Assembly (NCBI RefSeq): GCF_003781945.1
Contig: NZ_RJJW01000004.1
Span: forward strand, 1-64,000
Direction of reading: 5' to 3'
Source of the DNA: Halorubrum sp. CSM-61
GTDB taxonomy: Archaea; Halobacteriota; Halobacteria; Halobacteriales; Haloferacaceae
DNA: 64,000 nucleotides
Shown here: one piece after another, positions 1 to 64,000 of the stretch
How positions within the stretch are numbered: position 1 is the first letter of the stretch
Layout of the letters: every line of letters starts with the position of its first letter
Made by a program: the position numbers and the translations under genes
Notes under the pieces: generated by a model
What the model saw: only the letters and a program-made list of their open reading frames with translations
Databases searched by the model: none
What the model was told of the DNA's origin: nothing

Positions 1-630
1 CGGGAATGGCGCGGCCGCGCCATTCCCTTAGAGGGCAAGCAGCTCCGAGCTGTTCTCGATGACCTTGACCGGAAATACATCGATGTGGAGGTCGAAGTCG
101 AATTCAAACGGGGGCCGTACAATGGGACACAGTCGCTGGATACGAAGCGATTTCGCGTCGTCGGCGTCCGCAACGAGGACGCCGACGACTACCACCTGTA
201 CATGACGAATTTAGCTAGGGAGGAGTTCTTTCCGGCGGATTTAGCGGAGATCTACCGCTGTCGGTGGGAAGTTGAGTTGCTGTTCCGGGAGCTGAAGACG
301 CAGTACGAATTGGACGAGTTCGACACGAGTGACGAACACGTGGTGAGGATCTTATTGTACGCAGCGCTGCTGTCGCTGCTTGTAAGCCGCGATCTGTTGG
401 ATCTAGTCACTGAGCAGGCGGATGATGAGCTTGTGTTTCCGACAGAGCGCTGGGCGGCGACCTTCCGGTCGCACGCCCAGCTCATTCTCCACGAACTCGG
501 TGAGTTCCTCGGCTACTCACCGCCGCAGCTGCTCGACCGGCTGATCGAAGACGCTCAAAAGATCCACCAGCAACGACCAATCTTACAAGAGACGCTCGCT
601 ACCGCTACACAACCGAGGTGTGAGACTTAA
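1..630 (+). CDS. ISH8-type (IS4 family) transposase, C-terminal part
   Basis: The reading frame is open from the first base of the window, so the 5' part lies upstream. The protein carries the IS4-family signature Y-(2)-R-(3)-E-(6)-K, seen as YRCRWEVELLFRELK, which includes the catalytic Glu of the DDE transposase. The sequence around it (EWRGRAIPLEGKQ at the left edge, TATQPRCET at the C-terminus) is what I recognise from haloarchaeal ISH8-type transposases of roughly 400+ residues. About 209 residues are visible and the C-terminus looks intact. The enzyme cuts and joins the ends of its own IS. Family assignment is from memory of the family; the DDE motif is seen directly. Confidence 0.88.
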   Translation, partial: REWRGRAIPLEGKQLRAVLDDLDRKYIDVEVEVEFKRGPYNGTQSLDTKRFRVVGVRNEDADDYHLYMTNLAREEFFPADLAEIYRCRWEVELLFRELKTQYELDEFDTSDEHVVRILLYAALLSLLVSRDLLDLVTEQADDELVFPTERWAATFRSHAQLILHELGEFLGYSPPQLLDRLIEDAQKIHQQRPILQETLATATQPRCET

Positions 631-643
631 CTAAAGACGGATG
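1..643 (+). mobile_element. Right part of an ISH8-type insertion sequence
   Basis: This is the DNA carrying the transposase tail. The right boundary is estimated at about 635-645. An unrelated AT-rich reading frame, open from the first codon after a stop at 642-644, begins there, which indicates that the IS interrupted a gene. The left end is outside the window, so terminal repeats and target duplication cannot be checked. Confidence 0.6.
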
Positions 644-644
644 A

Positions 645-1208
645 GCTATTCGGTCAGACACAATTGATAGCGAAGCCGGAGTTGGAAAAGCAACAGAACA
701 GGTCACAAAAGCAATTACTGCGTTAAAGCAAGTTGGGTCGGGAACAGAAATTGAGACAGAAACTCCATTTTCTTTGGATCCAAATGGAATTGAAAACTAT
801 GAACCTGTCATAATTACAGCCACGCATTATGACCAGCTGGCAACCAGGGAATTCCCGAAGTTGCTAACAGGATATTCCGACAACGAATTGCCATATGTGT
901 GCTCAGTATATGATTTAGAATCGATTGTCGAGGTTCTATCCGCCGAAAGGTTGGTAGACTATATCAATGCGAGAAGAACTGAGATTGTTAAAGGTAGAGC
1001 ACATGGTGCAGGGGATGAGGTTGACTTTCTTGAAGCATACCTAGCAGGGGTCCTTCGCACTTCATCGCTGCCTATCCCGTCAACAGAAGAGTCAGAACAA
1101 GCAGGTGTTTCAATTATTAGGAGAATTACAAATTTAGATTCGGGTGCTGGTGAAATACTTGCTGAAAAATATGGTGTTCAAGTAAAATTTGACCCGACTG
1201 CCTATTAG
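645..1208 (+). pseudogene. C-terminal remnant of an unrecognised protein cut by the upstream IS
   Basis: The frame is open from 645 to the stop at 1208. The first ATG is only at 774, and coding-like sequence (GKATEQVTKAITALKQ, then KTETPF-type residues) precedes it, so the N-terminus was probably removed by the ISH8-type insertion. About 187 codons remain. The protein is not strongly acidic and the DNA is clearly richer in A+T than the rest of the window, which suggests recently acquired or plasmid/virus-derived DNA. No domain is recognised. A short surviving ORF starting at 774 could still be translated, but nothing supports function. Confidence 0.6.
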
Positions 1209-1836
1209 GAAGGCAAGGGTTCCGTTTTAACACGGAGACCTACTGAGTAACACCTCTAATTGAATTATAAGTTCGAGTCTGAAAATAGTTTTTGGGAGAG
1301 TATTCCGGGTTGCTAGTAGTGTTCCCGAAACAGGGGTGCACTCGTCCTTCCTCCAAATTGTGATTGAAAAACGTGTTTATCGTTCATACTTGAAAAACAC
1401 ATTGTAGCCAACTATGAGTGGCAGAAGACCAAGATGAAATGGTCTTGACGGGTATGGGTAAATCACAAGGTAGAGATCTACATAAATAATTTTTCATTAG
1501 TTTTATGTCAAATAGAACCGCTTGGTATGGCGAGAGTGCCCTGATTGTGGCTAGAAGCAGAAGGTGAATGAGGGACGATGAACTACCTTATTAAAATGCG
1601 AGAAACCTTTCATGCGTAAGCCCTGTTTTTGAAATCGAATTTGGCAGAGTAGCTCGTAGGTCGGTAATATTTACTGGTTCGAGTGCCGAGGCCGGCGTTC
1701 CGCCACGGTTCTGAGGAAAATTCTCGTCCCCGCACTCGCCACGAACTGACGTTACGACGCTCGTAACCGCGGTAGCCGAAAAATCCGTATGCGACATCGG
1801 GCGACTACTTTTCCGCCTGCGCAGTCCCGAACTGAT
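1209..1836. other. AT-rich intergenic stretch without a recognised gene
   Basis: About 630 bases between the gene remnant and the AI-2E transporter. The first two thirds are AT-rich with stops in all frames. GC content rises again near 1680. I see no RNA gene, clear repeat or complete ORF. A minus-strand frame over 1591-1902 has no haloarchaeal protein character. Confidence 0.6.
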
Positions 1837-2835
1837 ATGCGCCCATCGAAAAGCGTCTTCCTGTTCACCTTTATCGTTCTCCTCGCGCTGACGGTAGCGC
1901 ACGTGTTGCCGTTCCTCAACTTCTTCCTCCTTGCGGTGTTACTAACGGTCCTCTTCTTGCCCGTTCAGAAACGCTTGGAGGACCGGATGGGTGCGGGCAA
2001 ATCGGCCATGGCCATCGTACTCGTGTCGTCGGTCACGGTCGTCCTGCCGTTCGTGTACGTCGTCCGTCAGACCGCGTCGGACGCTATCGGCCTCCTTCGA
2101 GACATTAGCGAGGGGAACGTCACTCTCGCTCCTCTGGAGGAGCGTATCCAGGATCTCGCTGGGAGAAACGTCGACCTCACCAGTTCGCTGCAATCGGCGG
2201 CCAGTGACGTTCAGGTCGACAGTGTGGTGAACGTGGTGGGAGCGATCACCCACACCTCCATCGGTGTGGGGCTGACGCTGTTCCTTTTGTTCTACTTCCT
2301 AAAGGACCGCGAGGAGTTCTTCGAGTGGCTCCGCGCCCGGATGCCGCTGCCCGACGACACACAGAGCGAGTACTACGACGAGCTCGATCGCATCCTGAAA
2401 GCGGTCCTGTTCGGCCACGTCCTCGTCGCGTTGGTACAGGGTCTGCTCGCCGGCCTCGGCCTGATAGTGGTCGGCATCCCGAACGCCACGTTCTGGACGG
2501 CTGTGATGACCGTCCTCTCGCTGCTGCCGATCGTCGGCTCGTTCCTCGTGTGGGGGCCGGCTGCCGTCTACCTCTTCCTGAACGGCCAGCTTACGCTGGC
2601 CGTCGGCCTCTTCGCATGGGGGGCAATCGTTGTCGGCTTTTCCGACGATTACCTCCGACCGATCGTCGTCGATCGGTACGCGAAAATCAACCCGAGCGTC
2701 ATTATCATCGGCGTCCTCGGCGGTATCTACGTCATCGGTTTCATGGGCATCTTCTATGGCCCCGTCGTCATCGGCATGCTCAAAGTGACTGTGGACGCCT
2801 TCGCCGACGAGTTCGCGGTGGAGGAAGTCGACTAG
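1837..2835 (+). CDS. AI-2E family membrane transporter
   Basis: A 332-residue membrane protein of the AI-2E/TqsA-PerM family (UPF0118). Two N-terminal hydrophobic segments (about residues 5-35), a third near 50-70, a soluble loop (about 75-130), and a C-terminal half with four or five helices including the family-typical region around PIVGSFLVWGPAAVYLF and the terminal GIFYGPVVIGMLKV block. Family members are exporters or antiporters of diverse solutes, so the substrate is unknown. I chose the ATG at 1837 because homologues begin just before the first membrane helix. The upstream ATG at 1789 would add 16 polar, non-conserved residues. It stands alone. Confidence 0.85.
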   Translation: MRPSKSVFLFTFIVLLALTVAHVLPFLNFFLLAVLLTVLFLPVQKRLEDRMGAGKSAMAIVLVSSVTVVLPFVYVVRQTASDAIGLLRDISEGNVTLAPLEERIQDLAGRNVDLTSSLQSAASDVQVDSVVNVVGAITHTSIGVGLTLFLLFYFLKDREEFFEWLRARMPLPDDTQSEYYDELDRILKAVLFGHVLVALVQGLLAGLGLIVVGIPNATFWTAVMTVLSLLPIVGSFLVWGPAAVYLFLNGQLTLAVGLFAWGAIVVGFSDDYLRPIVVDRYAKINPSVIIIGVLGGIYVIGFMGIFYGPVVIGMLKVTVDAFADEFAVEEVD

Positions 2836-2886
2836 CGGTCGAACTCCCGCCGCCGGCCGTCGTCCGTTGGGCGTCGAGGGTCGGAG

Positions 2887-3753
2887 TCACTTCAGATACG
2901 GCTCTCGAAGCACCTCTCGCCCGTCCGCGGTCCGGACGGTGATCGTGTCGCCGTCGTCGTCCCAGACCCCGCTCGCGGCGCCCCAGTGGACGTCGGTCTC
3001 GGTGTCGGAGCCGCGACCGCTGTGCAGCGTGACGCTCTGACCGGCGTCGAGGGTGAACCCGTCGGGGAAGGCGAACCGCTCGCCCGCCTCGTTCTCGACG
3101 ACCCAGCCCGAGAGGTCCAGCGCCTCCTCGCCCGTGTTCCGGAACGTCACGTACTCGTCCTCGACGTCGTCTCCGAGCCCCCGCGACTCGTGGATCTCGT
3201 TGAGGACGAACGCGCCCGTCTCGACGGCGCGCGACGACTCCGACATCGCGGTGTCCCGCTCCTCCGGGTCGTCCGGTTCCGCGTCCGCGGTCGGCGTCTC
3301 GCTCTCCTGGGCGGCCTCGTCGGTGCGGACGGCCGTCTCGCTGTCGGCCTGCGTGACGCCGGTCCCGTCCGTCCCCGGGGGCGTCGACTGTTTTTCGTCG
3401 TCGTCGTCGTTCTCGCCCGTGCGTGCATCGGGGGCGTCCGGGTTCTCCGCTCCGCCGTCGTTCGGGTCGGCGATCTCGTCCCTGTCGACGAACTCGTAGG
3501 CCGGCTGACCGTCCCCCCGAGTCGCGGTCTCCCGGTACCGGAGGGCCAGCGATTCGGACTCGAAGCGCTCGAAGAACCGGTCCCACGAGAGCTCTTCGCC
3601 GCGCTCGTCGTCGGGGTCGGCGAGCAGCCGTAGGTCGGCGCCGTCCGCCCCTTCCGCGAGTACCGGAACCGTCTCGTGCTCCTCGCCCCACTCCCGTATC
3701 CGCTCGCGGTCTGTCGTCACCTGCCACGCGGCGCGATCGGTGTCGTCGGACAT
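2887..3753 (-). CDS. Lamin-tail-domain protein with acidic linker
   Basis: A 288-residue acidic protein. Residues about 1-95 form a folded-looking haloarchaeal N-terminal module (WxxTxxxRIxxWxxEH near the start, WDRFFERFESESLALRY in the middle). Residues about 96-175 are a disordered Asp/Glu/Thr linker. Residues about 180-288 form a lamin-tail (LTD) Ig-like domain, recognisable by VLNEIHES, EYVTFRNTGEEALDLSGW and the WDDDGDTITVR strand. LTD domains in prokaryotes are usually protein-binding or surface modules. No signal peptide is seen, so this copy may be cytoplasmic. The N-terminal module has no function I can name. Confidence 0.75.
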   Translation of the reverse strand: MSDDTDRAAWQVTTDRERIREWGEEHETVPVLAEGADGADLRLLADPDDERGEELSWDRFFERFESESLALRYRETATRGDGQPAYEFVDRDEIADPNDGGAENPDAPDARTGENDDDDEKQSTPPGTDGTGVTQADSETAVRTDEAAQESETPTADAEPDDPEERDTAMSESSRAVETGAFVLNEIHESRGLGDDVEDEYVTFRNTGEEALDLSGWVVENEAGERFAFPDGFTLDAGQSVTLHSGRGSDTETDVHWGAASGVWDDDGDTITVRTADGREVLREPYLK

Positions 3754-3870
3754 GGACGCAGCGTTGGGGAGATCATCAGTTAACTACCGACACCGTTTCG
3801 CGATCGGTTCGGCGTTAACGCGGTGTTACTCGGCGTCGTCGCTCGGTCACCGCCCCGCGTCGTCGTTCGA

Positions 3871-5214
3871 TCACCCCTCGGTGTCGTCGCTCGCACTCGT
3901 CACGTAGCGCGTCGGTCGCCGGAGGACGAACTCGCCGAGGAACGAGGCGACGATGGCCTGCGTCTGCACGAAGACGTACGGCCACAGGAGGAGAGGACCC
4001 GCGTACTCCACCGCGTCGCGCCGTTGCCCCTCCCGCGCGTCGACGGCGAGCGTGGCGTACGACGCCGCCAGCGGCGCGAGGAACACGAAGGCCCAGAGCC
4101 GGCCGGCGAGCGCCGGGGGCGCGTACCCGTTCCACCCGACGAGTGCCCCCACTGGTGCGGCGAGGACCAACAGCGGGATCGTCAGGAGCGCCCCGAGCGT
4201 GGCGGCGAAGTCGACGCGAGCGGCGATCCCGGGCGGCCCGGAGAGGAGGTCGGTCCCGAGGTACCGGCGGGCGACCTGCATGCCGCCGCGGGCCCACCGC
4301 TTGCGCTGGTGCCACCAGGCGGAGACGCCGACGGGGTTGCGCTCCGCGGTCACGACGCCGGGATCGACCCTGACCGTGCCGCCGGCGCGCTGGAGGCGGT
4401 AGGCCATGTCGAGGTCCTCGAGGAGGACCGACTCGTCGAACCGTCCCACCGCGTCGAGCGCGGCGCGCCGGACGAACGCCTGTCCGCCGGTGAAGATGGC
4501 GAACCCGCCCAGGCGGTCGCGGGCGACGAACTCGGTCCGCTCGACCAGGTTCCGCTCGACGGTGGCGACGAGCGCGACGAGCGACTCGCGGGGGTTCGTT
4601 CCCCGGCACCGACCCTTCACGCACCACACCGACTCGTCGCCGGCGAACCACCGGACCGCGCGGGCGACCGCGCCGGGTTCCAAGCGCTGGTCGGCGTCCA
4701 ACACCGCGACCACCTCACCGGTGGCCGCCGCCATCGCGTCGTTCGTCGCGCTCGCTTTCCCGCCCGGCGGGGCGGTGCGCTCGACGGCGGTCACCCGCGG
4801 ATCGGCCTCGGCCGCCGCCTCCGCGACCGCCGCCGTCCCGTCGGTCGAGGCCGACTCGTAGCCGACGATCACCTCCAGTCGGTCCGCGGGGTAGTCGACG
4901 CCGGTGCAGGCGTCGATCGTCTCGCCGAGAACGTCGGCCTCGTTGTACGCGGTGACGACGAGGCTGACCGAGGGCCACTCCTCTCGCGGCGGTGCCGCGG
5001 GGGGATCGCGTCGCCCGGCCGCCACCGCCGTCGCGGCGAGGAGCCGACCGCCCGCGGCGGTGCACCCCGCGAGGAGGACGGTGATGAGAACCCGACCGTA
5101 CGCGGGGACGACGAGGGCCGGAGCGACCAGGACCGCGGACAGCGACGCCGCGACGATCCCGGTGGTGACGCTTCGGATCGAGAGGGAGGTCTCGTCGGGG
5201 GTGAGCGTGTCCAC
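3871..5214 (-). CDS. Family 2 membrane glycosyltransferase
   Basis: A 447-residue GT2 enzyme. Two N-terminal hydrophobic segments (about 15-65) precede a GT-A domain with SLVVTAYNEADV (nucleotide binding), VAVLDADQRL (the D-x-D metal site), GGQAF, LLEDLDMAYRLQ (catalytic ED) and QRKRWARGG (QxxRW), followed by three or four C-terminal membrane helices. This is the architecture of processive, membrane-embedded polysaccharide synthases (hyaluronan/cellulose-synthase-like), so it probably makes or exports a glycan at the cytoplasmic face. No other glycan genes are adjacent, so donor and product cannot be assigned. Confidence 0.88.
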   Translation of the reverse strand: MDTLTPDETSLSIRSVTTGIVAASLSAVLVAPALVVPAYGRVLITVLLAGCTAAGGRLLAATAVAAGRRDPPAAPPREEWPSVSLVVTAYNEADVLGETIDACTGVDYPADRLEVIVGYESASTDGTAAVAEAAAEADPRVTAVERTAPPGGKASATNDAMAAATGEVVAVLDADQRLEPGAVARAVRWFAGDESVWCVKGRCRGTNPRESLVALVATVERNLVERTEFVARDRLGGFAIFTGGQAFVRRAALDAVGRFDESVLLEDLDMAYRLQRAGGTVRVDPGVVTAERNPVGVSAWWHQRKRWARGGMQVARRYLGTDLLSGPPGIAARVDFAATLGALLTIPLLVLAAPVGALVGWNGYAPPALAGRLWAFVFLAPLAASYATLAVDAREGQRRDAVEYAGPLLLWPYVFVQTQAIVASFLGEFVLRRPTRYVTSASDDTEG

Positions 5215-5444
5215 GCCGCAGACGACGTGCGCACGCGGCTAATAACCACGCGTCGACGGGTCCGCGAGTCGTTCACTGCGCAGGCGACGTGCTACCGTAT
5301 AGCCCCTCTTCGACGCCTGAACGGGGGGTATACCGAGATACTGCAATTCCGATTAGACCGCGATCGCCGGTACCGAGCACCGTTGCCTTGCGTTTGCAGG
5401 CTCTCACGCTATTTTCGCGCCGCCCCTCCTTCGAGGTGGAACCC

Positions 5445-5951
5445 ATGACAGTATCCAACCTCCGAGACCTGTTCGTTCACGGCCTCGAAGACATCTACTA
5501 CGCCGAAGGGGAGCTGCTCGACGCGCTTCAGACCCTCGAAGACCAGACCGAGGAGAGCGAGATCGCTCAGGCGTTCGCCGAGCACCGCGAGGAGACGCAG
5601 GGCCAGATCGAGCGCCTCGACAAGGTCTTCGAGACGCTCGACATGGTGCCCGATACCGAGGAGTGCGACGGCATCGAGGGCCTGATCAAAGAACACGAGA
5701 CCTTCGTCGAGGAGGAGGACCCCAGCGGGGACGTGCTCACCCTGCACAACCTGATCGCGGGGCAGAAGACCGAACACTACGAGATCGCCGCCTACGGGAA
5801 CCTGGCGCTGCTCGCCGAACGCCTCGGCATGGACGACGTCGGCGACCTGCTTCACGAGAACCTGGAGGAAGAGAAAGAGGCGCTCGACAAGCTCTCCGGG
5901 TTCGTCGACGACTACGACTACGAGAAGGTCACCGAGACCGCGGCGGACTGA
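5445..5951 (+). CDS. DUF892 (YciE/YciF) ferritin-like protein
   Basis: A 168-residue four-helix-bundle protein of the DUF892/YciE-YciF family. It opens with NLRDLFVHGLEDIYYAEGEL and has the paired helix motifs with conserved Glu and His residues (GQKTEHYEIAAYG, EEKEALDKL) that form a di-metal site in ferritin-like folds. Family members are linked to stress and osmotic responses, but the activity is unproven. A GAGGTG Shine-Dalgarno-like sequence lies about 6-11 nt before the ATG at 5445, which decides the start against longer in-frame alternatives. Confidence 0.88.
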   Translation: MTVSNLRDLFVHGLEDIYYAEGELLDALQTLEDQTEESEIAQAFAEHREETQGQIERLDKVFETLDMVPDTEECDGIEGLIKEHETFVEEEDPSGDVLTLHNLIAGQKTEHYEIAAYGNLALLAERLGMDDVGDLLHENLEEEKEALDKLSGFVDDYDYEKVTETAAD

Positions 5952-5993
5952 CGGCGGTCGCGGAGCCTCTCGGCAGACTTCGAGCGCGCGGCG

Positions 5994-5999
5994 TTTTTT
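5994..5999 (+). terminator. Oligo-T terminator after the DUF892 gene
   Basis: A run of six T follows a GC-rich stretch about 40 nt downstream of the stop codon. Archaeal transcription commonly ends at such T-tracts. This is inference from sequence only. Confidence 0.45.
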
Positions 6000-6114
6000 G
6001 TCCGATCGAGTCGGTTCGAGAGCCGCCGGACTGTGATCCGTCGTCGCCGTGACCCACTCACCTCGCTCCGTTGAAACCCGCGGCAATTGATGTCTCTGAC
6101 CCGGTCGCGGTCAA

Positions 6115-6680
6115 TACAGACACAGCGACGAGCGATTTCGGGAGTGGGTATTGCAGATCGGTGCCGGCGAGTAAGTATTTAAACAACTGGGAGCGACAAC
6201 GACATCTCTTATAAAGTGCGATGCAGTCGGCGCGCCTGCGAGCGGCCGCCACCGGCGGCCGCGAGCCAGCCCGCGAGGGAGTCGCTGGCGGCGACAGCCG
6301 CCAGCGACGAGGCTGGGGAGGCGTGAGGCTGCGGTCCCGCGAGCGGAGCGAGCGGGAGCATGGAAGTCGCAGCGCCGAGCGCAGCGAGGCGGCCGTCTTC
6401 CAGCGGTGCGGAGCGGTAGGGGACTCAAAGGGGCAGCCGCTGAGGACGGCTCAGGCGACGCAAGCACCGTAACGAGGGAGCAACGCGACCGAGTGAGGCG
6501 CGCAGCGAGCGTGAGCCGCCCTCAGCGGCTGGGGCTTTGGAGGTGTTCACCGCAAAGCCGCCGTGGGCTTATAAACAGCCGCCAGCAACACCACTCGATC
6601 CCTTATAAACAACCACTCGATAAATGTGCGATACGTACTCCCGTACTCGATCAACAAGCACTCTTCAGCGACCGGGCGTT
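6115..6680 (+). repeat. Dispersed hairpin element, copy A
   Basis: First of four copies of a non-coding element. The left end has the outer box TACAGACACAG (from 6115) and the inner box CGGGAGTGGGTATTGCAG. The right end carries the same inner box inverted (CTCCCGTACTCGATC near 6639-6652) and shares CAGCGACCGG with copy D. Inside are TATTTAAAC and CTTATAAA TATA-like boxes, two hairpins (9-bp arms 6242-6250/6254-6262; 12-bp arms 6281-6292/6297-6308), the conserved GACTCAAAGGGGCAG, and a long stem with arms 6435-6452 and 6513-6530 closed by CTCAAAG/CTTTGGAG. Downstream the CTTATAAAC box occurs twice more. No protein of haloarchaeal character is encoded. Confidence 0.85.
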
Positions 6681-6690
6681 TCAGCCCGGT
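6671..6690. repeat. Short hairpin at the right edge of copy A
   Basis: Perfect inverted repeat ACCGGGC/GCCCGGT with a 6-nt loop (GTTTCA), followed by CTGAAGAACGGGATT. This arrangement resembles the subterminal hairpins of haloarchaeal IS200/IS605-type elements, but no tnpA or tnpB is nearby. It could equally be a terminator for the element or for the minus-strand dehydrogenase gene ending at 6804. Confidence 0.4.
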
Positions 6691-6803
6691 TTATACCTGA
6701 AGAACGGGATTTTGACAGAGCCGCTCGCATCAGCGATCGAACGGCGGGACGGCCACCGGCACCGCGCGTCCGAGAGCGTCGGCGGCCTCGGATCACCCCC
6801 TCC

Positions 6804-7973
6804 CTACGGCTCCAGAACGACCTTGATACAGCCGTCGTCCTTCCGATCGAACTTGTCGTACAGCTCCGGGCCTTTCTCCAGCGGAGCCCGGTCCGTGACG
6901 ATGAAGGAGGGGTCGATGTCGCCGTCCTCGATCCGCGCTAAGAGCGGGTCGAGGTAGCGCTGGACGTGCGTCTGCCCCGACTTGATCGTCAGGGCCTTGT
7001 TCATCACCGAGCCGAACGGGAGGTTGTCGACGCGACCGACGTACACGCCCGGAACCGAGACCGTTCCGCCCTTCCTGCAGGACTTTATCGCCTGCCGGAG
7101 CACGTGGGGGCTGTCGTCCTCGAGGTGCGCTCGCTGCTTGACGCGGTCGGAAACCCCGCTCAGGCCGGTCCCGTGCGCCTCGGTGCCGACCGCGTCGATG
7201 CACCCGTCCGGCCCGCGGTCGCCGGTCATCTCCATCAGCCGGTCGTACACGTCCTCCTCCTCGAAGTGGATCGTCTCCGCGTCGCCGTGTTCGCGGGCCA
7301 TCTCGAGGCGCTCGGGGACCCGGTCGATCGCCACGACGCGCTCGGCGCCGAGCATTCGGGCGCTCTGGACGGCGAACTGTCCGACCGGTCCGCACCCCCA
7401 GACGGCGACGGTGTCGTTCTCCTCGATGTCGGCGTTCTCCGCGGCCATGTAGCCGGTCGGGAAGACGTCCGAGAGGAACAGGACCTCCTCGTCGGAGAGC
7501 CCCGAATCGACCGTGATCGGCCCCACGTCGGCGTAGGGGACCCGGAGGTACTCCGCCTGCGCGCCCGCGTATCCGCCCGTGAGGTGCGAGTAGCCGTACA
7601 GGCCCGCGGGCGACTGGCCCATCATCTTCCGGGCCATCTCCGCGTTCGGGTTGGAGTTGTCACACAGCGAGTAGAGATCGCTCTCGCAGAACCAGCACGA
7701 CCCGCAGCTGATCGTGAAGGGGACGACGACTCGGTCGCCCTCTTCGAGGGTCTCGACGTCGCTGCCGACCTCGACCACCTCGCCCATGGGCTCGTGACCG
7801 ATCACGTCGCCCTCTCGCATCGAGGGCATCTTCCCGTTGTAGAGGTGGAGGTCCGACCCGCAGATCGCGGTGGCCGTGATCTCGATTATCGCGTCGTTCG
7901 GATTGACGATCTCGGGCCGCGGGACGTTCTCGACTCGTACGTCCTCCTTCCCGTGCCAGGTGAGTGCTCTCAT
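6804..7973 (-). CDS. Zinc-dependent alcohol/formaldehyde-type dehydrogenase
   Basis: A 389-residue medium-chain dehydrogenase. Catalytic zinc ligands Cys38 (AICGSDLH) and His60-Glu61 (GHEPMGE) are present, as is the structural-zinc loop [15 protein letters not shown] and a Rossmann motif GCGPVGQ. Length and the long insertion after the Rossmann fold match the glutathione-dependent formaldehyde dehydrogenase-like subgroup common in haloarchaea. The real substrate is unknown. I start at the ATG at 7973. The longer frame from 8006 would place the Shine-Dalgarno-like GAGGAGGAT inside the gene. It lies 13 nt downstream of the SRPBCC gene, so the two are probably co-transcribed. Confidence 0.88.
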
Positions 7974-7986
7974 TGGTGGATCCTCC

Positions 7987-8763
7987 TCATAGCAGATCTC
8001 CCGCACCGCGGCCCGAGGGGTTCCCCTCGAGCGTCGCGATCTCCCCGCTCTCGACGAGGCTCTTGAACCGACCCAACGCGTGGCCGGCGAGCGTCTCGGG
8101 GACGACGTCCAGTCGCTCTAGCGTCGCGGCTCCGAGCGTCTCGCCCGGCGGCTCGAACGTGAGCGACAGGGAGACGACCGTACCGCGGCCGCCGGGCGCC
8201 GGTCGGAACCGGACCGAGCCGCCGTTCGACGCCGACGCGTCGCCCGTCGTCTCCCAGCGGACGAGCGCTCCCGGCTCCGCCTCGACGATCCGAGTCTCCC
8301 AGGAGAACTCTGCGTCGGCCGGGCCGGAAACCGTCCAGCGGTGACGGTCCTCGTCGATCGGCGTGACCTCCGCGAAGTGGCCCATCACCTGAGACAACAC
8401 GTCCGGATCGCGCCAGGCGTCGTAGAGTTCGTCCGGGGACTCGCCGATCGTCACCGAGCGGCTGAAAGCCGCCGTTTCGGCCCGATCGACCTTGGGCAGC
8501 CGATTCAGGTGCCGAGCGATACCCGTCCGATCGAGACCGACGCCGCCCAACAGCGTCCGGGCGAGGACGCCGACGCCGACGAGTGCCAGTACGAGCCCCC
8601 GGGCGGACCGCCGCCGGATCCCCCGGAGGAGGAGCATCGCACCGACGCCGAGGGAGGCCGCCCGCTTCGCTCGGTCGCCGGCGACTCCCGTCTCCGGCGA
8701 CGGGGACGACCGTTGGGGCTCGATCGATCGATCGCGCCTCTCGTTCCGCTGTTCTGTGGTCAT
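7987..8763 (-). CDS. SRPBCC (cyclase/dehydrase-like) protein with N-terminal membrane segment
   Basis: A 258-residue protein. Residues 1-35 are polar. Residues about 35-75 are hydrophobic ([30 protein letters not shown]), likely one or two membrane segments. Residues about 95-235 form a START/SRPBCC fold recognisable by [18 protein letters not shown] and the [17 protein letters not shown] and [14 protein letters not shown] strands. Such domains bind hydrophobic ligands. The same pairing with a zinc dehydrogenase is seen in other haloarchaea and bacteria, suggesting a shared small-molecule pathway. The start is the first ATG after stops; longer frames only read through the antisense of the neighbouring gene. 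Confidence 0.8.
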
Positions 8764-8966
8764 TTGAAGGGGTCCTCGTTTCGGTCGTCGCGTCCGTCGC
8801 GCACGCAGTCCGATACGACACCCCGTAGGTGGGGAGCGACCGGATTGAGCGGTGTGGCTGCAACTGCAAGGGATCGTGTCGACCGGAGGAATAATGCGGG
8901 GCTCCGGCGACGAACCCCGCCGGCTACCGCAGGTTCTGCGGGACGAGAGCCGGCCCGCGGAGCCAG

Positions 8967-9923
8967 TCAGGAGAACGACGGGAGGACCTCCTCCCGGTAC
9001 ATGTCGATCAGTGCCGCCTGATCGTCGCCGATCTGCATGGTGTAGACGTGGTCGTAGCCGGCGTCGATCGCCGTCTGAATGCTGTCGATGTGGGCCTGCG
9101 GGTCGGGGTCCGTGATGATGCTCCCCTCGGCGACGTCGTCCGCCGAGAGCGACTCGACCGCCTGTTCGAAGAGCGACGGCGTCGCCAGCTCGGTGCTCAG
9201 CTCGCCCGGGAGCTCGCTGTTCGGCCACTTCTCGTAGGCGGTCGCGACGGCCTTCTCCTCGCTGTCGCCGACGCACGCCTGGAGCTGACAGAAGCGGGGG
9301 CCCTCCCCGCCCTCCTCCTCCCAGACGTCGACGACCTCCTGCGGGCCGACCGACCAGAACCCGTCGCCGAACCCGGCCGCGGCGCGGGCGGTCCGCTCGC
9401 CGTACGCGGAGACGCAGATCGGCGGGGTCTCCTCGGGGAGGGTGAACAGCTTCGCGTTCTCGACGGTGTAATGCTCCCCGTAGTGGCTGACCTCTCGACC
9501 GGTCCAGAGCTTCCGGATCACGTCGACGGCCTCCTCGAGCATCTCCAGCCGAACGGCGTGGGCCGGCCAGCGATCGCCCAGCACGTGTTCGTTCAGGTTC
9601 TCGCCGGTCCCGACGCCCGCGTAGAACTCGCGGCCGTCGAACATCGCGGCGGCGGTGCCGGCGGCCTGCGCGTAGATCGCCGGATGAAAGCGGATGATCG
9701 GCGCCGAGACGCCCACGCCCACGTCGATCTCGTCGGTCGCCGCCGCGACCCCGCCCAGCGTCGACCACACGAACGGGGAGTGGCCCTGCTCGCTGACCCA
9801 CGGATGGAAGTGGTCCGAGACGGAGAGGAAGTCGAACCCGGCCTCCTCCGCCCGCTCCGCGTACTCGACCAGTTCGCTCGGGTGATGCTCCTCGCTCGAC
9901 AGCGTGAATCCTATCTCTACCAT
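8967..9923 (-). CDS. F420-dependent LLM-class oxidoreductase (TIGR03557-type)
   Basis: A 318-residue luciferase-like (bacterial LLM fold, TIM barrel) flavin/F420 oxidoreductase. The start VEIGFTLSSEEHHPSELVEYAERAEEAGFDFLSVSDHFHPW is characteristic of the TIGR03557 subgroup related to F420-dependent glucose-6-phosphate dehydrogenase. SDHFHPW supplies the conserved active-site His. GVGTGENLNEHVLG and the C-terminal DHVYTMQIGDDQ are also family-typical. It probably transfers hydride between coenzyme F420 and an alcohol or aldehyde; the substrate is not deducible. It is monocistronic, with about 200 bases lacking features before the SRPBCC gene. Confidence 0.88.
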   Translation of the reverse strand: MVEIGFTLSSEEHHPSELVEYAERAEEAGFDFLSVSDHFHPWVSEQGHSPFVWSTLGGVAAATDEIDVGVGVSAPIIRFHPAIYAQAAGTAAAMFDGREFYAGVGTGENLNEHVLGDRWPAHAVRLEMLEEAVDVIRKLWTGREVSHYGEHYTVENAKLFTLPEETPPICVSAYGERTARAAAGFGDGFWSVGPQEVVDVWEEEGGEGPRFCQLQACVGDSEEKAVATAYEKWPNSELPGELSTELATPSLFEQAVESLSADDVAEGSIITDPDPQAHIDSIQTAIDAGYDHVYTMQIGDDQAALIDMYREEVLPSFS

Positions 9924-10187
9924 TGTGAACTCCGAGGGTTACCCACGCGGGATCTAGCTAGGTGACCGCTCAGAGCGTGAACTCACTGCTAGCATCTGAA
10001 AGGGCTTTTAGCCGCTCGCGTCTCGGATAAAACGAAACGCCCCAACCGCGTCGATGCCGTTTCTCGGTGCGAGCGCGGGCCCTTCCGACGTGAAGCCACT
10101 CAAGACGCGCGGAAGGCGCCCCCGTTATCCCCCAGCCACCGCGATCTCACGCGCCGCGGGGGGCCCCGGGACCGGCCGCCGGGGAGG

Positions 10188-10418
10188 TCAGAGCAGGAGC
10201 GAGATCACGGCCAGCACGAGGAAGACGATGACGAGCCACTTCGCGACGGTCATCGAGAGGCCGGCGACGCCGCGCGCGCCGAGGACCGCCGCGACGATCG
10301 CGATGATGAAGAACAACACCGCGAGCTCGAGGAAGTCGCCCGAGAACTGTAGCGGCATCGAGAGCTCTATTCCCGACTGGAGCAGTTGATCGACCGACGG
10401 TATGGTTGTACTGTCCAT
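10188..10418 (-). CDS. DUF1328 small membrane protein
   Basis: A 76-residue protein with two membrane helices (about 28-50 and 56-76), joined by GARGVAGLS. The pattern [24 protein letters not shown] is the hallmark of the DUF1328/YtjA family of small inner-membrane proteins. Function is unknown; bacterial members respond to envelope stress. It stands alone between the LLM oxidoreductase and gamma-glutamyltransferase genes. Confidence 0.85.
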
Positions 10419-10598
10419 ACCCTGAATGGTGGTGCCGTTCGATTAGTTATACGGCCTGAAAACGAGTAAGGCCGGATTATTCTCCGATCGCACGCGACGA
10501 GGCGACGACTCGGGGTCGGCTCGCCGGCGAGCACTGAACGGGCCCACACCGGAACTGTCCGGGCGGACGTTTAACAGGGCGCCGGTGAAGGTGTGTTC

Positions 10599-12227
10599 AT
10601 GGACCCAGACGTGGACCGGTTCGGCTCTCGGCGCTCGACGGTGTACGGACAGCGAGGCGTGGTCGCCACGAGCCAACCGCTCGCGAGCGAGGCGGGGATC
10701 GAGGTGCTCCGGGACGGCGGGAACGCGTTCGACGCCGCGGTGGCGACCGCCGCCGCGCTCAACGTCGTCGAGCCCACGTCGACGGGGCTGGGCGGCGACG
10801 TGTTCGCGCTGTACCGCACCGCCGACGGCGAGGTCGGCGCCATGCGCGCCTGCGGCGGCGCGCCCGCCGACGCGACGATCGAGAACGCCAGAGCGGCGCT
10901 CGCGGCCGACGACGACGTTGACGAGGACGATCCGAGCGCGGTCGAGATGCCGATGACGGGGGCGCAGACGGTGACGGTTCCGGGGACCGCCCGCGGGTGG
11001 GAGGCGACCGCCGAGCGGTTCGGCGAATTCGGCCTTGATCGCCTCCTGCAGCCGGCGATCCGCTACGCGACGGAGGGGTACCCGGTCAGCGAGGTGATCG
11101 CGGACGCGTGGAGCCACGGGGAGGACCTCTTCGAGAGCGACCACGCCCGCGAGGCGTACCTCTTCGGCGGGGAGTCGCCCGCGGTCGGGGAACGGGTGAC
11201 GCTCCCCCGGCTCGGCGAGTCGTTGGAGCTGATCGCCGAGGAGGGGGCCGACGCCGTCTACGAGGGCGAGATCGCCGAGGCCATCGCCGCGGAGGTGCAG
11301 GCGGCGGGCGGGTTCATGACGGTCGACGACCTCGCGGACTTCGAGGTGGAATGGCCGGACCCGGTCTCGACGACGTACAACGGCGCGGAGGTGTACGAGC
11401 TCCCGCCGAACAACCAGGGGCTCATCGCGCTGGAGGCGCTCAACGTCGCGGCCGAGCTGGGCGCCGGCGAGTACGACTACGACAGCCCGGAGCGCGTCCA
11501 CTACTTCGCAGAGGCGCTGAAGGTGGCGTTCCACGACGGCCATCGGTACATCACCGACCCGAGCTACGAGGAGATCCCCCCGCTCGCGTCCGCGGACTGG
11601 GCGGAGCGCAGGGCGAGCGAGGTCGGCGAGACGGCCAACCGCGACGTGAGCTTCGGCGTCCCCGACGCCAACGCGGAGGACGCCGACACCGTCCTGCTGA
11701 CGGTCGCCGACGAGGCGGGAAACGTCGTCTCCTACATCAACTCGCGGTTCGCCGGGTTCGGCTCCGGGCTCGTCGCGGGCGAGACGGGGATCGCCCTCCA
11801 GAACCGCGGCGCGTCGTTCTCGCTCGACCCGGACCACCCGAACCGCCTCGAACCGGGGAAGCGGCCGTTCCACACCCTGATCCCCGGACTGATCCGGTTC
11901 GACGAGGACGACTGGGCCGCCTTCGGCGTGATGGGCGGGTACATGCAGCCGCAGGGGCACGTGCAGGTGGTCTCGAACGTCGTCGACTACGGGATGCCGC
12001 TCCAGCGGGCGCTCGACGAGCCGCGGTGGCGCTACCGGGAGAGCGGCGAGTTAGCGCTCGAACCCCACGTCGACGGGGGGACCGCCGCGAAGCTGGCCCG
12101 GAAGGACCACGACGTCTCGACGCTCCCGCCGGTCATGTTCGGCGGCGCCCAGATCGCGCGGTGTCGGGACGGCGTCCTCTCGGCGGCGACCGAGCCGCGC
12201 AAGGACGGGAACGCGCAGGGGTACTGA
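10599..12227 (+). CDS. Gamma-glutamyltransferase family protein
   Basis: A 542-residue Ntn-hydrolase of the gamma-glutamyltranspeptidase family. The N-terminal region has GVVATSQPLASEAGIEVLRDGGNAFDAAVA. The autocatalytic cleavage site is replaced in context: Thr364 in DTVLLTVADEAGNVVS aligns with the nucleophile of the usual TTHFSVVD motif. The downstream GKRPFHTLIPG and MGGYMQPQGHVQV blocks are conserved. The enzyme hydrolyses or transfers gamma-glutamyl groups; haloarchaea use gamma-glutamylcysteine as a main thiol, a plausible substrate. No signal peptide is visible, so it may act inside the cell. The ATG at 10599 is preferred to the GTG two codons upstream. Confidence 0.88.
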   Translation: MDPDVDRFGSRRSTVYGQRGVVATSQPLASEAGIEVLRDGGNAFDAAVATAAALNVVEPTSTGLGGDVFALYRTADGEVGAMRACGGAPADATIENARAALAADDDVDEDDPSAVEMPMTGAQTVTVPGTARGWEATAERFGEFGLDRLLQPAIRYATEGYPVSEVIADAWSHGEDLFESDHAREAYLFGGESPAVGERVTLPRLGESLELIAEEGADAVYEGEIAEAIAAEVQAAGGFMTVDDLADFEVEWPDPVSTTYNGAEVYELPPNNQGLIALEALNVAAELGAGEYDYDSPERVHYFAEALKVAFHDGHRYITDPSYEEIPPLASADWAERRASEVGETANRDVSFGVPDANAEDADTVLLTVADEAGNVVSYINSRFAGFGSGLVAGETGIALQNRGASFSLDPDHPNRLEPGKRPFHTLIPGLIRFDEDDWAAFGVMGGYMQPQGHVQVVSNVVDYGMPLQRALDEPRWRYRESGELALEPHVDGGTAAKLARKDHDVSTLPPVMFGGAQIARCRDGVLSAATEPRKDGNAQGY

Positions 12228-12435
12228 CCCCGACCCGCTCGCCGTCGTCGACCGCGCCCTCGCGGCGGACCGAACTGGGACGCCCCGGCGAGACATGATT
12301 GATATCTATAACTAACGGGGGTTTCGCCGCGATCGGCGAATGACGCGGACGCCCGAGAGCCGGCGTCTCGAACGCGTCACACCCCCCATCGTCGGAACGG
12401 ATCGGGCTGCTGTGGTATTTGTGGGCGTGGATACT

Positions 12436-12443
12436 CTTATAAG
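12436..12443 (+). promoter_or_regulatory. TATA box of the substrate-binding protein gene
   Basis: CTTATAAG centred about 29 nt before the ATG at 12469. This spacing is typical for leaderless haloarchaeal transcripts and supports 12469, rather than the upstream in-frame ATG at 12451, as the start. Confidence 0.7.
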
Positions 12444-12468
12444 CTCACGTATGGTATGGCGTAACAGA

Positions 12469-13872
12469 ATGACGCGAAGGATACAGCGACGCGACGTACT
12501 CAAGGGCGCCGGAGTGGCCGGCATCGCGGCACTCGCCGGTTGCTCGACCGAGAGCGGCGACGGCAGCGACGGAGGCGACACCTCGGACGGAGGCGACGGC
12601 TCCGACGGAAGCGACGGGTCCGACGGCTCCGACGGAAGCGACGGTTCCGACGGCGGATCCGGCGGCGACGCGCCGGACGCCGTGATGGTCGTCGGCTTCC
12701 CGGAGTCGGGCATCCAGCTGTTCCGCGACTTCTACTCCGATTTCGCCAGCGACGTGCCGGACCTCGACATCATCGTGCCGGACGGGCTGATCGACAGCGA
12801 CCTCCCCGGCGAGGTCGACAACGACATGAACAACGTCATCGGGACCGCGCCGTCCGCGGGCGGTCCGGGCGCGGACTTTTTCACCAGTTCCTACGAGGAG
12901 GAGTACGACACCGCGCCGGGCGTGTTCACCGCGCAGGCCTACGACGCGATGGCGGTCGAGATCCTCGCGGCGACCGCCGCGGGCGAGAACGACGGCGAGG
13001 CCATCCGCGACCGGATCCGGACCGTCGCGAACCCCGGCGGCGATGAGTTCGGTCCGGAGAACCTCCCCGAGGCGGTCGAAACCGTCGCCGCCGGCGATCC
13101 CGTCCACTACGTCGGGGCGTCGTCGAGCGTCGACTTCGACGTCAACGGCGACATCGCCACCGCGGCGTACGACGTGCGGGACTTCCAGGACGGCGAGATC
13201 GTCACGCTCGACACCCTCGAGTTCGGCAACGAGCTCTCGGACGAGGACCTGAACGCGCCGGCGGCCGACCCCGTCGGAATCGACGGGGAGTTCGAGGCGA
13301 AGATCGGCGTGCTGATGCCCGAGACCGGCGACCTCGGGTCGCTCGGCGGTCCGATCCGCGACGGCGCGCTGCTCGCCGCGATTCAGGTCAACGACGCCGA
13401 CCTGAACGTCACGGTCGACACCCGGGTCGAGGACACGCAGACGGACCCGCAGGCGGGGATCTCGGGCGCGAACGCGCTCGTCGACGCCGGCTACGGCGCC
13501 GTCGTCGGCCCGGCCGCCTCGAACGTGAACCTCCAGGTGGCCGACCAGGTGTACATCCCCAACGGCGTCGTCGGGATCTCGCCGTCCTCGACGAGCCCGG
13601 ACGTGACCGACCTGGACGACAACGACTACGTCTTCCGGACCGCGCCGTCCGACCTCCTGCAGGGCCCGGCGATGGCCGAACTCGCGCGCGGCGACACGAT
13701 CGGCGCCGAGTCCTCGGGGACGCTGTACCTCAACGACGCCTACGGGCAGTCGCTCGAGGAGGAGTACGTGTCCTCCTTCGAGGAGAGCGGCGGGACCATC
13801 GGAGAGCGCGTCTCCTTCGAGCCCGCACAGGCGACGTACACCAGCCAGTGGTCGAGCGTGCTGAACCAGTAG
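12469..13872 (+). CDS. Tat lipoprotein substrate-binding protein with apparently permuted halves
   Basis: A 467-residue Leu/Ile/Val-type (type I periplasmic) binding protein. Residues 1-25 are a Tat signal (RRDVLKG) with lipobox LAGC and lipidated Cys25, and 26-67 a Gly/Ser/Asp linker. Residues about 69-255 (VMVVGFPESGIQLFRDFYS through YDVRDFQDGEIVTLDTLEF) correspond to the part that normally forms the C-terminal half. Residues about 277-467 (KIGVLMPETGDLGSLGGPIRDG through TYTSQWSSVLNQ) correspond to the usual N-terminal half, which normally follows the linker directly. The order is therefore reversed, as in a circular permutation. It lies tail-to-tail with the livHMGF operon and probably delivers substrate to it; which amino acid or amide is unknown. 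Confidence 0.85.
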   Translation: MTRRIQRRDVLKGAGVAGIAALAGCSTESGDGSDGGDTSDGGDGSDGSDGSDGSDGSDGSDGGSGGDAPDAVMVVGFPESGIQLFRDFYSDFASDVPDLDIIVPDGLIDSDLPGEVDNDMNNVIGTAPSAGGPGADFFTSSYEEEYDTAPGVFTAQAYDAMAVEILAATAAGENDGEAIRDRIRTVANPGGDEFGPENLPEAVETVAAGDPVHYVGASSSVDFDVNGDIATAAYDVRDFQDGEIVTLDTLEFGNELSDEDLNAPAADPVGIDGEFEAKIGVLMPETGDLGSLGGPIRDGALLAAIQVNDADLNVTVDTRVEDTQTDPQAGISGANALVDAGYGAVVGPAASNVNLQVADQVYIPNGVVGISPSSTSPDVTDLDDNDYVFRTAPSDLLQGPAMAELARGDTIGAESSGTLYLNDAYGQSLEEEYVSSFEESGGTIGERVSFEPAQATYTSQWSSVLNQ

Positions 13873-13884
13873 GCGTCCCGTAGC

Positions 13885-13914
13885 GACGGTCGGTCCGTCG
13901 ATATTTCCGTTTTT
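13885..13914 (+). terminator. Hairpin plus T-tract after the binding-protein gene
   Basis: A GACGG/CCGTC hairpin (13885-13899) is followed by a T-rich run ending in five T (to 13914), just after the stop codon. It probably ends the plus-strand transcript before repeat copy B. Confidence 0.5.
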
Positions 13915-13969
13915 CTCGTGAACTCCGCTTTCGTCGTCGGATAGCGGGTCGTCCGGCGGAACTGGCCGC

Positions 13970-14442
13970 TGATAGACGGTTTTGAGTGATAGCGGGAGTG
14001 GGTGAAGCAGATCGGCGGCGGGGAGGGTATTTAAACGGTGATGAGCGACAGTGGCGATCGCTTATAAACGACGAGTGCGGTGGCGCGCGCCTCCGAGTGG
14101 CCGACAGGCCACGAGGAGCGCGTGCGAGGGAGCCCGCGGCCGCCGGAGGCGGCCGCGGCGAGGTTGGGGGGGCGTGAGGTGCGGGGCGGTGCGGTCGGGT
14201 GGGACTCAAAGGGGCAGCCGCTGCGGACGGCGCAGGCGACGTAAGGACCACAGGGAACGAGCGAAGCGAGTGACCGAGGACCGCAACGAGCGTGCGCCGT
14301 CCGCAGCGGCTGGGGCTTTGGAGGTCGTCACCGCGTCGACGACGTATAAACAGCCGACAGCAACACCTCAATCCGACTTATAAACAACTACTCCACCACA
14401 ATGATTCACCCACTCTCGGCATCAATCGCCACTGGGTCTGTA
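13970..14442 (+). repeat. Dispersed hairpin element, copy B
   Basis: This copy is in the same orientation as copy A. The left inner box GCGGGAGTGGGTGAAGCAG starts near 13990. The right end has the inverted inner box (TTCACCCACTCTCGGCATC) and the outer box CTGGGTCTGTA ending at 14442. Interior hairpins differ in sequence from copy A: GTGGCC-GACA-GGCCAC, and an 11-bp stem CCGCGGCCGCC with a 3-nt loop. The central stem is perfect over 19 bp (14216-14234 with 14293-14311). TATA-like boxes TATTTAAAC and CTTATAAAC flank the body on both sides. It separates the binding-protein gene from the livF end of the ABC operon. Confidence 0.85.
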
Positions 14443-14544
14443 TTATCTCACTCGGGTCGGCACGTGTCGCCGACTGGGAGTTCGATAACCCGCTCGGCAC
14501 TTCGCCGAACGAACTTCCCGCTGATCGAAGTGCGGGCGATCGAG

Positions 14545-15339
14545 CTACCCGCCGAGGAAGTCCTTCCGCACGTCCTCGTCGCCGAGCAGCACCTCCCCGC
14601 GGTCGGTGTACCGGTTCTCCCCGTTCACGAGGACGTAGCCGCGGTCGCAGCGCCGCAGCGCCTCCTTGGCGTTCTGCTCGACCATCAGGACCGCCGTCCC
14701 CGAGTCGTTGATCCGGTCGATCCGGTCGAACATGTCGGCGACGAGGTCGGGCGCGAGCCCCGCGGAGGGCTCGTCGAGCAGTAGCAGGTCGGGGTCGAGC
14801 ATGAGCGCCCGCCCCATCGCGACCATCTGCCGCTGGCCGCCCGAGAGCGTCCCGGCCTTCTGCGCTTTCCGCTCCCGGAGGATCGGGAAGCGGTCGTAGA
14901 TCTCCTCGATCCGGTCTTCGGGGACCTCGTCGAGGATGTACGCGCCCATCTCCAGATTCTCGCGCACGCTCAGCCCCGGGAACACGTTGTCCGTCTGCGG
15001 GACGAACCCGATCCCCTCGCGGATGATCTGCTCGGGCGCGAGCCCGTGGATCGATTCGCCCTCGAACTCGACGATGCCGTCCATGTAGGTCGTGAGCCCG
15101 AAGACGGTCTTCATCACCGTCGACTTGCCGGCCCCGTTGGGACCGACGATGGTAACGTACTCCCCGTCGGCGACGTCGAGGTCGACGTCGGAGAGGATCT
15201 GGAGGTCGCCGTAGCCGGCGTCGAGGTCCCGGAGCCGGAGGATCGCGTCGCCGTCGAGCGTGTGCGTCGTTCCCGCCTCGACGTCGGCTTCGGCGGAGGC
15301 CGCTGTGTCGTCGCCCGAGTCGCTCTCTTCGACGCTCAT
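14545..15339 (-). CDS. livF: ABC transporter ATP-binding protein, LivF type
   Basis: A 264-residue ATPase, last gene of the livHMGF operon. Walker A GPNGAGKST, Q-loop VPQTDNVFPGLSV, signature LSGGQRQM, Walker B LLLLDEPSAGLAP and H-loop-type region MVEQN are all present. The MVEQNAKEAL form is typical of LivF rather than LivG. An acidic extension of about 30 residues precedes the ABC domain. Its ATG overlaps the livG stop by 4 bp, indicating translational coupling. Together with LivG it powers import by the LivH/LivM channel. Confidence 0.92.
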   Translation of the reverse strand: MSVEESDSGDDTAASAEADVEAGTTHTLDGDAILRLRDLDAGYGDLQILSDVDLDVADGEYVTIVGPNGAGKSTVMKTVFGLTTYMDGIVEFEGESIHGLAPEQIIREGIGFVPQTDNVFPGLSVRENLEMGAYILDEVPEDRIEEIYDRFPILRERKAQKAGTLSGGQRQMVAMGRALMLDPDLLLLDEPSAGLAPDLVADMFDRIDRINDSGTAVLMVEQNAKEALRRCDRGYVLVNGENRYTDRGEVLLGDEDVRKDFLGG

Positions 15340-16241
15340 ATGTCCTCCCCCAGGTACGCCTCGATGACTCGTTCGTCGTTCCGTATCTCGTCGCCGGTCC
15401 CCTCGGCGAGAACGCTTCCCTGGTGCATGACGATGACGTGTTCGCAGTTGTTCATGATGACGTCCATGTCGTGTTCGACGAGGAGGAAGGTGTAGCCGTC
15501 CTCGCGCAGCTGGTGGATCCGGTCGAGGAGCTTCTCCTCTAGCGTGGGGTTGACCCCCGCGAGCGGCTCGTCGAGCAGGACCACTTCAGGATCGGTCATG
15601 AGCGCGCGCGCCATCTCCAGCAGCTTCCGTTGTCCCCCGGAGAGGTTGCCGGCGTGTTCGGTCGCGAGGTGGTCGATCTCGAAGAAGTCGAGCGTCTCCC
15701 AGGCGCGCTCGCGGATCTCCTCCTCCTGTTCGATCACCTCGCCGCGGAGCCCGGGGGTGACCGCCCGGATCGCCGACTCGCCGATCTGGCCCTTCGGCGC
15801 GAGCATCAGGTTCTCCAGCACGGTCATCTCCGAGAGCTCGCGGGCGATCTGGAACGTTCGCACGAGCCCCTTCCGCGCCATCCGGTACGGTTCGAGCCCG
15901 GTGACGTTCTCGCCCTTGAAGTACACCGACCCCGCCGTCGGCTCGTGGACGCCGGTGATGCAGTTGAACGTGGTCGACTTGCCGGCCCCGTTGGGGCCGA
16001 TAAGCCCGGTCAGCGACCCCTGTTCGACTTCGAAGGTGGCGCCGTCGACCGCCGTGACGCCGCCGAACCGCTTGACGAGCCCCTCGACGCGGAGCGGCGA
16101 CGTCCCGCCGGACGGGATGTGCTTCGCCGCCTCCTCGACGGCGCTGTCGTTCGCCTCGGGCTCGTCGGTGATCGCGTCGGCCGCGTCGACCTCGTCCGCC
16201 GCGTCGGCGATGTCGGACGCGTCCGGGACGTCGCTACTCAT
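15336..16241 (-). CDS. livG: ABC transporter ATP-binding protein, LivG type
   Basis: A 301-residue ATPase. After an acidic N-terminal extension of about 50 residues come LVKRFGGVTAVDGATFEV, Walker A GPNGAGKST, LSGGQRKLLEMARAL and the LivG-typical Walker B/D-loop LLDEPLAGVNPTLEEKLLD with VEHDMDVIMNNCEHVIVM. The ATG at 16241 overlaps the livM stop by 8 bp. An ATG three codons upstream is possible but less likely. It is one of two ATPases of the branched-chain-amino-acid-type importer. Confidence 0.92.
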   Translation of the reverse strand: MSSDVPDASDIADAADEVDAADAITDEPEANDSAVEEAAKHIPSGGTSPLRVEGLVKRFGGVTAVDGATFEVEQGSLTGLIGPNGAGKSTTFNCITGVHEPTAGSVYFKGENVTGLEPYRMARKGLVRTFQIARELSEMTVLENLMLAPKGQIGESAIRAVTPGLRGEVIEQEEEIRERAWETLDFFEIDHLATEHAGNLSGGQRKLLEMARALMTDPEVVLLDEPLAGVNPTLEEKLLDRIHQLREDGYTFLLVEHDMDVIMNNCEHVIVMHQGSVLAEGTGDEIRNDERVIEAYLGEDI

Positions 16242-17577
16242 CGGTCTCACCCCCGCCGGGTCGCTCCGAGAGGTCGACGGCCGCGGCCGTCTCGATCCGG
16301 TCGCCGAGTAGCCCGTCGGGCCGCCGGTGCATGATGAACACCAGGATGAGCCCGAGGAAGACGAACTGCAGCGGCGCGATGTTGTCCGTCGCGTACGCGA
16401 GGAACGCTGTCGGGTCCAGCGAGACCAGCGCGTCCCCGAACGACGGCGGCGTCTGGGCGTCGATGACGTCGCGGAGCGCCGCCCCGATGCGGCGCGGCCC
16501 CTCGAAGAGCACGGTCGCGAAGACGATGCCGCCGAGGACCGCGCCGGTGTTCGACCCGGACCCGCCGATGATGACGGCGATGAAGACGTAGAAGGTCAAG
16601 AGGGGCATGAACTGCGGCGTCGGCGAGACGTTGCCCTGGCTGCCGAACCAGAGGATCCCCGCGAGCCCCATCAGCGCGCAGCCGATGACGAACACCTTGA
16701 TCTTGATCAGGTCCACGTTCTTCCCGAGCGAGTCGGCGACGAGCTCGTCCTCCCGGATCGCCTTGAGCGTCCGACCGAACGGCGACCGGCCGAGCCGTTC
16801 GAGCAGGACGTAAAAGCCGATCACGAAGGCGGCGAGCACGGCGATGTACCCCCAGTCGATCAGGATCGTGTTGGAGATGCCGAGCCCGCTCTCGCCGAAG
16901 ACGCCGAAGACGAGGTCGCCGAGGGCCGTCGGCGTCCCGGCCTGTCCGTCGACGAGGAACAGGTCTCGGACGGGGTTCCGCGGCATTCCCATCCCCCGGC
17001 CGCCGCCGGTGCCGACGCCGAGCGCGTCCCTGAGGAACGTGTCGAACGCGCTCGACTGGAGGAACAGCCGGATGATCTCCGAGATGCCGAGCGTGACGAT
17101 CGCGAGGTAGTCGGCCTTGAGCCGGAGCGCCGGGAGCGCCGCGAGCAGCCCCACGACGGCGGCCACCAGCATGCCGGCGGCGATGCCGACCGGGAGCGGG
17201 AGGCCGAATCCGGGCGGCCCGAACGCCGGGTCCGGGGATCGAACGACGATCCCCATCGTGTAGACGCCGAGCGCCATGAACCCGGCGACGCCGATGTTGA
17301 ACAGCCCGGCGTACCCCCACTGGAGGTTCAACGCGAGCGCGGCGAGCGCGTACACGAGCCCGAGGAACGTCAGCGTCCGCATCAGCCCGACGACGCTGTT
17401 GAGCCCGTCGGTGAAGGTGAGAACGGTCGCGGCAAGGTAGACTAAGAGGAGCGTCCCGAGCACGAGCCCGAGGTCGCTCCGTCTGGCGGCGTCGATCAGG
17501 GCGGCGGTCGCGCTCTCCGGGGCCGATCCGTCGGCCGGCGCGTCCCCGTCGCTCGACGGCGGCGAAGCGTCGCTCAT
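16234..17577 (-). CDS. livM: ABC transporter permease, LivM type
   Basis: A 447-residue permease. A polar acidic N-terminus (about 35 residues) leads into eight to ten membrane helices. LivM signatures include ALNLQWGYAGLFNIGVAGFMALGVYT, LRLKADYLAIVTLGISEIIRL and FGRTLKAIREDELVADSLGKN (the EAA-type loop contacting the ATPase). The insert with GTGGGRGMGMPRNPVRDLFL is longer than in bacterial LivM, which is usual for haloarchaea. The start at 17577 overlaps the livH stop by 4 bp. Confidence 0.92.
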   Translation of the reverse strand: MSDASPPSSDGDAPADGSAPESATAALIDAARRSDLGLVLGTLLLVYLAATVLTFTDGLNSVVGLMRTLTFLGLVYALAALALNLQWGYAGLFNIGVAGFMALGVYTMGIVVRSPDPAFGPPGFGLPLPVGIAAGMLVAAVVGLLAALPALRLKADYLAIVTLGISEIIRLFLQSSAFDTFLRDALGVGTGGGRGMGMPRNPVRDLFLVDGQAGTPTALGDLVFGVFGESGLGISNTILIDWGYIAVLAAFVIGFYVLLERLGRSPFGRTLKAIREDELVADSLGKNVDLIKIKVFVIGCALMGLAGILWFGSQGNVSPTPQFMPLLTFYVFIAVIIGGSGSNTGAVLGGIVFATVLFEGPRRIGAALRDVIDAQTPPSFGDALVSLDPTAFLAYATDNIAPLQFVFLGLILVFIMHRRPDGLLGDRIETAAAVDLSERPGGGETDE

Positions 17578-18695
17578 GCGGTCGTAACACCTCCGAAGAG
17601 CCCCTCGGGGCGCAACAGGAGCATGGTGATCATCACGGCGAAGGCGGCGGCCTCGTTGAAGTCGGAGGGGATCCAGATCGTGGACGTGGTGAAGACGATC
17701 CCGATGACGAGCCCGCCGGCGATCGCGCCGTACACCGACCCGATCCCGCCGAGGATCACGGCCGCGAAGATCAACAGGAGCAGCAGCCAGCCGAAGTCGA
17801 ACTGGATCGTCCCGCGCAGCAGGACGTAGAGGTACCCCGAGGCGCCCGCGAGCCCGCCGCCGATGATCCACGTCGCGGTGACGACGCGCTCGGCCGGGAT
17901 GCCGGTGACGAGGGCCAGGTCCTTGTTGTCGGCCATCGCCCGCATCGCGGTGCCGAGCTTCGTGCGCTGGAGCATGAAGTGCATCGCGAGCATGAGCCCG
18001 ATCGCGGCGACGGCGATGGTCAGGTCGTGGGCGTTGACGGAGAGCCCGAGCGGGGCGAACGCCAGGTTCGAGGCCTCGACGCTCGCCGTGACGCCCCGCC
18101 GGTCGGAGCCGTAGACGAACTGGATCACGTAGCGGACGATCAGCGCGGCGCCGATCGACGCGATGAGGATCGAGATCCCGTCGCGATCCCGCATCGGCTT
18201 GTAGAACGCCCGGTCGAGCGCCAGCGCGACGACGGCGGTGGCCGCGAACGCCGCGAGCAGTCCGAGGAGTATCGCGATCGGCGTCGAGAGGATGTGCGCG
18301 CCGATGTCGCCCGATGTCGCACTCCCGGCGTCGCGAACGGTCAACAGCGCTCGGAGCGGCACGTCGCCGACCCCGGCGATCAGGAACGCGACGCCCCAAC
18401 CGGTGAACGCCCCGGTGCTTAAGAGATCGCCGTGCGAGAAGTTCGCGAACGAGAGGATGCTGTACGTCATCGAGAGTCCGATTCCGGCGAGCCCGATTAC
18501 GAGCCCGATCACGACCCCGCTCCAGAGGTTCGACCCGAGCCGATCGGCCGAGAGCGCCCCGCCGACCGGACCGAGAGAGACCCCGGCGAGCTTCGCGGCG
18601 AGGTCGACGAGGAGCAGGCCGCCGAGGAGAGCGACGAGGAGAAGCCCCGGCCGGGCCCGCGCCGAGTCGACGATCGACGAATCAGTTGTTCCCAT
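17574..18695 (-). CDS. livH: ABC transporter permease, LivH type
   Basis: A 373-residue permease, first gene of the operon. LivH features are LSMTYSILSFANFSHGDLLSTGAF, DRAFYKPMRDRDGISILIASIGAALIVR, the EAA-like RTKLGTAMRAMADNKDLALVTGIP and ILGGIGSVYGAIAGGLVIG. About eight or nine helices are expected. A TTATTTA TATA-like box lies about 40 nt before the ATG on the minus strand. Homologous systems import branched-chain amino acids or urea/short amides; the sequence alone does not decide. Confidence 0.92.
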   Translation of the reverse strand: MGTTDSSIVDSARARPGLLLVALLGGLLLVDLAAKLAGVSLGPVGGALSADRLGSNLWSGVVIGLVIGLAGIGLSMTYSILSFANFSHGDLLSTGAFTGWGVAFLIAGVGDVPLRALLTVRDAGSATSGDIGAHILSTPIAILLGLLAAFAATAVVALALDRAFYKPMRDRDGISILIASIGAALIVRYVIQFVYGSDRRGVTASVEASNLAFAPLGLSVNAHDLTIAVAAIGLMLAMHFMLQRTKLGTAMRAMADNKDLALVTGIPAERVVTATWIIGGGLAGASGYLYVLLRGTIQFDFGWLLLLLIFAAVILGGIGSVYGAIAGGLVIGIVFTTSTIWIPSDFNEAAAFAVMITMLLLRPEGLFGGVTTA

Positions 18696-18815
18696 GTGTG
18701 CGTCTCACTGACGCAGGGTGAGTCGTGGAGAGGTAAATAACTCGCTGTTCCGACAAAAGTCGATACCTCGAAAACGCAAGACAGCTGTCAGAACGAGGTA
18801 TTTCCTCGACCTGCG

Positions 18816-19754
18816 TCAGTCGCCGCCCGCGGCCCGCGCGTGACGCCGGGCGTCCTCCGGCGAACGCCCCTCCCGGAGCAGCGCCTCGACGAACAGCTCG
18901 CCGGCCTTGTACGAGGAGCGGACCATCGGCCCGGACGCGCAGTAGAGGAAGTCGAACTCGGTTTCGGCGACGGCACGCCACGTCTCGAAGACGTCGGGGT
19001 GGACGTACTCGAACACGTCGAGGTGCGAGCGAGAGGGTTGGAGGTACTGACCGAAGGTGACCACGTCGACCCCGACCTCGCGGAGGTCGCCGAGGGTGCG
19101 GTACACCTCGTGGTCGTACTCGCCGACGCCGAGCATGAGGCTCGTCTTGGTGTGGACGTCGGACTCTCGGTCCACCCGATCGAGCACCGCGAGCGACTGC
19201 TCGTAGTTCGCCCGCCGGTCCCGGACCGGCCACTGGAGGCGCTCGACCGTCTCGACGTTGTGGGCGATCACGTCCGGGCCGGCGTCGACGATCCGGTCGA
19301 TCGCCTCGGGGTCGCCCTGGAAGTCGGGAATGAGGGTCTCGACGAGGATCTCCGGGTCACGCCGCTTGATCTCGCGGATCGTCTCGGCGAAGTGCGCCGA
19401 CCCGCCGTCCGCGAGGTCGTCGCGGTCGACCGACGTGAGCACGACGTAGTCGAGCCCGATCTCGGCGACCGCGTCCGCGACATTCGCGGGCTCGTCCGGG
19501 TCGAGCGGCTCCATCCCGCCCGTCTCCACGTCACAGAAGTTACACCCGCGCGAGCAGCGGTCGCCCATGAGCATGAACGTCGCCGTCCCCGGGCCGTCCC
19601 GGCCGGACCAACACTCGCCCATGTTCGGGCAGTTCGCCTCCTCGCAGACCGTGTGGAGGTCGCGCTCGCGGAGGCGCTCCTTGATCTCCGTGAACCGGGA
19701 ACCGGACGGGGGACGCGACTTCAGCCAGTCCGGCTTCCGACGGCCGCGTTGCAT
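18816..19754 (-). CDS. lipA: Lipoyl synthase
   Basis: A 312-residue radical-SAM enzyme that inserts two sulfurs into octanoyl groups to make lipoate. The auxiliary [4Fe-4S] cysteines are Cys37, Cys42 and Cys48 (CEEANCPNMGEC). The radical-SAM cluster is CSRGCNFC (Cys67, Cys71, Cys74). The C-terminal RSSY motif (VRSSYKAGE) supplies the Ser ligand of the auxiliary cluster. The start at 19754 gives the family's normal length; the extra upstream residues are Arg/Gly-rich and non-conserved. It stands alone, with no lipB or lplA in the window. Confidence 0.93.
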   Translation of the reverse strand: MQRGRRKPDWLKSRPPSGSRFTEIKERLRERDLHTVCEEANCPNMGECWSGRDGPGTATFMLMGDRCSRGCNFCDVETGGMEPLDPDEPANVADAVAEIGLDYVVLTSVDRDDLADGGSAHFAETIREIKRRDPEILVETLIPDFQGDPEAIDRIVDAGPDVIAHNVETVERLQWPVRDRRANYEQSLAVLDRVDRESDVHTKTSLMLGVGEYDHEVYRTLGDLREVGVDVVTFGQYLQPSRSHLDVFEYVHPDVFETWRAVAETEFDFLYCASGPMVRSSYKAGELFVEALLREGRSPEDARRHARAAGGD

Positions 19755-19910
19755 ACCGGGGCCACGGCGGCCGAGTGCAAAAACGTGAGGATCCGATCGG
19801 CATCGGCCGGACCTCCATCGCCCGGACCTGACCGACCGCACGCCCCGAGAAGAGTATACTATCTAACACCAATATATTTTTATTATACCTGTTCGATACG
19901 TAACTATTCG

Positions 19911-21386
19911 ATGTTCGACGTCGACCGCGAGGCGATCACCGACGGGCCGGTGGGACGAGTGCTCGTACTGCTCGCGGCCCCGCTGGTCGCCCAGAACCTC
20001 GTGTACGTCGCCAACGCGCTCGTCGACACGTTCTGGCTCGGCCGGGTGAGCGAGGACGCGGTCGCCGCGGTCGGGCTCAGCCTCCCGGTCCAGTCGTTCC
20101 TCGGCGCGGCGGTGGTCGTCGCCGCGGTCGGAACGCAGATCCTCGTCGCCCAGCGCGTCGGCGACGGGGACGATTCCGGGGCGCGGCGCGTCGCGGTCAA
20201 CGGCGCGCTCGTCGCGCTCGCGGTCACCGGCGCGATCGCGGTCCCCGTCGTCGTCTACGCCGAGGATCTGGTGCGGCTCCTCGGCGCGGACCCCGCCTTG
20301 GCCGGCACCACGGCGACGTACCTCGCGATCGTCGTCGCCGTCCTCCCGCTCGGCGCGGTCGGCGACACCGTGGAGAACTGCTTCACCGCCTACGGCGACA
20401 CGCGGGCCGTCCTCCAGGTGAGCGTCGCCGGCGTCCTCGCCAACCTCGTCGCGGCGCCCGTGCTCATCTTCGGCGTCGGTCCGGTCCCGGCGCTCGGGGT
20501 CGCGGGCGCGGCCCTCGGGACGGTCGTCGCGGGCGTGGTCGGACTGGTCCACGTGACCGCGTACGCGGCCGGGATCGGACGGGACACGTTCCGGCTCACC
20601 CGCGACGCGTTCGCCGTCGACCGTGCTGCGGTGCGCGAGGTCGTCGCGGTCGGGGCCCCGCTCGGCGGCCAGCGCGGGGTGAGCGAGCTGGTGCGCGTGC
20701 TCGTCGTGGGGCTGGTCGCGCTCGCCGGCGGCGCGGCCGGCGTCGCGGCGTACACGGTCGGCGCGCGCGTGGCCACGCTCGCGGTCGTCCCCGCGCTCGG
20801 GGTACAGCAGGCGGCCCAGTCGATGATCGGCCAGAACCTCGGCGCGGCCGCCCCGCGCCGCGCCCGGCGGACGACGACCGTCGGCACCGGGATGGTCGTC
20901 GTCGGCTTCCTCGCGCTCGGCGCCGCCCAGTTCCTGTTCGCCGGGGCGATCGCCGACCTGCTCGCCCCCGACCTCACCGCGACGGGCCGGGACCTCGCGG
21001 TCACGTACCTCCGGATCCTCGGCGCCTCCTACTGGGCGCTCGGCGGGACATACACCCTGCTGGCCGGCTTCAACGGCGCCTCTCGCACTCGGACCTCCTT
21101 CGTCGCGGACCTGGTCAAGTACTGGGCGATCCGGTTCCCCATCGCGGTCGCCGCGGTGCCCGCGACCGCGACGTTCGGCGCGTTCGGCGTCGCGGTCGCG
21201 CCCGGGCTCGGCTGGGGGGTCGAGGCCGTCTTCTGGGCGGTCGCCGCCTCGAACGTCGTCGGCTTCCTCGGACTGGGCGCGTACTTCGCGTACACGACGC
21301 GACGGGGGATGTTCGCGAACGCGGCCGACCGCGCGAACGGCGGGGACGGAGCCGGGGGCGCCGCGGAGGTGGCCGACGACGACTGA
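19911..21386 (+). CDS. MATE family efflux transporter
   Basis: A 491-residue polytopic protein with about twelve membrane helices in two similar halves. The N-terminal signature PLVAQNLVYVANALVDTFWLGRVSEDAVAAVGLSLPVQ and the second-half LGVQQAAQSMIGQNLGAAAP are typical of DinF-type MATE exporters, which expel organic cations or other toxic compounds using Na+ or H+ gradients. TATTATA at 19881-19887 lies 27 nt before the ATG, fitting a leaderless transcript. The C-terminal tail is Gly/Asp-rich. Confidence 0.9.
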   Translation: MFDVDREAITDGPVGRVLVLLAAPLVAQNLVYVANALVDTFWLGRVSEDAVAAVGLSLPVQSFLGAAVVVAAVGTQILVAQRVGDGDDSGARRVAVNGALVALAVTGAIAVPVVVYAEDLVRLLGADPALAGTTATYLAIVVAVLPLGAVGDTVENCFTAYGDTRAVLQVSVAGVLANLVAAPVLIFGVGPVPALGVAGAALGTVVAGVVGLVHVTAYAAGIGRDTFRLTRDAFAVDRAAVREVVAVGAPLGGQRGVSELVRVLVVGLVALAGGAAGVAAYTVGARVATLAVVPALGVQQAAQSMIGQNLGAAAPRRARRTTTVGTGMVVVGFLALGAAQFLFAGAIADLLAPDLTATGRDLAVTYLRILGASYWALGGTYTLLAGFNGASRTRTSFVADLVKYWAIRFPIAVAAVPATATFGAFGVAVAPGLGWGVEAVFWAVAASNVVGFLGLGAYFAYTTRRGMFANAADRANGGDGAGGAAEVADDD

Positions 21387-21417
21387 CCTCGCCGGGGGGC
21401 GACCGCGGACGGCGGGC

Positions 21418-21927
21418 TCAGTCGAGGTCGGCGACGCGGACCGACCCGACTACGTCGCCGTCACCGACGAGCCGGACCGTCACCGCGTCCTGTCCGGCAT
21501 GGAGCCAGTCGCGGGGGACCGCGACGGTCGCCGTCTCGTCGGGGTCGAGGACGACGGGATCGACCGGCACGACCGACTCCTCCCCGTCGGGGAACGCGAG
21601 CGTGGTCCGCGCCACCCGGACCGGTTCGGTGCCGTCGTTGCGGAGGACGAGGTCGAACCGGTCGACCGCGCGCTTCTCACCGGTCCGCGAGACCGCGACG
21701 TCGACGTCGGCGACGCGGACCGGGGGGCCCGTCTCCGAGGTTTCACCGTCGTCGACGCCGGCACCGTCCTCGGCCTCCGCCACGTCCTCGTCGGTGAACT
21801 TCGCGAAACACCGGTAACAGCGGTAGACGGACATGTCCGGCGGCGGGACGTACCCGCCGTTCATCCGGATGGAGGTGACGAGGAATCGACTCCCGCACTC
21901 CGGGCAGTTCGGGGTCCCGCGGAACAC
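21418..21927 (-). CDS. Zinc-ribbon protein with C-terminal Ig-like domain
   Basis: A 169-residue acidic protein of unknown function. Residues 8-40 form a zinc ribbon: CPECGS near the start and CYRC about 25 residues later. Residues about 50-68 are a disordered acidic linker. Residues about 70-169 resemble a CARDB/FxLD-type beta-sandwich (VADVDVAVSRTGEKRAVDRFDLVLRNDGTEPVRV). Related proteins recur in haloarchaea. The ribbon suggests nucleic-acid or protein binding, but that is only inference. Confidence 0.7.
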   Translation of the reverse strand: MFRGTPNCPECGSRFLVTSIRMNGGYVPPPDMSVYRCYRCFAKFTDEDVAEAEDGAGVDDGETSETGPPVRVADVDVAVSRTGEKRAVDRFDLVLRNDGTEPVRVARTTLAFPDGEESVVPVDPVVLDPDETATVAVPRDWLHAGQDAVTVRLVGDGDVVGSVRVADLD

Positions 21928-21964
21928 GGTCGACGGTTCCCCGGGTGGACATATGGGCTTTCGG

Positions 21965-22573
21965 TCAACTGCGAAGGAGATCGCCGCTCTCGACGACCGT
22001 CGCGAACTCGCCGTCGAGGTGCGCGAGGGCGACGCGGTGGGAGGTTTCCGGATCGATCCGGTCGCCGTCGCGGGTCGTCCGGGCGTGAGTCGCGGTCGCG
22101 TCGGCGACGACGGAGACGTCGTACCCCCGGTTCTCGGCGGTCCGGACGGTCGTCGAGACGCAGTGGTCGGTGGTGAGCCCGCAGACGACGAGCGACTCGT
22201 GGCCCGCCTCTCGGAGCCACTCGTCGAGCCCGGAGTCGAGGAGCGCGCCGTTGATCGACTTCTCGAAGGTCGGCTCGCCCGCCGCGGGCGCGGTCTCCGG
22301 CTTCCACGCGAACCCCGGCGCGTCCGGGCGCAGGGGTGAGTCGGGCTCCGTCGAGGCGTGGCGCACGTGCGCGACCGGGCGGTCCGCCTCGCGCCACCGC
22401 TCGAGGAGCGCGGCCGCGACCGACTCCGCGTCGGGGTTGTTGCGCTCGCCCCACCCCGGCTCGTCGAAGCCGGTCTGGAAGTCGATCAGGAGGAGGACGG
22501 CGTCGTCGGCGATCACGGGGGCGTCGCCGCCGCGGTCCGCGGCGGAGCCCTCGGACTTCGACGTGTCAGTCAT
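21965..22573 (-). CDS. Isochorismatase-family cysteine hydrolase
   Basis: A 202-residue alpha/beta hydrolase of the isochorismatase/nicotinamidase superfamily. The catalytic triad is visible: Asp31 ([10 protein letters not shown]), Lys105 (FEKSINGA) and Cys138 ([10 protein letters not shown]). The cis-peptide-type [10 protein letters not shown] is conserved. Substrates in the family include nicotinamide, carbamates and isochorismate; none can be assigned here. The start overlaps the end of the upstream YqcI/YcgG gene by 8 bp, so the two form one transcript. Confidence 0.88.
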
Positions 22574-23438
22574 CGCCGAGCCCCGCGGTCAGCGTCGCGG
22601 CGTCGTCGCCGGGCGGGGGCGATTCGGCGAGCCGGCGCCACGCGCCTCGTTCCAGCAGCGCCTCGGGCGCCTTCGGGTGGTCGCGGGTCGGGTTCAGGGG
22701 ACAGGCGTCAGGGCTCGCGTCGTCGTCCTCGCGGAACAGGTACTGCTTCCACTCGCGGTCGCCCTCGACACCCCAGTCGCCCAGATCGGCGTGGGGGCAG
22801 ACTCCGTCGTACTCGCCCATGCGGTCGCGGATCGCCTCTCGGGCGCGCTCGCCCGCCTCCGTGTCGGCTGTGAGCCCGTCGAAGACGGCTCGCGGCTGGA
22901 AGGTTATCTCGAGGCCGACCGGCGAGTACCGGCTGTTGCGCTCGTCGTAAAACGGCGCCCGCGAGGTCGGGAACAGCGGCTCGCCGCCGAAGCAGAACTC
23001 GAATCGGGGCGTGTCGGGGTCGGTCGGGATGTCGTCGGGCCACGGCTCGGGGTCGTGGACGTGGAGGAACTCGAGGACGTGCCAGAGCCGCTCGTGGTAG
23101 TGCGCCTCGCCGGGGTCGCCCTCCGGCGGCCGGAAGAACACCGCCAGCGGGGCGCGGTCGGCGTGGTCCGCGTACGCGTCGAGGTACTCCCGGAGCGCGT
23201 CGCGGAACCGGAGCAGGGCCACGGGGTCGGTGGTCGACTCGCAGGCGGCGTACAGCAGGTCGCCCTCGCGCTCGACCTCGATGCCGAAGTAGCAGGGGAA
23301 CGGGGAGCCGTCACGCTCGCCGAGCATCGACTCGCGGAAGGTACGGTAATGCTCCTGCAGCCAGCCGGGCGCGCCGTCGAGCCGATCGTGGAGCGTCTCC
23401 TGATCCAACAGCACGCCCTCGGTGCCGGGCTCGTTCAT
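22566..23438 (-). CDS. YqcI/YcgG family protein
   Basis: A 290-residue acidic protein matching the YqcI/YcgG family: [19 protein letters not shown] near the N-terminus, [29 protein letters not shown] and [26 protein letters not shown]. Family members have no established activity; some carry metal-binding Cys/His. The start at 23438 gives the family-typical N-terminus; the longer frame upstream is Ser/Arg-rich and overlaps the divergent gene's promoter. It is coupled to the isochorismatase gene by an 8-bp overlap. Confidence 0.82.
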
Positions 23439-23556
23439 ACCGTTCGTGGGGGACAGACGGGCTTTTGGCTTTCGCCGGTCGCTAGGGATCCGGAATCGGT
23501 CGCCGTCGGCTCCGCGCGCCCGCGGTTTTTTCACCGCTCGGACCCTCGAAACGCGT

Positions 23557-24135
23557 ATGAGCGATCCCGAATCCGACGCGCCCGACGCGGACGACGGTCC
23601 CGCGGTCGTCCTGTTGGACGTGATGCCCAACGGGCGGCCGGACGACGACCGCCCGCAGTACCGGAAGTCGCCGGTCGCGTACGGGCTCGGAACGGACGCG
23701 TTCGGGCTGTACGAGCTCGCGCTCGAGGAGGGGGCGGACGTCTCCGTGAGCGACCGGATCGCGCTTGACGGCCCCGCGGTCGGCCGGTATCACGAGGTGT
23801 CGTTCGACGACCTCACCCGGAACGCGGCCGCCGAGATCGAGTACGCGGCCGAGGCCATCGTGGAGGGAGACGAGGAGCGGTTCGTCGACTTCTACAACGA
23901 GGCCGGACCGATCACGCTGCGGCTCCACCAGCTCAACCTCCTGCCGGGGATCGGCAAGCAGCTCCGGAACAAGGTGCTCGACGAGCGGAAGCGCCGCCCC
24001 TTCGAGAGCTTCGAGGAGATATCCGAGCGGGTCACCGGCCTCCATCGCCCGAAGGAGGTGATCGTCGAGCGGATCGTCGAAGAGATCCGCGAGGAGGACC
24101 TCAAGTACCGCCGCTTCGTCGGGTACGAGGAGTGA
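23557..24135 (+). CDS. DUF655 family protein with helix-hairpin-helix
   Basis: A 192-residue protein of the archaeal DUF655 family. Residues about 18-90 form an OB-like domain (VVLLDVMPNGRPDDDRPQY). Residues about 125-170 form a tandem helix-hairpin-helix nucleic-acid-binding region (LNLLPGIGKQLRNKVLDER). In many archaea this gene directly precedes ksgA, suggesting an rRNA-related role. Here ksgA also follows, but a repeat element (copy C) has inserted between them. Confidence 0.85.
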   Translation: MSDPESDAPDADDGPAVVLLDVMPNGRPDDDRPQYRKSPVAYGLGTDAFGLYELALEEGADVSVSDRIALDGPAVGRYHEVSFDDLTRNAAAEIEYAAEAIVEGDEERFVDFYNEAGPITLRLHQLNLLPGIGKQLRNKVLDERKRRPFESFEEISERVTGLHRPKEVIVERIVEEIREEDLKYRRFVGYEE

Positions 24136-24184
24136 GGCGGGGAGCGTTTCGGTGGGGGGTACAGCAGCGGTCGCGAGCGAGTAC

Positions 24185-24228
24185 TTTGTGCCAGATGTCC
24201 GGTGGATTTTGTGCCAGATGTCCGGTGG
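24185..24228. repeat. Two-copy direct repeat, period 23
   Basis: The sequence TTTGTGCCAGATGTCCGGTG recurs exactly at 24185 and 24208. It sits just outside the left end of repeat copy C, downstream of the DUF655 gene. It could be a small target-site rearrangement or a regulator-binding pair; nothing more can be said. Confidence 0.75.
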
Positions 24229-24239
24229 GTTCGGTGACG

Positions 24240-24831
24240 CGCGTGCCCCGTGATCGATGACGGGAGTACGTCTCGCAAATCGGTTCGATCGGGGGTTTAT
24301 ACGTGATCGAGTGATGTTGCTGACGGTTATTTATAAGCGGTCAACGGATCGACGGTGGAGACCTGCAAAGCCCCAGCCGCGAGGACCACCGAACGTCGTT
24401 CCTGCTCGCTTCGCTGCGCGGGCTGCGACGTTCGTGGTCCCGCTCGCGATGCTCGCGGGACTCGCGACTGCCCCTTTGAGTCCCACCCGCACCGCAACCG
24501 CGCCTCACGCCTCCCCAGCCTCGTCGGCTCGGCGCTTATAAGCGCCGAGCCGACTCCAGCGAGGGACCGAAGGTCCCTCTGGCAGCGAGGGACGGAGTCC
24601 CTCGGGCAACCGGGCTTCGCCCGGTGACAGCCGGCGCGTAGCGCCGGCGACCGCTCGCAGGCACGCAGGGAGGCGCGACGCGCCTCTTGCAGCCGGCGGC
24701 GGAGCCGCCGGCGGCGCCACCGCACTGTTCTTTATAAGCAATCGTCGCCGTCGATCACGGTCGGTTTAAATACGCCATCGCAACCGACGATCTGCAATAC
24801 TCACTCTCGTCATCGATCCCGCTACGTCTGT
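24240..24831 (-). repeat. Dispersed hairpin element, copy C (inverted)
   Basis: This copy is inverted relative to copies A and B. Ends: GATCGATGACGGGAGTACG near 24251 and, inverted, CTGCAATACTCACTCTCG with the outer ACGTCTG ending at about 24831. The central stem pairs 24375-24383 with 24461-24469 and 24383-24398 with 24426-24440. An extra hairpin is inserted in one arm. Its interior holds a 32-bp perfect palindrome and a chain of short hairpins, for example GAGGGACC-GAA-GGTCCCTC, CCGGGC-TTC-GCCCGG, GCCGGCGC-GTA-GCGCCGGC and GCCGGCGGC-GGA-GCCGCCGGC. It splits DUF655 from ksgA. Confidence 0.85.
24523..24554. repeat. 32-bp perfect palindrome with central TTATAA
   Basis: GTCGGCTCGGCGCTTA is followed immediately by its exact reverse complement, with no loop, inside repeat copy C. 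The centre reads GCTTATAAGC, which is itself a TATA-like box readable on both strands. Confidence 0.9.
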
Positions 24832-24924
24832 GGGTGATCAGACATGTCCTCGCGGCGGACAGTCGGGACGGCCCGCGACGACCCGAAACGGGACTTTTAC
24901 CCGGAGCCGCGGAGTAACGCGGCC

Positions 24925-25842
24925 ATGACCGATTCATCGACGGGCGCTGGCGCGGCGTACGGGGACCGCGACCCCGACGCGCTCGCCCGGCGGGCCGGGG
25001 AGCGCGCGAACCCCGACCGCGACCAACACTTCCTCGTCGACGACCGCGTGCTCGATCGGATCCCCGCGTACCTCCCCGACGACGCCGACGCGAGCCATCT
25101 CCTGGAGATCGGCGGGGGCGCGGGGGCGCTCACCGATCGGCTGCTGGCGGTGGTGGCCGGCGACGGTTCCGCCGACTCCGGCTCCGACGCCTCCCCCAGC
25201 CGCCTCTCCGTGATCGAGCGAGACGGCGCCTTCGCCGACTTCCTCCGCGAGGAGTTCGCGACCGCGATCGACGACGGCCTCCTCGGCGTGATCGAGGGCG
25301 ACGCGCTCGACGTCGACCTCCCGGAGTTCACCGCCTGCGTCGCGAACCTCCCGTACGGCGTCTCCTCTGAAATCGCCTTCCGGCTGCTCCCCGCGAAGAA
25401 GCCGCTCGTGTTGATGTTCCAGGCGGAGTTCGCCGACCGCATGGTGGCGTCGGCCGGCGAGTCCGAGTACGGCCGCCTCTCGGTGTCGGCCCAGCACTAC
25501 GCGGACGTGGAGATCGTCGAGCGGGTCCCGAAGGAGGCGTTCGACCCCCAGCCCGCGGTCGAGAGCGCCGTCGTCCGGTGTACCCCCCGCGACCCCGACT
25601 ACGAGGTGGGCGACGAGGCGTTCTTCCTCCGGTTCGTGAAGGCGCTGTTCACCCAGCGGCGCAAGACGGTCCGGAACGCGGTCCGGAACACCGGCCACAT
25701 CTCCGGACTGGACGACCCGGACGCGGTCGTCGACGCCGCCGACGAGGACCTGCTCCGCCGTCGGCCGGGGGACTTGGAGCCGTCGGCGTTCGCGGCGCTG
25801 GCCGAGCTGGCGCGCGAGCGCGGATCGCCGACGGGGGTCTGA
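24925..25842 (+). CDS. rsmA: 16S rRNA (adenine) dimethyltransferase KsgA/RsmA
   Basis: A 305-residue SAM-dependent methyltransferase that dimethylates two adjacent adenosines near the 3' end of 16S rRNA during small-subunit assembly. Conserved features: NPDRDQHFLVDDRVLDRI, motif I LEIGGGAGALTDRL, the catalytic NLPYGVSS (motif IV) and FDPQPAVESAVVR. A TTTTAC box at 24894-24899 is 27-30 nt before the ATG at 24925, supporting this start over 24844 and suggesting an own promoter downstream of repeat copy C. A small acidic/Ser insert lies near residues 85-95. Confidence 0.92.
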   Translation: MTDSSTGAGAAYGDRDPDALARRAGERANPDRDQHFLVDDRVLDRIPAYLPDDADASHLLEIGGGAGALTDRLLAVVAGDGSADSGSDASPSRLSVIERDGAFADFLREEFATAIDDGLLGVIEGDALDVDLPEFTACVANLPYGVSSEIAFRLLPAKKPLVLMFQAEFADRMVASAGESEYGRLSVSAQHYADVEIVERVPKEAFDPQPAVESAVVRCTPRDPDYEVGDEAFFLRFVKALFTQRRKTVRNAVRNTGHISGLDDPDAVVDAADEDLLRRRPGDLEPSAFAALAELARERGSPTGV

Positions 25843-25845
25843 GCG

Positions 25846-27063
25846 ATGACGTGGTCGATGGGACCGCTCACGGTCCAGCTTCCGTGGTACTGGCGGTGGG
25901 CGATCAGGATCCGAGAGCGGTTCCAGACCCCGACCGATCAGTACGCCGCGACGGCCGGGGCGATCGTCACGATGGTGGCCATCTCGGCCGCGCTGGTCGC
26001 CGGCGGGCGGTGGGCGAGAGAGAGAGAGCTGGTCGAGACCGACGTCGTCCGGACCGTCCAGTGGACCGTCGTCACGGCGGCGACGTTCGCGTTCACCGGC
26101 TTCCTCGTCGGCGTCTGGCGGCTGACCGGCGAGGTCGAGTCCGCCTTCGAGTTCATCGTGATCGGCCCCTCCGACCTGATCCGCGCGCTCGTGACCGTCA
26201 TCGTCCTCGCGGGCGCGTACACGGCCACGTTGCTCACGCGCCGGACGATCGCGTACGGGACCGGACACGGTGTGGTCTCGAAACACCAGCAGGAGATCGC
26301 TCACCACGTGGTCCAGATCGTCATGTTCGTCCCCGCGATCGCCTTCGTCGTCACGCTGTGGGGGATCCCCGTTCAGAGCCTGTTCCTCGGCGCGGGCGCG
26401 CTCGGCGTCGTCGTCGGCTTCGCGGCCCGGAAGACGCTCTCCGGGGCGTTCTCCGGGTTCATCATCCTATTCGCGCGCCCCTTCGAGGTGGGCGACTGGA
26501 TCGCCGTCTCGGACCGGGAGGGGATCGTCACCGACATCACCCTCTATAACACCCAGATCCGGACGTTCGACGAGGAGCACGTCCTCGTCCCGAACGACGA
26601 GGTGACCGGCAGCGAGGTGACCAACTTCACGCGAAGCGACTCGCTCCGGCTGACGACCGACGTGGGGATCGACTACGACGCCGACGTGGCGGCCGCCGCG
26701 CGCGTCGCGACCGAGGCCATGGAGGAGTGCGACGCCGTGAACGACGCGCCCTCGCCGGACGTGATCCGGCGGCAGTTCGGCGACTCCGCGGTCGTGCTCC
26801 GGCTCCGGTACTGGATCCAGCCGCCGACGATCCAGCGCAAGTGGAACGCGCAAAACGCCGTGGTCGAGGCCGTCAAGGCGGCGTTCGAGCGCGAGGGGAT
26901 TCGGATCCCCTTCCCGCAGCGCGAGCTGTCGAACCGGCCGGGGGTCCCGGCCCAGCCGGTCGACGGCGCGGCTGAAGAGGAGACCGCAGAGGAGGCGTCG
27001 GGTGACGCCGCGGGGGAGGAGGCGGACGAGAGTGACACCGCGGCCGACGGAGGGGAGTCGTGA
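25846..27063 (+). CDS. MscS-family mechanosensitive channel (first of pair)
   Basis: A 405-residue channel. Three or four N-terminal helices precede the MscS pore helix and beta domain: SLFLGAGALGVVVGFAARKTLSGAFSGFIILFARPFEVGDWI, followed by GIVTDITLYNTQIRTFDEEHVLVPND. The cytoplasmic domain (about 260-365) and a disordered acidic tail (about 370-405) follow. It begins three bases after ksgA ends and overlaps the next channel gene by 4 bp. Such channels release solutes on hypo-osmotic shock, which matters for a cell holding molar KCl. Confidence 0.9.
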   Translation: MTWSMGPLTVQLPWYWRWAIRIRERFQTPTDQYAATAGAIVTMVAISAALVAGGRWARERELVETDVVRTVQWTVVTAATFAFTGFLVGVWRLTGEVESAFEFIVIGPSDLIRALVTVIVLAGAYTATLLTRRTIAYGTGHGVVSKHQQEIAHHVVQIVMFVPAIAFVVTLWGIPVQSLFLGAGALGVVVGFAARKTLSGAFSGFIILFARPFEVGDWIAVSDREGIVTDITLYNTQIRTFDEEHVLVPNDEVTGSEVTNFTRSDSLRLTTDVGIDYDADVAAAARVATEAMEECDAVNDAPSPDVIRRQFGDSAVVLRLRYWIQPPTIQRKWNAQNAVVEAVKAAFEREGIRIPFPQRELSNRPGVPAQPVDGAAEEETAEEASGDAAGEEADESDTAADGGES

Positions 27064-28292
27064 TCTCGGCCGTCCTCGCGCAGAACGCGACCGCCCTCCC
27101 CGATACCTTCGGCGACTTTTACGGGCTCCTGACGGGGAACGCCCGGCGCCTCGCGCTCTCCGCGCTGATCGTCGCCGTCGTGCTCGGCGTCCGGCTGCTC
27201 ACCGGGTGGGTGAAGCGGCGGAACGGGGAGCTGTCCTCGAAGCGGCGGCTCCTGCTGTCGGTAGCGGTCGCCGGGGCCACCGCGGTCGGCGCCCTCTCGC
27301 TGCTCGCGGTGTGGGACCGGAGCGGCGCGCTCATCGACGCCTACGAGTCGGCGGCGATCGCGGACCAGCTGTCGAACCTCGTGCTCGCGGTGGTGCTCTT
27401 AGCGAGCGCCTACGCGGTCACGGACTTTCTCGGAGGCGTCATCCGCGAGATCTCGGCCGAAAGCGCGTCGATCTCGGACCACCAGCAGGAGGTGATCCTC
27501 AGGATCACGCAGCTCTCGGTGTACACGGCCGCGCTGCTCGTCGTCGTCGGGCTGTTCACCGACAACGTCGGCGGCCTCCTCGTCGGGGCCGGGTTCCTCG
27601 GGATCGTGGTCGGGATGGCCGCCCGCCAGACGCTCGGGGCGATCCTCGCCGGCTTCGTGCTCATGTTCTCCCGCCCGTTCGAGGTCGGCGACTGGGTGGA
27701 GGTCGGCGACCACGAGGGGACGGTCACCGAGATCTCGATCATGAGCACCCGCCTCCGGTCGTTCGACGGCGAAGTGATCACGCTCCCGAACGACGACGTG
27801 CGCTCGGGGTCGATAATCGACCGATCGCGGCGGAACCGGCTGCGGATCGAGATCGAGGTCGGCGTCGACTACGACGCCGACGTCGAGCGCGCGGCGGCGG
27901 TGATCGAGGAGACCGTCGCCGAGATCGAGGACGTGGCGGGGATGCCCGAGCCGAACGCCGTGACGAAGCGGTTCGCCGACTCGGCGGTCGTGCTCGGGCT
28001 CCGCTACTGGATCCGAAACCCGAGCATGCGCAAGCGCTGGCGCACCCAGACCGCCGCGATGAACGCGATCAAGGCGTCGCTCGAAGACGAGGGTATCGTG
28101 ATCCCCTTCCCGCAGCAGACGCTCTCCGCGCGGGACGCGGGCGCTTCCGGCCCGCAGTTGGACGCGTCGGTCGAGGACCGGGCGGCGACGCGTAGCGGAT
28201 CTCGATCCGACGCCGACGGTGACGAGGCGTCCGAGAGCGGTACCGACGACGATGGCACCGACGGAACCGGCTCGAAGGGGGCGGACCGATGA
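27060..28292 (+). CDS. MscS-family mechanosensitive channel (second of pair)
   Basis: A 410-residue paralogue of the preceding channel. It begins with GTG overlapping the previous stop (GTGA). The pore region is LLVGAGFLGIVVGMAARQTLGAILAGFVLMFSRPFEVGDWVEV, then GTVTEISIMSTRLRSFDGEVITLPND. As in the first channel, a disordered acidic tail of about 45 residues ends the protein. The divergence between the two (different N-terminal helices, roughly half of pore residues identical by eye) points to an old duplication rather than a recent one. Confidence 0.9.
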   Translation: MISAVLAQNATALPDTFGDFYGLLTGNARRLALSALIVAVVLGVRLLTGWVKRRNGELSSKRRLLLSVAVAGATAVGALSLLAVWDRSGALIDAYESAAIADQLSNLVLAVVLLASAYAVTDFLGGVIREISAESASISDHQQEVILRITQLSVYTAALLVVVGLFTDNVGGLLVGAGFLGIVVGMAARQTLGAILAGFVLMFSRPFEVGDWVEVGDHEGTVTEISIMSTRLRSFDGEVITLPNDDVRSGSIIDRSRRNRLRIEIEVGVDYDADVERAAAVIEETVAEIEDVAGMPEPNAVTKRFADSAVVLGLRYWIRNPSMRKRWRTQTAAMNAIKASLEDEGIVIPFPQQTLSARDAGASGPQLDASVEDRAATRSGSRSDADGDEASESGTDDDGTDGTGSKGADR

Positions 28293-28882
28293 CCGAAGAC
28301 GGTCCCGACTCCGGTCTCGCGGAGCGGCGCGGGCTCGACGACGCCGTCGTCTACCAGCCGGCCGAGGACTCCGGGCTGCTCGCGGAGGCGGCGGTCGAGG
28401 AGGCGCACGGGCGGGTGCTGGAGGTCGGCACGGGCTCGGGTTGGGTGGCTCAACGGATCGCCGAGGAGCGAGGGCTCGACGCCGTCGGCAGCGACCTCAA
28501 CCCGCACGCGGCGCGGCAGGCCCGCGATCGCGGCGTCGAGGGGGTCGTCGCCGACCTCCTCTCGCCGTTCCGGGCGGACGCGTTCGACACGGTGTGTTTC
28601 AACCCGCCGTACCTCCCGACCGACCCGGACAACGAGTGGGACGACTGGATGGAACACGCCCTCTCGGGCGGCGAGTCGGGCCGCGAGCTCATCGAGCCGT
28701 TCCTCGACGACGTGGGGCGCGTCCTCGCGCCCGGCGGCGTGGTCCTGCTCCTGGTCTCGTCGCTGACGGGGTACGACGAGGTGCTCGCCCTCGCGGAGGA
28801 CGCCGGGTTCGCGGCCGAGCCGGTCGTCGAGGAGTCGTTCCCGTTCGAGACGCTGACGGTGCTGGCGCTCCGGCGGGAGTGA
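28289..28882 (+). CDS. HemK2/Mtq2-type protein methyltransferase
   Basis: A 197-residue SAM methyltransferase. YQPAEDSGLLAEA opens the fold, followed by motif I VLEVGTGSGWVAQRIAEE and the catalytic NPPYLPTD motif of N5-glutamine methyltransferases. Archaeal HemK2 homologues methylate the GGQ glutamine of release factor aRF1 and form a pair with a Trm112-like partner. The ATG overlaps the upstream channel stop by 4 bp. Its position downstream of ksgA is a conserved archaeal arrangement; the two channels have been placed between them. Confidence 0.88.
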   Translation: MTEDGPDSGLAERRGLDDAVVYQPAEDSGLLAEAAVEEAHGRVLEVGTGSGWVAQRIAEERGLDAVGSDLNPHAARQARDRGVEGVVADLLSPFRADAFDTVCFNPPYLPTDPDNEWDDWMEHALSGGESGRELIEPFLDDVGRVLAPGGVVLLLVSSLTGYDEVLALAEDAGFAAEPVVEESFPFETLTVLALRRE

Positions 28883-28951
28883 GGCGGTGCCCGTCCGCCA
28901 GCGACGCCGATCACCGGTTAATTACTTCAGAGCATAAATAACATTAGCAAA

Positions 28952-28958
28952 TATTATA
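28952..28958 (+). promoter_or_regulatory. TATA box of the methionine synthase operon
   Basis: TATTATA, centred 28 nt before the ATG at 28983, within an AT-rich patch. The spacing supports a leaderless start at 28983 rather than the GTG at 28980. Confidence 0.65.
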
Positions 28959-28982
28959 CGGCGGCATATCGAACCAACGGTG

Positions 28983-29984
28983 ATGACTGAACGAGTCGCG
29001 GCCACGCCGGGGTTGTATCCGCTCCCGGACTGGGCGAAAGAGACGCTCTCCGACCTCAAGGGGCACCAGAAGGGCGACCTCCTGAGCGGCGACGAGAGCG
29101 AGGCGATCGTCGAGGAGTACGCGGAGGTGCGCGCCGAGTACGTCGACGACCAGCTCGACGCGGGCCTCGACCGCGTCGTCGAGGGACAGGGGCGCTGGGA
29201 CGACATGATCGCGCACCCGCTGACGGTCCACGACGGCGTCGAGACCGGCGGGATCGTGCGGTACTACGACAACAACAACTTCTACCGCGACCCGCGGGTC
29301 GTCGACGATCTCGACTTCTCCGGCGACGTGGCGCGCGAGCTCGAGCGGGCGACGGACCTGATCGACGGCGAGGAGCCCCTCGCGGCGACGCTCTCCGGTC
29401 CGTACTCGCTCGCCGACCTCGCCACCGACGAGCACTACGGCGACGCGGCCGAGTTCCAGGCGGCGATCGCCGAGTTCCTCGCTGGCGAGGTCGAGGCGTT
29501 CCCCGCCCACGAGACGCTGTTCCTCCTCGAACCGTCGCTGGTGACGAACCCGCCCGCCGAGGGCGAGGAGTCGGCCGCGACCGACGCGATCGCGACGGTC
29601 GCCGACGCGACCGACGCCGACGTGGTCGTTCAGACCTCCTACGGCGCGCTGGGCGAGAAGCTGTACGCCCACCTCGTCGACGAGGCGGGCGCGGACGCGC
29701 TCGGGCTCGACCTGGTCGCCGGCGACCGCGACGACACCGTCTACAACGTCCAGGAGTTCGGCGCGACCGACTCGCTCGCGCTCGGGCTCGTCGACGGGCA
29801 GAACACGCTCGTCGAGGAGCCGGAGACGGTCGCGGAGCGCGTCGAGTGGTTCGAGTCGCAGATTCCCGCCGAGGGGTTCGATCGGACCTACCTGACGCCC
29901 AACACCGAGCTGTTCTACCTGCCGACCAACAAGTACCGCGCGAAGCTGAACGCGCTCGCCGCCGCCGCGGAGGTGTTAGAGTAA
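28983..29984 (+). CDS. MetE-related methyltransferase-like protein, first of pair
   Basis: A 333-residue TIM-barrel protein of the UROD/MetE-like superfamily. It resembles the N-terminal partner in the two-gene haloarchaeal methionine synthase locus. TLSGPYSLADLATDEHYGD and the C-terminal YLTPNTELFYLPTNKYRAKLNAL match this group. It lacks an obvious HxC zinc site, so it may be a substrate-binding or regulatory partner rather than the catalytic subunit. The downstream metE-type gene starts within its stop codon (TAATG), so the two proteins are translationally coupled. Confidence 0.82.
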   Translation: MTERVAATPGLYPLPDWAKETLSDLKGHQKGDLLSGDESEAIVEEYAEVRAEYVDDQLDAGLDRVVEGQGRWDDMIAHPLTVHDGVETGGIVRYYDNNNFYRDPRVVDDLDFSGDVARELERATDLIDGEEPLAATLSGPYSLADLATDEHYGDAAEFQAAIAEFLAGEVEAFPAHETLFLLEPSLVTNPPAEGEESAATDAIATVADATDADVVVQTSYGALGEKLYAHLVDEAGADALGLDLVAGDRDDTVYNVQEFGATDSLALGLVDGQNTLVEEPETVAERVEWFESQIPAEGFDRTYLTPNTELFYLPTNKYRAKLNALAAAAEVLE

Positions 29985-31054
29985 TGGTCCGAACCCCCGA
30001 AGCAAACCGCGAACAGTTCCGCCCGCACGACCACCCGAACGACGCGTTCCTGCTGACGACCGTCGTCGGCTCGTACCCGAAGCCGAAGTGGCTCAACCGC
30101 GCCGACGAGCTCGTCGAGGACCCCGACTCGAAGTTCGACGAAGCGGATCTGGAGGAGGCCCACGACGACGCCTGCCGGCTGATCACCCACGAGCACGAGC
30201 GCGCCGGGCTCGACACGGTCGTCGACGGCGAGATGCGTCGCAACGAGATGGTGGAGTTCTTCGCCGACCGCATCGACGGCTACGAGTTCAACGGGCCCGT
30301 GAAGGTGTGGGGCCACAACTACTTCGACAAGCCCTCGGTCGTCGAGGAGGTCGCGTACGACGAGCCGTGGCTGGTCGACGAGTTCGAGTTCACCTCGAAC
30401 GTGTCCGAGCGCCCCGTCAAGGTCCCGATCACGGGGCCGTACACGCTCGGGTTCTGGGCGTTCAACGAGGCGTACCCCTCGACCGAGGAGCTCGTGTACG
30501 ACCTCGCCGACCTCGTCAACGAGGAGGTCGAGAAGCTGGTCGAGGCCGGCGCGCGCTACATCCAGATCGACGAGCCCGCGCTGGCGACGACGCCGGAGGA
30601 CCACGCCATCGTCGGCGAGGCCCTCGAACGCATCGTCTCGGGCATCGACGAGGAGGTCCGGATCGGCCTCCACGTCTGTTACGGCGACTACTCGCGGATC
30701 TACCCCGAGATCAACGACTACCCGATCGACGAGTTCGACGTGGAGCTGTGTAACGGCGACTTCGAGCAGATCCCGACGTTCACCGACCCCGAGTTCGAGC
30801 CCGACCTCGCGCTCGGCGTCGTCGACGCCCACACCGCCGAGGTCGAGCCGGTCGAGGAGATCAAGGAGAACATCCGGCAGGGCCTCCGCGTCGTCCCGCC
30901 GGAGAAGCTCACGATCTCGCCCGACTGCGGGCTGAAGCTCCTCCCGCGCGAGATCGCGTACGGGAAGACCGAGAACATGGTCACCGCGGCCCGAGAGGTC
31001 GAAGCCGAGATCGACTCGGGCGCGATCGACGTGGACAATCCGCTCGACGACTGA
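29984..31054 (+). CDS. metE: Methionine synthase, cobalamin-independent (MetE C-terminal type)
   Basis: A 356-residue enzyme corresponding to the catalytic C-terminal half of MetE. It starts with LTTVVGSYPKPKWLN. ITGPYTLGFWAF and IQIDEPALATTP are family motifs. GLHVCYGD supplies the His and Cys zinc ligands and SPDCGLK the second Cys, which together activate homocysteine thiol. In archaea the methyl donor is thought to be a corrinoid protein or methanopterin/folate derivative rather than triglutamyl folate. Coupled to the upstream gene by a 1-base overlap. Confidence 0.88.
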   Translation: MVRTPEANREQFRPHDHPNDAFLLTTVVGSYPKPKWLNRADELVEDPDSKFDEADLEEAHDDACRLITHEHERAGLDTVVDGEMRRNEMVEFFADRIDGYEFNGPVKVWGHNYFDKPSVVEEVAYDEPWLVDEFEFTSNVSERPVKVPITGPYTLGFWAFNEAYPSTEELVYDLADLVNEEVEKLVEAGARYIQIDEPALATTPEDHAIVGEALERIVSGIDEEVRIGLHVCYGDYSRIYPEINDYPIDEFDVELCNGDFEQIPTFTDPEFEPDLALGVVDAHTAEVEPVEEIKENIRQGLRVVPPEKLTISPDCGLKLLPREIAYGKTENMVTAAREVEAEIDSGAIDVDNPLDD

Positions 31055-31199
31055 AGCGGCGCTGTCGAACGTTCTTTCGGCGCCGTTCTTAACTCCCTGT
31101 TACGCCGCTGTGATCGGCCGTCTGCTGGCTCTCGACGCGGGGGAGTTCGCGACTGTCCGAGCGCAAACACTTAGGTTGTTACGGAGGCCCTCGGAGGGT

Positions 31200-31682
31200 A
31201 TGGACGGATTTCGTGGATGGGATTTCCTGATTCAGGCGACCGTGAATTCGGGCGGCATGATTCGACTTCCCGAACAAGTCCGAGAGACAGTCGCGACGAA
31301 CCACCTCACAAAGGGACCTGCGATCCATTGGAGCGTGGAGAACGACGATCGGTACATCGTTCTCTCGGAGCGTCCTCTCGAAAAAGACGCGTACACGAAC
31401 GTCGGTATCTACAAGATATACGATATCGAGGACGTCGACGAGAGCGGTGGACGAATTCGACCGCCCGGCGAGATCTCGTCGGTCTGGACGGCGGACCCGA
31501 GTCCGGGTGAGCGGGTGTTTTATCTCACACACCGGCGAATGCGCAGCGGCGCGAAATCGAGCGTGTATCTGCTCTCAGAGGATCAGGTACTCGATCTGCT
31601 CCCGACTCGGACGACCAAGCCGCAGACGAACGCGATCTCCGATTCGCTGTTCGAAGTGCCTGGATTCGATAGCCACGAGTGA
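31200..31682 (+). CDS. Hypothetical protein with AbrB-like N-terminus
   Basis: A 160-residue protein I do not recognise as a named family. Residues about 10-55 (IQATVNSGGMIRLPEQVRETV, then GPAIHWSVE) follow the pattern of a SpoVT/AbrB swapped-hairpin DNA-binding domain: a strand, Gly-Gly, a strand ending in LPxxVR. The rest is a mixed alpha/beta region ending in SHE. Codon use is less GC-rich than that of upstream genes, fitting the lower-GC islet that begins here. A transcription-regulator role is a guess from the N-terminal pattern. Confidence 0.6.
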   Translation: MDGFRGWDFLIQATVNSGGMIRLPEQVRETVATNHLTKGPAIHWSVENDDRYIVLSERPLEKDAYTNVGIYKIYDIEDVDESGGRIRPPGEISSVWTADPSPGERVFYLTHRRMRSGAKSSVYLLSEDQVLDLLPTRTTKPQTNAISDSLFEVPGFDSHE

Positions 31683-31716
31683 GATTCTCCTTTTCGTAGC
31701 TGCTGTGACGCGTCAA

Positions 31717-32685
31717 CTACGACTGTGACGCTGTATCATCGTCGAACGATTTCCGTAGGTTCTGCTGCCGCTTCCGTAGCGGCGGGTGCGTCGCTCGCAG
31801 TCGCGACAGGAGCCCGGTCGGTTCACCATAGATACAGAGCGCCTGCGGGGCGTCGGCGACGCGTGATTGCTGGTCGTTCGATTCAATCGATTCCAGCGCG
31901 TCGACCATCGCAGCGAGGGAGGTTGCTTCCGCTCCTTCGGCGTCCGCAATGTATTCACGATGCCGCGAGAGGGACTTTGTAAACAGCCCGATCGGGCTAC
32001 AGACGTATCGCGATCGTCTTTCTGCCTTCCGGAGGATGGCATCTTCCTCACGCGGGCCGAGTACGACGCCCCGACGCTGATACATCCACGTCCGGAGCGC
32101 GTACCCGACCCAGGTCCAGAACCGGACGAGGGTTTCCTGGATTCCGACCGTGAGCTGCATCATGACCGAGTCTCGATTCGCGATGTGCGCGATCTCGTGG
32201 CCGAGAACCGCGTTCAGCTCAGCGGAGTCATCGAGTGTCGTAAAGAGGCCGTCGTGGAGGACGATATACCCGTTCTTCCGGCGCCCGAGCGCTAACGCGT
32301 TGGCGTCGGGCCGGTCGGTTACATAGAGCTCTGGGGGGCTCATCCCTCTCTTTTCCGCCTCGCGATCGATGAACGCTACCGCGTCCCCGAGTTCCGGGTG
32401 GGTTTCCGCGGTCACGCGCTCGGCGTTTCCCAGTATCCGACGGAGTTGGTTCGTGTATCCACGGTACGCTATCCAGCCAATTACCCCTGAAACGAGAAGG
32501 ACCGTCAGCAGCCAGCCGACCGGTCCGTACGCGCTCACGAGGAAGAACGCAGGTAGCAAAAAGAGCGCTGATCCGAGAAAATAGAGCGCGGTAAGGAATC
32601 CGAAGCCCGACAGAAGCAGTCGAGCGCGACGATACGGATGCTTGAGACCGATCGCGTCGAGTGATATGTTGGTTTCCGAATTCAT
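31717..32685 (-). CDS. M48-family (HtpX-like) membrane metalloprotease
   Basis: A 322-residue protease. Two N-terminal membrane helices (about 24-72), then the zinc motif HEIAH (His163, His167). The third ligand Glu lies in REYIADAEGA. Another hydrophobic segment lies near 175-200. It is shorter and more diverged than housekeeping HtpX and the DNA is lower in GC, so this may be an accessory paralogue. HtpX-like enzymes degrade misfolded membrane proteins, facing the cytoplasm. It is transcribed divergently from the PKD surface protein. Confidence 0.88.
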   Translation of the reverse strand: MNSETNISLDAIGLKHPYRRARLLLSGFGFLTALYFLGSALFLLPAFFLVSAYGPVGWLLTVLLVSGVIGWIAYRGYTNQLRRILGNAERVTAETHPELGDAVAFIDREAEKRGMSPPELYVTDRPDANALALGRRKNGYIVLHDGLFTTLDDSAELNAVLGHEIAHIANRDSVMMQLTVGIQETLVRFWTWVGYALRTWMYQRRGVVLGPREEDAILRKAERRSRYVCSPIGLFTKSLSRHREYIADAEGAEATSLAAMVDALESIESNDQQSRVADAPQALCIYGEPTGLLSRLRATHPPLRKRQQNLRKSFDDDTASQS

Positions 32686-33016
32686 AATTCGGAATTCTGT
32701 TCGGGGATATTAGTTCTACTGGATTAATTTAATTTTTCATAGGTATTTGATGTCGTCCGACGTCGAGCAGAAATTCACGTAACGTGGCGACCTCCGTTAC
32801 GATTCTGTAATTCTTCTCAGCAATCGAACCACCTACATATAAGAAAATTGGGTGGTTTTAGTACACACCCCGCGCTAAATCGAGGTAGATGACAAAACCA
32901 GTCGGACTCCACGCGCCGGTCAGTATTGAGGGAGGGCTGAACGGGAGTCGCAACGATCTGAACAGTGTGGCAGGCGAGGTCGCACGGTTTGCATCTCCCG
33001 TGGCAGGTGAGGGTCG
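32686..33016. other. AT-rich divergent intergenic region
   Basis: About 330 bases between the divergent M48 protease and alpha/beta-hydrolase genes. It holds TATA-like stretches (TTAATTTAATTTTTC near 32725; ACATATAAG near 32833) and an 11-bp palindrome CACGTAACGTG (about 32776-32786) that could be an operator. No ORF or RNA gene is visible. Confidence 0.5.
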
Positions 33017-34753
33017 ATGAAGCGCCGGGACGTGGTATCAGGCGCCGGAGCATCGGTACTCGGAGTTGCCACGCTCGGTACCGCTACTAGCGTCTCAGCA
33101 CAAACCTCGTCGGACGTTTCGATTTCCTTCGACGACCAAACTACCGACGGCACCCGGCTAACCGTCGCTGAAATCAGTACGGATATTGATGCACAGTTCC
33201 GAATCCTGGATTCCGAATCAACCACCCTTGCTGGACCGATCTCGTTCGACGCCGGGACGGTTCACGGGGAGTACGAAGTGGACCTTCAGCCACCGCTCAC
33301 CGAGACCGAGACAGTCACCGCAAACCTCTACGACAACGATGGACAGGGAATCGCGCGGGAAGCCGCGCGCGTCACTATCAGCGGGGACCCGAACCTCGCA
33401 TCCGGGATCGAGCCGACTCTCATCGAGTCGGACTCAGATGCCGGGTTCAATTATCCGTACTTCCTTTATGCGCCGTCGCGGCGGGAAAACGAACAACAGG
33501 CCTCGATTCTTGTCCAGCCGAACAACAGCGGGCAAACTACAGACGATTTCGACGTACAGCGACGCTCGGCCCGGCGTCGTATCGAGAGTGGTATCTCGCG
33601 GACCGTCGCCGATCGGCTTTCGGTTCCGCTCCTGATCCCCGTCTTGCCGCGACCGGAGTCCGATCCCGTCGACTGGCGACACTACGTCCACGCGCTGGAC
33701 CGCCAAACGATGCAGATATCGGATGGTCCGCTAGAACGCGTCGATCGTCAGCTGCTACGGATGGCGGACGACGCCCGACAGCGCCTCAGCGAGCGGTCGT
33801 ATCCGGTCGACGATCAGGTGATGCTGAACGGATTCTCTGCCGCGGGCAACTTCGTCGACCGCTTCACGGTCCTCCATCCCGACCGTGTCCGTTCCGTCAC
33901 GGCCGGCGGTCTCAACGGAACGGCGATCCTCCCCCTCGAAGAAGCCGACGGTCACACGCTCGACTTTCATATCGGCATTGCTGATGTTGAAGCGCTGATC
34001 GGGGAATCCGTCGATCTGGACGCGCTGAATGAAACGAACCAGTTTCTCTACATGGGCGAAGACGACGGGAATGACACGATCCCGTACGACGACGCATGGA
34101 GCGACAGCATGCGTGAAATCGCACTGGACGTGTACGGGGAAGCGATGGTTGCGGACCGCTTCCCGACCTGCCAGCGAGCCTACGAGCAAGCTGGAGTAGA
34201 TGCCCAATTCAAAGTGTACGAAGGTGCTGGCCACTCTCCCCGCATGGCGCTCGAAGACATCGTTGAGTTCCACCAGCGAAGCCTCGATGGAGACGACGTT
34301 AGCGGGTTCGGTCAGCGACTGGGTCTCCGACCGGCGTTCGAGTACACGCCCGACCGGCCGGAGACCGGCGACGAAATCACGTTTGATGCGAGTTCGTCAG
34401 CACTCGGTGTGGGAGAGGTGCTCGCGTACACGTGGCAGCTTACTGATGAGGAGACCGCGGCTGGCGAGACGATCACGCATCAATTCACCGGGCCCGGTGA
34501 GTACGCTGTTACCCTGCGAGCGATAGATGACAAGGGTCGTATCGAAACGACCACGACGACGATTCGCGTCGGTGAGAACGAGACCGATCGTAGCCAAGAA
34601 TCGGATAACACTTCGACAGACGACCGGGAGCCGAATAACGCCACCACAGACGGTGCAGTGTCGTCAGAACCGACCCGCGGAACCACGCCCGGATTTGGCA
34701 TCGGGGTCGCTGTGACGAGTATCATCAGTACCTCACAAAGCATCCTCAGCTAG
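33017..34753 (+). CDS. Secreted alpha/beta-hydrolase with PKD domain, C-terminus cut by IS
   Basis: A 578-residue exported protein. Residues 1-30 are a Tat signal (KRRDVVSG, cleavage near SAQ). A short N-terminal beta domain (about 35-115) precedes an alpha/beta-hydrolase-like domain (about 125-430) with nucleophile elbow GFSAAGN and a late GHSP His. A PKD domain follows (about 435-525), then a Thr/Asn/Glu-rich stalk and PGFGIGVAV. The last motif is the start of a PGF-CTERM sorting signal, but the hydrophobic helix and basic end are missing. The final nine or so codons lie inside the ISH3-type IS. The product would probably be released instead of lipid-anchored. Activity unknown (esterase/depolymerase-like). 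Confidence 0.8.
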   Translation: MKRRDVVSGAGASVLGVATLGTATSVSAQTSSDVSISFDDQTTDGTRLTVAEISTDIDAQFRILDSESTTLAGPISFDAGTVHGEYEVDLQPPLTETETVTANLYDNDGQGIAREAARVTISGDPNLASGIEPTLIESDSDAGFNYPYFLYAPSRRENEQQASILVQPNNSGQTTDDFDVQRRSARRRIESGISRTVADRLSVPLLIPVLPRPESDPVDWRHYVHALDRQTMQISDGPLERVDRQLLRMADDARQRLSERSYPVDDQVMLNGFSAAGNFVDRFTVLHPDRVRSVTAGGLNGTAILPLEEADGHTLDFHIGIADVEALIGESVDLDALNETNQFLYMGEDDGNDTIPYDDAWSDSMREIALDVYGEAMVADRFPTCQRAYEQAGVDAQFKVYEGAGHSPRMALEDIVEFHQRSLDGDDVSGFGQRLGLRPAFEYTPDRPETGDEITFDASSSALGVGEVLAYTWQLTDEETAAGETITHQFTGPGEYAVTLRAIDDKGRIETTTTTIRVGENETDRSQESDNTSTDDREPNNATTDGAVSSEPTRGTTPGFGIGVAVTSIISTSQSILS

Positions 34754-36124
34754 CTGTTTCTGAAGCCTGAGTTCTGTGGTGGAGCGGTTGTGCTGGGTGG
34801 TCTTGACGAGAAGATCGTCGACGAACCGACGGAGAGCTGTCGCTGTCGGCGGCGGCTGCCGCCGACGCGACAGCGTCGCCACTCCTGGCGGAGGCTAGCC
34901 CGGTCGGAGATTAGCGAGTAAACCGGTCGTCTGGTGGTCGGTTTGCGGGGACGGCCCGACGCGTCGCGAGGGCCGTCCACGCTGCCCGTTGAATCATGTT
35001 GATGAACTCCTTGAACGACCACTTCCAGAGGCGACGCCCTCCACGGCGGGGCGTCGCCACGTACTCCCAGTGTAAATACCGCCAGACGTTCTGTAACAAC
35101 AAGCTCACCACGACGTACAGCAGCCGTACGACCGGATTTTGTGTCGAGGTCGTCGCAATACTTTGCTCGGAGAGTCGGTAGCTGGCCTCGATACCAAAGC
35201 GTTTCGCGTAGTGGTATCGAGCGTCTCGTGGTGAATTGATGAACGGCGCGTCAGCGGCGTAGCCGTGACGCGCCACTCCATGTTCGTCGTACCGTCCGTT
35301 TTGGTACGTACAGTCGATGTAGACGGGAAACTCGACGGTCCAGCTGTGACCGTCGAGTTTCGCCGTCATGTCGTGTTGAATCACGCGACTCCAGCCTTCC
35401 GAGAGTTCTTGCTTGATCGTCTGTCCCCAGCGGACGATCGGCATGACGTAGGCGTGGTTGTGTGCCTGAAGCAGCGTCAAACACTTGCTGTCGTAGAATT
35501 CGCGGTCAAGAAAGACGGCCTTGACCTCGAGGTCAAGGCCGTCGAGGATACCGAGAAACTCTGCGAGGACACTGCTGGCGGTGTCGCCGTCTTCGAGACG
35601 GCGCACCGCCAGCGTGTAGCGTTTGTTCTTCACACGCGCGTAGAGTGTGGCGTAGGCGTGGAACGCAGTCGTTCCACGCTTCGCTTGTGAGTGATACAAG
35701 CCGTCTGTCCCATCTTCGTCGCCGTAGTAGGGCCGCAGGTGGAGGTCTGAAACGACCTCCACCTGCTGGGGAAGGACGTCGAGGACGTCCTTCTGAAGGA
35801 GCGCGTTTCCGACTTGTTCGAGCGTCTCAAGATCGAACTTGGTGCGGAGATGGTAGAGAACCGAATTTTCGTGGGGAGCATCTTCGCTTTTCTCACAGAG
35901 CGTTGAGACCGAGGTCCCGTCGGCGCACGCGCCGACGAGGACCTCGTAGATGTCTTCAGCATCGAGTTCAGCGTTTTCAGCGAGTGTGAGGGCAACTTCC
36001 TCGTCAAGGGAGTTGACGAGGAAGTTAAGAAGCTGGTCCTCGTGAATTTCACCGTCTGCTTGCTTGGTATTAGACACACCTTCAGCAAGCAGACGTCTCA
36101 ACTAACCGGCTTTGTGATGTACTG
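34726..36124 (-). mobile_element. Complete ISH3-family insertion sequence
   Basis: About 1.4 kb, bounded by imperfect 16-bp terminal inverted repeats: CAGTACCTCACAAAGC at 34726 and CAGTACATCACAAAGC read inward from 36124 on the other strand. It carries one transposase gene. The length matches ISH3/ISH27-type elements. The flanks (ATCAT to the left, AGTCT to the right) do not form a perfect direct repeat, so the copy may have recombined or its target duplication has decayed. Confidence 0.85.
34911..36077 (-). CDS. ISH3-family transposase
   Basis: A 388-residue DDE transposase of the haloarchaeal ISH3 family. It begins SNTKQADGEIHEDQLLNFLVN and has the conserved acidic residues in VVSDLHLRPYYGDEDGTDG, AVFLDREFYDSKCL and the Glu of KRFGIEASYRL. 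The C-terminal RRAVPANRPPDDRFTR is family-typical. I use the GTG at 36077 because family members start at this residue. An ATG at 36101 would add eight residues. It appears intact, so the IS may still be active. Confidence 0.92.
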   Translation of the reverse strand: MSNTKQADGEIHEDQLLNFLVNSLDEEVALTLAENAELDAEDIYEVLVGACADGTSVSTLCEKSEDAPHENSVLYHLRTKFDLETLEQVGNALLQKDVLDVLPQQVEVVSDLHLRPYYGDEDGTDGLYHSQAKRGTTAFHAYATLYARVKNKRYTLAVRRLEDGDTASSVLAEFLGILDGLDLEVKAVFLDREFYDSKCLTLLQAHNHAYVMPIVRWGQTIKQELSEGWSRVIQHDMTAKLDGHSWTVEFPVYIDCTYQNGRYDEHGVARHGYAADAPFINSPRDARYHYAKRFGIEASYRLSEQSIATTSTQNPVVRLLYVVVSLLLQNVWRYLHWEYVATPRRGGRRLWKWSFKEFINMIQRAAWTALATRRAVPANRPPDDRFTR

Positions 36125-36149
36125 AGTCTTCATCGCAGAGTCACCGGCA

Positions 36150-36300
36150 ACCACTTATAAGCGGGCGGCTGGGGCTTTGAAGGTGTTCTCCGTCACAGCG
36201 GCTGCAACGACGCATAGCCGAGCGGCTGGAGCTCTGGAGATGTTCTCCGCGCTAGTGCACCAATTTATAAGCGAGTGGCTGGAGCTTCGAAGACTCTCAT
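36150..36300 (+). repeat. Fragments of the dispersed hairpin element, in tandem
   Basis: The right-hand arm of the element is present three times in degenerate form: GGCTGGGGCTTTGAAGG at 36167, GGCTGGAGCTCTGGAGATG at 36224 and GGCTGGAGCTTCGAAGAC at 36277, two of them preceded by TTATAAGCG (about 36155 and 36265). The first and third units are about 110 bp apart. No complementary left arm is present, so the long stem cannot form here. The fragments directly adjoin the right end of the ISH3 copy. Confidence 0.7.
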
Positions 36301-36356
36301 AGCCACGAAAAGACCCGATCGGCGTATCAACCGACGAACCCGACTGACAGTTCTCC

Positions 36357-37565
36357 TTAAATCGCGCAGCCGACCTCGCGGTACATGTAGTGGGTCATCG
36401 CGTAGACGCCGAGGATGATCCCCGCGCCGGCGAGGAAGGAGTGCACCGACAGCAGCGCGATCCCCGAGAAGAGGTTCGCGATGTTGCAGCCGGCCGCGAG
36501 CCGCGAGCCGACGCCCATCAGGAGGCCGCCGATCGCGTAGTTCGGGACCCGGTTCAGCTTGGGCTTCCGGACGCGGAAGTCGCCGGAGGCGTACGCGGCG
36601 AGGAAGGAGCCGACGATCAGCGACGCGATCATCACCATGTCGATGGTCAGCGAGATGTTCCCGTCGCGGAACAGGATCGACCCCCAGTACTCGACGCTCG
36701 CCACGTCGAACCCGGCCCCGGCCAGCAGGTAGCCCGCCCAGCGCGCCTCGCTGCCGGTGATCGCCCAGTGGCCGTGCACGTAGAACCAGAGGCTCGCGAT
36801 GAGCGCCATCGCCACGCCCGCGGTCCGCGCGTCCCACGAGTCGCGGAGCCGGACTTTCAGGGGCCGGTCGTCGCCGCGAATCCCGCGGACGTATTCGACG
36901 GTCCCGTCGGCGATGCCGCGCAGTCCGAGCGAGACGGCCGAGAGCGTCCGGGAGGCGCCGATCGCCGCCTGCGCGCGGGTGTCGGCCTCCACGCCGGTTC
37001 CGCCCGAGGGGTCGTCGGGGAGCCGGCTCCGCCCCTTCACGAACGCGTACGCGAGGGTGCCGAGCGCGACGGCGCCGGCCCCGGTGAGCGCCGGAGAGAA
37101 GGGGAGCGAGAGGTACAGCGTCTGCCCCTGGAACGGGTTCAGCGTCTGGAAGTAGTACGTCTCGGCGACGGGGAACGCGAACGCGAAGAGGACGTAGCCG
37201 ACGAACATGAAGAAGAGTACGAGCCAGAACTGGACGTACCCCTGTCCGGCGCGGTAGAGGGTGCCGGACGCGCAGCCGCCGGCGAGGGTCATGCCGAGCC
37301 CGAAGACGAAGCCGCCGAACAGCGAGCCGAGCCCCCACGCGGGCGTCCAGAACCCGCGGAAGTAGCCGAACGTGGCCTGCACGCTCCAGAACACCGTCAT
37401 CACGGCGAGCCCGGCGAGCAGCCCCTTCAGCACGCGGGTGTCCTTGAACGCGACGAAGTCGCGGAAGGCGCTGACGAAGCAGAACCGCGCCTTCTGTAAC
37501 AGGACCCCGAACGACAAGCCGACCGCGATAGAGACGCCGACGTAGGCGACGGGCGACAGCAACAT
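36357..37565 (-). CDS. YeeE/YedE-type sulfur (thiosulfate) permease
   Basis: A 402-residue membrane protein with about nine helices in two homologous halves. Each half has the cysteine-bearing pore motifs of thiosulfate uptake proteins: KARFCF and GGCASGTLYRAGQG in the first, AAGCNIANLFSG in the second. In bacterial TsuA-type proteins thiosulfate passes along these cysteines. The linker between the halves (about 190-240) is polar. It is divergent from the sulfur-gene operon starting at 37720, sharing a 154-bp intergenic region with an inverted repeat. Confidence 0.88.
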   Translation of the reverse strand: MLLSPVAYVGVSIAVGLSFGVLLQKARFCFVSAFRDFVAFKDTRVLKGLLAGLAVMTVFWSVQATFGYFRGFWTPAWGLGSLFGGFVFGLGMTLAGGCASGTLYRAGQGYVQFWLVLFFMFVGYVLFAFAFPVAETYYFQTLNPFQGQTLYLSLPFSPALTGAGAVALGTLAYAFVKGRSRLPDDPSGGTGVEADTRAQAAIGASRTLSAVSLGLRGIADGTVEYVRGIRGDDRPLKVRLRDSWDARTAGVAMALIASLWFYVHGHWAITGSEARWAGYLLAGAGFDVASVEYWGSILFRDGNISLTIDMVMIASLIVGSFLAAYASGDFRVRKPKLNRVPNYAIGGLLMGVGSRLAAGCNIANLFSGIALLSVHSFLAGAGIILGVYAMTHYMYREVGCAI

Positions 37566-37644
37566 TACCGGATCTCACGCTCCCGCACGTAAAGCGTCGC
37601 TGGAGACGGTAACGGCTCCCTCGTGTCGGAGAATGGCGCATCAT

Positions 37645-37670
37645 TTGCCCCTACGTAACACACGGGGCAA
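37645..37670. promoter_or_regulatory. Inverted repeat between divergent sulfur genes
   Basis: TTGCCCC (37645-37651) and GGGGCAA (37664-37670) are perfectly complementary, separated by 12 nt. The site lies between the divergent permease (start 37565) and lipoprotein (start 37720) genes, about 60-90 bp from each start. This suits an operator for a dimeric regulator controlling both. Confidence 0.55.
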
Positions 37671-37719
37671 CGAACGGGGAGGCCGAGGAGCCTTTAGCCG
37701 TGAGACGCGTTCCGTGGGT

Positions 37720-39102
37720 ATGAGCGAGGACTGCTGTTGCGGGACGACCGACGCGGATTCGCGTCCCTCGGGGGCCGACGCGGATCCCGGCTCCGCGAAG
37801 GGGAAGGCGAACCCCCGTCCCGCGAAGGGGAGCGATCTGGCGAACGACGACCGCCGGAACCCCTTCGCGGAGGGGATCGACCGGCGGCGCCTGCTCCAGG
37901 CGTCCGGGACCGTCGGCGCGACGACCGCGCTGGCGGGCTGTTCCGGCGGGGGCGGCGGGGACGGCGCCGACCCCGAACCGACGATGTTCGTGTTCAACAA
38001 CGGGGACCGGACCGTCAGCGTGATCGACACCGAGTCGGACGAGCTGCTCACCTCCGCGTTCCTCGGGACGACCGCCTCGTTCCCGGCCAACCAGTACTCG
38101 ACCGGGATCGACGCCGACCACGACGTGCTCTGGCTCAACGTCTCCGGCGGCGTCCGCGGTATCGACCAGCGAACCCTTGAGGAGGTCGCCTTCGTCGAGA
38201 CCGGCTACGGCCCGAACTACCCGAACGTCACTCCCGACGGGAACCACCTGCTGATCGCCTCGGGCGGAACCACCGGGATGGAGCCCGAGGGCGACGAGAA
38301 CCACGCCATCTTCCGCGTCGACGCCGACCGCGACAGCGAGACCTTCGGCGAGGTGACCGCGGAGATAGAGACCGGCTACGTCGGCCCCTGCGACATGACG
38401 CTCGGGCCCGACGGCGACTACGCGTTCGTCGTCGACGTGGCCGACGAGTCGATCCGCGTGCTGAGCGTCGACCCGTTCGAGACCGTCGCCCGCGTCGGCT
38501 CGGGAGAGCCGGTCACCGAGGGGAACGTCCTCCCCTTCATGTGTACCGCCGCGTTCGACGGGGAGTACGTCCTCGTCGAGAACGGGGAAGGGACGCTGGG
38601 CGGCGAGCCGGAGGTGCCCCGCGAGGGCTCCGAGAGCCTCTGGGACGTCTCCGACCCCGAGAACCCCGAGGAGGTCGGGAAGATCACCCGCGACGACGGG
38701 CTTCCCGGCGCGCCGATCACGAGCGAGGTGTCCCCGGACAACGAGGCCGCCTACCTCCTCATCCCCGGCGAGGGCGTCGGCGTGATCGACTTGGAGAGCT
38801 TCGAGTACGAGACGACGCTGGACGTGGGCGGAAGCAGCATCTCCGCGTCGTGGGGCCCGAACCGCGAGAAGCTGTACGTCCCCGTGCAGGACGCCAATCA
38901 GGTCGCCGTCGTCGAGCACGCGAGCCGTGAGGTCACGGAGACGATCGACGTCGGCGAGGCGCCCACGGGAGCCGCCGCCGGCACCGTCCGCCCGGAGGGC
39001 GACGCGGTGTCGCGGGTACAGGCGTCGCTCGCCTCGCTCGGGATCACCTTCGGCGAGATGGAGGCGTCGTGGTGTATGGACGACCACTGCTACTGCGGAT
39101 GA
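37720..39102 (+). CDS. Tat lipoprotein beta-propeller with Cys-rich ends
   Basis: A 460-residue protein. A long N-region starts with SEDCCCG (Cys5-7). The Tat motif RRRLL is at 55-59 and the lipobox LAGC gives lipidated Cys74. Residues about 85-435 are a YVTN/YncE-type seven-bladed beta-propeller (VSVIDTESDELL, TPDGNHLLIASGG, LGPDGDYAFVVDVAD). The C-terminus is WCMDDHCYCG (451-460) with three cysteines. It is probably attached to the outer face of the membrane. It is the first gene of a coupled three-gene operon beside a thiosulfate-type permease, so a role in binding sulfur compounds or metal is likely but unproven. CTTTAG at 37692-37697 is a plausible TATA element. Confidence 0.8.
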   Translation: MSEDCCCGTTDADSRPSGADADPGSAKGKANPRPAKGSDLANDDRRNPFAEGIDRRRLLQASGTVGATTALAGCSGGGGGDGADPEPTMFVFNNGDRTVSVIDTESDELLTSAFLGTTASFPANQYSTGIDADHDVLWLNVSGGVRGIDQRTLEEVAFVETGYGPNYPNVTPDGNHLLIASGGTTGMEPEGDENHAIFRVDADRDSETFGEVTAEIETGYVGPCDMTLGPDGDYAFVVDVADESIRVLSVDPFETVARVGSGEPVTEGNVLPFMCTAAFDGEYVLVENGEGTLGGEPEVPREGSESLWDVSDPENPEEVGKITRDDGLPGAPITSEVSPDNEAAYLLIPGEGVGVIDLESFEYETTLDVGGSSISASWGPNREKLYVPVQDANQVAVVEHASREVTETIDVGEAPTGAAAGTVRPEGDAVSRVQASLASLGITFGEMEASWCMDDHCYCG

Positions 39103-40199
39103 CGGGAAAGCATTCGAACGGTGACGGCGACGAGGGCGACTCCACCGAGAACGCCGACTCCACCGAGAACGCCACCCGCCGCGGCCTCCTGCGCGCGGCG
39201 GCGGGCGCGACCGTCGCGGGCGCGGCGAGCACGGCCGGCTGTCTCGGCGTGACGACCCCCGCCGACGTGGCGGCGCAGAACGAGGTGTCGGGGAACGTGG
39301 GCCACTTCGTCGGACCGAGCTGGCTCGCCGACAACCGCGAGGACACCGTCGTCCTCGACGCGCGCGACGCGGAGCGATTCCGCGAGGAGCGCATCTACCG
39401 CGCCCGACGCGTGCCGTTCGACGCGGTCACGGCCCGCGAGTCGATCGACGAGGGCGACGTTCCCGACGCCGACGCGATCGCGTCCGCGTTCGGCGAGATC
39501 GGCGTGGCGCCGGACGACGACGTGCTCGTCTACGGCGCGAGCGTCGGGTCGCGGGTCACCCGCGTCGCGTTCGCGCTCGCCGCGGTCGGCCACGAGGGGT
39601 CGATCCGCGTCCTCAACGGCGGACTCTCGGCCTGGAACGGTCGCCTCGGAACGGGGTCGCGAGACCGGGTCTCGCCGACCGACTACGAGCCGGAGCGGAA
39701 CGACTCGGCGTGGGTCACCCACGAGTGGCTCGCCGACCGCGTCGGCACGTTCAACGCGGACGGTCCGGGGCTCGTCGACGTGCGCGTGCCGGAGGCGTAC
39801 CTCGCCGCCGCAGGCTCCGACCTTCTGAACGAGGACCACGACCGCCACGGCCACCTCCCCGGCGCGGTCGACGTGCACTGGGTCGGGAACGTCGACGGCC
39901 GGCGGATGACCGACCCCGGCCGGCTCGTCCAGCTGTACGAGGTCGACGCCGAGCTGGACCGGAGCGGGACCGTCGTCGTCTACGGCGACGACAACGTGGA
40001 CCCGACCTCGACGTGGCTGACGCTGAAGGCGATCGGCTTCGAGGACGTGCGCCTGTACGACGGCGGCTTCGGCGAGTGGGCGAACGTCGACGGCGACCGC
40101 GGGCGGTACCCGGTCGAGACGGCGACGAACGTCGTGGTCGAGACGGACGGGAGCGTCGGCGGCGACGGCGACGGCGGCGACTTCTCCTGTACTGGATGA
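39099..40199 (+). CDS. Exported rhodanese-like lipoprotein lacking active-site Cys
   Basis: A 366-residue protein with a Tat signal (RRGLLRAAAG, 27-36) and lipobox STAGC (Cys48). Two rhodanese domains follow: about 75-185 (VVLDARDAERFREERIYRARRVPFD) and about 200-345 (GLVDVRVPEAYLA, HLPGAVDVHW, YDGGFGEWANV). At the loop where rhodaneses carry the catalytic Cys, the domains read YGASVGSRV and YGDDNVDPTST. Apart from lipidated Cys48 the only cysteine is Cys364 in the C-terminal FSCTG. The persulfide chemistry therefore cannot follow the standard route. Its start overlaps the upstream stop by 4 bp and its end overlaps the next gene by 4 bp. Confidence 0.85.
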   Translation: MTGKHSNGDGDEGDSTENADSTENATRRGLLRAAAGATVAGAASTAGCLGVTTPADVAAQNEVSGNVGHFVGPSWLADNREDTVVLDARDAERFREERIYRARRVPFDAVTARESIDEGDVPDADAIASAFGEIGVAPDDDVLVYGASVGSRVTRVAFALAAVGHEGSIRVLNGGLSAWNGRLGTGSRDRVSPTDYEPERNDSAWVTHEWLADRVGTFNADGPGLVDVRVPEAYLAAAGSDLLNEDHDRHGHLPGAVDVHWVGNVDGRRMTDPGRLVQLYEVDAELDRSGTVVVYGDDNVDPTSTWLTLKAIGFEDVRLYDGGFGEWANVDGDRGRYPVETATNVVVETDGSVGGDGDGGDFSCTG

Positions 40200-41200
40200 C
40201 TTCGTCCATCGACCGCGTCCTCGCGGTTCCGTGCGAGGGCGACGACCTGCTGGCCCTGTTCGCGCTCGATACGGGGGACCGGCTCGGCGAGGTCCCGGTC
40301 GGGAGCCATCCGGTCCACGCGACGACGTGCCGCGGGCGGACCGTCGTCGCCACCATGGGCGAGCGGGCCGTCACCGCGGTCGGCTCGGGCGGAGAGGTGA
40401 CGAGGGTCGAGACCGGCGTGTTGGGGCCCTCGCACTTCGCGACCGCGAACGGGGAGCTGTACGTCTCCTGTTCCGCCGGCGACGCCCTCGCGGTCATCGA
40501 TCCCGAGCGCCTGACGCTCGTCGACCGCGTCGCCGTCGGCGCGGAGCCGCACGAGATCGCCGTCTCTCCCGACGGCGACCGGCTCTACTCCGGGAGCCGC
40601 CGCGAGGGCGTCGTCGACGTGGTGGACACCGAGAGCCGCGAGCGGATCGGCGCGATCGACGCCGGGCCGGACGCCCGCGTGCAGGGCGTCGCGGTCTCGC
40701 CGAACGGGGAGCGCGGGTACGCTGTCGACCAACGGGGCGCCCGCGTGGTCGCCTTCGATCCCGGGGGAGACGCCGGGTCGCTCTCCGACGGAGAACCGAT
40801 CCGCCGCGAGGCCGCGGTCGGCGCCGACCCGTACGACCTCGTCGCGACCGCGGACCGCGTGTTCGTCCCCGGCCGCGGCGACGGGGTCGTCCACGAGTTC
40901 GACCGGGACTTGGAGCCGATCGCGGTCCACGAAGGGTTCTCGCGCCCCGTCGACGTCTTCGAGGTCGCCGGCGAGCGGTGGGTGCTCGACGCGGCCGCCG
41001 CCCGCCTCCGGTCGCTCGACGGCGCGGTCGTCGAGACGGCGGCGCCGGGACTGGTCGCGACGCCCGTCGGCGGAGCGGGAGACGGGCGGCTCGCCGTCTC
41101 GCACTACGACGACGACCGCGTCTCCCTCGTCGACGTCGACTCCGGGACCGTCTGGACCGCGGAGTCGCCGGCGTACCCGTTCGGGTCGGTCGTGGTCTGA
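40196..41200 (+). CDS. Cytoplasmic YVTN-type beta-propeller protein
   Basis: A 334-residue beta-propeller without a signal peptide. Repeated blades include VAVGAEPHEIAVSPDGDRLYSGS and GVAVSPNGERGYAVDQRGARVVAF. It contains three cysteines, at VPCEGDD, ATTCRGR and YVSCSAG. Its ATG overlaps the rhodanese-like gene's stop by 4 bp, so the three genes are translated as a unit: two exported lipoproteins and one apparently intracellular propeller. The function is unknown; an adaptor or sulfur-binding role is suggested only by the context. Confidence 0.8.
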   Translation: MTSSIDRVLAVPCEGDDLLALFALDTGDRLGEVPVGSHPVHATTCRGRTVVATMGERAVTAVGSGGEVTRVETGVLGPSHFATANGELYVSCSAGDALAVIDPERLTLVDRVAVGAEPHEIAVSPDGDRLYSGSRREGVVDVVDTESRERIGAIDAGPDARVQGVAVSPNGERGYAVDQRGARVVAFDPGGDAGSLSDGEPIRREAAVGADPYDLVATADRVFVPGRGDGVVHEFDRDLEPIAVHEGFSRPVDVFEVAGERWVLDAAAARLRSLDGAVVETAAPGLVATPVGGAGDGRLAVSHYDDDRVSLVDVDSGTVWTAESPAYPFGSVVV

Positions 41201-41218
41201 TCGGTCGCGGTCCGACGG

Positions 41219-41361
41219 GCGGTGATCCGACCGTCACCGACGAGCACGGCCGCGACCGCTACGAGGCGACGGACACGGTCGAGGGCGCGACCGTCGGCCG
41301 CTTCCCGGACCTCTACGAGGCGCTGGGCGAGGTCGGCGTCGACCACGTGACCACGCTCTGA
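41219..41361 (+). other. Coding-like stretch with no start codon
   Basis: The frame ending at 41361 reads as acidic, haloarchaeal-type protein over about 45 residues (TDEHGRDRYEATDTVEGATV, then GRFPDLYEALGEVGVDHVTTL). There is no in-frame ATG, GTG or TTG between the previous stop region and this stretch; only CTG is available. It may be the remnant of a degraded gene, a frameshifted extension of the propeller, or a small protein with a non-standard start. Confidence 0.35.
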
Positions 41362-41462
41362 GACCGTCCGCGTCCCCGCGGCTCGGTGCGAGTCCCCGCG
41401 GCTCGGTGCGAGCCCCGCACGTCGGCCGGAGCTTCATGCCTCCGGGCGTGCTTTGGAGACGC

Positions 41463-42926
41463 ATGCAGGAGTACGACTTCCTCGTCATCGGCTCGGGATC
41501 GGGACTGGACGTGGCGAACGCGATGGCCGGCCGGGGGAACTCGGTCGCGGTCGTCGAGGAGGGGCGGCTCGGCGGCACGTGTCTCAACCGCGGCTGTATC
41601 CCCTCGAAGCGGCTCCTCTATCACGCCGACGTGATGGAGACGATCGAGCGGGCCGGGGAGTTCGAGATCGACGCCGAGGTGACCGACGTCGACTTCGCGG
41701 AGATCGTCCGGAAGGTGAACGAGGACGTCTCGGAGAGCTCCGAGTCGATCCGGCGGGGGCTGGAGTCCTCGGACGCCCACGACCTGTTCTCGGGAACCGG
41801 GCAGTTCGTCGACGACCGCACGGTCGAGGTCGTCGACGGCGACGACGAGGGCGCCGCGCTGCGGGCCGACACCGTCCTGATCGCCACCGGCACGCGTCCC
41901 TCGATCCCGCCGATAGAGGGGATCGAGGAGGTGGACCACCTCACGAGCACGGAGGCGCTCCGGCTGGAGGAGCCGCCGGACCGCCTCGTGATCGTCGGCG
42001 GCGGATACATCGCGGCCGAACTCGGCCACTTCTTCGATACCTTCGGCAGCGACGTGACGATCGTCGGCCGACGCGAGCACCTCCTCCCGGAGGCGGACGC
42101 GGAGGTCGGCGAGGCGTTCACCGACCGGTACGCCGACCGGTTCGACGTGTACGCCGGCTACGAGGCCGTCGCGGCCGACGAGGATGACGGCGAGGTGACG
42201 GTCGAGGCCCGGCCGTACCCCGAGGCCGACTCGGTCCGCGCGGGCGGGGAGACGGTCGGTGCGCCCGACGAGGCCGAGGACGTGACCGTCACCGGCGACG
42301 AACTGCTCGTCGCGACGGGCCGCCGACCGAACACGGATATGCTGAACCTCGACGCTACGGGCGTGGAGACCGACGTGAACGGCTTCGTCGAGACCGACGA
42401 GTACCTGCGAACCGACGCGGAGGGCGTGTGGGCGCTCGGCGACGTGGTCGGCGAGTACCTGCTGAAACACAGCGCGAACCACGAGGCGAAGGCCGTGGTC
42501 CGGAACCTGCTCGGCGACGAGCCGGAGCCGGTCGACTACTCGGCGATGCCGTTCGCGGTGTTCGCCTCGCCCGAGGTAGCGGGGGTCGGCGCGCGCGAGC
42601 GGGACCTCCGAGAGGCCGACGCCGAGTACGCCACCCGCACCTACGCGTACGACGAGACGGCCCGCGGGAGTGCGATGCACGCCGACGGCTTCGTGAAGGT
42701 GCTCATCGATCTGGACGGCGAGATCGAGGGCTGTCACGTCGTCGGTCCCGAGGCGTCGAACCTGATCGAGGAGGTCGTCGTCGCGATGACCGCGGGCTCG
42801 GGGACCGTCGCGGACATTCGCGACGCGGTCCACATCCACCCCGCGCTCTCAGAAGTGGTCGATCGGGCCTTCTCGGGTCAGTTCTCGCGGGGCGGCGGCG
42901 GACACGATCACAACCACCACTCGTGA
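41463..42926 (+). CDS. FAD-dependent pyridine nucleotide-disulfide oxidoreductase
   Basis: A 487-residue flavoprotein of the dihydrolipoamide dehydrogenase/mercuric reductase/mycothione reductase family. FAD-binding VIGSGSGLDVA, redox-active disulfide Cys40/Cys45 (GGTCLNRGCIPSK), NAD(P)-binding VIVGGGYIAAELGHFF and the dimer-interface HIHPALSEV (His-Glu catalytic pair) are all present. The His-rich tail (GGGGHDHNHHS) could bind metal. No lipoate-dependent complex genes adjoin it. Given the sulfur cluster on both sides, a thiol or persulfide disulfide reductase role is plausible; gamma-glutamylcystine reductase is an alternative. Confidence 0.85.
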   Translation: MQEYDFLVIGSGSGLDVANAMAGRGNSVAVVEEGRLGGTCLNRGCIPSKRLLYHADVMETIERAGEFEIDAEVTDVDFAEIVRKVNEDVSESSESIRRGLESSDAHDLFSGTGQFVDDRTVEVVDGDDEGAALRADTVLIATGTRPSIPPIEGIEEVDHLTSTEALRLEEPPDRLVIVGGGYIAAELGHFFDTFGSDVTIVGRREHLLPEADAEVGEAFTDRYADRFDVYAGYEAVAADEDDGEVTVEARPYPEADSVRAGGETVGAPDEAEDVTVTGDELLVATGRRPNTDMLNLDATGVETDVNGFVETDEYLRTDAEGVWALGDVVGEYLLKHSANHEAKAVVRNLLGDEPEPVDYSAMPFAVFASPEVAGVGARERDLREADAEYATRTYAYDETARGSAMHADGFVKVLIDLDGEIEGCHVVGPEASNLIEEVVVAMTAGSGTVADIRDAVHIHPALSEVVDRAFSGQFSRGGGGHDHNHHS

Positions 42927-43008
42927 TACGTCACCGCATACCGAATCGGCGTCCCGGACACACACCCGCGGGTGGGTTTTGTAGGGGTGACGCTTATAAG
43001 CGAACACG

Positions 43009-43365
43009 ATGGCAAAAGCGGCAATCGTGATCCTCGCCGGCAACGAATCGCACGCCGACTACGGTCGCCTCGCGAACGGGCTCGAGGCCGCTAAGGAGTT
43101 CGCCGAGAACGACGACGACGAGCTGGAACTCATCTTCGACGGCGCCGGGACCCAGTGGATCCCGGAGCTCGAAGACGAGGAGAGCGACTACCACGAGCTG
43201 TACCAGGCGGTCCGCGACGACGCCGCGGTCTGTGACTACTGTTCCGGCGCCTTCGGCGTCGACGAGGCGGTCGCGGACGCCGGGCTCGTCACCCTCGACG
43301 AGTACGACGGGCACCCGAGCGTCCGCTCGCTCGTCGACGACGACTACGAGATCATCACGTTCTGA
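43009..43365 (+). CDS. DsrE-family protein
   Basis: A 118-residue protein of the DsrE/DsrF fold: KAAIVILAGNESHADYGRLANGLEAAKEF at the start and a Cys pair Cys75/Cys78 (VCDYCSGAFG) at the position where DsrE-like sulfur carriers have their active cysteine. Such proteins accept and pass on persulfide sulfur. Its position at the end of the sulfur cluster supports the same role here. TTATAA at 42994 is too close to the ATG for a leaderless promoter; TTTTGTA at 42977 has the usual spacing. Confidence 0.82.
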   Translation: MAKAAIVILAGNESHADYGRLANGLEAAKEFAENDDDELELIFDGAGTQWIPELEDEESDYHELYQAVRDDAAVCDYCSGAFGVDEAVADAGLVTLDEYDGHPSVRSLVDDDYEIITF

Positions 43366-43404
43366 CTCGGACGGTCGGCCGACTCGACCGGATTTTGCGG
43401 CCGC

Positions 43405-44019
43405 CTAGATATCGAAGTCGGGCGTGTCGAACGCCCCCTCGTCGGCCTCCACGTCGTACCCCTCGATCGCCGTGAGCGCGAGGTCCAGCGTCGCCTCGGC
43501 GTCCCAGCGCCCGGTGTTGATCGCCAGGTCGTAGATGGAGCGGTCGGACAGATCGATCCCGTAGTACGACTGGTAGCGCTGTTCCTCGATCACTTCCCGG
43601 ACCTGCATCTCCGAGGTCATCTCCTCGCGGTCGAGGGTGCGGTCGGCGCGCACCTCGTCGGGCGCGTCGAGCCAGATCCGGATGTCGGCGCGGTTGCCGG
43701 CGATCCAGCCGGCGAGCCGCGACTCGAGGACGAACGCCTTGTTCGCGGTCCCCCACTTCTCGGCGATCCGGCGGAGCCGCTCGTCGAGCGCGCGGTCGAT
43801 CTCCTCGGACTCGCCGGCCTTCGCGATCAGCTGCGAGAGGCTCATGTCGCGCTCGGCGGCGATCTCGCGGAACAGCTCGCCGCCGGAGACGTAGCCGCAG
43901 TCGAGCGCGGCCGCGATCCCCTCCACCAGCGTCGTCGCGCCGCAGCCCGGCGGGCCGGAGACGGTGACGAAGAGGTTCCGATCGATCTCCCGTTCCGCCG
44001 ACCCCGAGGTTCCACTCAT
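43405..44019 (-). CDS. cmk: Cytidylate kinase, archaeal type
   Basis: A 204-residue NMP kinase. P-loop GPPGCGATT near residue 22, a Ser-Gly-Gly-Glu-Leu-Phe-Arg NMP-binding region (YVSGGELFREIAAERDMSL) and the lid-type RADRTLDREEM with later arginines. Phosphorylates CMP/dCMP. The archaeal-type enzyme is close to adenylate-kinase-like kinases, so another NMP is possible. An acidic tail (EADEGAFDTPDFDI) ends the protein. Divergent from the lhr helicase gene. Confidence 0.85.
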   Translation of the reverse strand: MSGTSGSAEREIDRNLFVTVSGPPGCGATTLVEGIAAALDCGYVSGGELFREIAAERDMSLSQLIAKAGESEEIDRALDERLRRIAEKWGTANKAFVLESRLAGWIAGNRADIRIWLDAPDEVRADRTLDREEMTSEMQVREVIEEQRYQSYYGIDLSDRSIYDLAINTGRWDAEATLDLALTAIEGYDVEADEGAFDTPDFDI

Positions 44020-44132
44020 ACGTGCGCCGCCACGGACGGATCCCGGATAAACGGGCCGGTTCGCGCGAACTCGGACGCACGAGGGCCGATCCCGACGTAA
44101 CCGCTTTCCCGCGCCGGGCCCACTCGTTCGAC

Positions 44133-47000
44133 GTGAGCGAACTCACGGACGGCGGTTCGGCCGAGGGCGCGGAGCACTCCGAGGCGTCGCCCCCCGCGCG
44201 GGAGCTCCTCCGCGAGGCCCTCTCCGGTGCGGACGCCCCGGCCGTCGAGTTCGACCCGGAGACGGTCCCGATCCCCGATTCCGGCGTGCTCGACCGGCTC
44301 TCGCCTCCGGTCCGCCGCTGGTGGGTCTCGCAGTTCGCCGCGTACGTCGGCGAGAACGGGGGCCTGTTCACCCCGCCGCAACGCGGGGCGATCCCTCGCG
44401 TCGACGACGGGGAGAACTGCCTCGTCGCCGCGCCGACGGGGAGCGGGAAGACGCTCGCCGCCTTCACCGCGGTCCTCGACGACCTCTTCGAGCGCGAGCG
44501 GGCCGGCGAGCTGGAGAACTCCGTCTACTGCCTGTACGTCTCCCCGCTGAAGTCCCTCGCGAACGACATCGAGCGCAACCTCGAAGCGCCGCTCGAGGGG
44601 ATCGCGGCGGAAATGGCGGCGAGGAGCGGCGCGGAGAGGGCCGAAGGAGACGAAGAGCCCGACGGAGACGAGGAGGGCGACCCCGATCCCGGCGTCCGCC
44701 AGGCGATCCGGCACGGCGACACGAGCAAGGCGGAGCGGCAGGCGATGCTGGAGGAGACGCCGCACGCGCTCAACACCACGCCGGAGACGCTGGCGATCCT
44801 GCTCAACTCGCCGAAGTTCAAGGAGAAGCTCCGCACCGTCGAGTACGTCGTCGTCGACGAGATCCACGCGCTGGCGGACAACAAGCGCGGCACCCACCTC
44901 TCGGTGTCGCTGGAGCGGCTGACGGAGCTCGCCGACGGCTCCCCGACCCGGATCGGTTGTTCCGCCACGGTCGAACCCCTCGCGGAAGTCGCCGACTTCC
45001 TCGTCGGTCGCGAGCGCGTCGCCGGCGAGGTCGGCGAGACGGCGGGGTTCGCGCCCCGCGACTGCGAGATCGTGGACGCCCGGTTCGGCCGCGAGTTCGA
45101 CCTGCAACTCCGGACGCCGGCCGCAGACCTCATTCACACAGACGACGCGGTCGTCACCGACCGCTTTTACGACGCGCTCCACGACCTCATCGCCGACCAC
45201 GAGAACACGCTGGTGTTCGCGAACTCGCGGTCGGGCGCCGAGCGAACCCTCCGGGAGCTCCGCGAGCGGTTCGACTACGACGAGTCCGATTCGGGCTGTC
45301 ACCACGGGAGCCTCGGCGAGGCCCAGCGTTCCCGGATCGAGGAGGGGCTGAAGGCGGGCACGCTGGACGTGGTGACCACGTCGACGAGCCTCGAGCTCGG
45401 CATCGACATGCCGCACCTCGACCTGGTGGTGCAGGTGGGGTCGCCGAAGTCGGTCGCAGCGCTGCTCCAGCGCGTCGGCCGTGCGGGCCACAGCCCCGGC
45501 GAGACCGTCGAGGGACGGGTGTTCGCGCTCGACCGCGACGAGCTGGTCGAGTGCGCGGCGATGCTCGCGCGCGCCGAGGCGGGGTTCGTCGACCGCGTGT
45601 CGCTCCCCGAGGGCGCCGCCGACGTGGCCGCCCAACACGTCTACGGGATGGCGATCAACCGGGTCCGCCCGGACCGGGAAGTTCGCGATATCCTCCGGCG
45701 CGCCCACCCCTACCGCGACTTCGGGAGCCGCGAGTACGAGCGGCTCATGCGGTACCTCACCGGCGACTACGAGGGGCTGGCGGAGCGGAACGTCTACCCG
45801 AAGGTGTGGCGCGACGCGAACGACCCGCCGGAGGGCGAACATCACCACGAGGAGTACCCGGTCGGCGAGACGCTGGTCGGGAAGCGCGGCCGGCTCGCGC
45901 GGGTCATCTACATGACCAACGTCGGGACCATCCCCGACTCGTTCGGCTGCGACGTGGTCACCCGCGACGGCGACGCGGTCGGAACGCTCGACGAGAACTA
46001 CCTCGACACGCTCTCTCCCGGCGACGTGTTCGCGCTCGGCGGCGAGCGGTTCGCGTTCCGCTACCGCCGCGGCTCGAAGGTGTACGCCGACCGGACCGAC
46101 GAGCGCCCGACCGTGCCCACGTGGTACGCGGAGCGGCTCCCGCTGTCGGCCGACCTCGCCGCCGAGGTGCTCGCGTTTCAGGGCGACCTGCTCGACCGGC
46201 TGGAGCGCGGCGGTCCGCCCGCGGTCCGCGCGTGGCTCCGGAAGCTCCCGATCGACGGCAACTCGGTGCGGGCGATCACTCGCACGTACGACGAACAGGT
46301 CGCGTACGCGGGCGCGGAGAGCGTGTCGACCCCGTCGCGGCTCGCCGTCGAGGAGGTGCTCGACCGCGACGCGTACAAGCGCCGGTTCCACGTCCACTCG
46401 ACCTACGGCCGGCGGTTCAACGAGGGGCTCTCGCGGCTGGTCGCCGCCGAGTGCCGGGCCCGCACCGACGCCGAGCCGACCGTCGCGGTCGCGGACCGGG
46501 GGTTCAGCCTCGCGCTCCCGCTGAACCGCAAGGTCGACGTGGCGGGCATCCTCCGCGAGTTGGACCCCGAGACGGTCCGCGGGGACCTCCGGGCGGCGCT
46601 GCGGGGGACCGACCTCCTCCAGCGCTACTTCCGGATCAACGCGACGCGCTCGCTCATGATCCTGAAGCGGTACAAGGGGTACGAGAAGTCGGCCGCCGAA
46701 CAGCAGGTGTCCGCCGAGACGCTGCTCTCGCTCGCGGAGGGGCTCGACGACTTCGCGGTGATAGAGGAGACGTACCGCGAGCTGTCGGACGACCGGCTCG
46801 ACGCGCCCCGGATCCGCGCGGTAGCCGAGCGGATCGCCGACGGGGACCTCGCGGTCGTCGACCGCACCGTCGACTCCCCGACCCCGCTCGCGTTCGGGCT
46901 GGCGACGCTCGTCGACTCGGACGCGGTGCTCGCGGACGACGAGTCGGCCGCGCTCCGGGAGTTCCACGAACGGGTGCAGACCGCGATCGAGGATTCATGA
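44133..47000 (+). CDS. lhr: Lhr-type ATP-dependent DNA helicase
   Basis: A 955-residue superfamily 2 helicase of the Lhr-core type. Motif I APTGSGKT at 100-107, motif II VVVDEIHALADN, motif III GCSATVEP, motif IV-VI region LVFANSRSGAERTLREL, VTTSTSLELGIDMPHLDLVVQVGSPKSVAALLQRVGRAGH, followed by a winged helix and the C-terminal domain with RYKGYEKSAAEQQ. Lhr translocates 3'-5' on single-stranded DNA and is linked to repair of stalled forks. A small acidic insert lies near residues 165-185. The GTG at 44133 is taken as start because the upstream extension is Arg/Pro-rich. Confidence 0.9.
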   Translation: MSELTDGGSAEGAEHSEASPPARELLREALSGADAPAVEFDPETVPIPDSGVLDRLSPPVRRWWVSQFAAYVGENGGLFTPPQRGAIPRVDDGENCLVAAPTGSGKTLAAFTAVLDDLFERERAGELENSVYCLYVSPLKSLANDIERNLEAPLEGIAAEMAARSGAERAEGDEEPDGDEEGDPDPGVRQAIRHGDTSKAERQAMLEETPHALNTTPETLAILLNSPKFKEKLRTVEYVVVDEIHALADNKRGTHLSVSLERLTELADGSPTRIGCSATVEPLAEVADFLVGRERVAGEVGETAGFAPRDCEIVDARFGREFDLQLRTPAADLIHTDDAVVTDRFYDALHDLIADHENTLVFANSRSGAERTLRELRERFDYDESDSGCHHGSLGEAQRSRIEEGLKAGTLDVVTTSTSLELGIDMPHLDLVVQVGSPKSVAALLQRVGRAGHSPGETVEGRVFALDRDELVECAAMLARAEAGFVDRVSLPEGAADVAAQHVYGMAINRVRPDREVRDILRRAHPYRDFGSREYERLMRYLTGDYEGLAERNVYPKVWRDANDPPEGEHHHEEYPVGETLVGKRGRLARVIYMTNVGTIPDSFGCDVVTRDGDAVGTLDENYLDTLSPGDVFALGGERFAFRYRRGSKVYADRTDERPTVPTWYAERLPLSADLAAEVLAFQGDLLDRLERGGPPAVRAWLRKLPIDGNSVRAITRTYDEQVAYAGAESVSTPSRLAVEEVLDRDAYKRRFHVHSTYGRRFNEGLSRLVAAECRARTDAEPTVAVADRGFSLALPLNRKVDVAGILRELDPETVRGDLRAALRGTDLLQRYFRINATRSLMILKRYKGYEKSAAEQQVSAETLLSLAEGLDDFAVIEETYRELSDDRLDAPRIRAVAERIADGDLAVVDRTVDSPTPLAFGLATLVDSDAVLADDESAALREFHERVQTAIEDS

Positions 47001-47328
47001 CGTCCTCCCCGCGCTGAAGCGCGAGGCCTTCTCCTCGATTCTCCGCAACCGGTTCCACGGTGGTTGCGATGATGTCGGTCCCGTGACGATCGATAGCGAG
47101 AGCGGCTATTACACGTTGCTGATCGGTTGTTTATAAGTGATCGACGAGCCGCCGGCTCAGAACTGTAGGGCGACCGCCGCTACGGTGCGGACGTTGAAAG
47201 GTGACCGCCCCACGCGAACGCGAGACGACCAGTTGTGTCGCACACCGGCGGCCGGTCGAGTGAACGTCGGTCGCTCCGGTACTTAAACCCTCGTTCGCGC
47301 GGTTCCGGAGACGTCGATCGGAGCGGGA
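47001..47328. other. Intergenic region with hairpin and element fragment
   Basis: About 330 bases without a gene. Directly after the lhr stop is a hairpin CCCCGCGC-TGAA-GCGCGAGG (47007-47026), a possible terminator or relic of an IS200/IS605-type right end. At 47113-47150, GTTGCTGATCGGTTGTTTATAAGTG closely matches one side of the dispersed hairpin element (copy D, 57050-57075). The remainder shows nothing recognisable. Confidence 0.5.
47113..47150 (-). repeat. Fragment of the dispersed hairpin element
   Basis: CGTTGCTGATCGGTTGTT followed by TATAAGTG matches the GTTGCTGTCGGCTGTTTATAAGTG segment found in copy D. Neither the terminal boxes nor the central stem is present, so this is a relic. 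Confidence 0.55.
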
Positions 47329-48189
47329 TCAGTCGGGCCGGTGGACCTCGCCCTCGCGCTCGTCGGCGTCCTTCCGACGGAGCGCGGCGGCGGCGTTGTT
47401 GGCGTCGTAGCCGAAGAACACGTCCTTCGCGTACCGCTCCGCGACCTCCGCGGCGTGGATCAGGTCGTCGACGTCGACCTCGACCGCGTACAGCTCCAGC
47501 GAGAACGGCGTCTCCGGCGGCGCGCCGTGCACGTCGTAGTCCCCGCCGAACCGCGATCGGAACCCGCGCGCGATGGTTTCCAGCCAGTACGTCGTCGCGT
47601 ATTCCGTGTCGTATACGGGGACCACGAACTCGTCGACGTGCTCGGCGAGCCGGTCGAGGTCGAGGCCGGCCCGCGCCCGCAGGTGGCCGGGGTAGGGGTC
47701 CGGATACAGCGTGAGCAGCACCCGACCGGGAATCCGGTCGGCGGCGTCGGCGACGAACTCGGAGATCACGTCGGCGCGCCAGTCGCTCCGGTCGTCGCGG
47801 GCGCTCTCCGCGAACAGTCGCTCGCAGCGGTCGCAGCGACAGAACCCCTCCCGCGGGAACCCCACGTCGTCGAGGCGCACGTCACCGTTCTCGGCGGCGC
47901 AGTCCTCGATGATCTCCAAGAGGCCCTCGCGGTACTCCGGGTGGGTCGGGCAGATGTACGCCCAGTCGAAGTAGTCGCGGTCGCGGGTCGCCGGCTTGCC
48001 GCGCTCGTCGACCGGGACGAGGTCGGGGTTCTCGCTCGCCGCGGCGTTGTCGCCGAAACACGACACCATGTTCACGGCGTTCGGCAGGGGTGCGGCCGCC
48101 CGCCCCGTGACGTCTTTCACCTCGTAGAAGCCGAGGTCGAACGGCTCCATCTCGACCTCGTCGGCGTTGCGCGTGACGACCCCGTACAT
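47329..48189 (-). CDS. Putative TIM-barrel protein with Cys-rich motif
   Basis: A 286-residue acidic protein. YICPTHPEYREGLLEIIEDCA, then DVRLDDVGFPREGFCRCDRC (a CxCxxC motif), RVLLTLYPDPYPGH and EFVVPVYDTEYATTYWLE follow the strand order of a TIM barrel like those in family-10-type glycosidase-related proteins. An exact family is not recognised. The Cys cluster after the third strand recalls uncharacterised haloarchaeal and bacterial proteins that could bind zinc. No signal peptide. Confidence 0.6.
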   Translation of the reverse strand: MYGVVTRNADEVEMEPFDLGFYEVKDVTGRAAAPLPNAVNMVSCFGDNAAASENPDLVPVDERGKPATRDRDYFDWAYICPTHPEYREGLLEIIEDCAAENGDVRLDDVGFPREGFCRCDRCERLFAESARDDRSDWRADVISEFVADAADRIPGRVLLTLYPDPYPGHLRARAGLDLDRLAEHVDEFVVPVYDTEYATTYWLETIARGFRSRFGGDYDVHGAPPETPFSLELYAVEVDVDDLIHAAEVAERYAKDVFFGYDANNAAAALRRKDADEREGEVHRPD

Positions 48190-48285
48190 GCGCGCCGCTA
48201 CGAGACTGACGGGTAAAAACGGCGGGCATCCGCCCGCGGGAGATGGCCGGTGAGCGATACGGGAGAGAAGCGCGCGTCGAGCCGA

Positions 48286-48381
48286 TTATTGGACTTCGAC
48301 CGGCTCCTTGTCGCCGGCGAACAGGAAGTACGCGAGCGTGACCAGCGACAGGACCAGGACGAGCTTTAGTTTCTTGCTCAT
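48286..48381 (-). CDS. 31-residue single-helix membrane peptide
   Basis: ATG at 48381 to TAA at 48286. It encodes a basic N-terminus (SKKLK), one hydrophobic helix (residues about 6-22, LVLVLSLVTLAYFLFAG) and an acidic end (DKEPVEVQ): the topology of a small membrane peptide, in the short gap upstream of the plus-end of the TIM-barrel gene and downstream of pyrI. Haloarchaea do encode such short membrane proteins. The charge pattern and clean start/stop argue for a real gene, but there is no family assignment. Confidence 0.55.
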   Translation of the reverse strand: MSKKLKLVLVLSLVTLAYFLFAGDKEPVEVQ

Positions 48382-48453
48382 GTCATGAACATCGGGAGGC
48401 GGGCGCTAAAATCTACCGGAGGGTTCGGGGGTACGTCCGCGAAGTCGCCCCCG

Positions 48454-48912
48454 TCACACGTCGATGTGCTCGGCGATGTCCGCGCGGAGGATCGTCGAGC
48501 AGTAGTCGCAGCGGACGCCGTCGGCGACCACGTCGAACCGGGTGTCGACCGGCTCGTCGGCGTTGGTGATGCAGTTGCGGTTCGGACACGAGAGCACGCC
48601 CGTCACGCTGTCGGGACGGGTGACGCGGTTCTTCTCGACGACCTCGAAGTCGCGGACGATGTTGATCGTCGCCTCGGGCGCGATCAGCGAGAGCACGTCG
48701 ACCTCCGACTGCGAGAGCTCCCGCTCCTCCACCTTCACGATGTCCTTGCGGCCGAGCCGGTCCGAGGGGACGTTCATCCCCACCGAGACGCCGTGTCCCT
48801 CGGAGCCGTCGATGCCCAGGATCGCGAGCACGTTGAGCGCCTGCCCGCCCTCGACGTGGTCGATCACGGTGCCGTCGCGGATCTTCGAGACGCGGAGCTC
48901 GTGGTCGCTCAT
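48454..48912 (-). CDS. pyrI: Aspartate carbamoyltransferase regulatory subunit
   Basis: A 152-residue allosteric subunit binding CTP/ATP in its N-terminal domain ([23 protein letters not shown]). The C-terminal zinc domain is formed by Cys109, Cys114, Cys135 and Cys138 (CPNRNC, CDYC) and contacts the catalytic subunits. Its ATG overlaps the pyrB stop by 4 bp. The full-length domain layout matches archaeal PyrI. Confidence 0.94.
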
Positions 48913-49850
48913 CGGTCCACCTCCGTCCCCTCGTCGGCCTCGGCGTTCTCAAGGAGGGTGTCGAGCAGCGCCATCCGCACCGGGATCCCGTTGTGCGCCT
49001 GCTCGAAGTACGTCGCGTGGTCGGTCTCGTCGACGTCGGGCGCGATCTCGTCGACCCGGGGGAGCGGGTGCATCACGGTCAGATCGTCGGCGGCGGCTTC
49101 GAGCGTCTCGGCGTCGATCCGGTACTCGCCCGCGACGCGGTGGTACTCGTTCTCGTCGGGGAACCGCTCCTTCTGGATCCGGGTGACGTAGAGCACGTCG
49201 AGCTCGTCTAAGACCGGCTCGAGCTCCTCGTGTTCGCGGATCTGCGCGCCGGTCTCGTGGAGGTCGAAGCGCACGGAGCGCGGGATCCGCAGCGACTCCG
49301 GGCTGATGAAGTGCTGGTTGACGTCGAACTCCGTGAGCGCCGCCGCGAGCGAGTGGACGGTGCGGCCGTACTTCAGGTCGCCCATGATCCCCACGGTGAG
49401 GTCGTCGAGCCCGTGGTTCTCGCGGATCGTGTGGAGGTCGAGGAGGGTCTGTGAGGGGTGCTGTCCGGCGCCGTCGCCCGCGTTGACGACGGGGACGGAG
49501 ACGTTCTCGGCGGCCAGCGTCGCGGCGCCCTCGCTCGGGTGGCGGAGCACGAGGGCGTCCGCGTACCCCTCGATGACGCGGACGGTGTCGGAGAGCGACT
49601 CCCCCTTCGAGACCGACGAGGAGTCGACGTCGCCCATGTCGACCGTGTCGATTCCGAGGCGTTTGGCCGCGCTGTCGAAGCTCATCCGGGTGCGCGTGCT
49701 CGGCTCGAAAAAGCAGAGCGCGAGCACGCGCCCGGCGTGCCGGTCCGCGTAGGCGGCGGGGTCGTCGGCGACCTCGCGGGCCCGGTCGAGCACCGCCTCG
49801 ATGTCATCCCGCGAGAGCTGGGTCGCGGTGATGAGGTGGTCCTGACGCAT
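48909..49850 (-). CDS. pyrB: Aspartate carbamoyltransferase catalytic subunit
   Basis: A 313-residue enzyme making carbamoyl-aspartate, the committed step of pyrimidine synthesis. The carbamoyl-phosphate site [15 protein letters not shown] and the [13 protein letters not shown] and [10 protein letters not shown] motifs are present. It is the first gene of the pyrBI operon. A GATACT-containing stretch 24-31 nt before the ATG is a weak TATA candidate. Confidence 0.94.
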
Positions 49851-50005
49851 CGTCGGAGAAGGGGGCCGGCAGTATCTTGAATCCCTCGGCTCGGCCGCCG
49901 ACGAGGGTGTTCACGTCCGTGTGGATCGCCGCGAGCGACCGTTTCGAGATTCGCAGAATGCGGGGGCGTCACCGCGGCCCGTGTCCCCCCGGACCAGCGG
50001 CCGCG

Positions 50006-50013
50006 CTTATAAA
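50006..50013 (+). promoter_or_regulatory. TATA box of the ASCH-domain gene
   Basis: CTTATAAA about 25-32 nt before the ATG at 50038, consistent with a leaderless transcript. Confidence 0.65.
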
Positions 50014-50037
50014 CCGATCCGCGCCCAACGGACGGGT

Positions 50038-50379
50038 ATGTCCGAGAACGACCCGACAGGCGAGTCCGAAAACGACCCGGCCGACCTGCTCCCGAACGAT
50101 CGCGTGAAGCGGAGCGCGCTCGACGGCGACGTGACCCAGCTCCACCGCGGGAACCGGTACGGCGAGGAGGGCGACACCTTCGAGGTCGACGGCGTGACCT
50201 TCGAGCTCACCGAGGTGACCGAGCGAACCCTCGGCGACATGACGGACGAGGACGCGAAGCGGGAGGGGTCGCCGTCGCTTTCGGCGTACAAGGAGCGGAT
50301 GGTCCGCGCGCACGGCGGGAGCTTCGACTGGGACGACGACGCCGACGTGGTGCGACACCGGTTCGAGCGCGTCGAGTAA
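50038..50379 (+). CDS. ASCH-domain (PUA-like) protein
   Basis: A 113-residue acidic protein. GDTFEVDGVTFELTEVTERTLGDMTDEDAKREGSPSL-type sequence is the core of ASCH domains, a PUA-like fold thought to bind RNA or modified nucleosides. The end FDWDDDADVVRHRFERVE is conserved in haloarchaeal homologues. Likely a small RNA-binding or nucleoside-processing protein. The first 25 residues are disordered. Confidence 0.78.
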   Translation: MSENDPTGESENDPADLLPNDRVKRSALDGDVTQLHRGNRYGEEGDTFEVDGVTFELTEVTERTLGDMTDEDAKREGSPSLSAYKERMVRAHGGSFDWDDDADVVRHRFERVE

Positions 50380-50406
50380 CGCAGACCGCGCTCGGCGCAC
50401 CGAGCG

Positions 50407-51159
50407 CTACCCGCCGAACGCGCCCAGACTCGACTGCAGCTCGCGGTCCGGAACCGCTTCGGTGAGCTCGTACCCCACGAGATCGCGGGCGTCGACCGCG
50501 TACGTCGACCCGCCGCGGTCGAGCACGAGCACGCGTCCCTTCCACCCCCTGACCGTCCCGGCCGCCATCGTCTCCGCGACGGGGCGGTCGTCGAGGTCGA
50601 GCCCGTCGTCGAACGCGAACCGCTCGATCGGGTCGAAATCCGACAAGAGCGACTCCCACGCCGCCGCGTCCACGTCGCGACCGAACCCCGCGAGCTTCGT
50701 CGGGACGCGCACCCGGTCGACGAGGTCGTCGCGCTCGGCCAACTCGGCCTCGATCTCTCGCGCGATCCGCCCGTCCGGGTACGTCCGGATATGGGCCCCG
50801 CGGTCGGCGCCCTGCTCTCGGAGCCGCGTCTCCAGCCGCCAGTGCCGCGTGACGCCCACCTTCAACACGTCGGGCGCGAACGCCGCGAGGTACACGGCGT
50901 GCTCCTCGTGACAGTCCATCTCGTCTTTCAGACAGTCGCCCGTACAGCGGGCGCACACCCAGACGTGCCGGTGCGCGTCGCAGTAGGGGGCCTCGTCGGC
51001 GTCGCAGGCGACGTGTTCGCCGTCGTGGACGGTCCCCGCGCACCGGCGGTCGCCGAGCCCGAAGGCGAGCTCCGTGCCGGGGGTCGCCTCGACGAATTCG
51101 ACCGCGCCGCCGCTGGCGACCGTGAGCCCTTCGCCCGACTCGTAGCCGACGACCTGCAC
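50407..51159 (-). CDS. DUF2797 family protein
   Basis: A 250-residue protein. It starts at the GTG at 51159 (QVVGYESGEGL), the family-typical N-terminus. Three zinc-knuckle-like Cys/His clusters appear near the middle: CDADEAPYCDAHRHVWVC, CTGDCLKDEMDC and HEEHAVYLAAFAPDVLKVGVTR. The last part resembles a GIY-YIG-like core (VYLAAF, KVGVTRHWRLETRLREQGA), as noted for DUF2797. The function is unknown; metal-dependent nuclease or nucleic-acid binding is plausible. The frame extends far upstream only as antisense of the PAP2 gene. Confidence 0.8.
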   Translation of the reverse strand: MQVVGYESGEGLTVASGGAVEFVEATPGTELAFGLGDRRCAGTVHDGEHVACDADEAPYCDAHRHVWVCARCTGDCLKDEMDCHEEHAVYLAAFAPDVLKVGVTRHWRLETRLREQGADRGAHIRTYPDGRIAREIEAELAERDDLVDRVRVPTKLAGFGRDVDAAAWESLLSDFDPIERFAFDDGLDLDDRPVAETMAAGTVRGWKGRVLVLDRGGSTYAVDARDLVGYELTEAVPDRELQSSLGAFGG

Positions 51160-51363
51160 GCGTTCCCGTAGGGGGAGCCCGGACTTAGGCGCGTCGTCGC
51201 CGGAACGATCGGACGGCGGCTGTCGTCCGACGAATCGTAGCGCCGAGTCCCGTCCGTCCGAGCCTCCCGCGGACGACTCTCTCGAGACCCTCGGCAGACG
51301 GGACGATTGGCCACTACAGGCCGAGGCTATAACAGGCGTGGAGCCGACGAACTCCGCACGAAC

Positions 51364-52272
51364 ATGTTCCCAGAGGGCCGCAGTGTCGGGGTCACCGAGG
51401 CGCTCCACGGGGCGGTACCGGACTCGGTTCTCGTGTGCTTCGCACTGCTCACGCAGCTCGGTGACGTGTGGTTCCTCTTCCTGCTCGGGGGCGTGCTCTA
51501 CGTCGCCGGCGACCAGCTCCCCCGCTGGGGGATCGACCGGCGGCGCGGGCTGTTCGTCCTCGCCCTCCTGCTCACGTACGTCGCCCTCATCGGGGTGCTC
51601 AAGGGATTCTTCCTGTTTCCGCGTCCGGTCGGAGCGGGCGCCCCGCCCGTCGTCCAGTGGATCCCGTCCGTCCTCGACGGGGTGCTCGCCGACATCAGCA
51701 CGGCGGACGGGCCGGGGTTCCCGAGCGGTCACGCCTTCGGAAGCACGCTGGTGTGGGGCGGGTTCGCGCTCACCGTCGCGGAGGACGAACTGTCGCGTGC
51801 GTGGATCGGATTCGCCGGCGCCGTCGTCGTGACCGTCTCGGTCGCGCGGCTCGTCCTGGGGGTCCACTACCTCGTGGACGTCGTGGCCGGGGTCGGCCTC
51901 GGGCTGGTGGTGCTGGGGATGCTCTACGTCGTCGCCGACCGCGGCACCGACCCTAGTCGGGTCCTCCTCGTCGCCGTCGTCGCCGGGCTGTTGGGGCTGT
52001 TTCAGGGGGCCTCCTTCGAGAGCGTGGCCGCGCTCGGAAGCGCCGTCGGCGCGTGGCTCGTGTGGCGCGGCGTCGCCGATTCGACGCCGGCCCACCCGTC
52101 GAACCGCCGAGAGGTCGGTGCCGGATTCGCCGTCCTCGGACTCGCGGGCGGCTTCTTCGCGCTCCTGTACGCCGTCGAACCGCCGCTGCCGATCGCGTTC
52201 CTCGGTTCCGCCGTCGCCGTCGGGAGTACGGTCGCCGCCCCGCTGGCCGGTGAGAAACTCGGTGGGTCGTAG
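51364..52272 (+). CDS. PAP2-type membrane phosphatase
   Basis: A 302-residue protein with about eight membrane helices. The three acid-phosphatase motifs are in order: KGFFLFPRP, FPSGHAFGS and SVARLVLGVHYLVDV (catalytic His). Such enzymes dephosphorylate isoprenoid pyrophosphates or phospholipids on the outer membrane face, here possibly recycling polyprenyl carriers or lipid intermediates. The C-terminal half adds several helices beyond the PAP2 core, as seen in haloarchaeal homologues. Confidence 0.88.
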   Translation: MFPEGRSVGVTEALHGAVPDSVLVCFALLTQLGDVWFLFLLGGVLYVAGDQLPRWGIDRRRGLFVLALLLTYVALIGVLKGFFLFPRPVGAGAPPVVQWIPSVLDGVLADISTADGPGFPSGHAFGSTLVWGGFALTVAEDELSRAWIGFAGAVVVTVSVARLVLGVHYLVDVVAGVGLGLVVLGMLYVVADRGTDPSRVLLVAVVAGLLGLFQGASFESVAALGSAVGAWLVWRGVADSTPAHPSNRREVGAGFAVLGLAGGFFALLYAVEPPLPIAFLGSAVAVGSTVAAPLAGEKLGGS

Positions 52273-52380
52273 CGCTTGAGCGCACGGCTGAGAGACGACC
52301 GCGGAGACGGTATCCGCGGACGCTCACGGACCGGAGAGACCGGACGCGGTTTTAACTCGCGCCGCGTGCGATCCGATCGC

Positions 52381-52749
52381 ATGCTCGATGCAGCGTTGAC
52401 GACCGCCGCGGGCGACGGAGGGGTCGACCTCGCGCTCACCGTGACGAACGCGGGCGACGATCCGGTCACGCTCCGGTTCCGGACCGGACAGCGCGCCGAC
52501 TTCGCGGCGTATCGGATCGACGGGGAAGCCGAGAGGGACGGAACGGACGGCGACGCAGACCCCGTCTGGCGGTACGGCACCGGTCGGCTGTTCACGCAGG
52601 TGCTCGGGAGCGAGACGCTGGAGTCGGGCGAGTCGACGGCTTACGAGGCGACGTGGGGGGATCCGCCGTCGGGAGAATACCGGATCGTCGGCGAGGTGAC
52701 CGCGGAGGAGTGCGATCTGACCGCCACCGCGACCGTCGAGGTCGACTGA
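52381..52749 (+). CDS. BsuPI-related domain protein
   Basis: A 122-residue single-domain beta-sandwich. VDLALTVTNAGDDPVTLRFRTGQRADFAA and WRYGTGRLFTQVLGSETLESGES are the signature of the intracellular proteinase inhibitor BsuPI domain. The role in archaea is unknown; it may be a protein-binding rather than inhibitory domain. TTTTAA at about 52350-52355 lies 26-31 nt before the ATG. Confidence 0.85.
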   Translation: MLDAALTTAAGDGGVDLALTVTNAGDDPVTLRFRTGQRADFAAYRIDGEAERDGTDGDADPVWRYGTGRLFTQVLGSETLESGESTAYEATWGDPPSGEYRIVGEVTAEECDLTATATVEVD

Positions 52750-52760
52750 GTCGCGTCCCG

Positions 52761-54683
52761 CTACTCCGCGTCGCCGCCGTCGCCGACGCGCTCGCCGTGG
52801 ACCGCGCGCTCGACCGCGGCTTCGAGGCGCTCGCGGGTGCGGTGGCTCGACTCGGCGTCCGTCCGTACCTCGATCAGGTGCGAGCCGTCCGCGTCGCGGG
52901 CCCGCGCGTACGCGTCCCCGAGGTCTTCGGCGACGTTCTCGGCGGACTCCGCGGCGTCCGGCCGCGCGTCGATCCGCACGTAATCCAGCCCGTGGAGGTC
53001 GGCCATCGGCTCGAATGCGATGCCGTGGGGGGTCTTGAACGACTCCGTGAACTCCGGCTCGAAGGACTCTATCGGGAGCTCGTGGAATATCCCGCCGCCG
53101 TCGTTGTTGATCAGCACGACCGTCGCGTCGACGTCGCAGCGGTCGAGCGCGAGCAGGCCGTTCGCGTCGTGGTACAGCGCCAGGTCGCCGACGACGAGCG
53201 TGAGGTCGTCGGTCGTCGCGGAGCCGGCGCCGAGCGCGCTGGAGACGATCCCGTCGATGCCGGAGACGCCGCGGTTGCCGAGGGAAGTGACGCTCGTCGT
53301 CGTCGGCCCGACGAAGCGGTCGAGGTCGCGGACGGGCATCGAGTTGGAGACGAACAGCGTCGCGGGGTCGGGGAGCACGTCGGCCACCGCGCGGAGCGCG
53401 TCGCCCTCGTGGAAGGGGAGGGCGTCGTCGCCGTCGGAGGCAGCGAGGGGGTCGTCGCCGTCGGAAGCGGGGAGGGTGTCGGCGGCCTCCTCCCGGCCGT
53501 GAACCGCTCCGGCGGCTGCGTCGGCGTCCTCCCACTGCGCGCGCCAGTCGGGGTCGCCGCCGCTCCCGGCGACGGACCGGGAGAGCCGGGCGCAGAGGCG
53601 GCTCGGCTCGGCGACGACGAGGTCGGTCGCGGCGAACTCCGCCTCGCGCCAGCGGCCGGCTGGGTCGACCTGATACTGGTCGGCGCCCGTCTCGGCGAGG
53701 TACTTGCGGAGGCGCTTGGAGGTGGGCGAGGCGCCGAGCCGGACGACGAGGTCGGGATCGGTCCAGTCGGCGGCACTCCCCACGTCGTCTGCGGCGTCGT
53801 CCCCCTCCCCGGTGATTTCCGCCGAGAGGTACGCGTCGTACGCGCCGATCACGGGCGCGACGCGGGTGTGTCCGCCGAATCGAACGCCGGAGAGCGGGTC
53901 GGCGAGGATCGGGAACCCGGTGGCGTGCGACAGCGCCGTGACGGCCTCGGCGTCGAGCCCCGGCGGGTCCGCGGGGCCGGCGACGATCAGTCCGCGGTCG
54001 GTCGTCGCGAGCTCGTCGGCGAGCCGCCGGAGCTCGTCGTCGCCCGGCTCCGGCGACCCGGGCGTCACGTCGACGTAGGGGCCGTCGCGGCCGGCCTCGG
54101 CGACCGGATCGAGGTCGGCGGGCACGTCGTCGGGGACGCGGGTCGGCTCCAGCGGCTTCTTGAACGGGACGTTGAGGTGGACCGGGCCGGGGTCGGCGCC
54201 CTCGGCGGTCCCCACCGCGCGGGCGACGGTGGTCCGGAGCGACCGGAGCGCGCGGTCGTTCGGCGCGGGCTCCGGGAGGTCCTTGTAAAACCGGACGGCG
54301 TCGCCGTACAGCTTCTCCTGGTCGGCGGTCTGGTTCGCCCCCGAGTCGCGGAGTTCGGGCGGACGGTCGGCCGTGAGCGCGAGCAGGGGGACGCGGGCCT
54401 CGCTCGCCTCCATCACGGCGGGATGGTAGTTGGCGGCGGCGGTGCCGGAAGTGCAGATGAGCGGCGTCACCGTTCCGGTCCGACGCGCGCGACCCAGCGC
54501 GAAGTAGGCGGCCGAGCGCTCGTCGAGCTGGGAGAAAACCCGCAGGTCGTCGCTGCGAGCGGCGGCCATCGTCAGCGGCGTCGAGCGGCTTCCGGGCGAG
54601 GCCACGACGGCGTCGACGCCCGCGGCGACGAGCTCGTCGACGAGGGCGCGCGCCCACAGCGTGTTCCGGTTCGGCGCGGTCAT
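52761..54683 (-). CDS. menD: SEPHCHC synthase MenD
   Basis: A 640-residue ThDP-dependent enzyme of menaquinone synthesis, condensing 2-oxoglutarate and isochorismate. VASPGSRSTPLTMAA, LDERSAAYFALG (with the catalytic Glu), TSGTAAANYHPAVMEA and the ThDP-binding VVGDLALYHDANGLL with VLINNDGGGIFHELP are all present. A haloarchaeal acidic/repetitive insert occurs near 450-475 (two LxASDGDD units). ATTTAAATA at 54705-54713 lies 26 nt from the ATG (minus strand), giving a leaderless start at 54683. No other men genes are in the window. Confidence 0.92.
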   Translation of the reverse strand: MTAPNRNTLWARALVDELVAAGVDAVVASPGSRSTPLTMAAARSDDLRVFSQLDERSAAYFALGRARRTGTVTPLICTSGTAAANYHPAVMEASEARVPLLALTADRPPELRDSGANQTADQEKLYGDAVRFYKDLPEPAPNDRALRSLRTTVARAVGTAEGADPGPVHLNVPFKKPLEPTRVPDDVPADLDPVAEAGRDGPYVDVTPGSPEPGDDELRRLADELATTDRGLIVAGPADPPGLDAEAVTALSHATGFPILADPLSGVRFGGHTRVAPVIGAYDAYLSAEITGEGDDAADDVGSAADWTDPDLVVRLGASPTSKRLRKYLAETGADQYQVDPAGRWREAEFAATDLVVAEPSRLCARLSRSVAGSGGDPDWRAQWEDADAAAGAVHGREEAADTLPASDGDDPLAASDGDDALPFHEGDALRAVADVLPDPATLFVSNSMPVRDLDRFVGPTTTSVTSLGNRGVSGIDGIVSSALGAGSATTDDLTLVVGDLALYHDANGLLALDRCDVDATVVLINNDGGGIFHELPIESFEPEFTESFKTPHGIAFEPMADLHGLDYVRIDARPDAAESAENVAEDLGDAYARARDADGSHLIEVRTDAESSHRTRERLEAAVERAVHGERVGDGGDAE

Positions 54684-54704
54684 TACGATCGCTTGGGAGT
54701 CGCG

Positions 54705-54713
54705 ATTTAAATA
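54705..54713 (-). promoter_or_regulatory. TATA box of menD
   Basis: ATTTAAATA, read on the minus strand as TATTTAAAT, centred 26 nt before the menD ATG. This fixes the start codon at 54683 against the long upstream frame. Confidence 0.7.
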
Positions 54714-54913
54714 CTCCCGCGAGTCGGTCGCGCCGGGACCGGAGGGTCGCTCCCGCCGCTCTCGTCGGCGGTCCACCCGCGGGCGAGCGCGTCCGCCGGA
54801 GGCTCGCGCTCGGCCTCCTCGAACGCCTCGGGGTCGCCGCGAGGGGGTCGATACCACGCGCGAGGCCGCTCCGTTCTGCAACGCTTATGCACGCTGACCG
54901 ACTTCGATCGGAC

Positions 54914-55600
54914 ATGAGCGACGACGACGCCGTCGACGTCGAGGTCGAGTCCTCCGACGACGCCGCGGCCGACGCCGCGGCCGACGCCGCCGACGCGGCG
55001 AGAACGAACGGCACCGAGGGAACGAGCGGCGAGTCGACCGAAGCGAACGGCGACGCCCGCGCCGACGCCGAGGCGCTGGCTGCCGCCGTCGCGGAACACG
55101 ACCGGGCGCTCGCTCGGGAGGTCGCGGCGCTGGAGGCGGACCTCGCGGAGACGCGCGACGAGCTCCTCGAGGCCGAGGAGGAGGTCGAGGAGCTGACGAG
55201 CAAGCTCGCCCGCGTCAAGGCCGACTTCAGCAACTACAAACAGCGCGCCAAGCGCAAGCAGGAGGAGATCCGCGAGCGCGCCTCGGAGGCGCTCGTCGAG
55301 CGTATCACCCCGGTCCGCAACGACCTCCTTCGCGCGCTCGACCAGGAGGAGGGGAGCGACCTCCGGCCCGGCGTCGAGTCGACGTTAGAGAAGTTCGACG
55401 AGGTGCTCGCCGACGAGGGCGTCGAGCCCATCGACCCCGACCCCGGCGAGGAGGTCGACCCCGCCCGCCATCAAGTGATGCTGCGGGTCGAGAGCGCCCA
55501 GCCGGACGGGACCGTCCACGAGGTGTACGAGCCCGGCTACGAGATGGGCGACCGCGTGGTCAGCGAGGCGAAGGTCACCGTCAGCGCCGACGAGGAGTAG
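54914..55600 (+). CDS. grpE: Nucleotide exchange factor GrpE
   Basis: A 228-residue cochaperone that releases ADP from DnaK. An acidic disordered N-terminus (about 1-60), a long coiled coil (about 65-125, ending in KADFSNYKQRAKRKQEE) and the beta-domain with the signature VMLRVESAQPDGTVHEVYEPGYEMGDRVVSEAKVTVS. The family's usual arrangement puts dnaK close downstream; here surE and other genes follow and dnaK is not within the window. Confidence 0.92.
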   Translation: MSDDDAVDVEVESSDDAAADAAADAADAARTNGTEGTSGESTEANGDARADAEALAAAVAEHDRALAREVAALEADLAETRDELLEAEEEVEELTSKLARVKADFSNYKQRAKRKQEEIRERASEALVERITPVRNDLLRALDQEEGSDLRPGVESTLEKFDEVLADEGVEPIDPDPGEEVDPARHQVMLRVESAQPDGTVHEVYEPGYEMGDRVVSEAKVTVSADEE

Positions 55601-55628
55601 TCTCGGACAGCCGGTCACCGGATATCGG

Positions 55629-56456
55629 TCACCGGACATTCTCGGTCGCGCGCCCGTACGCGGCCGCCAGCTCGTCGAGCCCCGCGTCCGGCTCCGCGGC
55701 GTGGGGGATCGACAGCGGCGAGACGGACACCTCGCCGTCGAGGACCGCCCGCCGGTCGGTGCCGACCGGATCGGGGACGTCGCCCGCGTTCATCCTCCCC
55801 CAGATCGGGTCGGAGAAGGTCACGCGGCCGTTCCCGTCGCGGGCCGCCTCGATGCCGTACCACGGGGAGGGCGAAGTGACCCGCATCGGGGCCGGGGCGT
55901 CGCGCTCGCCGTCCGCGCCCGCGTCCGGATCCGCGATCGGGGCGTTGACGTTGAGGTAGTCGACGCGGTCGAAGGCACCGGCCGCGGTCGCTTCTTCGAC
56001 GAGGTACCGGGTCGCGCGCGTCGCGTTCGCGAACTCCGCCGGCTCCAGCTCCCGCTTCCACCAGTCGTCCCCGCCCGGGACGTACATGGAGGTCGCCACC
56101 GCGGGCACGTCGAAGAAGGCGGCCTCGACCGCGGCGGAGACGGTCCCCGACCGCCCGAGGGTGTACGCGCCGAGGTTCGCCCCCTCGTTACAGCCCGCGA
56201 CCACGACGTCGGCGTCCGGGACCAAGGCGTCGAGCCCCGCGACGACGCAGTCGACCGGGGTGCCGTCGACGGCGTACCCGAGCTCGTGGTCCGCGACGTC
56301 GACGCCGTCCGAGAGGGTGCGCCCGGTAGACGACTGATCGTCGGTCGGAGCGACCGCCACCACGTCGTAGTCGACATCGAGCGCGTCGTAGAGCGCTCTG
56401 AGGCCCGCGGCGTCGATCCCGTCGTCGTTCGTCAAGAGGACGCGTTCGACGCTCAT
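55629..56456 (-). CDS. surE: 5'/3'-nucleotidase SurE
   Basis: A 275-residue nucleotidase. The metal site LLTNDDGIDAAGLRAL (Asp-Asp), DQSSTGRTLS, GTPVDCV and GCNEGANLGAYTLGRSGTVSAA are diagnostic. Removes phosphate from nucleoside monophosphates. The start at 56456 is the first codon of the conserved domain; the very long frame upstream of it reads through repeat copy D and is not coding. Confidence 0.92.
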   Translation of the reverse strand: MSVERVLLTNDDGIDAAGLRALYDALDVDYDVVAVAPTDDQSSTGRTLSDGVDVADHELGYAVDGTPVDCVVAGLDALVPDADVVVAGCNEGANLGAYTLGRSGTVSAAVEAAFFDVPAVATSMYVPGGDDWWKRELEPAEFANATRATRYLVEEATAAGAFDRVDYLNVNAPIADPDAGADGERDAPAPMRVTSPSPWYGIEAARDGNGRVTFSDPIWGRMNAGDVPDPVGTDRRAVLDGEVSVSPLSIPHAAEPDAGLDELAAAYGRATENVR

Positions 56457-56592
56457 GGGATCACCTCGGGCGGTTCGGCCAAAAGTCCACCGTCGGAGGA
56501 GGAACCGGAGCGCGGCCGCGGTGTGGCGACGGGCCGCGGACCCCGCCGTACCGAACGGAAAGGCCCACGTATCCCGGGGTCGATCGACCGGT

Positions 56593-56949
56593 ATGGGATT
56601 CGGGGACACGGCGAAGAAGATCCAGACGCTCGCCGACAAGGCAGAGCGCACGTACCAGAAGATCAACGAGCTCCGCGCCGAGGTCGAGGAGACCCAGACG
56701 ACCGTGCTCGACACCTCCGAGCGCATCCAGCGGCTCGAAAACGAGATGGCCGAGCAGCGCGCCGTCCTCGACGCGGTCGCCGAGGAGGTCGGCGTCGACT
56801 TAGAGAGCGTGAGCACCGAGGCGCACATCACCGACGCCGAGGAGATCTCCGGGCCGGAGGGCGACGCCGAGGGCGCCGAAAGCGGCGGCGCAGACAGCGA
56901 TGACGCAGCGGGAGACGATGAGTCCGCGAACGACGACACCGAGACGTAA
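56593..56949 (+). CDS. DUF5798 family coiled-coil protein
   Basis: A 118-residue haloarchaeal protein: residues 1-70 form a continuous coiled coil (KKIQTLADKAERTYQKINEL and on), followed by a short ordered stretch (GVDLESV) and a disordered acidic tail (about 85-118). The function is unknown. It resembles an accessory protein with a small helical-bundle oligomer. It is monocistronic and ends just before repeat copy D. Confidence 0.75.
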   Translation: MGFGDTAKKIQTLADKAERTYQKINELRAEVEETQTTVLDTSERIQRLENEMAEQRAVLDAVAEEVGVDLESVSTEAHITDAEEISGPEGDAEGAESGGADSDDAAGDDESANDDTET

Positions 56950-56974
56950 GCCGTTTGGACGCGGTTCCGGCTGG

Positions 56975-57490
56975 TACAGACACAGTTGTGAGAGACTGCG
57001 GGAGTGGGTATATCGATATGGTGGAGTAGTTGTTTATACGTGATCGAGTGGTGTTGCTGTCGGCTGTTTATAAGTGAGCGGCGTCGATACGGTGACGACC
57101 TCTTGGGATCGACGGTGAAGACCTCCAAAGCCCCAGCCGCTGTGGGCGGCGCACGCTCGCTGCGCTCCTCACTCGGTCGCTCACGGTGTTCGCTCCCTCG
57201 TTGCGGTGCTTACGTCGCCTGCGCCGCCCACAGCGACTGCCCCTTTGAGTCCCACCCCGCACAGCACCGCAACCGCGCCTCACGCCTCCCCAGCCTCGTC
57301 GGCGGCTCCCGTTGGTCGCCGCCGACTCCCTCGCACCGTCGGTTCGCGGCCCAGAGGGCCGCTCACCGGGGCGCGCCACCGCATCCCATTTATAAGCGAT
57401 CGTCGGCGTCGCTCGCGACTGTTTAAATACTCTCTCGCCGCCACCGATCTGCAATACTTACTCCCGCCATCGATCAAGAAACGTCCTCCA
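56975..57490 (-). repeat. Dispersed hairpin element, copy D (inverted)
   Basis: The outer box TACAGACACAG begins at 56975 and the inner box GCGGGAGTGGGTAT at 56998. The other end carries TTTAAATAC, CTGCAATACTTACTCCCGC and then CGATCAAGAAACGTCC-CAGCGACCGG, shared with copy A. The central stem pairs 57135-57153 with 57220-57238 over 19 positions (one G.U on the minus strand). Interior hairpins include GTCGGCGGC/GCCGCCGAC and GCGGCCC-AGA-GGGCCGC. TTTATAAG boxes lie at both ends. Same family as copies A to C. Confidence 0.85.
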
Positions 57491-57576
57491 GCGACCGGAG
57501 ATTCGTGACTAGAGACATCCGGAGAACAGTATATCAACGGAGCCAATATTAACAGCAGTCCCGTCCATAGATCGGT

Positions 57577-57855
57577 ATGAATCGAATCGTCCTCCTCGGC
57601 GGTGTCCTTTTCGCTGTCGGATTCGGGATCGCTCTCGTGCAACTGGTGACGTTCCCCGAAATGTTGTTCGGCGGCTGCACCGATGTCGGCGTTCCGGAGG
57701 GGCGTGATCAGGGAATCGGCATCATCGGTGTGCAGGATTCGAACCTCCTGTACACGCACGACGGGGTGAACGAGTGCAGCATCCCGCTTCCGGCGATCCT
57801 CTCTCCGATCGGACTCGTCGTCGTCGGGACGGGATTGGTTCTGTCCGCGAGATGA
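57577..57855 (+). CDS. Small two-helix membrane protein
   Basis: A 92-residue protein I do not recognise. A hydrophobic helix at residues about 4-28, an extracytoplasmic-looking loop with two cysteines (FGGCTDVG, NECSIPL) that could form a disulfide, and a second helix at about 70-90 ending in SAR. No neighbouring operon partner. The upstream TATA-like AATATTAAC at about 57544 is close enough to serve it. Confidence 0.6.
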   Translation: MNRIVLLGGVLFAVGFGIALVQLVTFPEMLFGGCTDVGVPEGRDQGIGIIGVQDSNLLYTHDGVNECSIPLPAILSPIGLVVVGTGLVLSAR

Positions 57856-57936
57856 CCGTCCGCTCGTGCCAATTCCCGCACGACAGCGGTCGATTCGATC
57901 GGTCGAAGACGGAATCGTAACCGATCGAGGCCCCGA

Positions 57937-58692
57937 TCAGGGTTCTCGTCCGGGCCCTCCGCCCGCTTCGCCTTCTCCGCCCGCTTCGCCCTCTCCGCCC
58001 GCTTCGCTCTCTCCGCCTTCTCCGCCTTCTCCGCCTTCTCCGCCTTCTCCGCCTTCTCCGCCTTCTCCGCCTTCTCCGCCTTCTCCGCCTTCTCCGCCTT
58101 CTCCGCCTTCTCCGCCTTCTCCGCCTTCTCCGCCTTCTCCGCCTTCTCCGCTCTCCGCATCTGCCCGCGAGACGACCTCGGCCGGCACGCCGGCGACGGT
58201 CGTCCCGGACGGCACGTCCTCTGCGACGAGCGAGTTGGCGGCGACCCGCGCGTCCTCCCCGATCGTGACGCCCGGGAGGACGACCGCGCCCGCGCCGATC
58301 ATCGCGCGGTCCTCGACGACCACGTCGCCGAGGCGGTACTCGTCCTGGAGGAACTCGTGACAGAGCAGCGTGGCGTCGTAGCCGACGATGGCGTCGTTCC
58401 CGACCGTAATTCGTTCCGGCCAGAACACGTCCGGGGTCGACTCCAGCCCCCACGAGACGCCGGCGCCGACCGTCACGCCGATCCGGCGCAACAGCCAGTT
58501 CTTCAGTCGGAGGCTCGGGCAGACCCGCGCGAGCACGATCACGACGTAGTTGCGGACGACCGCGAGCGGCGACTTCGCGTCGGGCCACGACCACAGGGAG
58601 TTTCGGGGCCCCGGCGTCGGGAAGCGGTCGAGGCCGTCGCTTCGGAGCGAGTCGGTGTCCTCAGGCGTCGCGTCCGCGTCGTCGCGTGTCAC
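57937..58692 (-). CDS. Hexapeptide acyltransferase with repetitive Gly/Glu tail
   Basis: A 251-residue left-handed beta-helix acyltransferase. The hexapeptide repeats (ITVGNDAIVGYDATLLCHEF, DVVVEDRAMIGAGAVVLPGVTIGEDARVAANSLVAEDVPSGTTVAG) fold as in CysE/maltose-acetyltransferase relatives. A hydrophobic segment (about 46-62) precedes it. The C-terminal 70 residues are a Gly-Glu-Gly repeat encoded by a perfect 9-bp tandem array, which is not part of the fold and likely varies in length between strains. The acyl acceptor is unknown. Confidence 0.82.
   Translation of the reverse strand: MTRDDADATPEDTDSLRSDGLDRFPTPGPRNSLWSWPDAKSPLAVVRNYVVIVLARVCPSLRLKNWLLRRIGVTVGAGVSWGLESTPDVFWPERITVGNDAIVGYDATLLCHEFLQDEYRLGDVVVEDRAMIGAGAVVLPGVTIGEDARVAANSLVAEDVPSGTTVAGVPAEVVSRADAESGEGGEGGEGGEGGEGGEGGEGGEGGEGGEGGEGGEGGEGGEGGEGGESEAGGEGEAGGEGEAGGGPGREP
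58015..58149. repeat. 9-bp tandem array, 15 perfect units
   Basis: GCCTTCTCC repeated 15 times without interruption, encoding Gly-Glu-Gly units on the minus strand. Degenerate units flank it on the left (57950-58014). Because the unit is three codons, gain or loss changes only the length of the acyltransferase tail. It is not a CRISPR array. Confidence 0.95.
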
Positions 58693-58740
58693 GTTACTCC
58701 GTTCGGACGGCGGGAATAAAAGGGTCGCTGACGGCGCGCG

Positions 58741-60024
58741 CTACTCGCGGAGCTCGGCCATGTGGTCGATCCGCCGCTGGACGAGGTCGGCCGTCCCGAT
58801 GTCGTGGCGGATGCGGACTCGGTCGCCGGCGGCGGCGAGCGCGTCCTCGGCCTGCGCTTCCGCAGTCGCGATGGAATCGCCGCGGCCGACGACCGCGAAC
58901 GACCGGGAGGTGGTGGTGTACAGGCCGTCGTCGCGCTCGTCGACGCTGGCGTAGTAGAGGAGCGCGTCGCCGACGCTATCCTCGTCGACCGCGATCTTCG
59001 CGCCCGCGTCGGGGTCGGTCGGGTAGCCGTCCGGCACGGCGTACTTACAGACCGTCGCCTCGCCGGAGAAGGAGAGCTCGGGGAGCGCGTCATCGTCCCG
59101 TGCGGCCGTGAGCACGTCGAGGAAGGGAGTCTCCAAGACGGGGAGCGTGTTCATCGCCTCGGGATCGCCGAAGCGCGCGTTGAACTCGACGACCTTCGGG
59201 CCCGCGTCCGTGAGCATGAACTGGCCGTAGAGGACGCCCTTGTAGTCGGGGAGCGCGTCGACGACCGCCTCCAGCACGTCGACCGCGGCGTCGTAGTCGC
59301 CCTCCGCCATGAACGGCAGCGAGAGGCCGGTGTCGGTGTACGAGCCCATGCCGCCGGTGTTCGGCCCCTCGTCGCCCTCGTAGGCGCGCTTGTGGTCCTG
59401 CACCGCGGGGGTCGTGCGGAGCTCGCCGTTCGCGACGAACGCCTGTACCGTGAACTCCTCGCCGACGAGCCGCTCCTCGAGGACGACGCGCTCGTAGTCG
59501 GAGTCGCGGAGGTACGCCTTCGCCTCCCCGCTCGTCACCTGATCGCCGATCACCTTCACGCCCTTGCCGCCGGTGAGCCCGGTCGGCTTCACCGCGAGGT
59601 CGCCGTCGTACGCGTCGATGTACTCGCAGGCGGCCTCGACGTCGTCGAACACCTCGTAGTCCGGACAGCCCGGGATGTCGGCCTCGTCCATGAACTCACG
59701 CTGGTACGCCTTGTCCGTCTCCAGCCGCGCCTCCTCGGCCTGAGGGCCGAAGGCGTACACGCCGACCTCGTCGAGCGCGTCGGCGACGCCCGCCGCGAGC
59801 GCGGACTCCGGGCCGATCACGGCGATATCCGCGCCGACCGCGGTCGCGTAGTCGGCGACCGCCTCGGCGTCGGTCTCCGCGATCGCCTCGAACCCGTCGG
59901 CGAGCCGCCGGATCCCCGGGTTCCGGTTGCTCGCGCAGGCGTACAGCGCGCAGTCGTCGGCGACGGCGCGGGCGATCGCGTGTTCGCGCCCGCCGCCCCC
60001 CACCAGGAGTACGGTCTCCGTCAT
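58741..60024 (-). CDS. purD: Phosphoribosylamine-glycine ligase
   Basis: A 427-residue ATP-grasp enzyme of purine synthesis (GAR synthetase). The N-terminal LLVGGGGREHAIA is diagnostic. The ATP-grasp motifs LAVKPTGLTGGKGVKVIG, GEEFTVQAFV, GPNTGGMGSYTD and FNARFGDPEA are present in order. It is monocistronic. A short inverted repeat lies in its promoter region. Confidence 0.93.
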   Translation of the reverse strand: MTETVLLVGGGGREHAIARAVADDCALYACASNRNPGIRRLADGFEAIAETDAEAVADYATAVGADIAVIGPESALAAGVADALDEVGVYAFGPQAEEARLETDKAYQREFMDEADIPGCPDYEVFDDVEAACEYIDAYDGDLAVKPTGLTGGKGVKVIGDQVTSGEAKAYLRDSDYERVVLEERLVGEEFTVQAFVANGELRTTPAVQDHKRAYEGDEGPNTGGMGSYTDTGLSLPFMAEGDYDAAVDVLEAVVDALPDYKGVLYGQFMLTDAGPKVVEFNARFGDPEAMNTLPVLETPFLDVLTAARDDDALPELSFSGEATVCKYAVPDGYPTDPDAGAKIAVDEDSVGDALLYYASVDERDDGLYTTTSRSFAVVGRGDSIATAEAQAEDALAAAGDRVRIRHDIGTADLVQRRIDHMAELRE

Positions 60025-60035
60025 ATGCGACCGAT

Positions 60036-60050
60036 CACTACACGGTAGTG
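60036..60050. promoter_or_regulatory. Inverted repeat upstream of purD
   Basis: CACTAC-ACG-GTAGTG, perfectly symmetric, 12-26 nt before the purD ATG. It lies where the promoter and TSS of a leaderless gene sit, so binding there would block transcription. A regulator is not known to me. Confidence 0.45.
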
Positions 60051-60154
60051 TAAGCTTTACCCTCTATCTGCGTTCGGATATACACGTTCATGGTGTGATA
60101 TTCTCGGTCGCGCTCGTGTGACGGGTTTTTGCCGCGCGGGACCGAACCGGACGT

Positions 60155-62425
60155 ATGTCACAGCCCACCGAGCGGAATCGCCTCGAGGGGGAGGCGAGTC
60201 CGTACCTCCAACAGCACGCGGACAACCCCGTCAACTGGCAGCCGTGGGGCGAGGAGGCCTTCGAGCGCGCCCGCGAGCACGACGTGCCGGTGTTCGTCTC
60301 GATCGGCTACTCCTCGTGTCACTGGTGTCACGTGATGGCGGAGGAGAGCTTCGAGGACGAGTCGGTCGCCGCCGTGCTCAACGAGGAGTTCGTCCCCGTG
60401 AAGGTCGACCGCGAGGAGCGCCCCGACGTCGACAGCACCTTCATGACCGTCTCGCAGCTCGTCACCGGCGGGGGCGGATGGCCCCTCTCCGCGTGGTGTA
60501 CGCCGGAGGGAGAGCCGTTCTACGTGGGGACCTACTTCCCGCCGGAGCCGCGCCGGAACCAGCCAGGCTTTCGCGATCTCTGCGAGCGCATCGCCGACTC
60601 GTGGGGGGACCCGGAGCAGCGCGAGGAGATGAAGCGGCGCGCCGACCAGTGGACGACGAGCGCGCGCGACGAGCTGGAGTCGGTGCCGGAGTCGGGTCCG
60701 GCAGCTGGGGCGGACGACGCGGGCGGGGCGGGGGACGCGGCCGACGCGGCCGACGCGGGGGCGCCCGGCCCCGACCTCCTCGACGAGGCCGCGGCCGCGG
60801 CGGTCCGCGGCTACGACGACGAGTACGGCGGGTTCGGGGGCGGCGGCGCGAAGTTCCCGATGCCCGGCCGGATCGACGTGCTCATGCGGGCGTACGCGCA
60901 GACCGGCCGCGACGCCGCGCTCACGGCCGCGACGGGCACCCTCGACGGGATGGCCCGCGGCGGGATGTACGACCAGATCGGCGGCGGGTTCCACCGGTAC
61001 GCGGTCGACCGACAGTGGACGGTCCCGCACTTCGAGAAGATGCTGTACGACAACGCGGAGCTCCCGATGGCGTACCTCGACGCCCACCGTCTGACGGGGG
61101 ACGCCTCGTACGCCCGCGTCGCGAGCGAGACGCTCGGCTTTATCGACCGCGAGCTCCGTCACGACGACGGCGGCTTCTTCAGCACGCTCGACGCCCGGAG
61201 CAGACCCCCCGAGAGCCGGCGCGGTGACGCGGGGGCCAACGGGAGCGGCCACGCCGACGTCGAGGGCGCCTTCTACGTCTGGACGCCGAGCGAGGTCGAC
61301 GCCGTCCTCGACGAGCCCGCGGCGTCGCTCGCGAAGGACCGGTACGGGATCGAGTCGGGCGGGAACTTCGAGCGCGGCACCACGGTTCCGACGATCGCGG
61401 CGTCGGTCGCGGAGCTCGCCGACGAGCACGACATGTCGGCGGAGACGGTCCGAGAGAGCCTGACGGAGGCCCGCGTCGCACTGTTCGAGGCGCGCGAGTC
61501 GCGGCCGCGGCCCGCGCGCGACGAGAAGGTGCTCGCGTCGTGGAACGGCCGGGCGATCTCCGCGTTCGCCGCCGCCGGGCAAGTCCTGGGTGAACCGTAC
61601 GCCGACATCGCGAGCGACGCGCTCGCGTTCTGCCGCGAGCGCCTGTACGACGAGGAGACCGGCGGTCTCGCGCGTCGCTGGCTCGACGGCGACGTGCGCG
61701 GGCCGGGCTACCTCGACGACCACGCGTTCCTCGCGCGGGGCGCGCTCGACGTCTACTCCGCCACCGGCGACCCGGACGCGCTCGGGTTCGCGCTCGATCT
61801 GGCGGCGACGATCGTCTCGGACTTCTACGACGACGAGGACGGCACGATCTACTTCACGCGGGACCCGGACGGAGCCGCCGGCGAAGACGGCGGCGGCGGA
61901 TCCCCGACCGGCGACGACACCCTCTTCGCCCGCCCGCAGGAGTTCACCGATCGATCCACGCCGTCGAGTCTGGGCGTGGCGGCGGAGACGCTCGCGCTCC
62001 TCGACGGCTTCCGGACCGACCGCGAGTTCGCGGAAATCGCAGAGCGGGTCGTGACGACCCACGCGGACCGGATCCGCGCGAGCCCGCTGGAGCACGTCTC
62101 GCTGGTGCGCGCGGCCGACCGCGTCGCGTCCGGCGGGATCGAGGTTACCGTCGCCGCCGACGCGATGCCGGACGCGTGGCGCGAGACGCTCGGGACGCGC
62201 TACCTGCCGGGCGCGCTGGTCGCCCCGCGCCCGCCGACCGAAGACGACCTCGAGGCGTGGATCGACCGGCTCGGCATGGACGAGGCGCCGCCGATCTGGG
62301 TCGACCGCGACGCGATCGACGGCGAGCCGACCGCCTACGTCTGCGAGGGGCTCACGTGCTCGCCCCCGGAGACGGACCTCGACGCGGCGCTGGAGTGGCT
62401 GGCCGCGCGGGAGCGGTCGGAGTAG
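60155..62425 (+). CDS. DUF255/YyaL thioredoxin-fold protein
   Basis: A 756-residue protein of the YyaL/SSP411 family. The N-terminal thioredoxin-like domain (about 10-170) has the CHWCHVM motif (Cys55, Cys58) and [13 protein letters not shown]. An (alpha/alpha)6-barrel-like region follows ([46 protein letters not shown]). Three acidic/Gly-rich inserts (near 180, 345 and 580) are haloarchaeal additions. The role is unknown; the thioredoxin motif suggests redox activity. TTTTT at 60126-60130 may serve as the promoter element 25-29 nt before the start. Confidence 0.88.
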
Positions 62426-62501
62426 GACTTCGGACCCTTCCTCGACTCCCGGTCCGAAGGGAGACGGCACGCTTTACCGACCCGAATTCGGAGGGACGAC
62501 C

Positions 62502-63827
62502 ATGGAGCGGCACGACCTCCTCTATCGCCTGTACGACGAGTTCGACGCGGAGACGCTCCGGGAACACCAGTCGTTCGTGGACCTCTTCCCGCCGGTCGAC
62601 TCGCGGGTGGCGTTGGAGCACTGGGAGGACGCCGGCGAGGAGCTCGACCGGCTGAAACGCGAGATCCGGGAGTCCCTGCCCGCGGGGGCCACCTACGCCG
62701 AGATCGCGGCCTACGCCGACCGCGAGACCGCGTTCACCGCGCTCGATCTCCACGCGCGTTACGGCCGCGCCGTCAACGCCTTAGTGTTGGACGTCGACGA
62801 GACGCTCCGGTCCGCGGGGGGCACGGACAACGAGATCCCCCGCGAGACGCTCCACATGCTGACGGAGCTGCACGACGCCGGCGTGCCGATCGTCATCTGT
62901 ACCGGCCAGACGCTGGAGAACGTGAAGGGCTTTATGATCCAGGGGCTCGGAAACGAGCTGGTCCACTCCGGGCGCTTCTCGATCGTCTACGAGTCCGGCA
63001 ACGGCGTGTTCACGCCGGGCCACGGCTCGCGCACGAAGCGCCTGCTGTACGAGGACCTCGACGGCCCGGTCCGGGAGGTCTTCGACGCGGTGCGGTCGCG
63101 CGCGCTGCCCGACGCGCCCGAGAACGTCCGCCGCGGCTGTCACCTCCAGGGCAACGAGTTCAACGTCACCCTGAAGCCGAACTTCGAGACCGGCGGCGCG
63201 GACGCCGAGGCCGTGATCGACGACGGGCTCGTCCACCTGATCGACCTGCTCGGCGAGGTCGTCGTCGAGCGGGTCGCTGACGATCTCGACGCGGACGATA
63301 TGGACGCGAGCGATCTCGACGCCGCCGAACTCGGCGCGACCGACCTCGATCCGGCCGACCGCGGCGCCGCGTGGGCGCGCGCTCACTACGCGGCCTCGGA
63401 CCCCGAGATCCGGGAGGTGATCGAGGCGGCGGAGGTCGACGGTGACGGCCGCCCTTCGGTCGCCGCCGAGGACGTACCCGAGCCGGTCGCGTCGCTGTTC
63501 GACCGGATAGCCGTCGGCTACTACCGCGCCGACGCCGCGGAGATCACCTCGCTGGAGCTCGACAAGGTCGCGGGCGTCGAGGCGGCGCTCGAGGTGCTCG
63601 ACGTGCGGGACCCGTTCCCGCTCGTGATGGGCGACAGCAAGTCCGACCTCCGCGTGATGGAGTGGGCCGCCGAGCGCGACGCGGGGATCGCGGCGGCCCC
63701 GGAGCACGCCTCCGCGGACGTGCTCTCGCACGTGCTCGACCGCGACGAGCTGGTGTTCGTGCGCGGCCAGTCCGCGACGATGCTCCGGACCGTCTACGTC
63801 CTCAACCTGCTCGATCGCCTCGAGTAA
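62502..63827 (+). CDS. HAD-superfamily hydrolase with pentapeptide-like insert
   Basis: A 441-residue protein. Residues 1-90 are a helical N-terminal domain. The HAD core starts with LVLDVDETL (nucleophile Asp97, Asp99), with ICTGQTLENVKGF as motif II and the C-terminal MGDSKSDLRVMEW as the Cof-type metal motif. An insert near 265-295 has a five-residue periodicity (DDLDA-DDMDA-SDLDA-AELGA-TDLDP), resembling a pentapeptide-repeat segment. Substrate unknown; Cof-type members are sugar-phosphate or nucleotide phosphatases. Confidence 0.82.
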   Translation: MERHDLLYRLYDEFDAETLREHQSFVDLFPPVDSRVALEHWEDAGEELDRLKREIRESLPAGATYAEIAAYADRETAFTALDLHARYGRAVNALVLDVDETLRSAGGTDNEIPRETLHMLTELHDAGVPIVICTGQTLENVKGFMIQGLGNELVHSGRFSIVYESGNGVFTPGHGSRTKRLLYEDLDGPVREVFDAVRSRALPDAPENVRRGCHLQGNEFNVTLKPNFETGGADAEAVIDDGLVHLIDLLGEVVVERVADDLDADDMDASDLDAAELGATDLDPADRGAAWARAHYAASDPEIREVIEAAEVDGDGRPSVAAEDVPEPVASLFDRIAVGYYRADAAEITSLELDKVAGVEAALEVLDVRDPFPLVMGDSKSDLRVMEWAAERDAGIAAAPEHASADVLSHVLDRDELVFVRGQSATMLRTVYVLNLLDRLE

Positions 63828-63837
63828 GCCGCGGCGT

Positions 63838-63845
63838 AATTATAT
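63838..63845 (+). promoter_or_regulatory. TATA box of the terminal flavoprotein gene
   Basis: AATTATAT about 24-31 nt before the ATG at 63869, consistent with a leaderless start. Confidence 0.6.
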
Positions 63846-63868
63846 GTCCCCGTCACCACGCTCCGTCC

Positions 63869-64000
63869 ATGCACGATTTCGTCGTCGTGGGCGCGGGGCC
63901 GCCGGGGTCGCGGTTCGCCCGGCGCGCCGCCGAGCTCGGCCACGACGTGGTCGCCTTCGAGAAGGGTACGGTCGGGGAGCCGCTGGCCTGCTCCGGGCAC
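63869..64000 (+). CDS. Geranylgeranyl reductase-type flavoprotein, 5' part
   Basis: The first 44 codons only; the gene continues beyond the window. The N-terminal FAD-binding VVGAGPPGSRFARRAAELGHDVVAFEK (GxGxxG plus ribose-binding Glu) is followed by VGEPLACSGH, which is characteristic of the geranylgeranyl reductase family. These enzymes saturate the isoprenoid chains of archaeal lipids. Rest of the protein cannot be assessed. Confidence 0.8.
   Translation, partial: MHDFVVVGAGPPGSRFARRAAELGHDVVAFEKGTVGEPLACSGH

Follow-up and report, generated by a model that had tools for sequence, protein, structure and literature searches.

A conserved haloarchaeal module of a YeeE-type channel, two propellers and a double rhodanese without its catalytic cysteine, with a predicted role in building cysteine from imported thiosulfate

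The window analyzed here, a 64,000-nucleotide stretch of the Halorubrum sp. CSM-61 genome, carries six adjacent genes that a preliminary description had read as a single sulfur-handling unit. Comparison across genomes shows that the conserved module comprises four genes, not six: those for a YeeE/TsuA-type channel, a propeller lipoprotein (prop1), a double rhodanese lipoprotein (hereinafter pseudo-rhodanese) and a cytoplasmic propeller (prop2). What appears to be new is the pseudo-rhodanese, a double rhodanese without the catalytic cysteine that has a tail cysteine instead, encoded beside a predicted thiosulfate-type channel. Sequence and genomic context lead us to propose that the cluster brings in thiosulfate, or the sulfane sulfur of it, for use in cysteine synthesis, a reading that we judge to have about an even chance of being correct. 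Our literature searches found no paper on this haloarchaeal cluster or on a haloarchaeal thiosulfate-to-cysteine route.

Results

Gene content and promoter region

Family scans and open reading frames bore out the six genes of the preliminary description, each reading as it had been described (Table 1). Tat lipoprotein signals are likewise visible in both predicted extracytoplasmic proteins, prop1 and the pseudo-rhodanese, with the Pfam TAT_signal model reaching an E-value of only 0.02 on prop1. The two 4-bp overlaps reported among the three genes at 37720-41200 are real: both are ATGA sequences, at 39099-39102 (prop1/pseudo-rhodanese) and 40196-40199 (pseudo-rhodanese/prop2). The intergenic region between YeeE and prop1 probably serves as a divergent promoter region for both genes: TTTA boxes lie 27-28 nt upstream of the start codon on either side, an inverted repeat (TTGCCCC-N12-GGGGCAA, 37645-37670) lies between them, and the spacing and sequence blocks are repeated at 13 loci.

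Table 1. Features of the locus in window coordinates
Feature	Position	Strand	Details
Insertion sequence	34725-36125	-	1401 bp
YeeE/TsuA-type channel	36357-37565	-	402 aa; PF04143 E 4e-57, 194 bits
Predicted divergent promoter region common to YeeE and prop1	37566-37719	.	
prop1, Tat lipoprotein, YVTN propeller	37720-39102	+	
Pseudo-rhodanese, Tat lipoprotein, double rhodanese	39099-40199	+	PF00581 E 7e-30
prop2, cytoplasmic eight-bladed propeller	40196-41200	+	
Stump of the module's own SaoD/DsrE-family gene	41236-41361	+	family NF040913
Lipoyl-DH/mycothione-reductase-type flavoprotein	41463-42926	+	NF004946 834 bits, cut-off 634
DsrE-like protein (DsrE-118)	43009-43365	+	118 aa; 22.6 bits vs cut-off 22.7

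Distribution of the module

The full intact YeeE-prop1-pseudo-rhodanese-prop2 set, with its genes together, was recovered in 13 of 242 Halobacteria genomes, and also in further named species, including Halobellus clavatus, and in MAGs. Outside these 13 genomes, prop2 was found only in G029, where YeeE has the pseudo-rhodanese and prop2 genes as neighbors, and in G135, which retains a prop2 remnant; it is confined to genomes with YeeE or a YeeE remnant (p ~3e-12, shared ancestry ignored). A cysteine synthase is present in 13/13 full-module genomes (p 7e-17, shared ancestry likewise ignored). The four module genes are under purifying selection (dN/dS 0.12-0.36), which rules out their decay here. 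In G135, YeeE, prop1 and prop2 are all broken, and in G038 the module is absent and the cysteine synthase is broken, patterns that amount to coordinated decay of module parts. As for prop1 as a YeeE-specific partner, the genomes lend no support: it occurs alone in about 28 of them and has no association with YeeE (Fisher p = 1), and because of this wider occurrence its role need not be thiosulfate.

The remaining two genes are widespread neighbors that we place outside the module. The flavoprotein, a member of the pyridine nucleotide-disulfide oxidoreductase family with a CLNRGC motif (CxxxxC), is possibly a bis-gamma-glutamylcystine reductase (PMC7278568). DsrE-118 is present in 119/242 Halobacteria genomes, adjoins the module in some Halorubrum members only, and is elsewhere paired with the flavoprotein in the absence of YeeE (L100, L101, L106). 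The earlier view of one six-gene unit, with these two as the inside partners, drew on the adjacency of all six genes in the window, and the flavoprotein does adjoin prop2 in two further loci (L067, L070) and in H. kocurii (L155). However, both are missing from the module in its more distant members (L079, L092, L162, L163, L165), and the adjacency in the window follows the loss of the module's own DsrE-type gene. The six-gene unit is largely refuted because of this distribution, and we regard it as very improbable. Hence, the claims of joint action and of co-occurrence of six families hold for the first four genes, which recur jointly, and fail for the flavoprotein and DsrE-118; the description as a sulfur-handling unit survives in the extracytoplasmic set paired with YeeE, its tight co-occurrence and the common promoter region. 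The DsrE-like protein at 43009 loses its assigned place as inside acceptor; relatives have a TusA/rhodanese/SAMP-like/E1/cysteine-synthase/JAMM set together with another DsrE-type protein (NF040913).

The YeeE-type channel

The Sulf_transp domain covers the whole length of YeeE, both halves included, in two stretches (PF04143). The pore cysteines anticipated in the preliminary description were recovered, three in number, on alignment with Spirochaeta thermophila YeeE (StYeeE; 6LEO): C29, C98 and C360 align with its pore cysteines C22, C91 and C293 (PMC11073785). The protein scores well below the curated TsuA models (143.7 vs 400 bits and 95.3 vs 645 bits), and we classify it from these matches as a divergent relative and do not call it an equivalog; by family, its substrate would be thiosulfate. 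Selenium and further forms of sulfur are also among the substrates of YeeE relatives. A module that handles selenium, tellurium or an organometal, imported by YeeE and bound by cysteine-rich tails, would accord with a match to the YedE/FdhT selenium model (below its cut-off), with the SaoD/DsrE family of the lost gene, and with the C-terminal CxxxxCxCG of prop1; yet the TsuA model matches YeeE too, and a cysteine synthase, TusA and a SAMP-like carrier are present in nearly all full clusters, which points to sulfur assimilation and leaves the selenium or metal reading improbable. A literature search on SaoD returned nothing relevant. Compared with the YeeE-YeeD (TsuA-TsuB) uptake systems of E. 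coli and Spirochaeta thermophila (PMC11073785), the haloarchaeal cluster has the same three pore cysteines in YeeE and likewise a YeeD/TusA-like partner gene, both in the relatives' cluster and in this genome. It differs in an additional C-terminal YeeE cysteine in Halorubrum (C400, GCAI) and in its lipoprotein pseudo-rhodanese and propellers, whereas no extracytoplasmic partners are known for the former systems.

The pseudo-rhodanese and its tail cysteine

The pseudo-rhodanese contains two rhodanese domains (PF00581, two stretches) and is homologous to double-domain thiosulfate sulfurtransferases (e.g., 3HWI; E 6e-17). Unlike in these, the catalytic cysteine is replaced by glycine in the active-site loop (VVVYGDDNVDPTS) in 10/11 aligned copies, a loss that the preliminary description had missed, and the only cysteine other than that of the lipobox is C364 in the C-terminal tail GGDGDGGDFSCTG. 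The same two cysteines, one at the lipid anchor and one in the Gly-rich tail (FSCTG), and no catalytic one, are found in 14/14 tabulated module copies. The tail is Gly/Asp-rich, with the invariant cysteine three residues from the end; FSC(TG) is kept at 40% identity, with FTCN in two MAGs. A paralog in the same genome shows the reverse pattern, with the catalytic cysteine present and the tail cysteine absent, and the copy in G029, a 40%-identical relative, has both. The tail cysteine is not an artefact of gene overlap because it is retained where the pseudo-rhodanese and prop2 genes do not overlap (L072, L118).

This arrangement resembles the SoxYZ GGCGG arm and the YeeE-like SoxT importers (PMC6067878, PMC11582611): a YeeE-type channel is accompanied by an extracytoplasmic protein whose one free cysteine sits on a Gly-rich C-terminal tail. 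In contrast to SoxYZ, the body is a lipid-anchored double rhodanese, the tail motif is FSCTG rather than GGCGG, and Sox enzymes are not nearby: in the ~8 kb around the module, none of the called genes was recognized as SoxXA, SoxB or SoxYZ. Family scans of the pseudo-rhodanese detected rhodanese domains only and no SoxY domain; accordingly, the likeness would be one of working, and the protein is classified as neither a SoxY member nor a homologue. By this analogy, the pseudo-rhodanese may be a sulfur carrier; alternatively, the tail cysteine could take part in a disulfide or in metal binding. A bolder version, which we hold as a tentative idea, somewhat less probable than its opposite, is that a rhodanese became a SoxY-like carrier, losing the catalytic cysteine and keeping that of the C-terminal arm, which passes outside sulfur directly into YeeE. 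On that view, a YeeE-type importer would gain its missing extracytoplasmic partner, in an archaeal system that would supply cysteine synthesis on a ubiquitin-like carrier.

Thiosulfate import and cysteine synthesis could also go together with a pseudo-rhodanese and propellers that act as sensors or scaffolds, the tail cysteine sensing outside sulfane sulfur and YeeE and prop2 signaling inward, like Hyphomicrobium SoxT1B, a YeeE relative that signals rather than feeding oxidation (PMC11582611). The loss of the catalytic cysteine suits binding over catalysis, and propellers are common docking platforms; nevertheless, no transcription regulator recurs across the module loci compared, and the linkage to cysteine synthase, TusA and E1 argues for flux and not sensing alone, so that we consider sensing unlikely. 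Still less credible is a dissimilatory use, in which outside sulfur is oxidized for electrons and YeeE imports sulfane sulfur for oxidation, as SoxT1A does in Hyphomicrobium (PMC11582611): oxidation genes of the Sox, Hdr or Dsr kinds were recognized near none of the module copies, and a cysteine synthase is found there instead.

The propellers

The invariant cysteines of prop1 are C224 and the C-terminal C452, C457 and C459 of the CxxxxCxCG motif; in its structure model the cysteine tail (449-460) is disordered, and a site formed by C224 and the tail cannot be judged. In prop2, C13, C92, H41, H80, H119 and H303 are invariant. Fold searches gave no hint of function for either protein, only the general propeller fold. 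The top natural match of prop2 is cd1 nitrite reductase (VIA Z 31.6, rmsd 3.1, 320 aligned residues and 11% identity against the d1 domain), with unrelated propellers scoring nearly as high; it shares its fold with the eight-bladed propellers of cytochrome cd1, NirN and NirF but has no cytochrome domain, and the fold is uninformative on function.

The inner half of the cluster and the lost DsrE-type gene

In relatives, the module runs on past YeeE into genes for TusA, a rhodanese, a cysteine synthase, a SAMP-like carrier, a UbaA-type E1 and a desampylase-type JAMM protease. In Halorubrum sp. CSM-61, this inner half is intact on another contig (C7), outside the window; the carrier, E1, cysteine synthase and JAMM protease are found together there as in relatives. 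The carrier has one or two residues after its GG, and the cysteine synthase scores almost equally with the cysM (217.6 bits) and cysK (216.3) models and is not assignable to CysM. Contig C7 terminates in the same insertion sequence that adjoins YeeE, of which the genome has at least seven near-identical copies, and its end shares a 3-bp GTC duplication with the YeeE-side flank. From these junctions, the element appears to have landed between the gene for the single-domain rhodanese and that for YeeE, splitting the cluster in two, and what the window carries is probably the pathway's membrane and outside half. This element had gone unnoticed in the preliminary description, as had the stump of the DsrE-type gene, which retains the last 41/127 codons (85% identical), the first 86 having been deleted. 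The genome has no second copy of this gene; that the strain is without a functional one counts against the proposed pathway.

Discussion

In the pathway that we infer, the lipid-anchored pseudo-rhodanese would bear sulfur outside the cell on its flexible C-terminal tail cysteine, as SoxY does, and present it to YeeE, with prop1 and its four invariant cysteines perhaps helping to load or reduce it. YeeE would pass thiosulfate or sulfane sulfur through its pore by way of the three cysteines; inside, the YeeD/TusA-like protein and the single-domain rhodanese would accept the sulfur, and prop2 may be a cytoplasmic partner that docks at the channel or relays sulfur from it. The UbaA-type E1 would then form a thiocarboxylate on the SAMP-like carrier, on which cysteine synthase would make cysteine, to be released by the JAMM protease.

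The mycobacterial CysO-CysM-Mec pathway typifies operons combining ThiS/MoaD, E1, JAB and cysteine synthase. Bacterial operons of this kind, and those with SirA, provide the precedent (Iyer 2006; PMC1779556), and the types 4c-4e share with the haloarchaeal cluster a SAMP/MoaD-like carrier, E1, JAMM protease, cysteine synthase and SirA/TusA. The present version differs in being haloarchaeal, in its UbaA-type E1 and separate rhodanese, in the one or two residues that follow the carrier GG, and in its coupling to YeeE instead of sulfate transport.

A relay from SoxY to SoxT (YeeE) has been considered, and how outside carriers deliver sulfur to YeeE/SoxT channels was raised as an open question (Li 2024; PMC11582611). 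The cluster offers a compact candidate for such delivery, with a single usable cysteine on one carrier beside one channel. It further suggests that haloarchaea can turn thiosulfate into cysteine, along a route where the UbaA, SAMP-like and JAMM proteins may act in biosynthesis besides protein tagging.

A conserved four-gene module

All six genes assigned to one sulfur-handling unit in the preliminary description are present, and the two 4-bp overlaps within 37720-41200 are real. We defined the unit from the neighborhoods of 44 relatives of prop1, calling genes in each, and recovered YeeE-prop1-rhod-prop2 in constant order and orientation in 13 of 242 Halobacteria genomes, namely eleven Halorubrum (the window's own among them), G047 and G030. 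Hence, of the six families, these four recur together, whereas DsrE-118 is widespread (119/242 genomes) and the flavoprotein-DsrE pair occurs without the module at three loci (L100, L101, L106). Moreover, DsrE-118, previously taken for a module member, differs from the module's own SaoD/DsrE-family gene, which codes for a 127-aa protein (122-aa in G047) downstream of prop2 in seven clusters of the first set. In the window this gene is reduced to its last 41 codons, with no second copy elsewhere in the genome. Bis-gamma-glutamylcystine reductase activity, suggested for haloarchaeal lipoyl-DH homologs (PMC7278568), is a possible role of the flavoprotein.

Coordinates of the features discussed
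Feature	Location	Strand	Description
Insertion sequence	34725-36125		1401 bp
YeeE	36357-37565	-	permease
prop1	37720-39102	+	Tat lipoprotein propeller
rhod	39099-40199	+	pseudo-rhodanese, Tat lipoprotein
prop2	40196-41200	+	cytoplasmic propeller
Flavoprotein	41463-42926	+
DsrE-118	43009-43365	+	118 aa
SAMP-like carrier	L117:7390-7653		own genome, contig C7
Rhodanese array	L118:10209-15984		G029

prop2 is restricted to 15/242 genomes: the 13 above, G029 (rhod-prop2 adjoining YeeE) and G135, where the set is present but decaying. A scan with the rhod alignment retrieved 23 haloarchaeal loci, the majority with the module gene order, including Halobellus clavatus and MAGs. prop1 is also solitary in about 28 genomes, and no prop1-YeeE association was found. 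The co-occurrence p-values assume independent genomes, and eleven of the 13 module genomes belong to one genus; stronger evidence is the retention of the set in the distant G047, G030, Halobellus and MAGs, and the joint decay of partners in G135 (prop1, prop2 and YeeE all broken; L182) and G038 (module absent, cysteine synthase broken, TusA shortened; L183). The module is present in two copies in the MAG G206, on separate contigs (L075, L076), and L166 has a tandem pair of YeeE genes. Solitary prop1 relatives lie at L080-L091 and L093-L108, some of them (L083-L091) beside a conserved set of genes with no relation to the module.

The channel, propellers and pseudo-rhodanese

The window's YeeE can be aligned to that of S. 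thermophila at E 7e-31, and its C29, C98 and C360 are the counterparts of the three pore cysteines named for the S. thermophila protein (PMC11073785). A fourth cysteine, C400, three residues before the C-terminus (GCAI), recurs among haloarchaeal YeeE proteins. Elsewhere in the genome, a different YeeE/YedE pair of half size occurs twice (L128, contig C22; L129, contig C11), accompanied by genes for TusA, TauE-like proteins and a product that is rhodanese-like over part of its sequence. The 154 bp between the divergent YeeE and prop1 contain a 7-bp inverted repeat, and a TTTA box lies 27-28 nt upstream of either start. Regarding independent regulation of the permease, raised earlier as an objection to the unit, this layout suits common control of both genes, short of proof.

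Structure prediction gives prop2 as an eight-bladed propeller (pLDDT 92); its invariant C13, C92, H41, H80, H119 and H303 would, from their positions in the repeats, sit on loops of one face. prop1 has invariant cysteines C224, C452, C457 and C459, and its C-terminal tail is disordered in the model.

rhod has two rhodanese domains with glycine at the catalytic-cysteine position. All 14 tabulated copies (14/14) have exactly two cysteines, that of the lipid anchor and another close to the C-terminus (three residues from it), in a Gly/Asp-rich tail ending FSCTG (FTCN in two MAG copies). A 40% relative has both the FSC tail and a catalytic-position cysteine, and a same-genome paralog on C11 is of the ordinary form, with the catalytic cysteine and no tail cysteine. 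This is the pattern that a relocated working thiol would leave. A carrier-arm role for the tail cysteine is an attractive possibility; in its proposed manner of working, not in descent, it would recall the C-terminal cysteine arm of the sulfur carrier SoxY, whose motif is GGCGG rather than FSCTG. In G029, three more lipoprotein double rhodaneses stand in tandem upstream of rhod-prop2, adjoined by YeeE and TusA.

The inner half and its separation by an insertion sequence

In relatives, the module continues beyond YeeE with genes for a single-domain rhodanese, TusA, cysteine synthase, a SAMP/ThiS-like carrier, an E1 and a JAMM protease. In the window's genome these are all intact on contig C7 (L117), which terminates in the first bases of the same insertion sequence (IS) that precedes YeeE. 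GTC stands at the end of the C7 flank and at the start of the YeeE-side flank, as expected of a target duplication; therefore, the IS inserted between the rhodanese gene and YeeE. Its current join to the esterase side reflects either recombination between IS copies or assembly error. Near-identical copies occur in the window and on contigs C2, C5, C7, C11, C12, C16 and C21; their flanks are mostly unpaired within one copy and paired across copies (e.g., the window's left TCA with the right TCA of the C12 copy), as after IS-IS recombination or misassembly.

In family scans, the E1 scored above the UbaA cut-off and the JAMM protein above that for haloarchaeal desampylase; the carrier resembles SAMP1 and TusA is nearest to YeeD, both under the respective cut-offs. 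The cysteine synthase is present in 13/13 module genomes and about 20/242 in total. The SAMP-like carrier has one or two residues beyond GG (GGR, GGQ, GGSR; L117, L067, L122) and so would have to be trimmed before it is activated, with the JAMM protease as a possible trimming enzyme. Bacterial operons of like make-up (carrier, E1, JAMM/JAB, cysteine synthase, TusA/SirA) have been described (Iyer 2006; PMC1779556), and archaeal Jab genes are reported to be seldom linked to Ubl genes (Makarova and Koonin 2010).

Of the possible roles for the module and inner half together, import that feeds cysteine synthesis is the likeliest. The novelty lies in known parts newly combined: a channel of the thiosulfate type stands with a cysteine pathway based on a ubiquitin-like carrier, and with a new candidate outside carrier.
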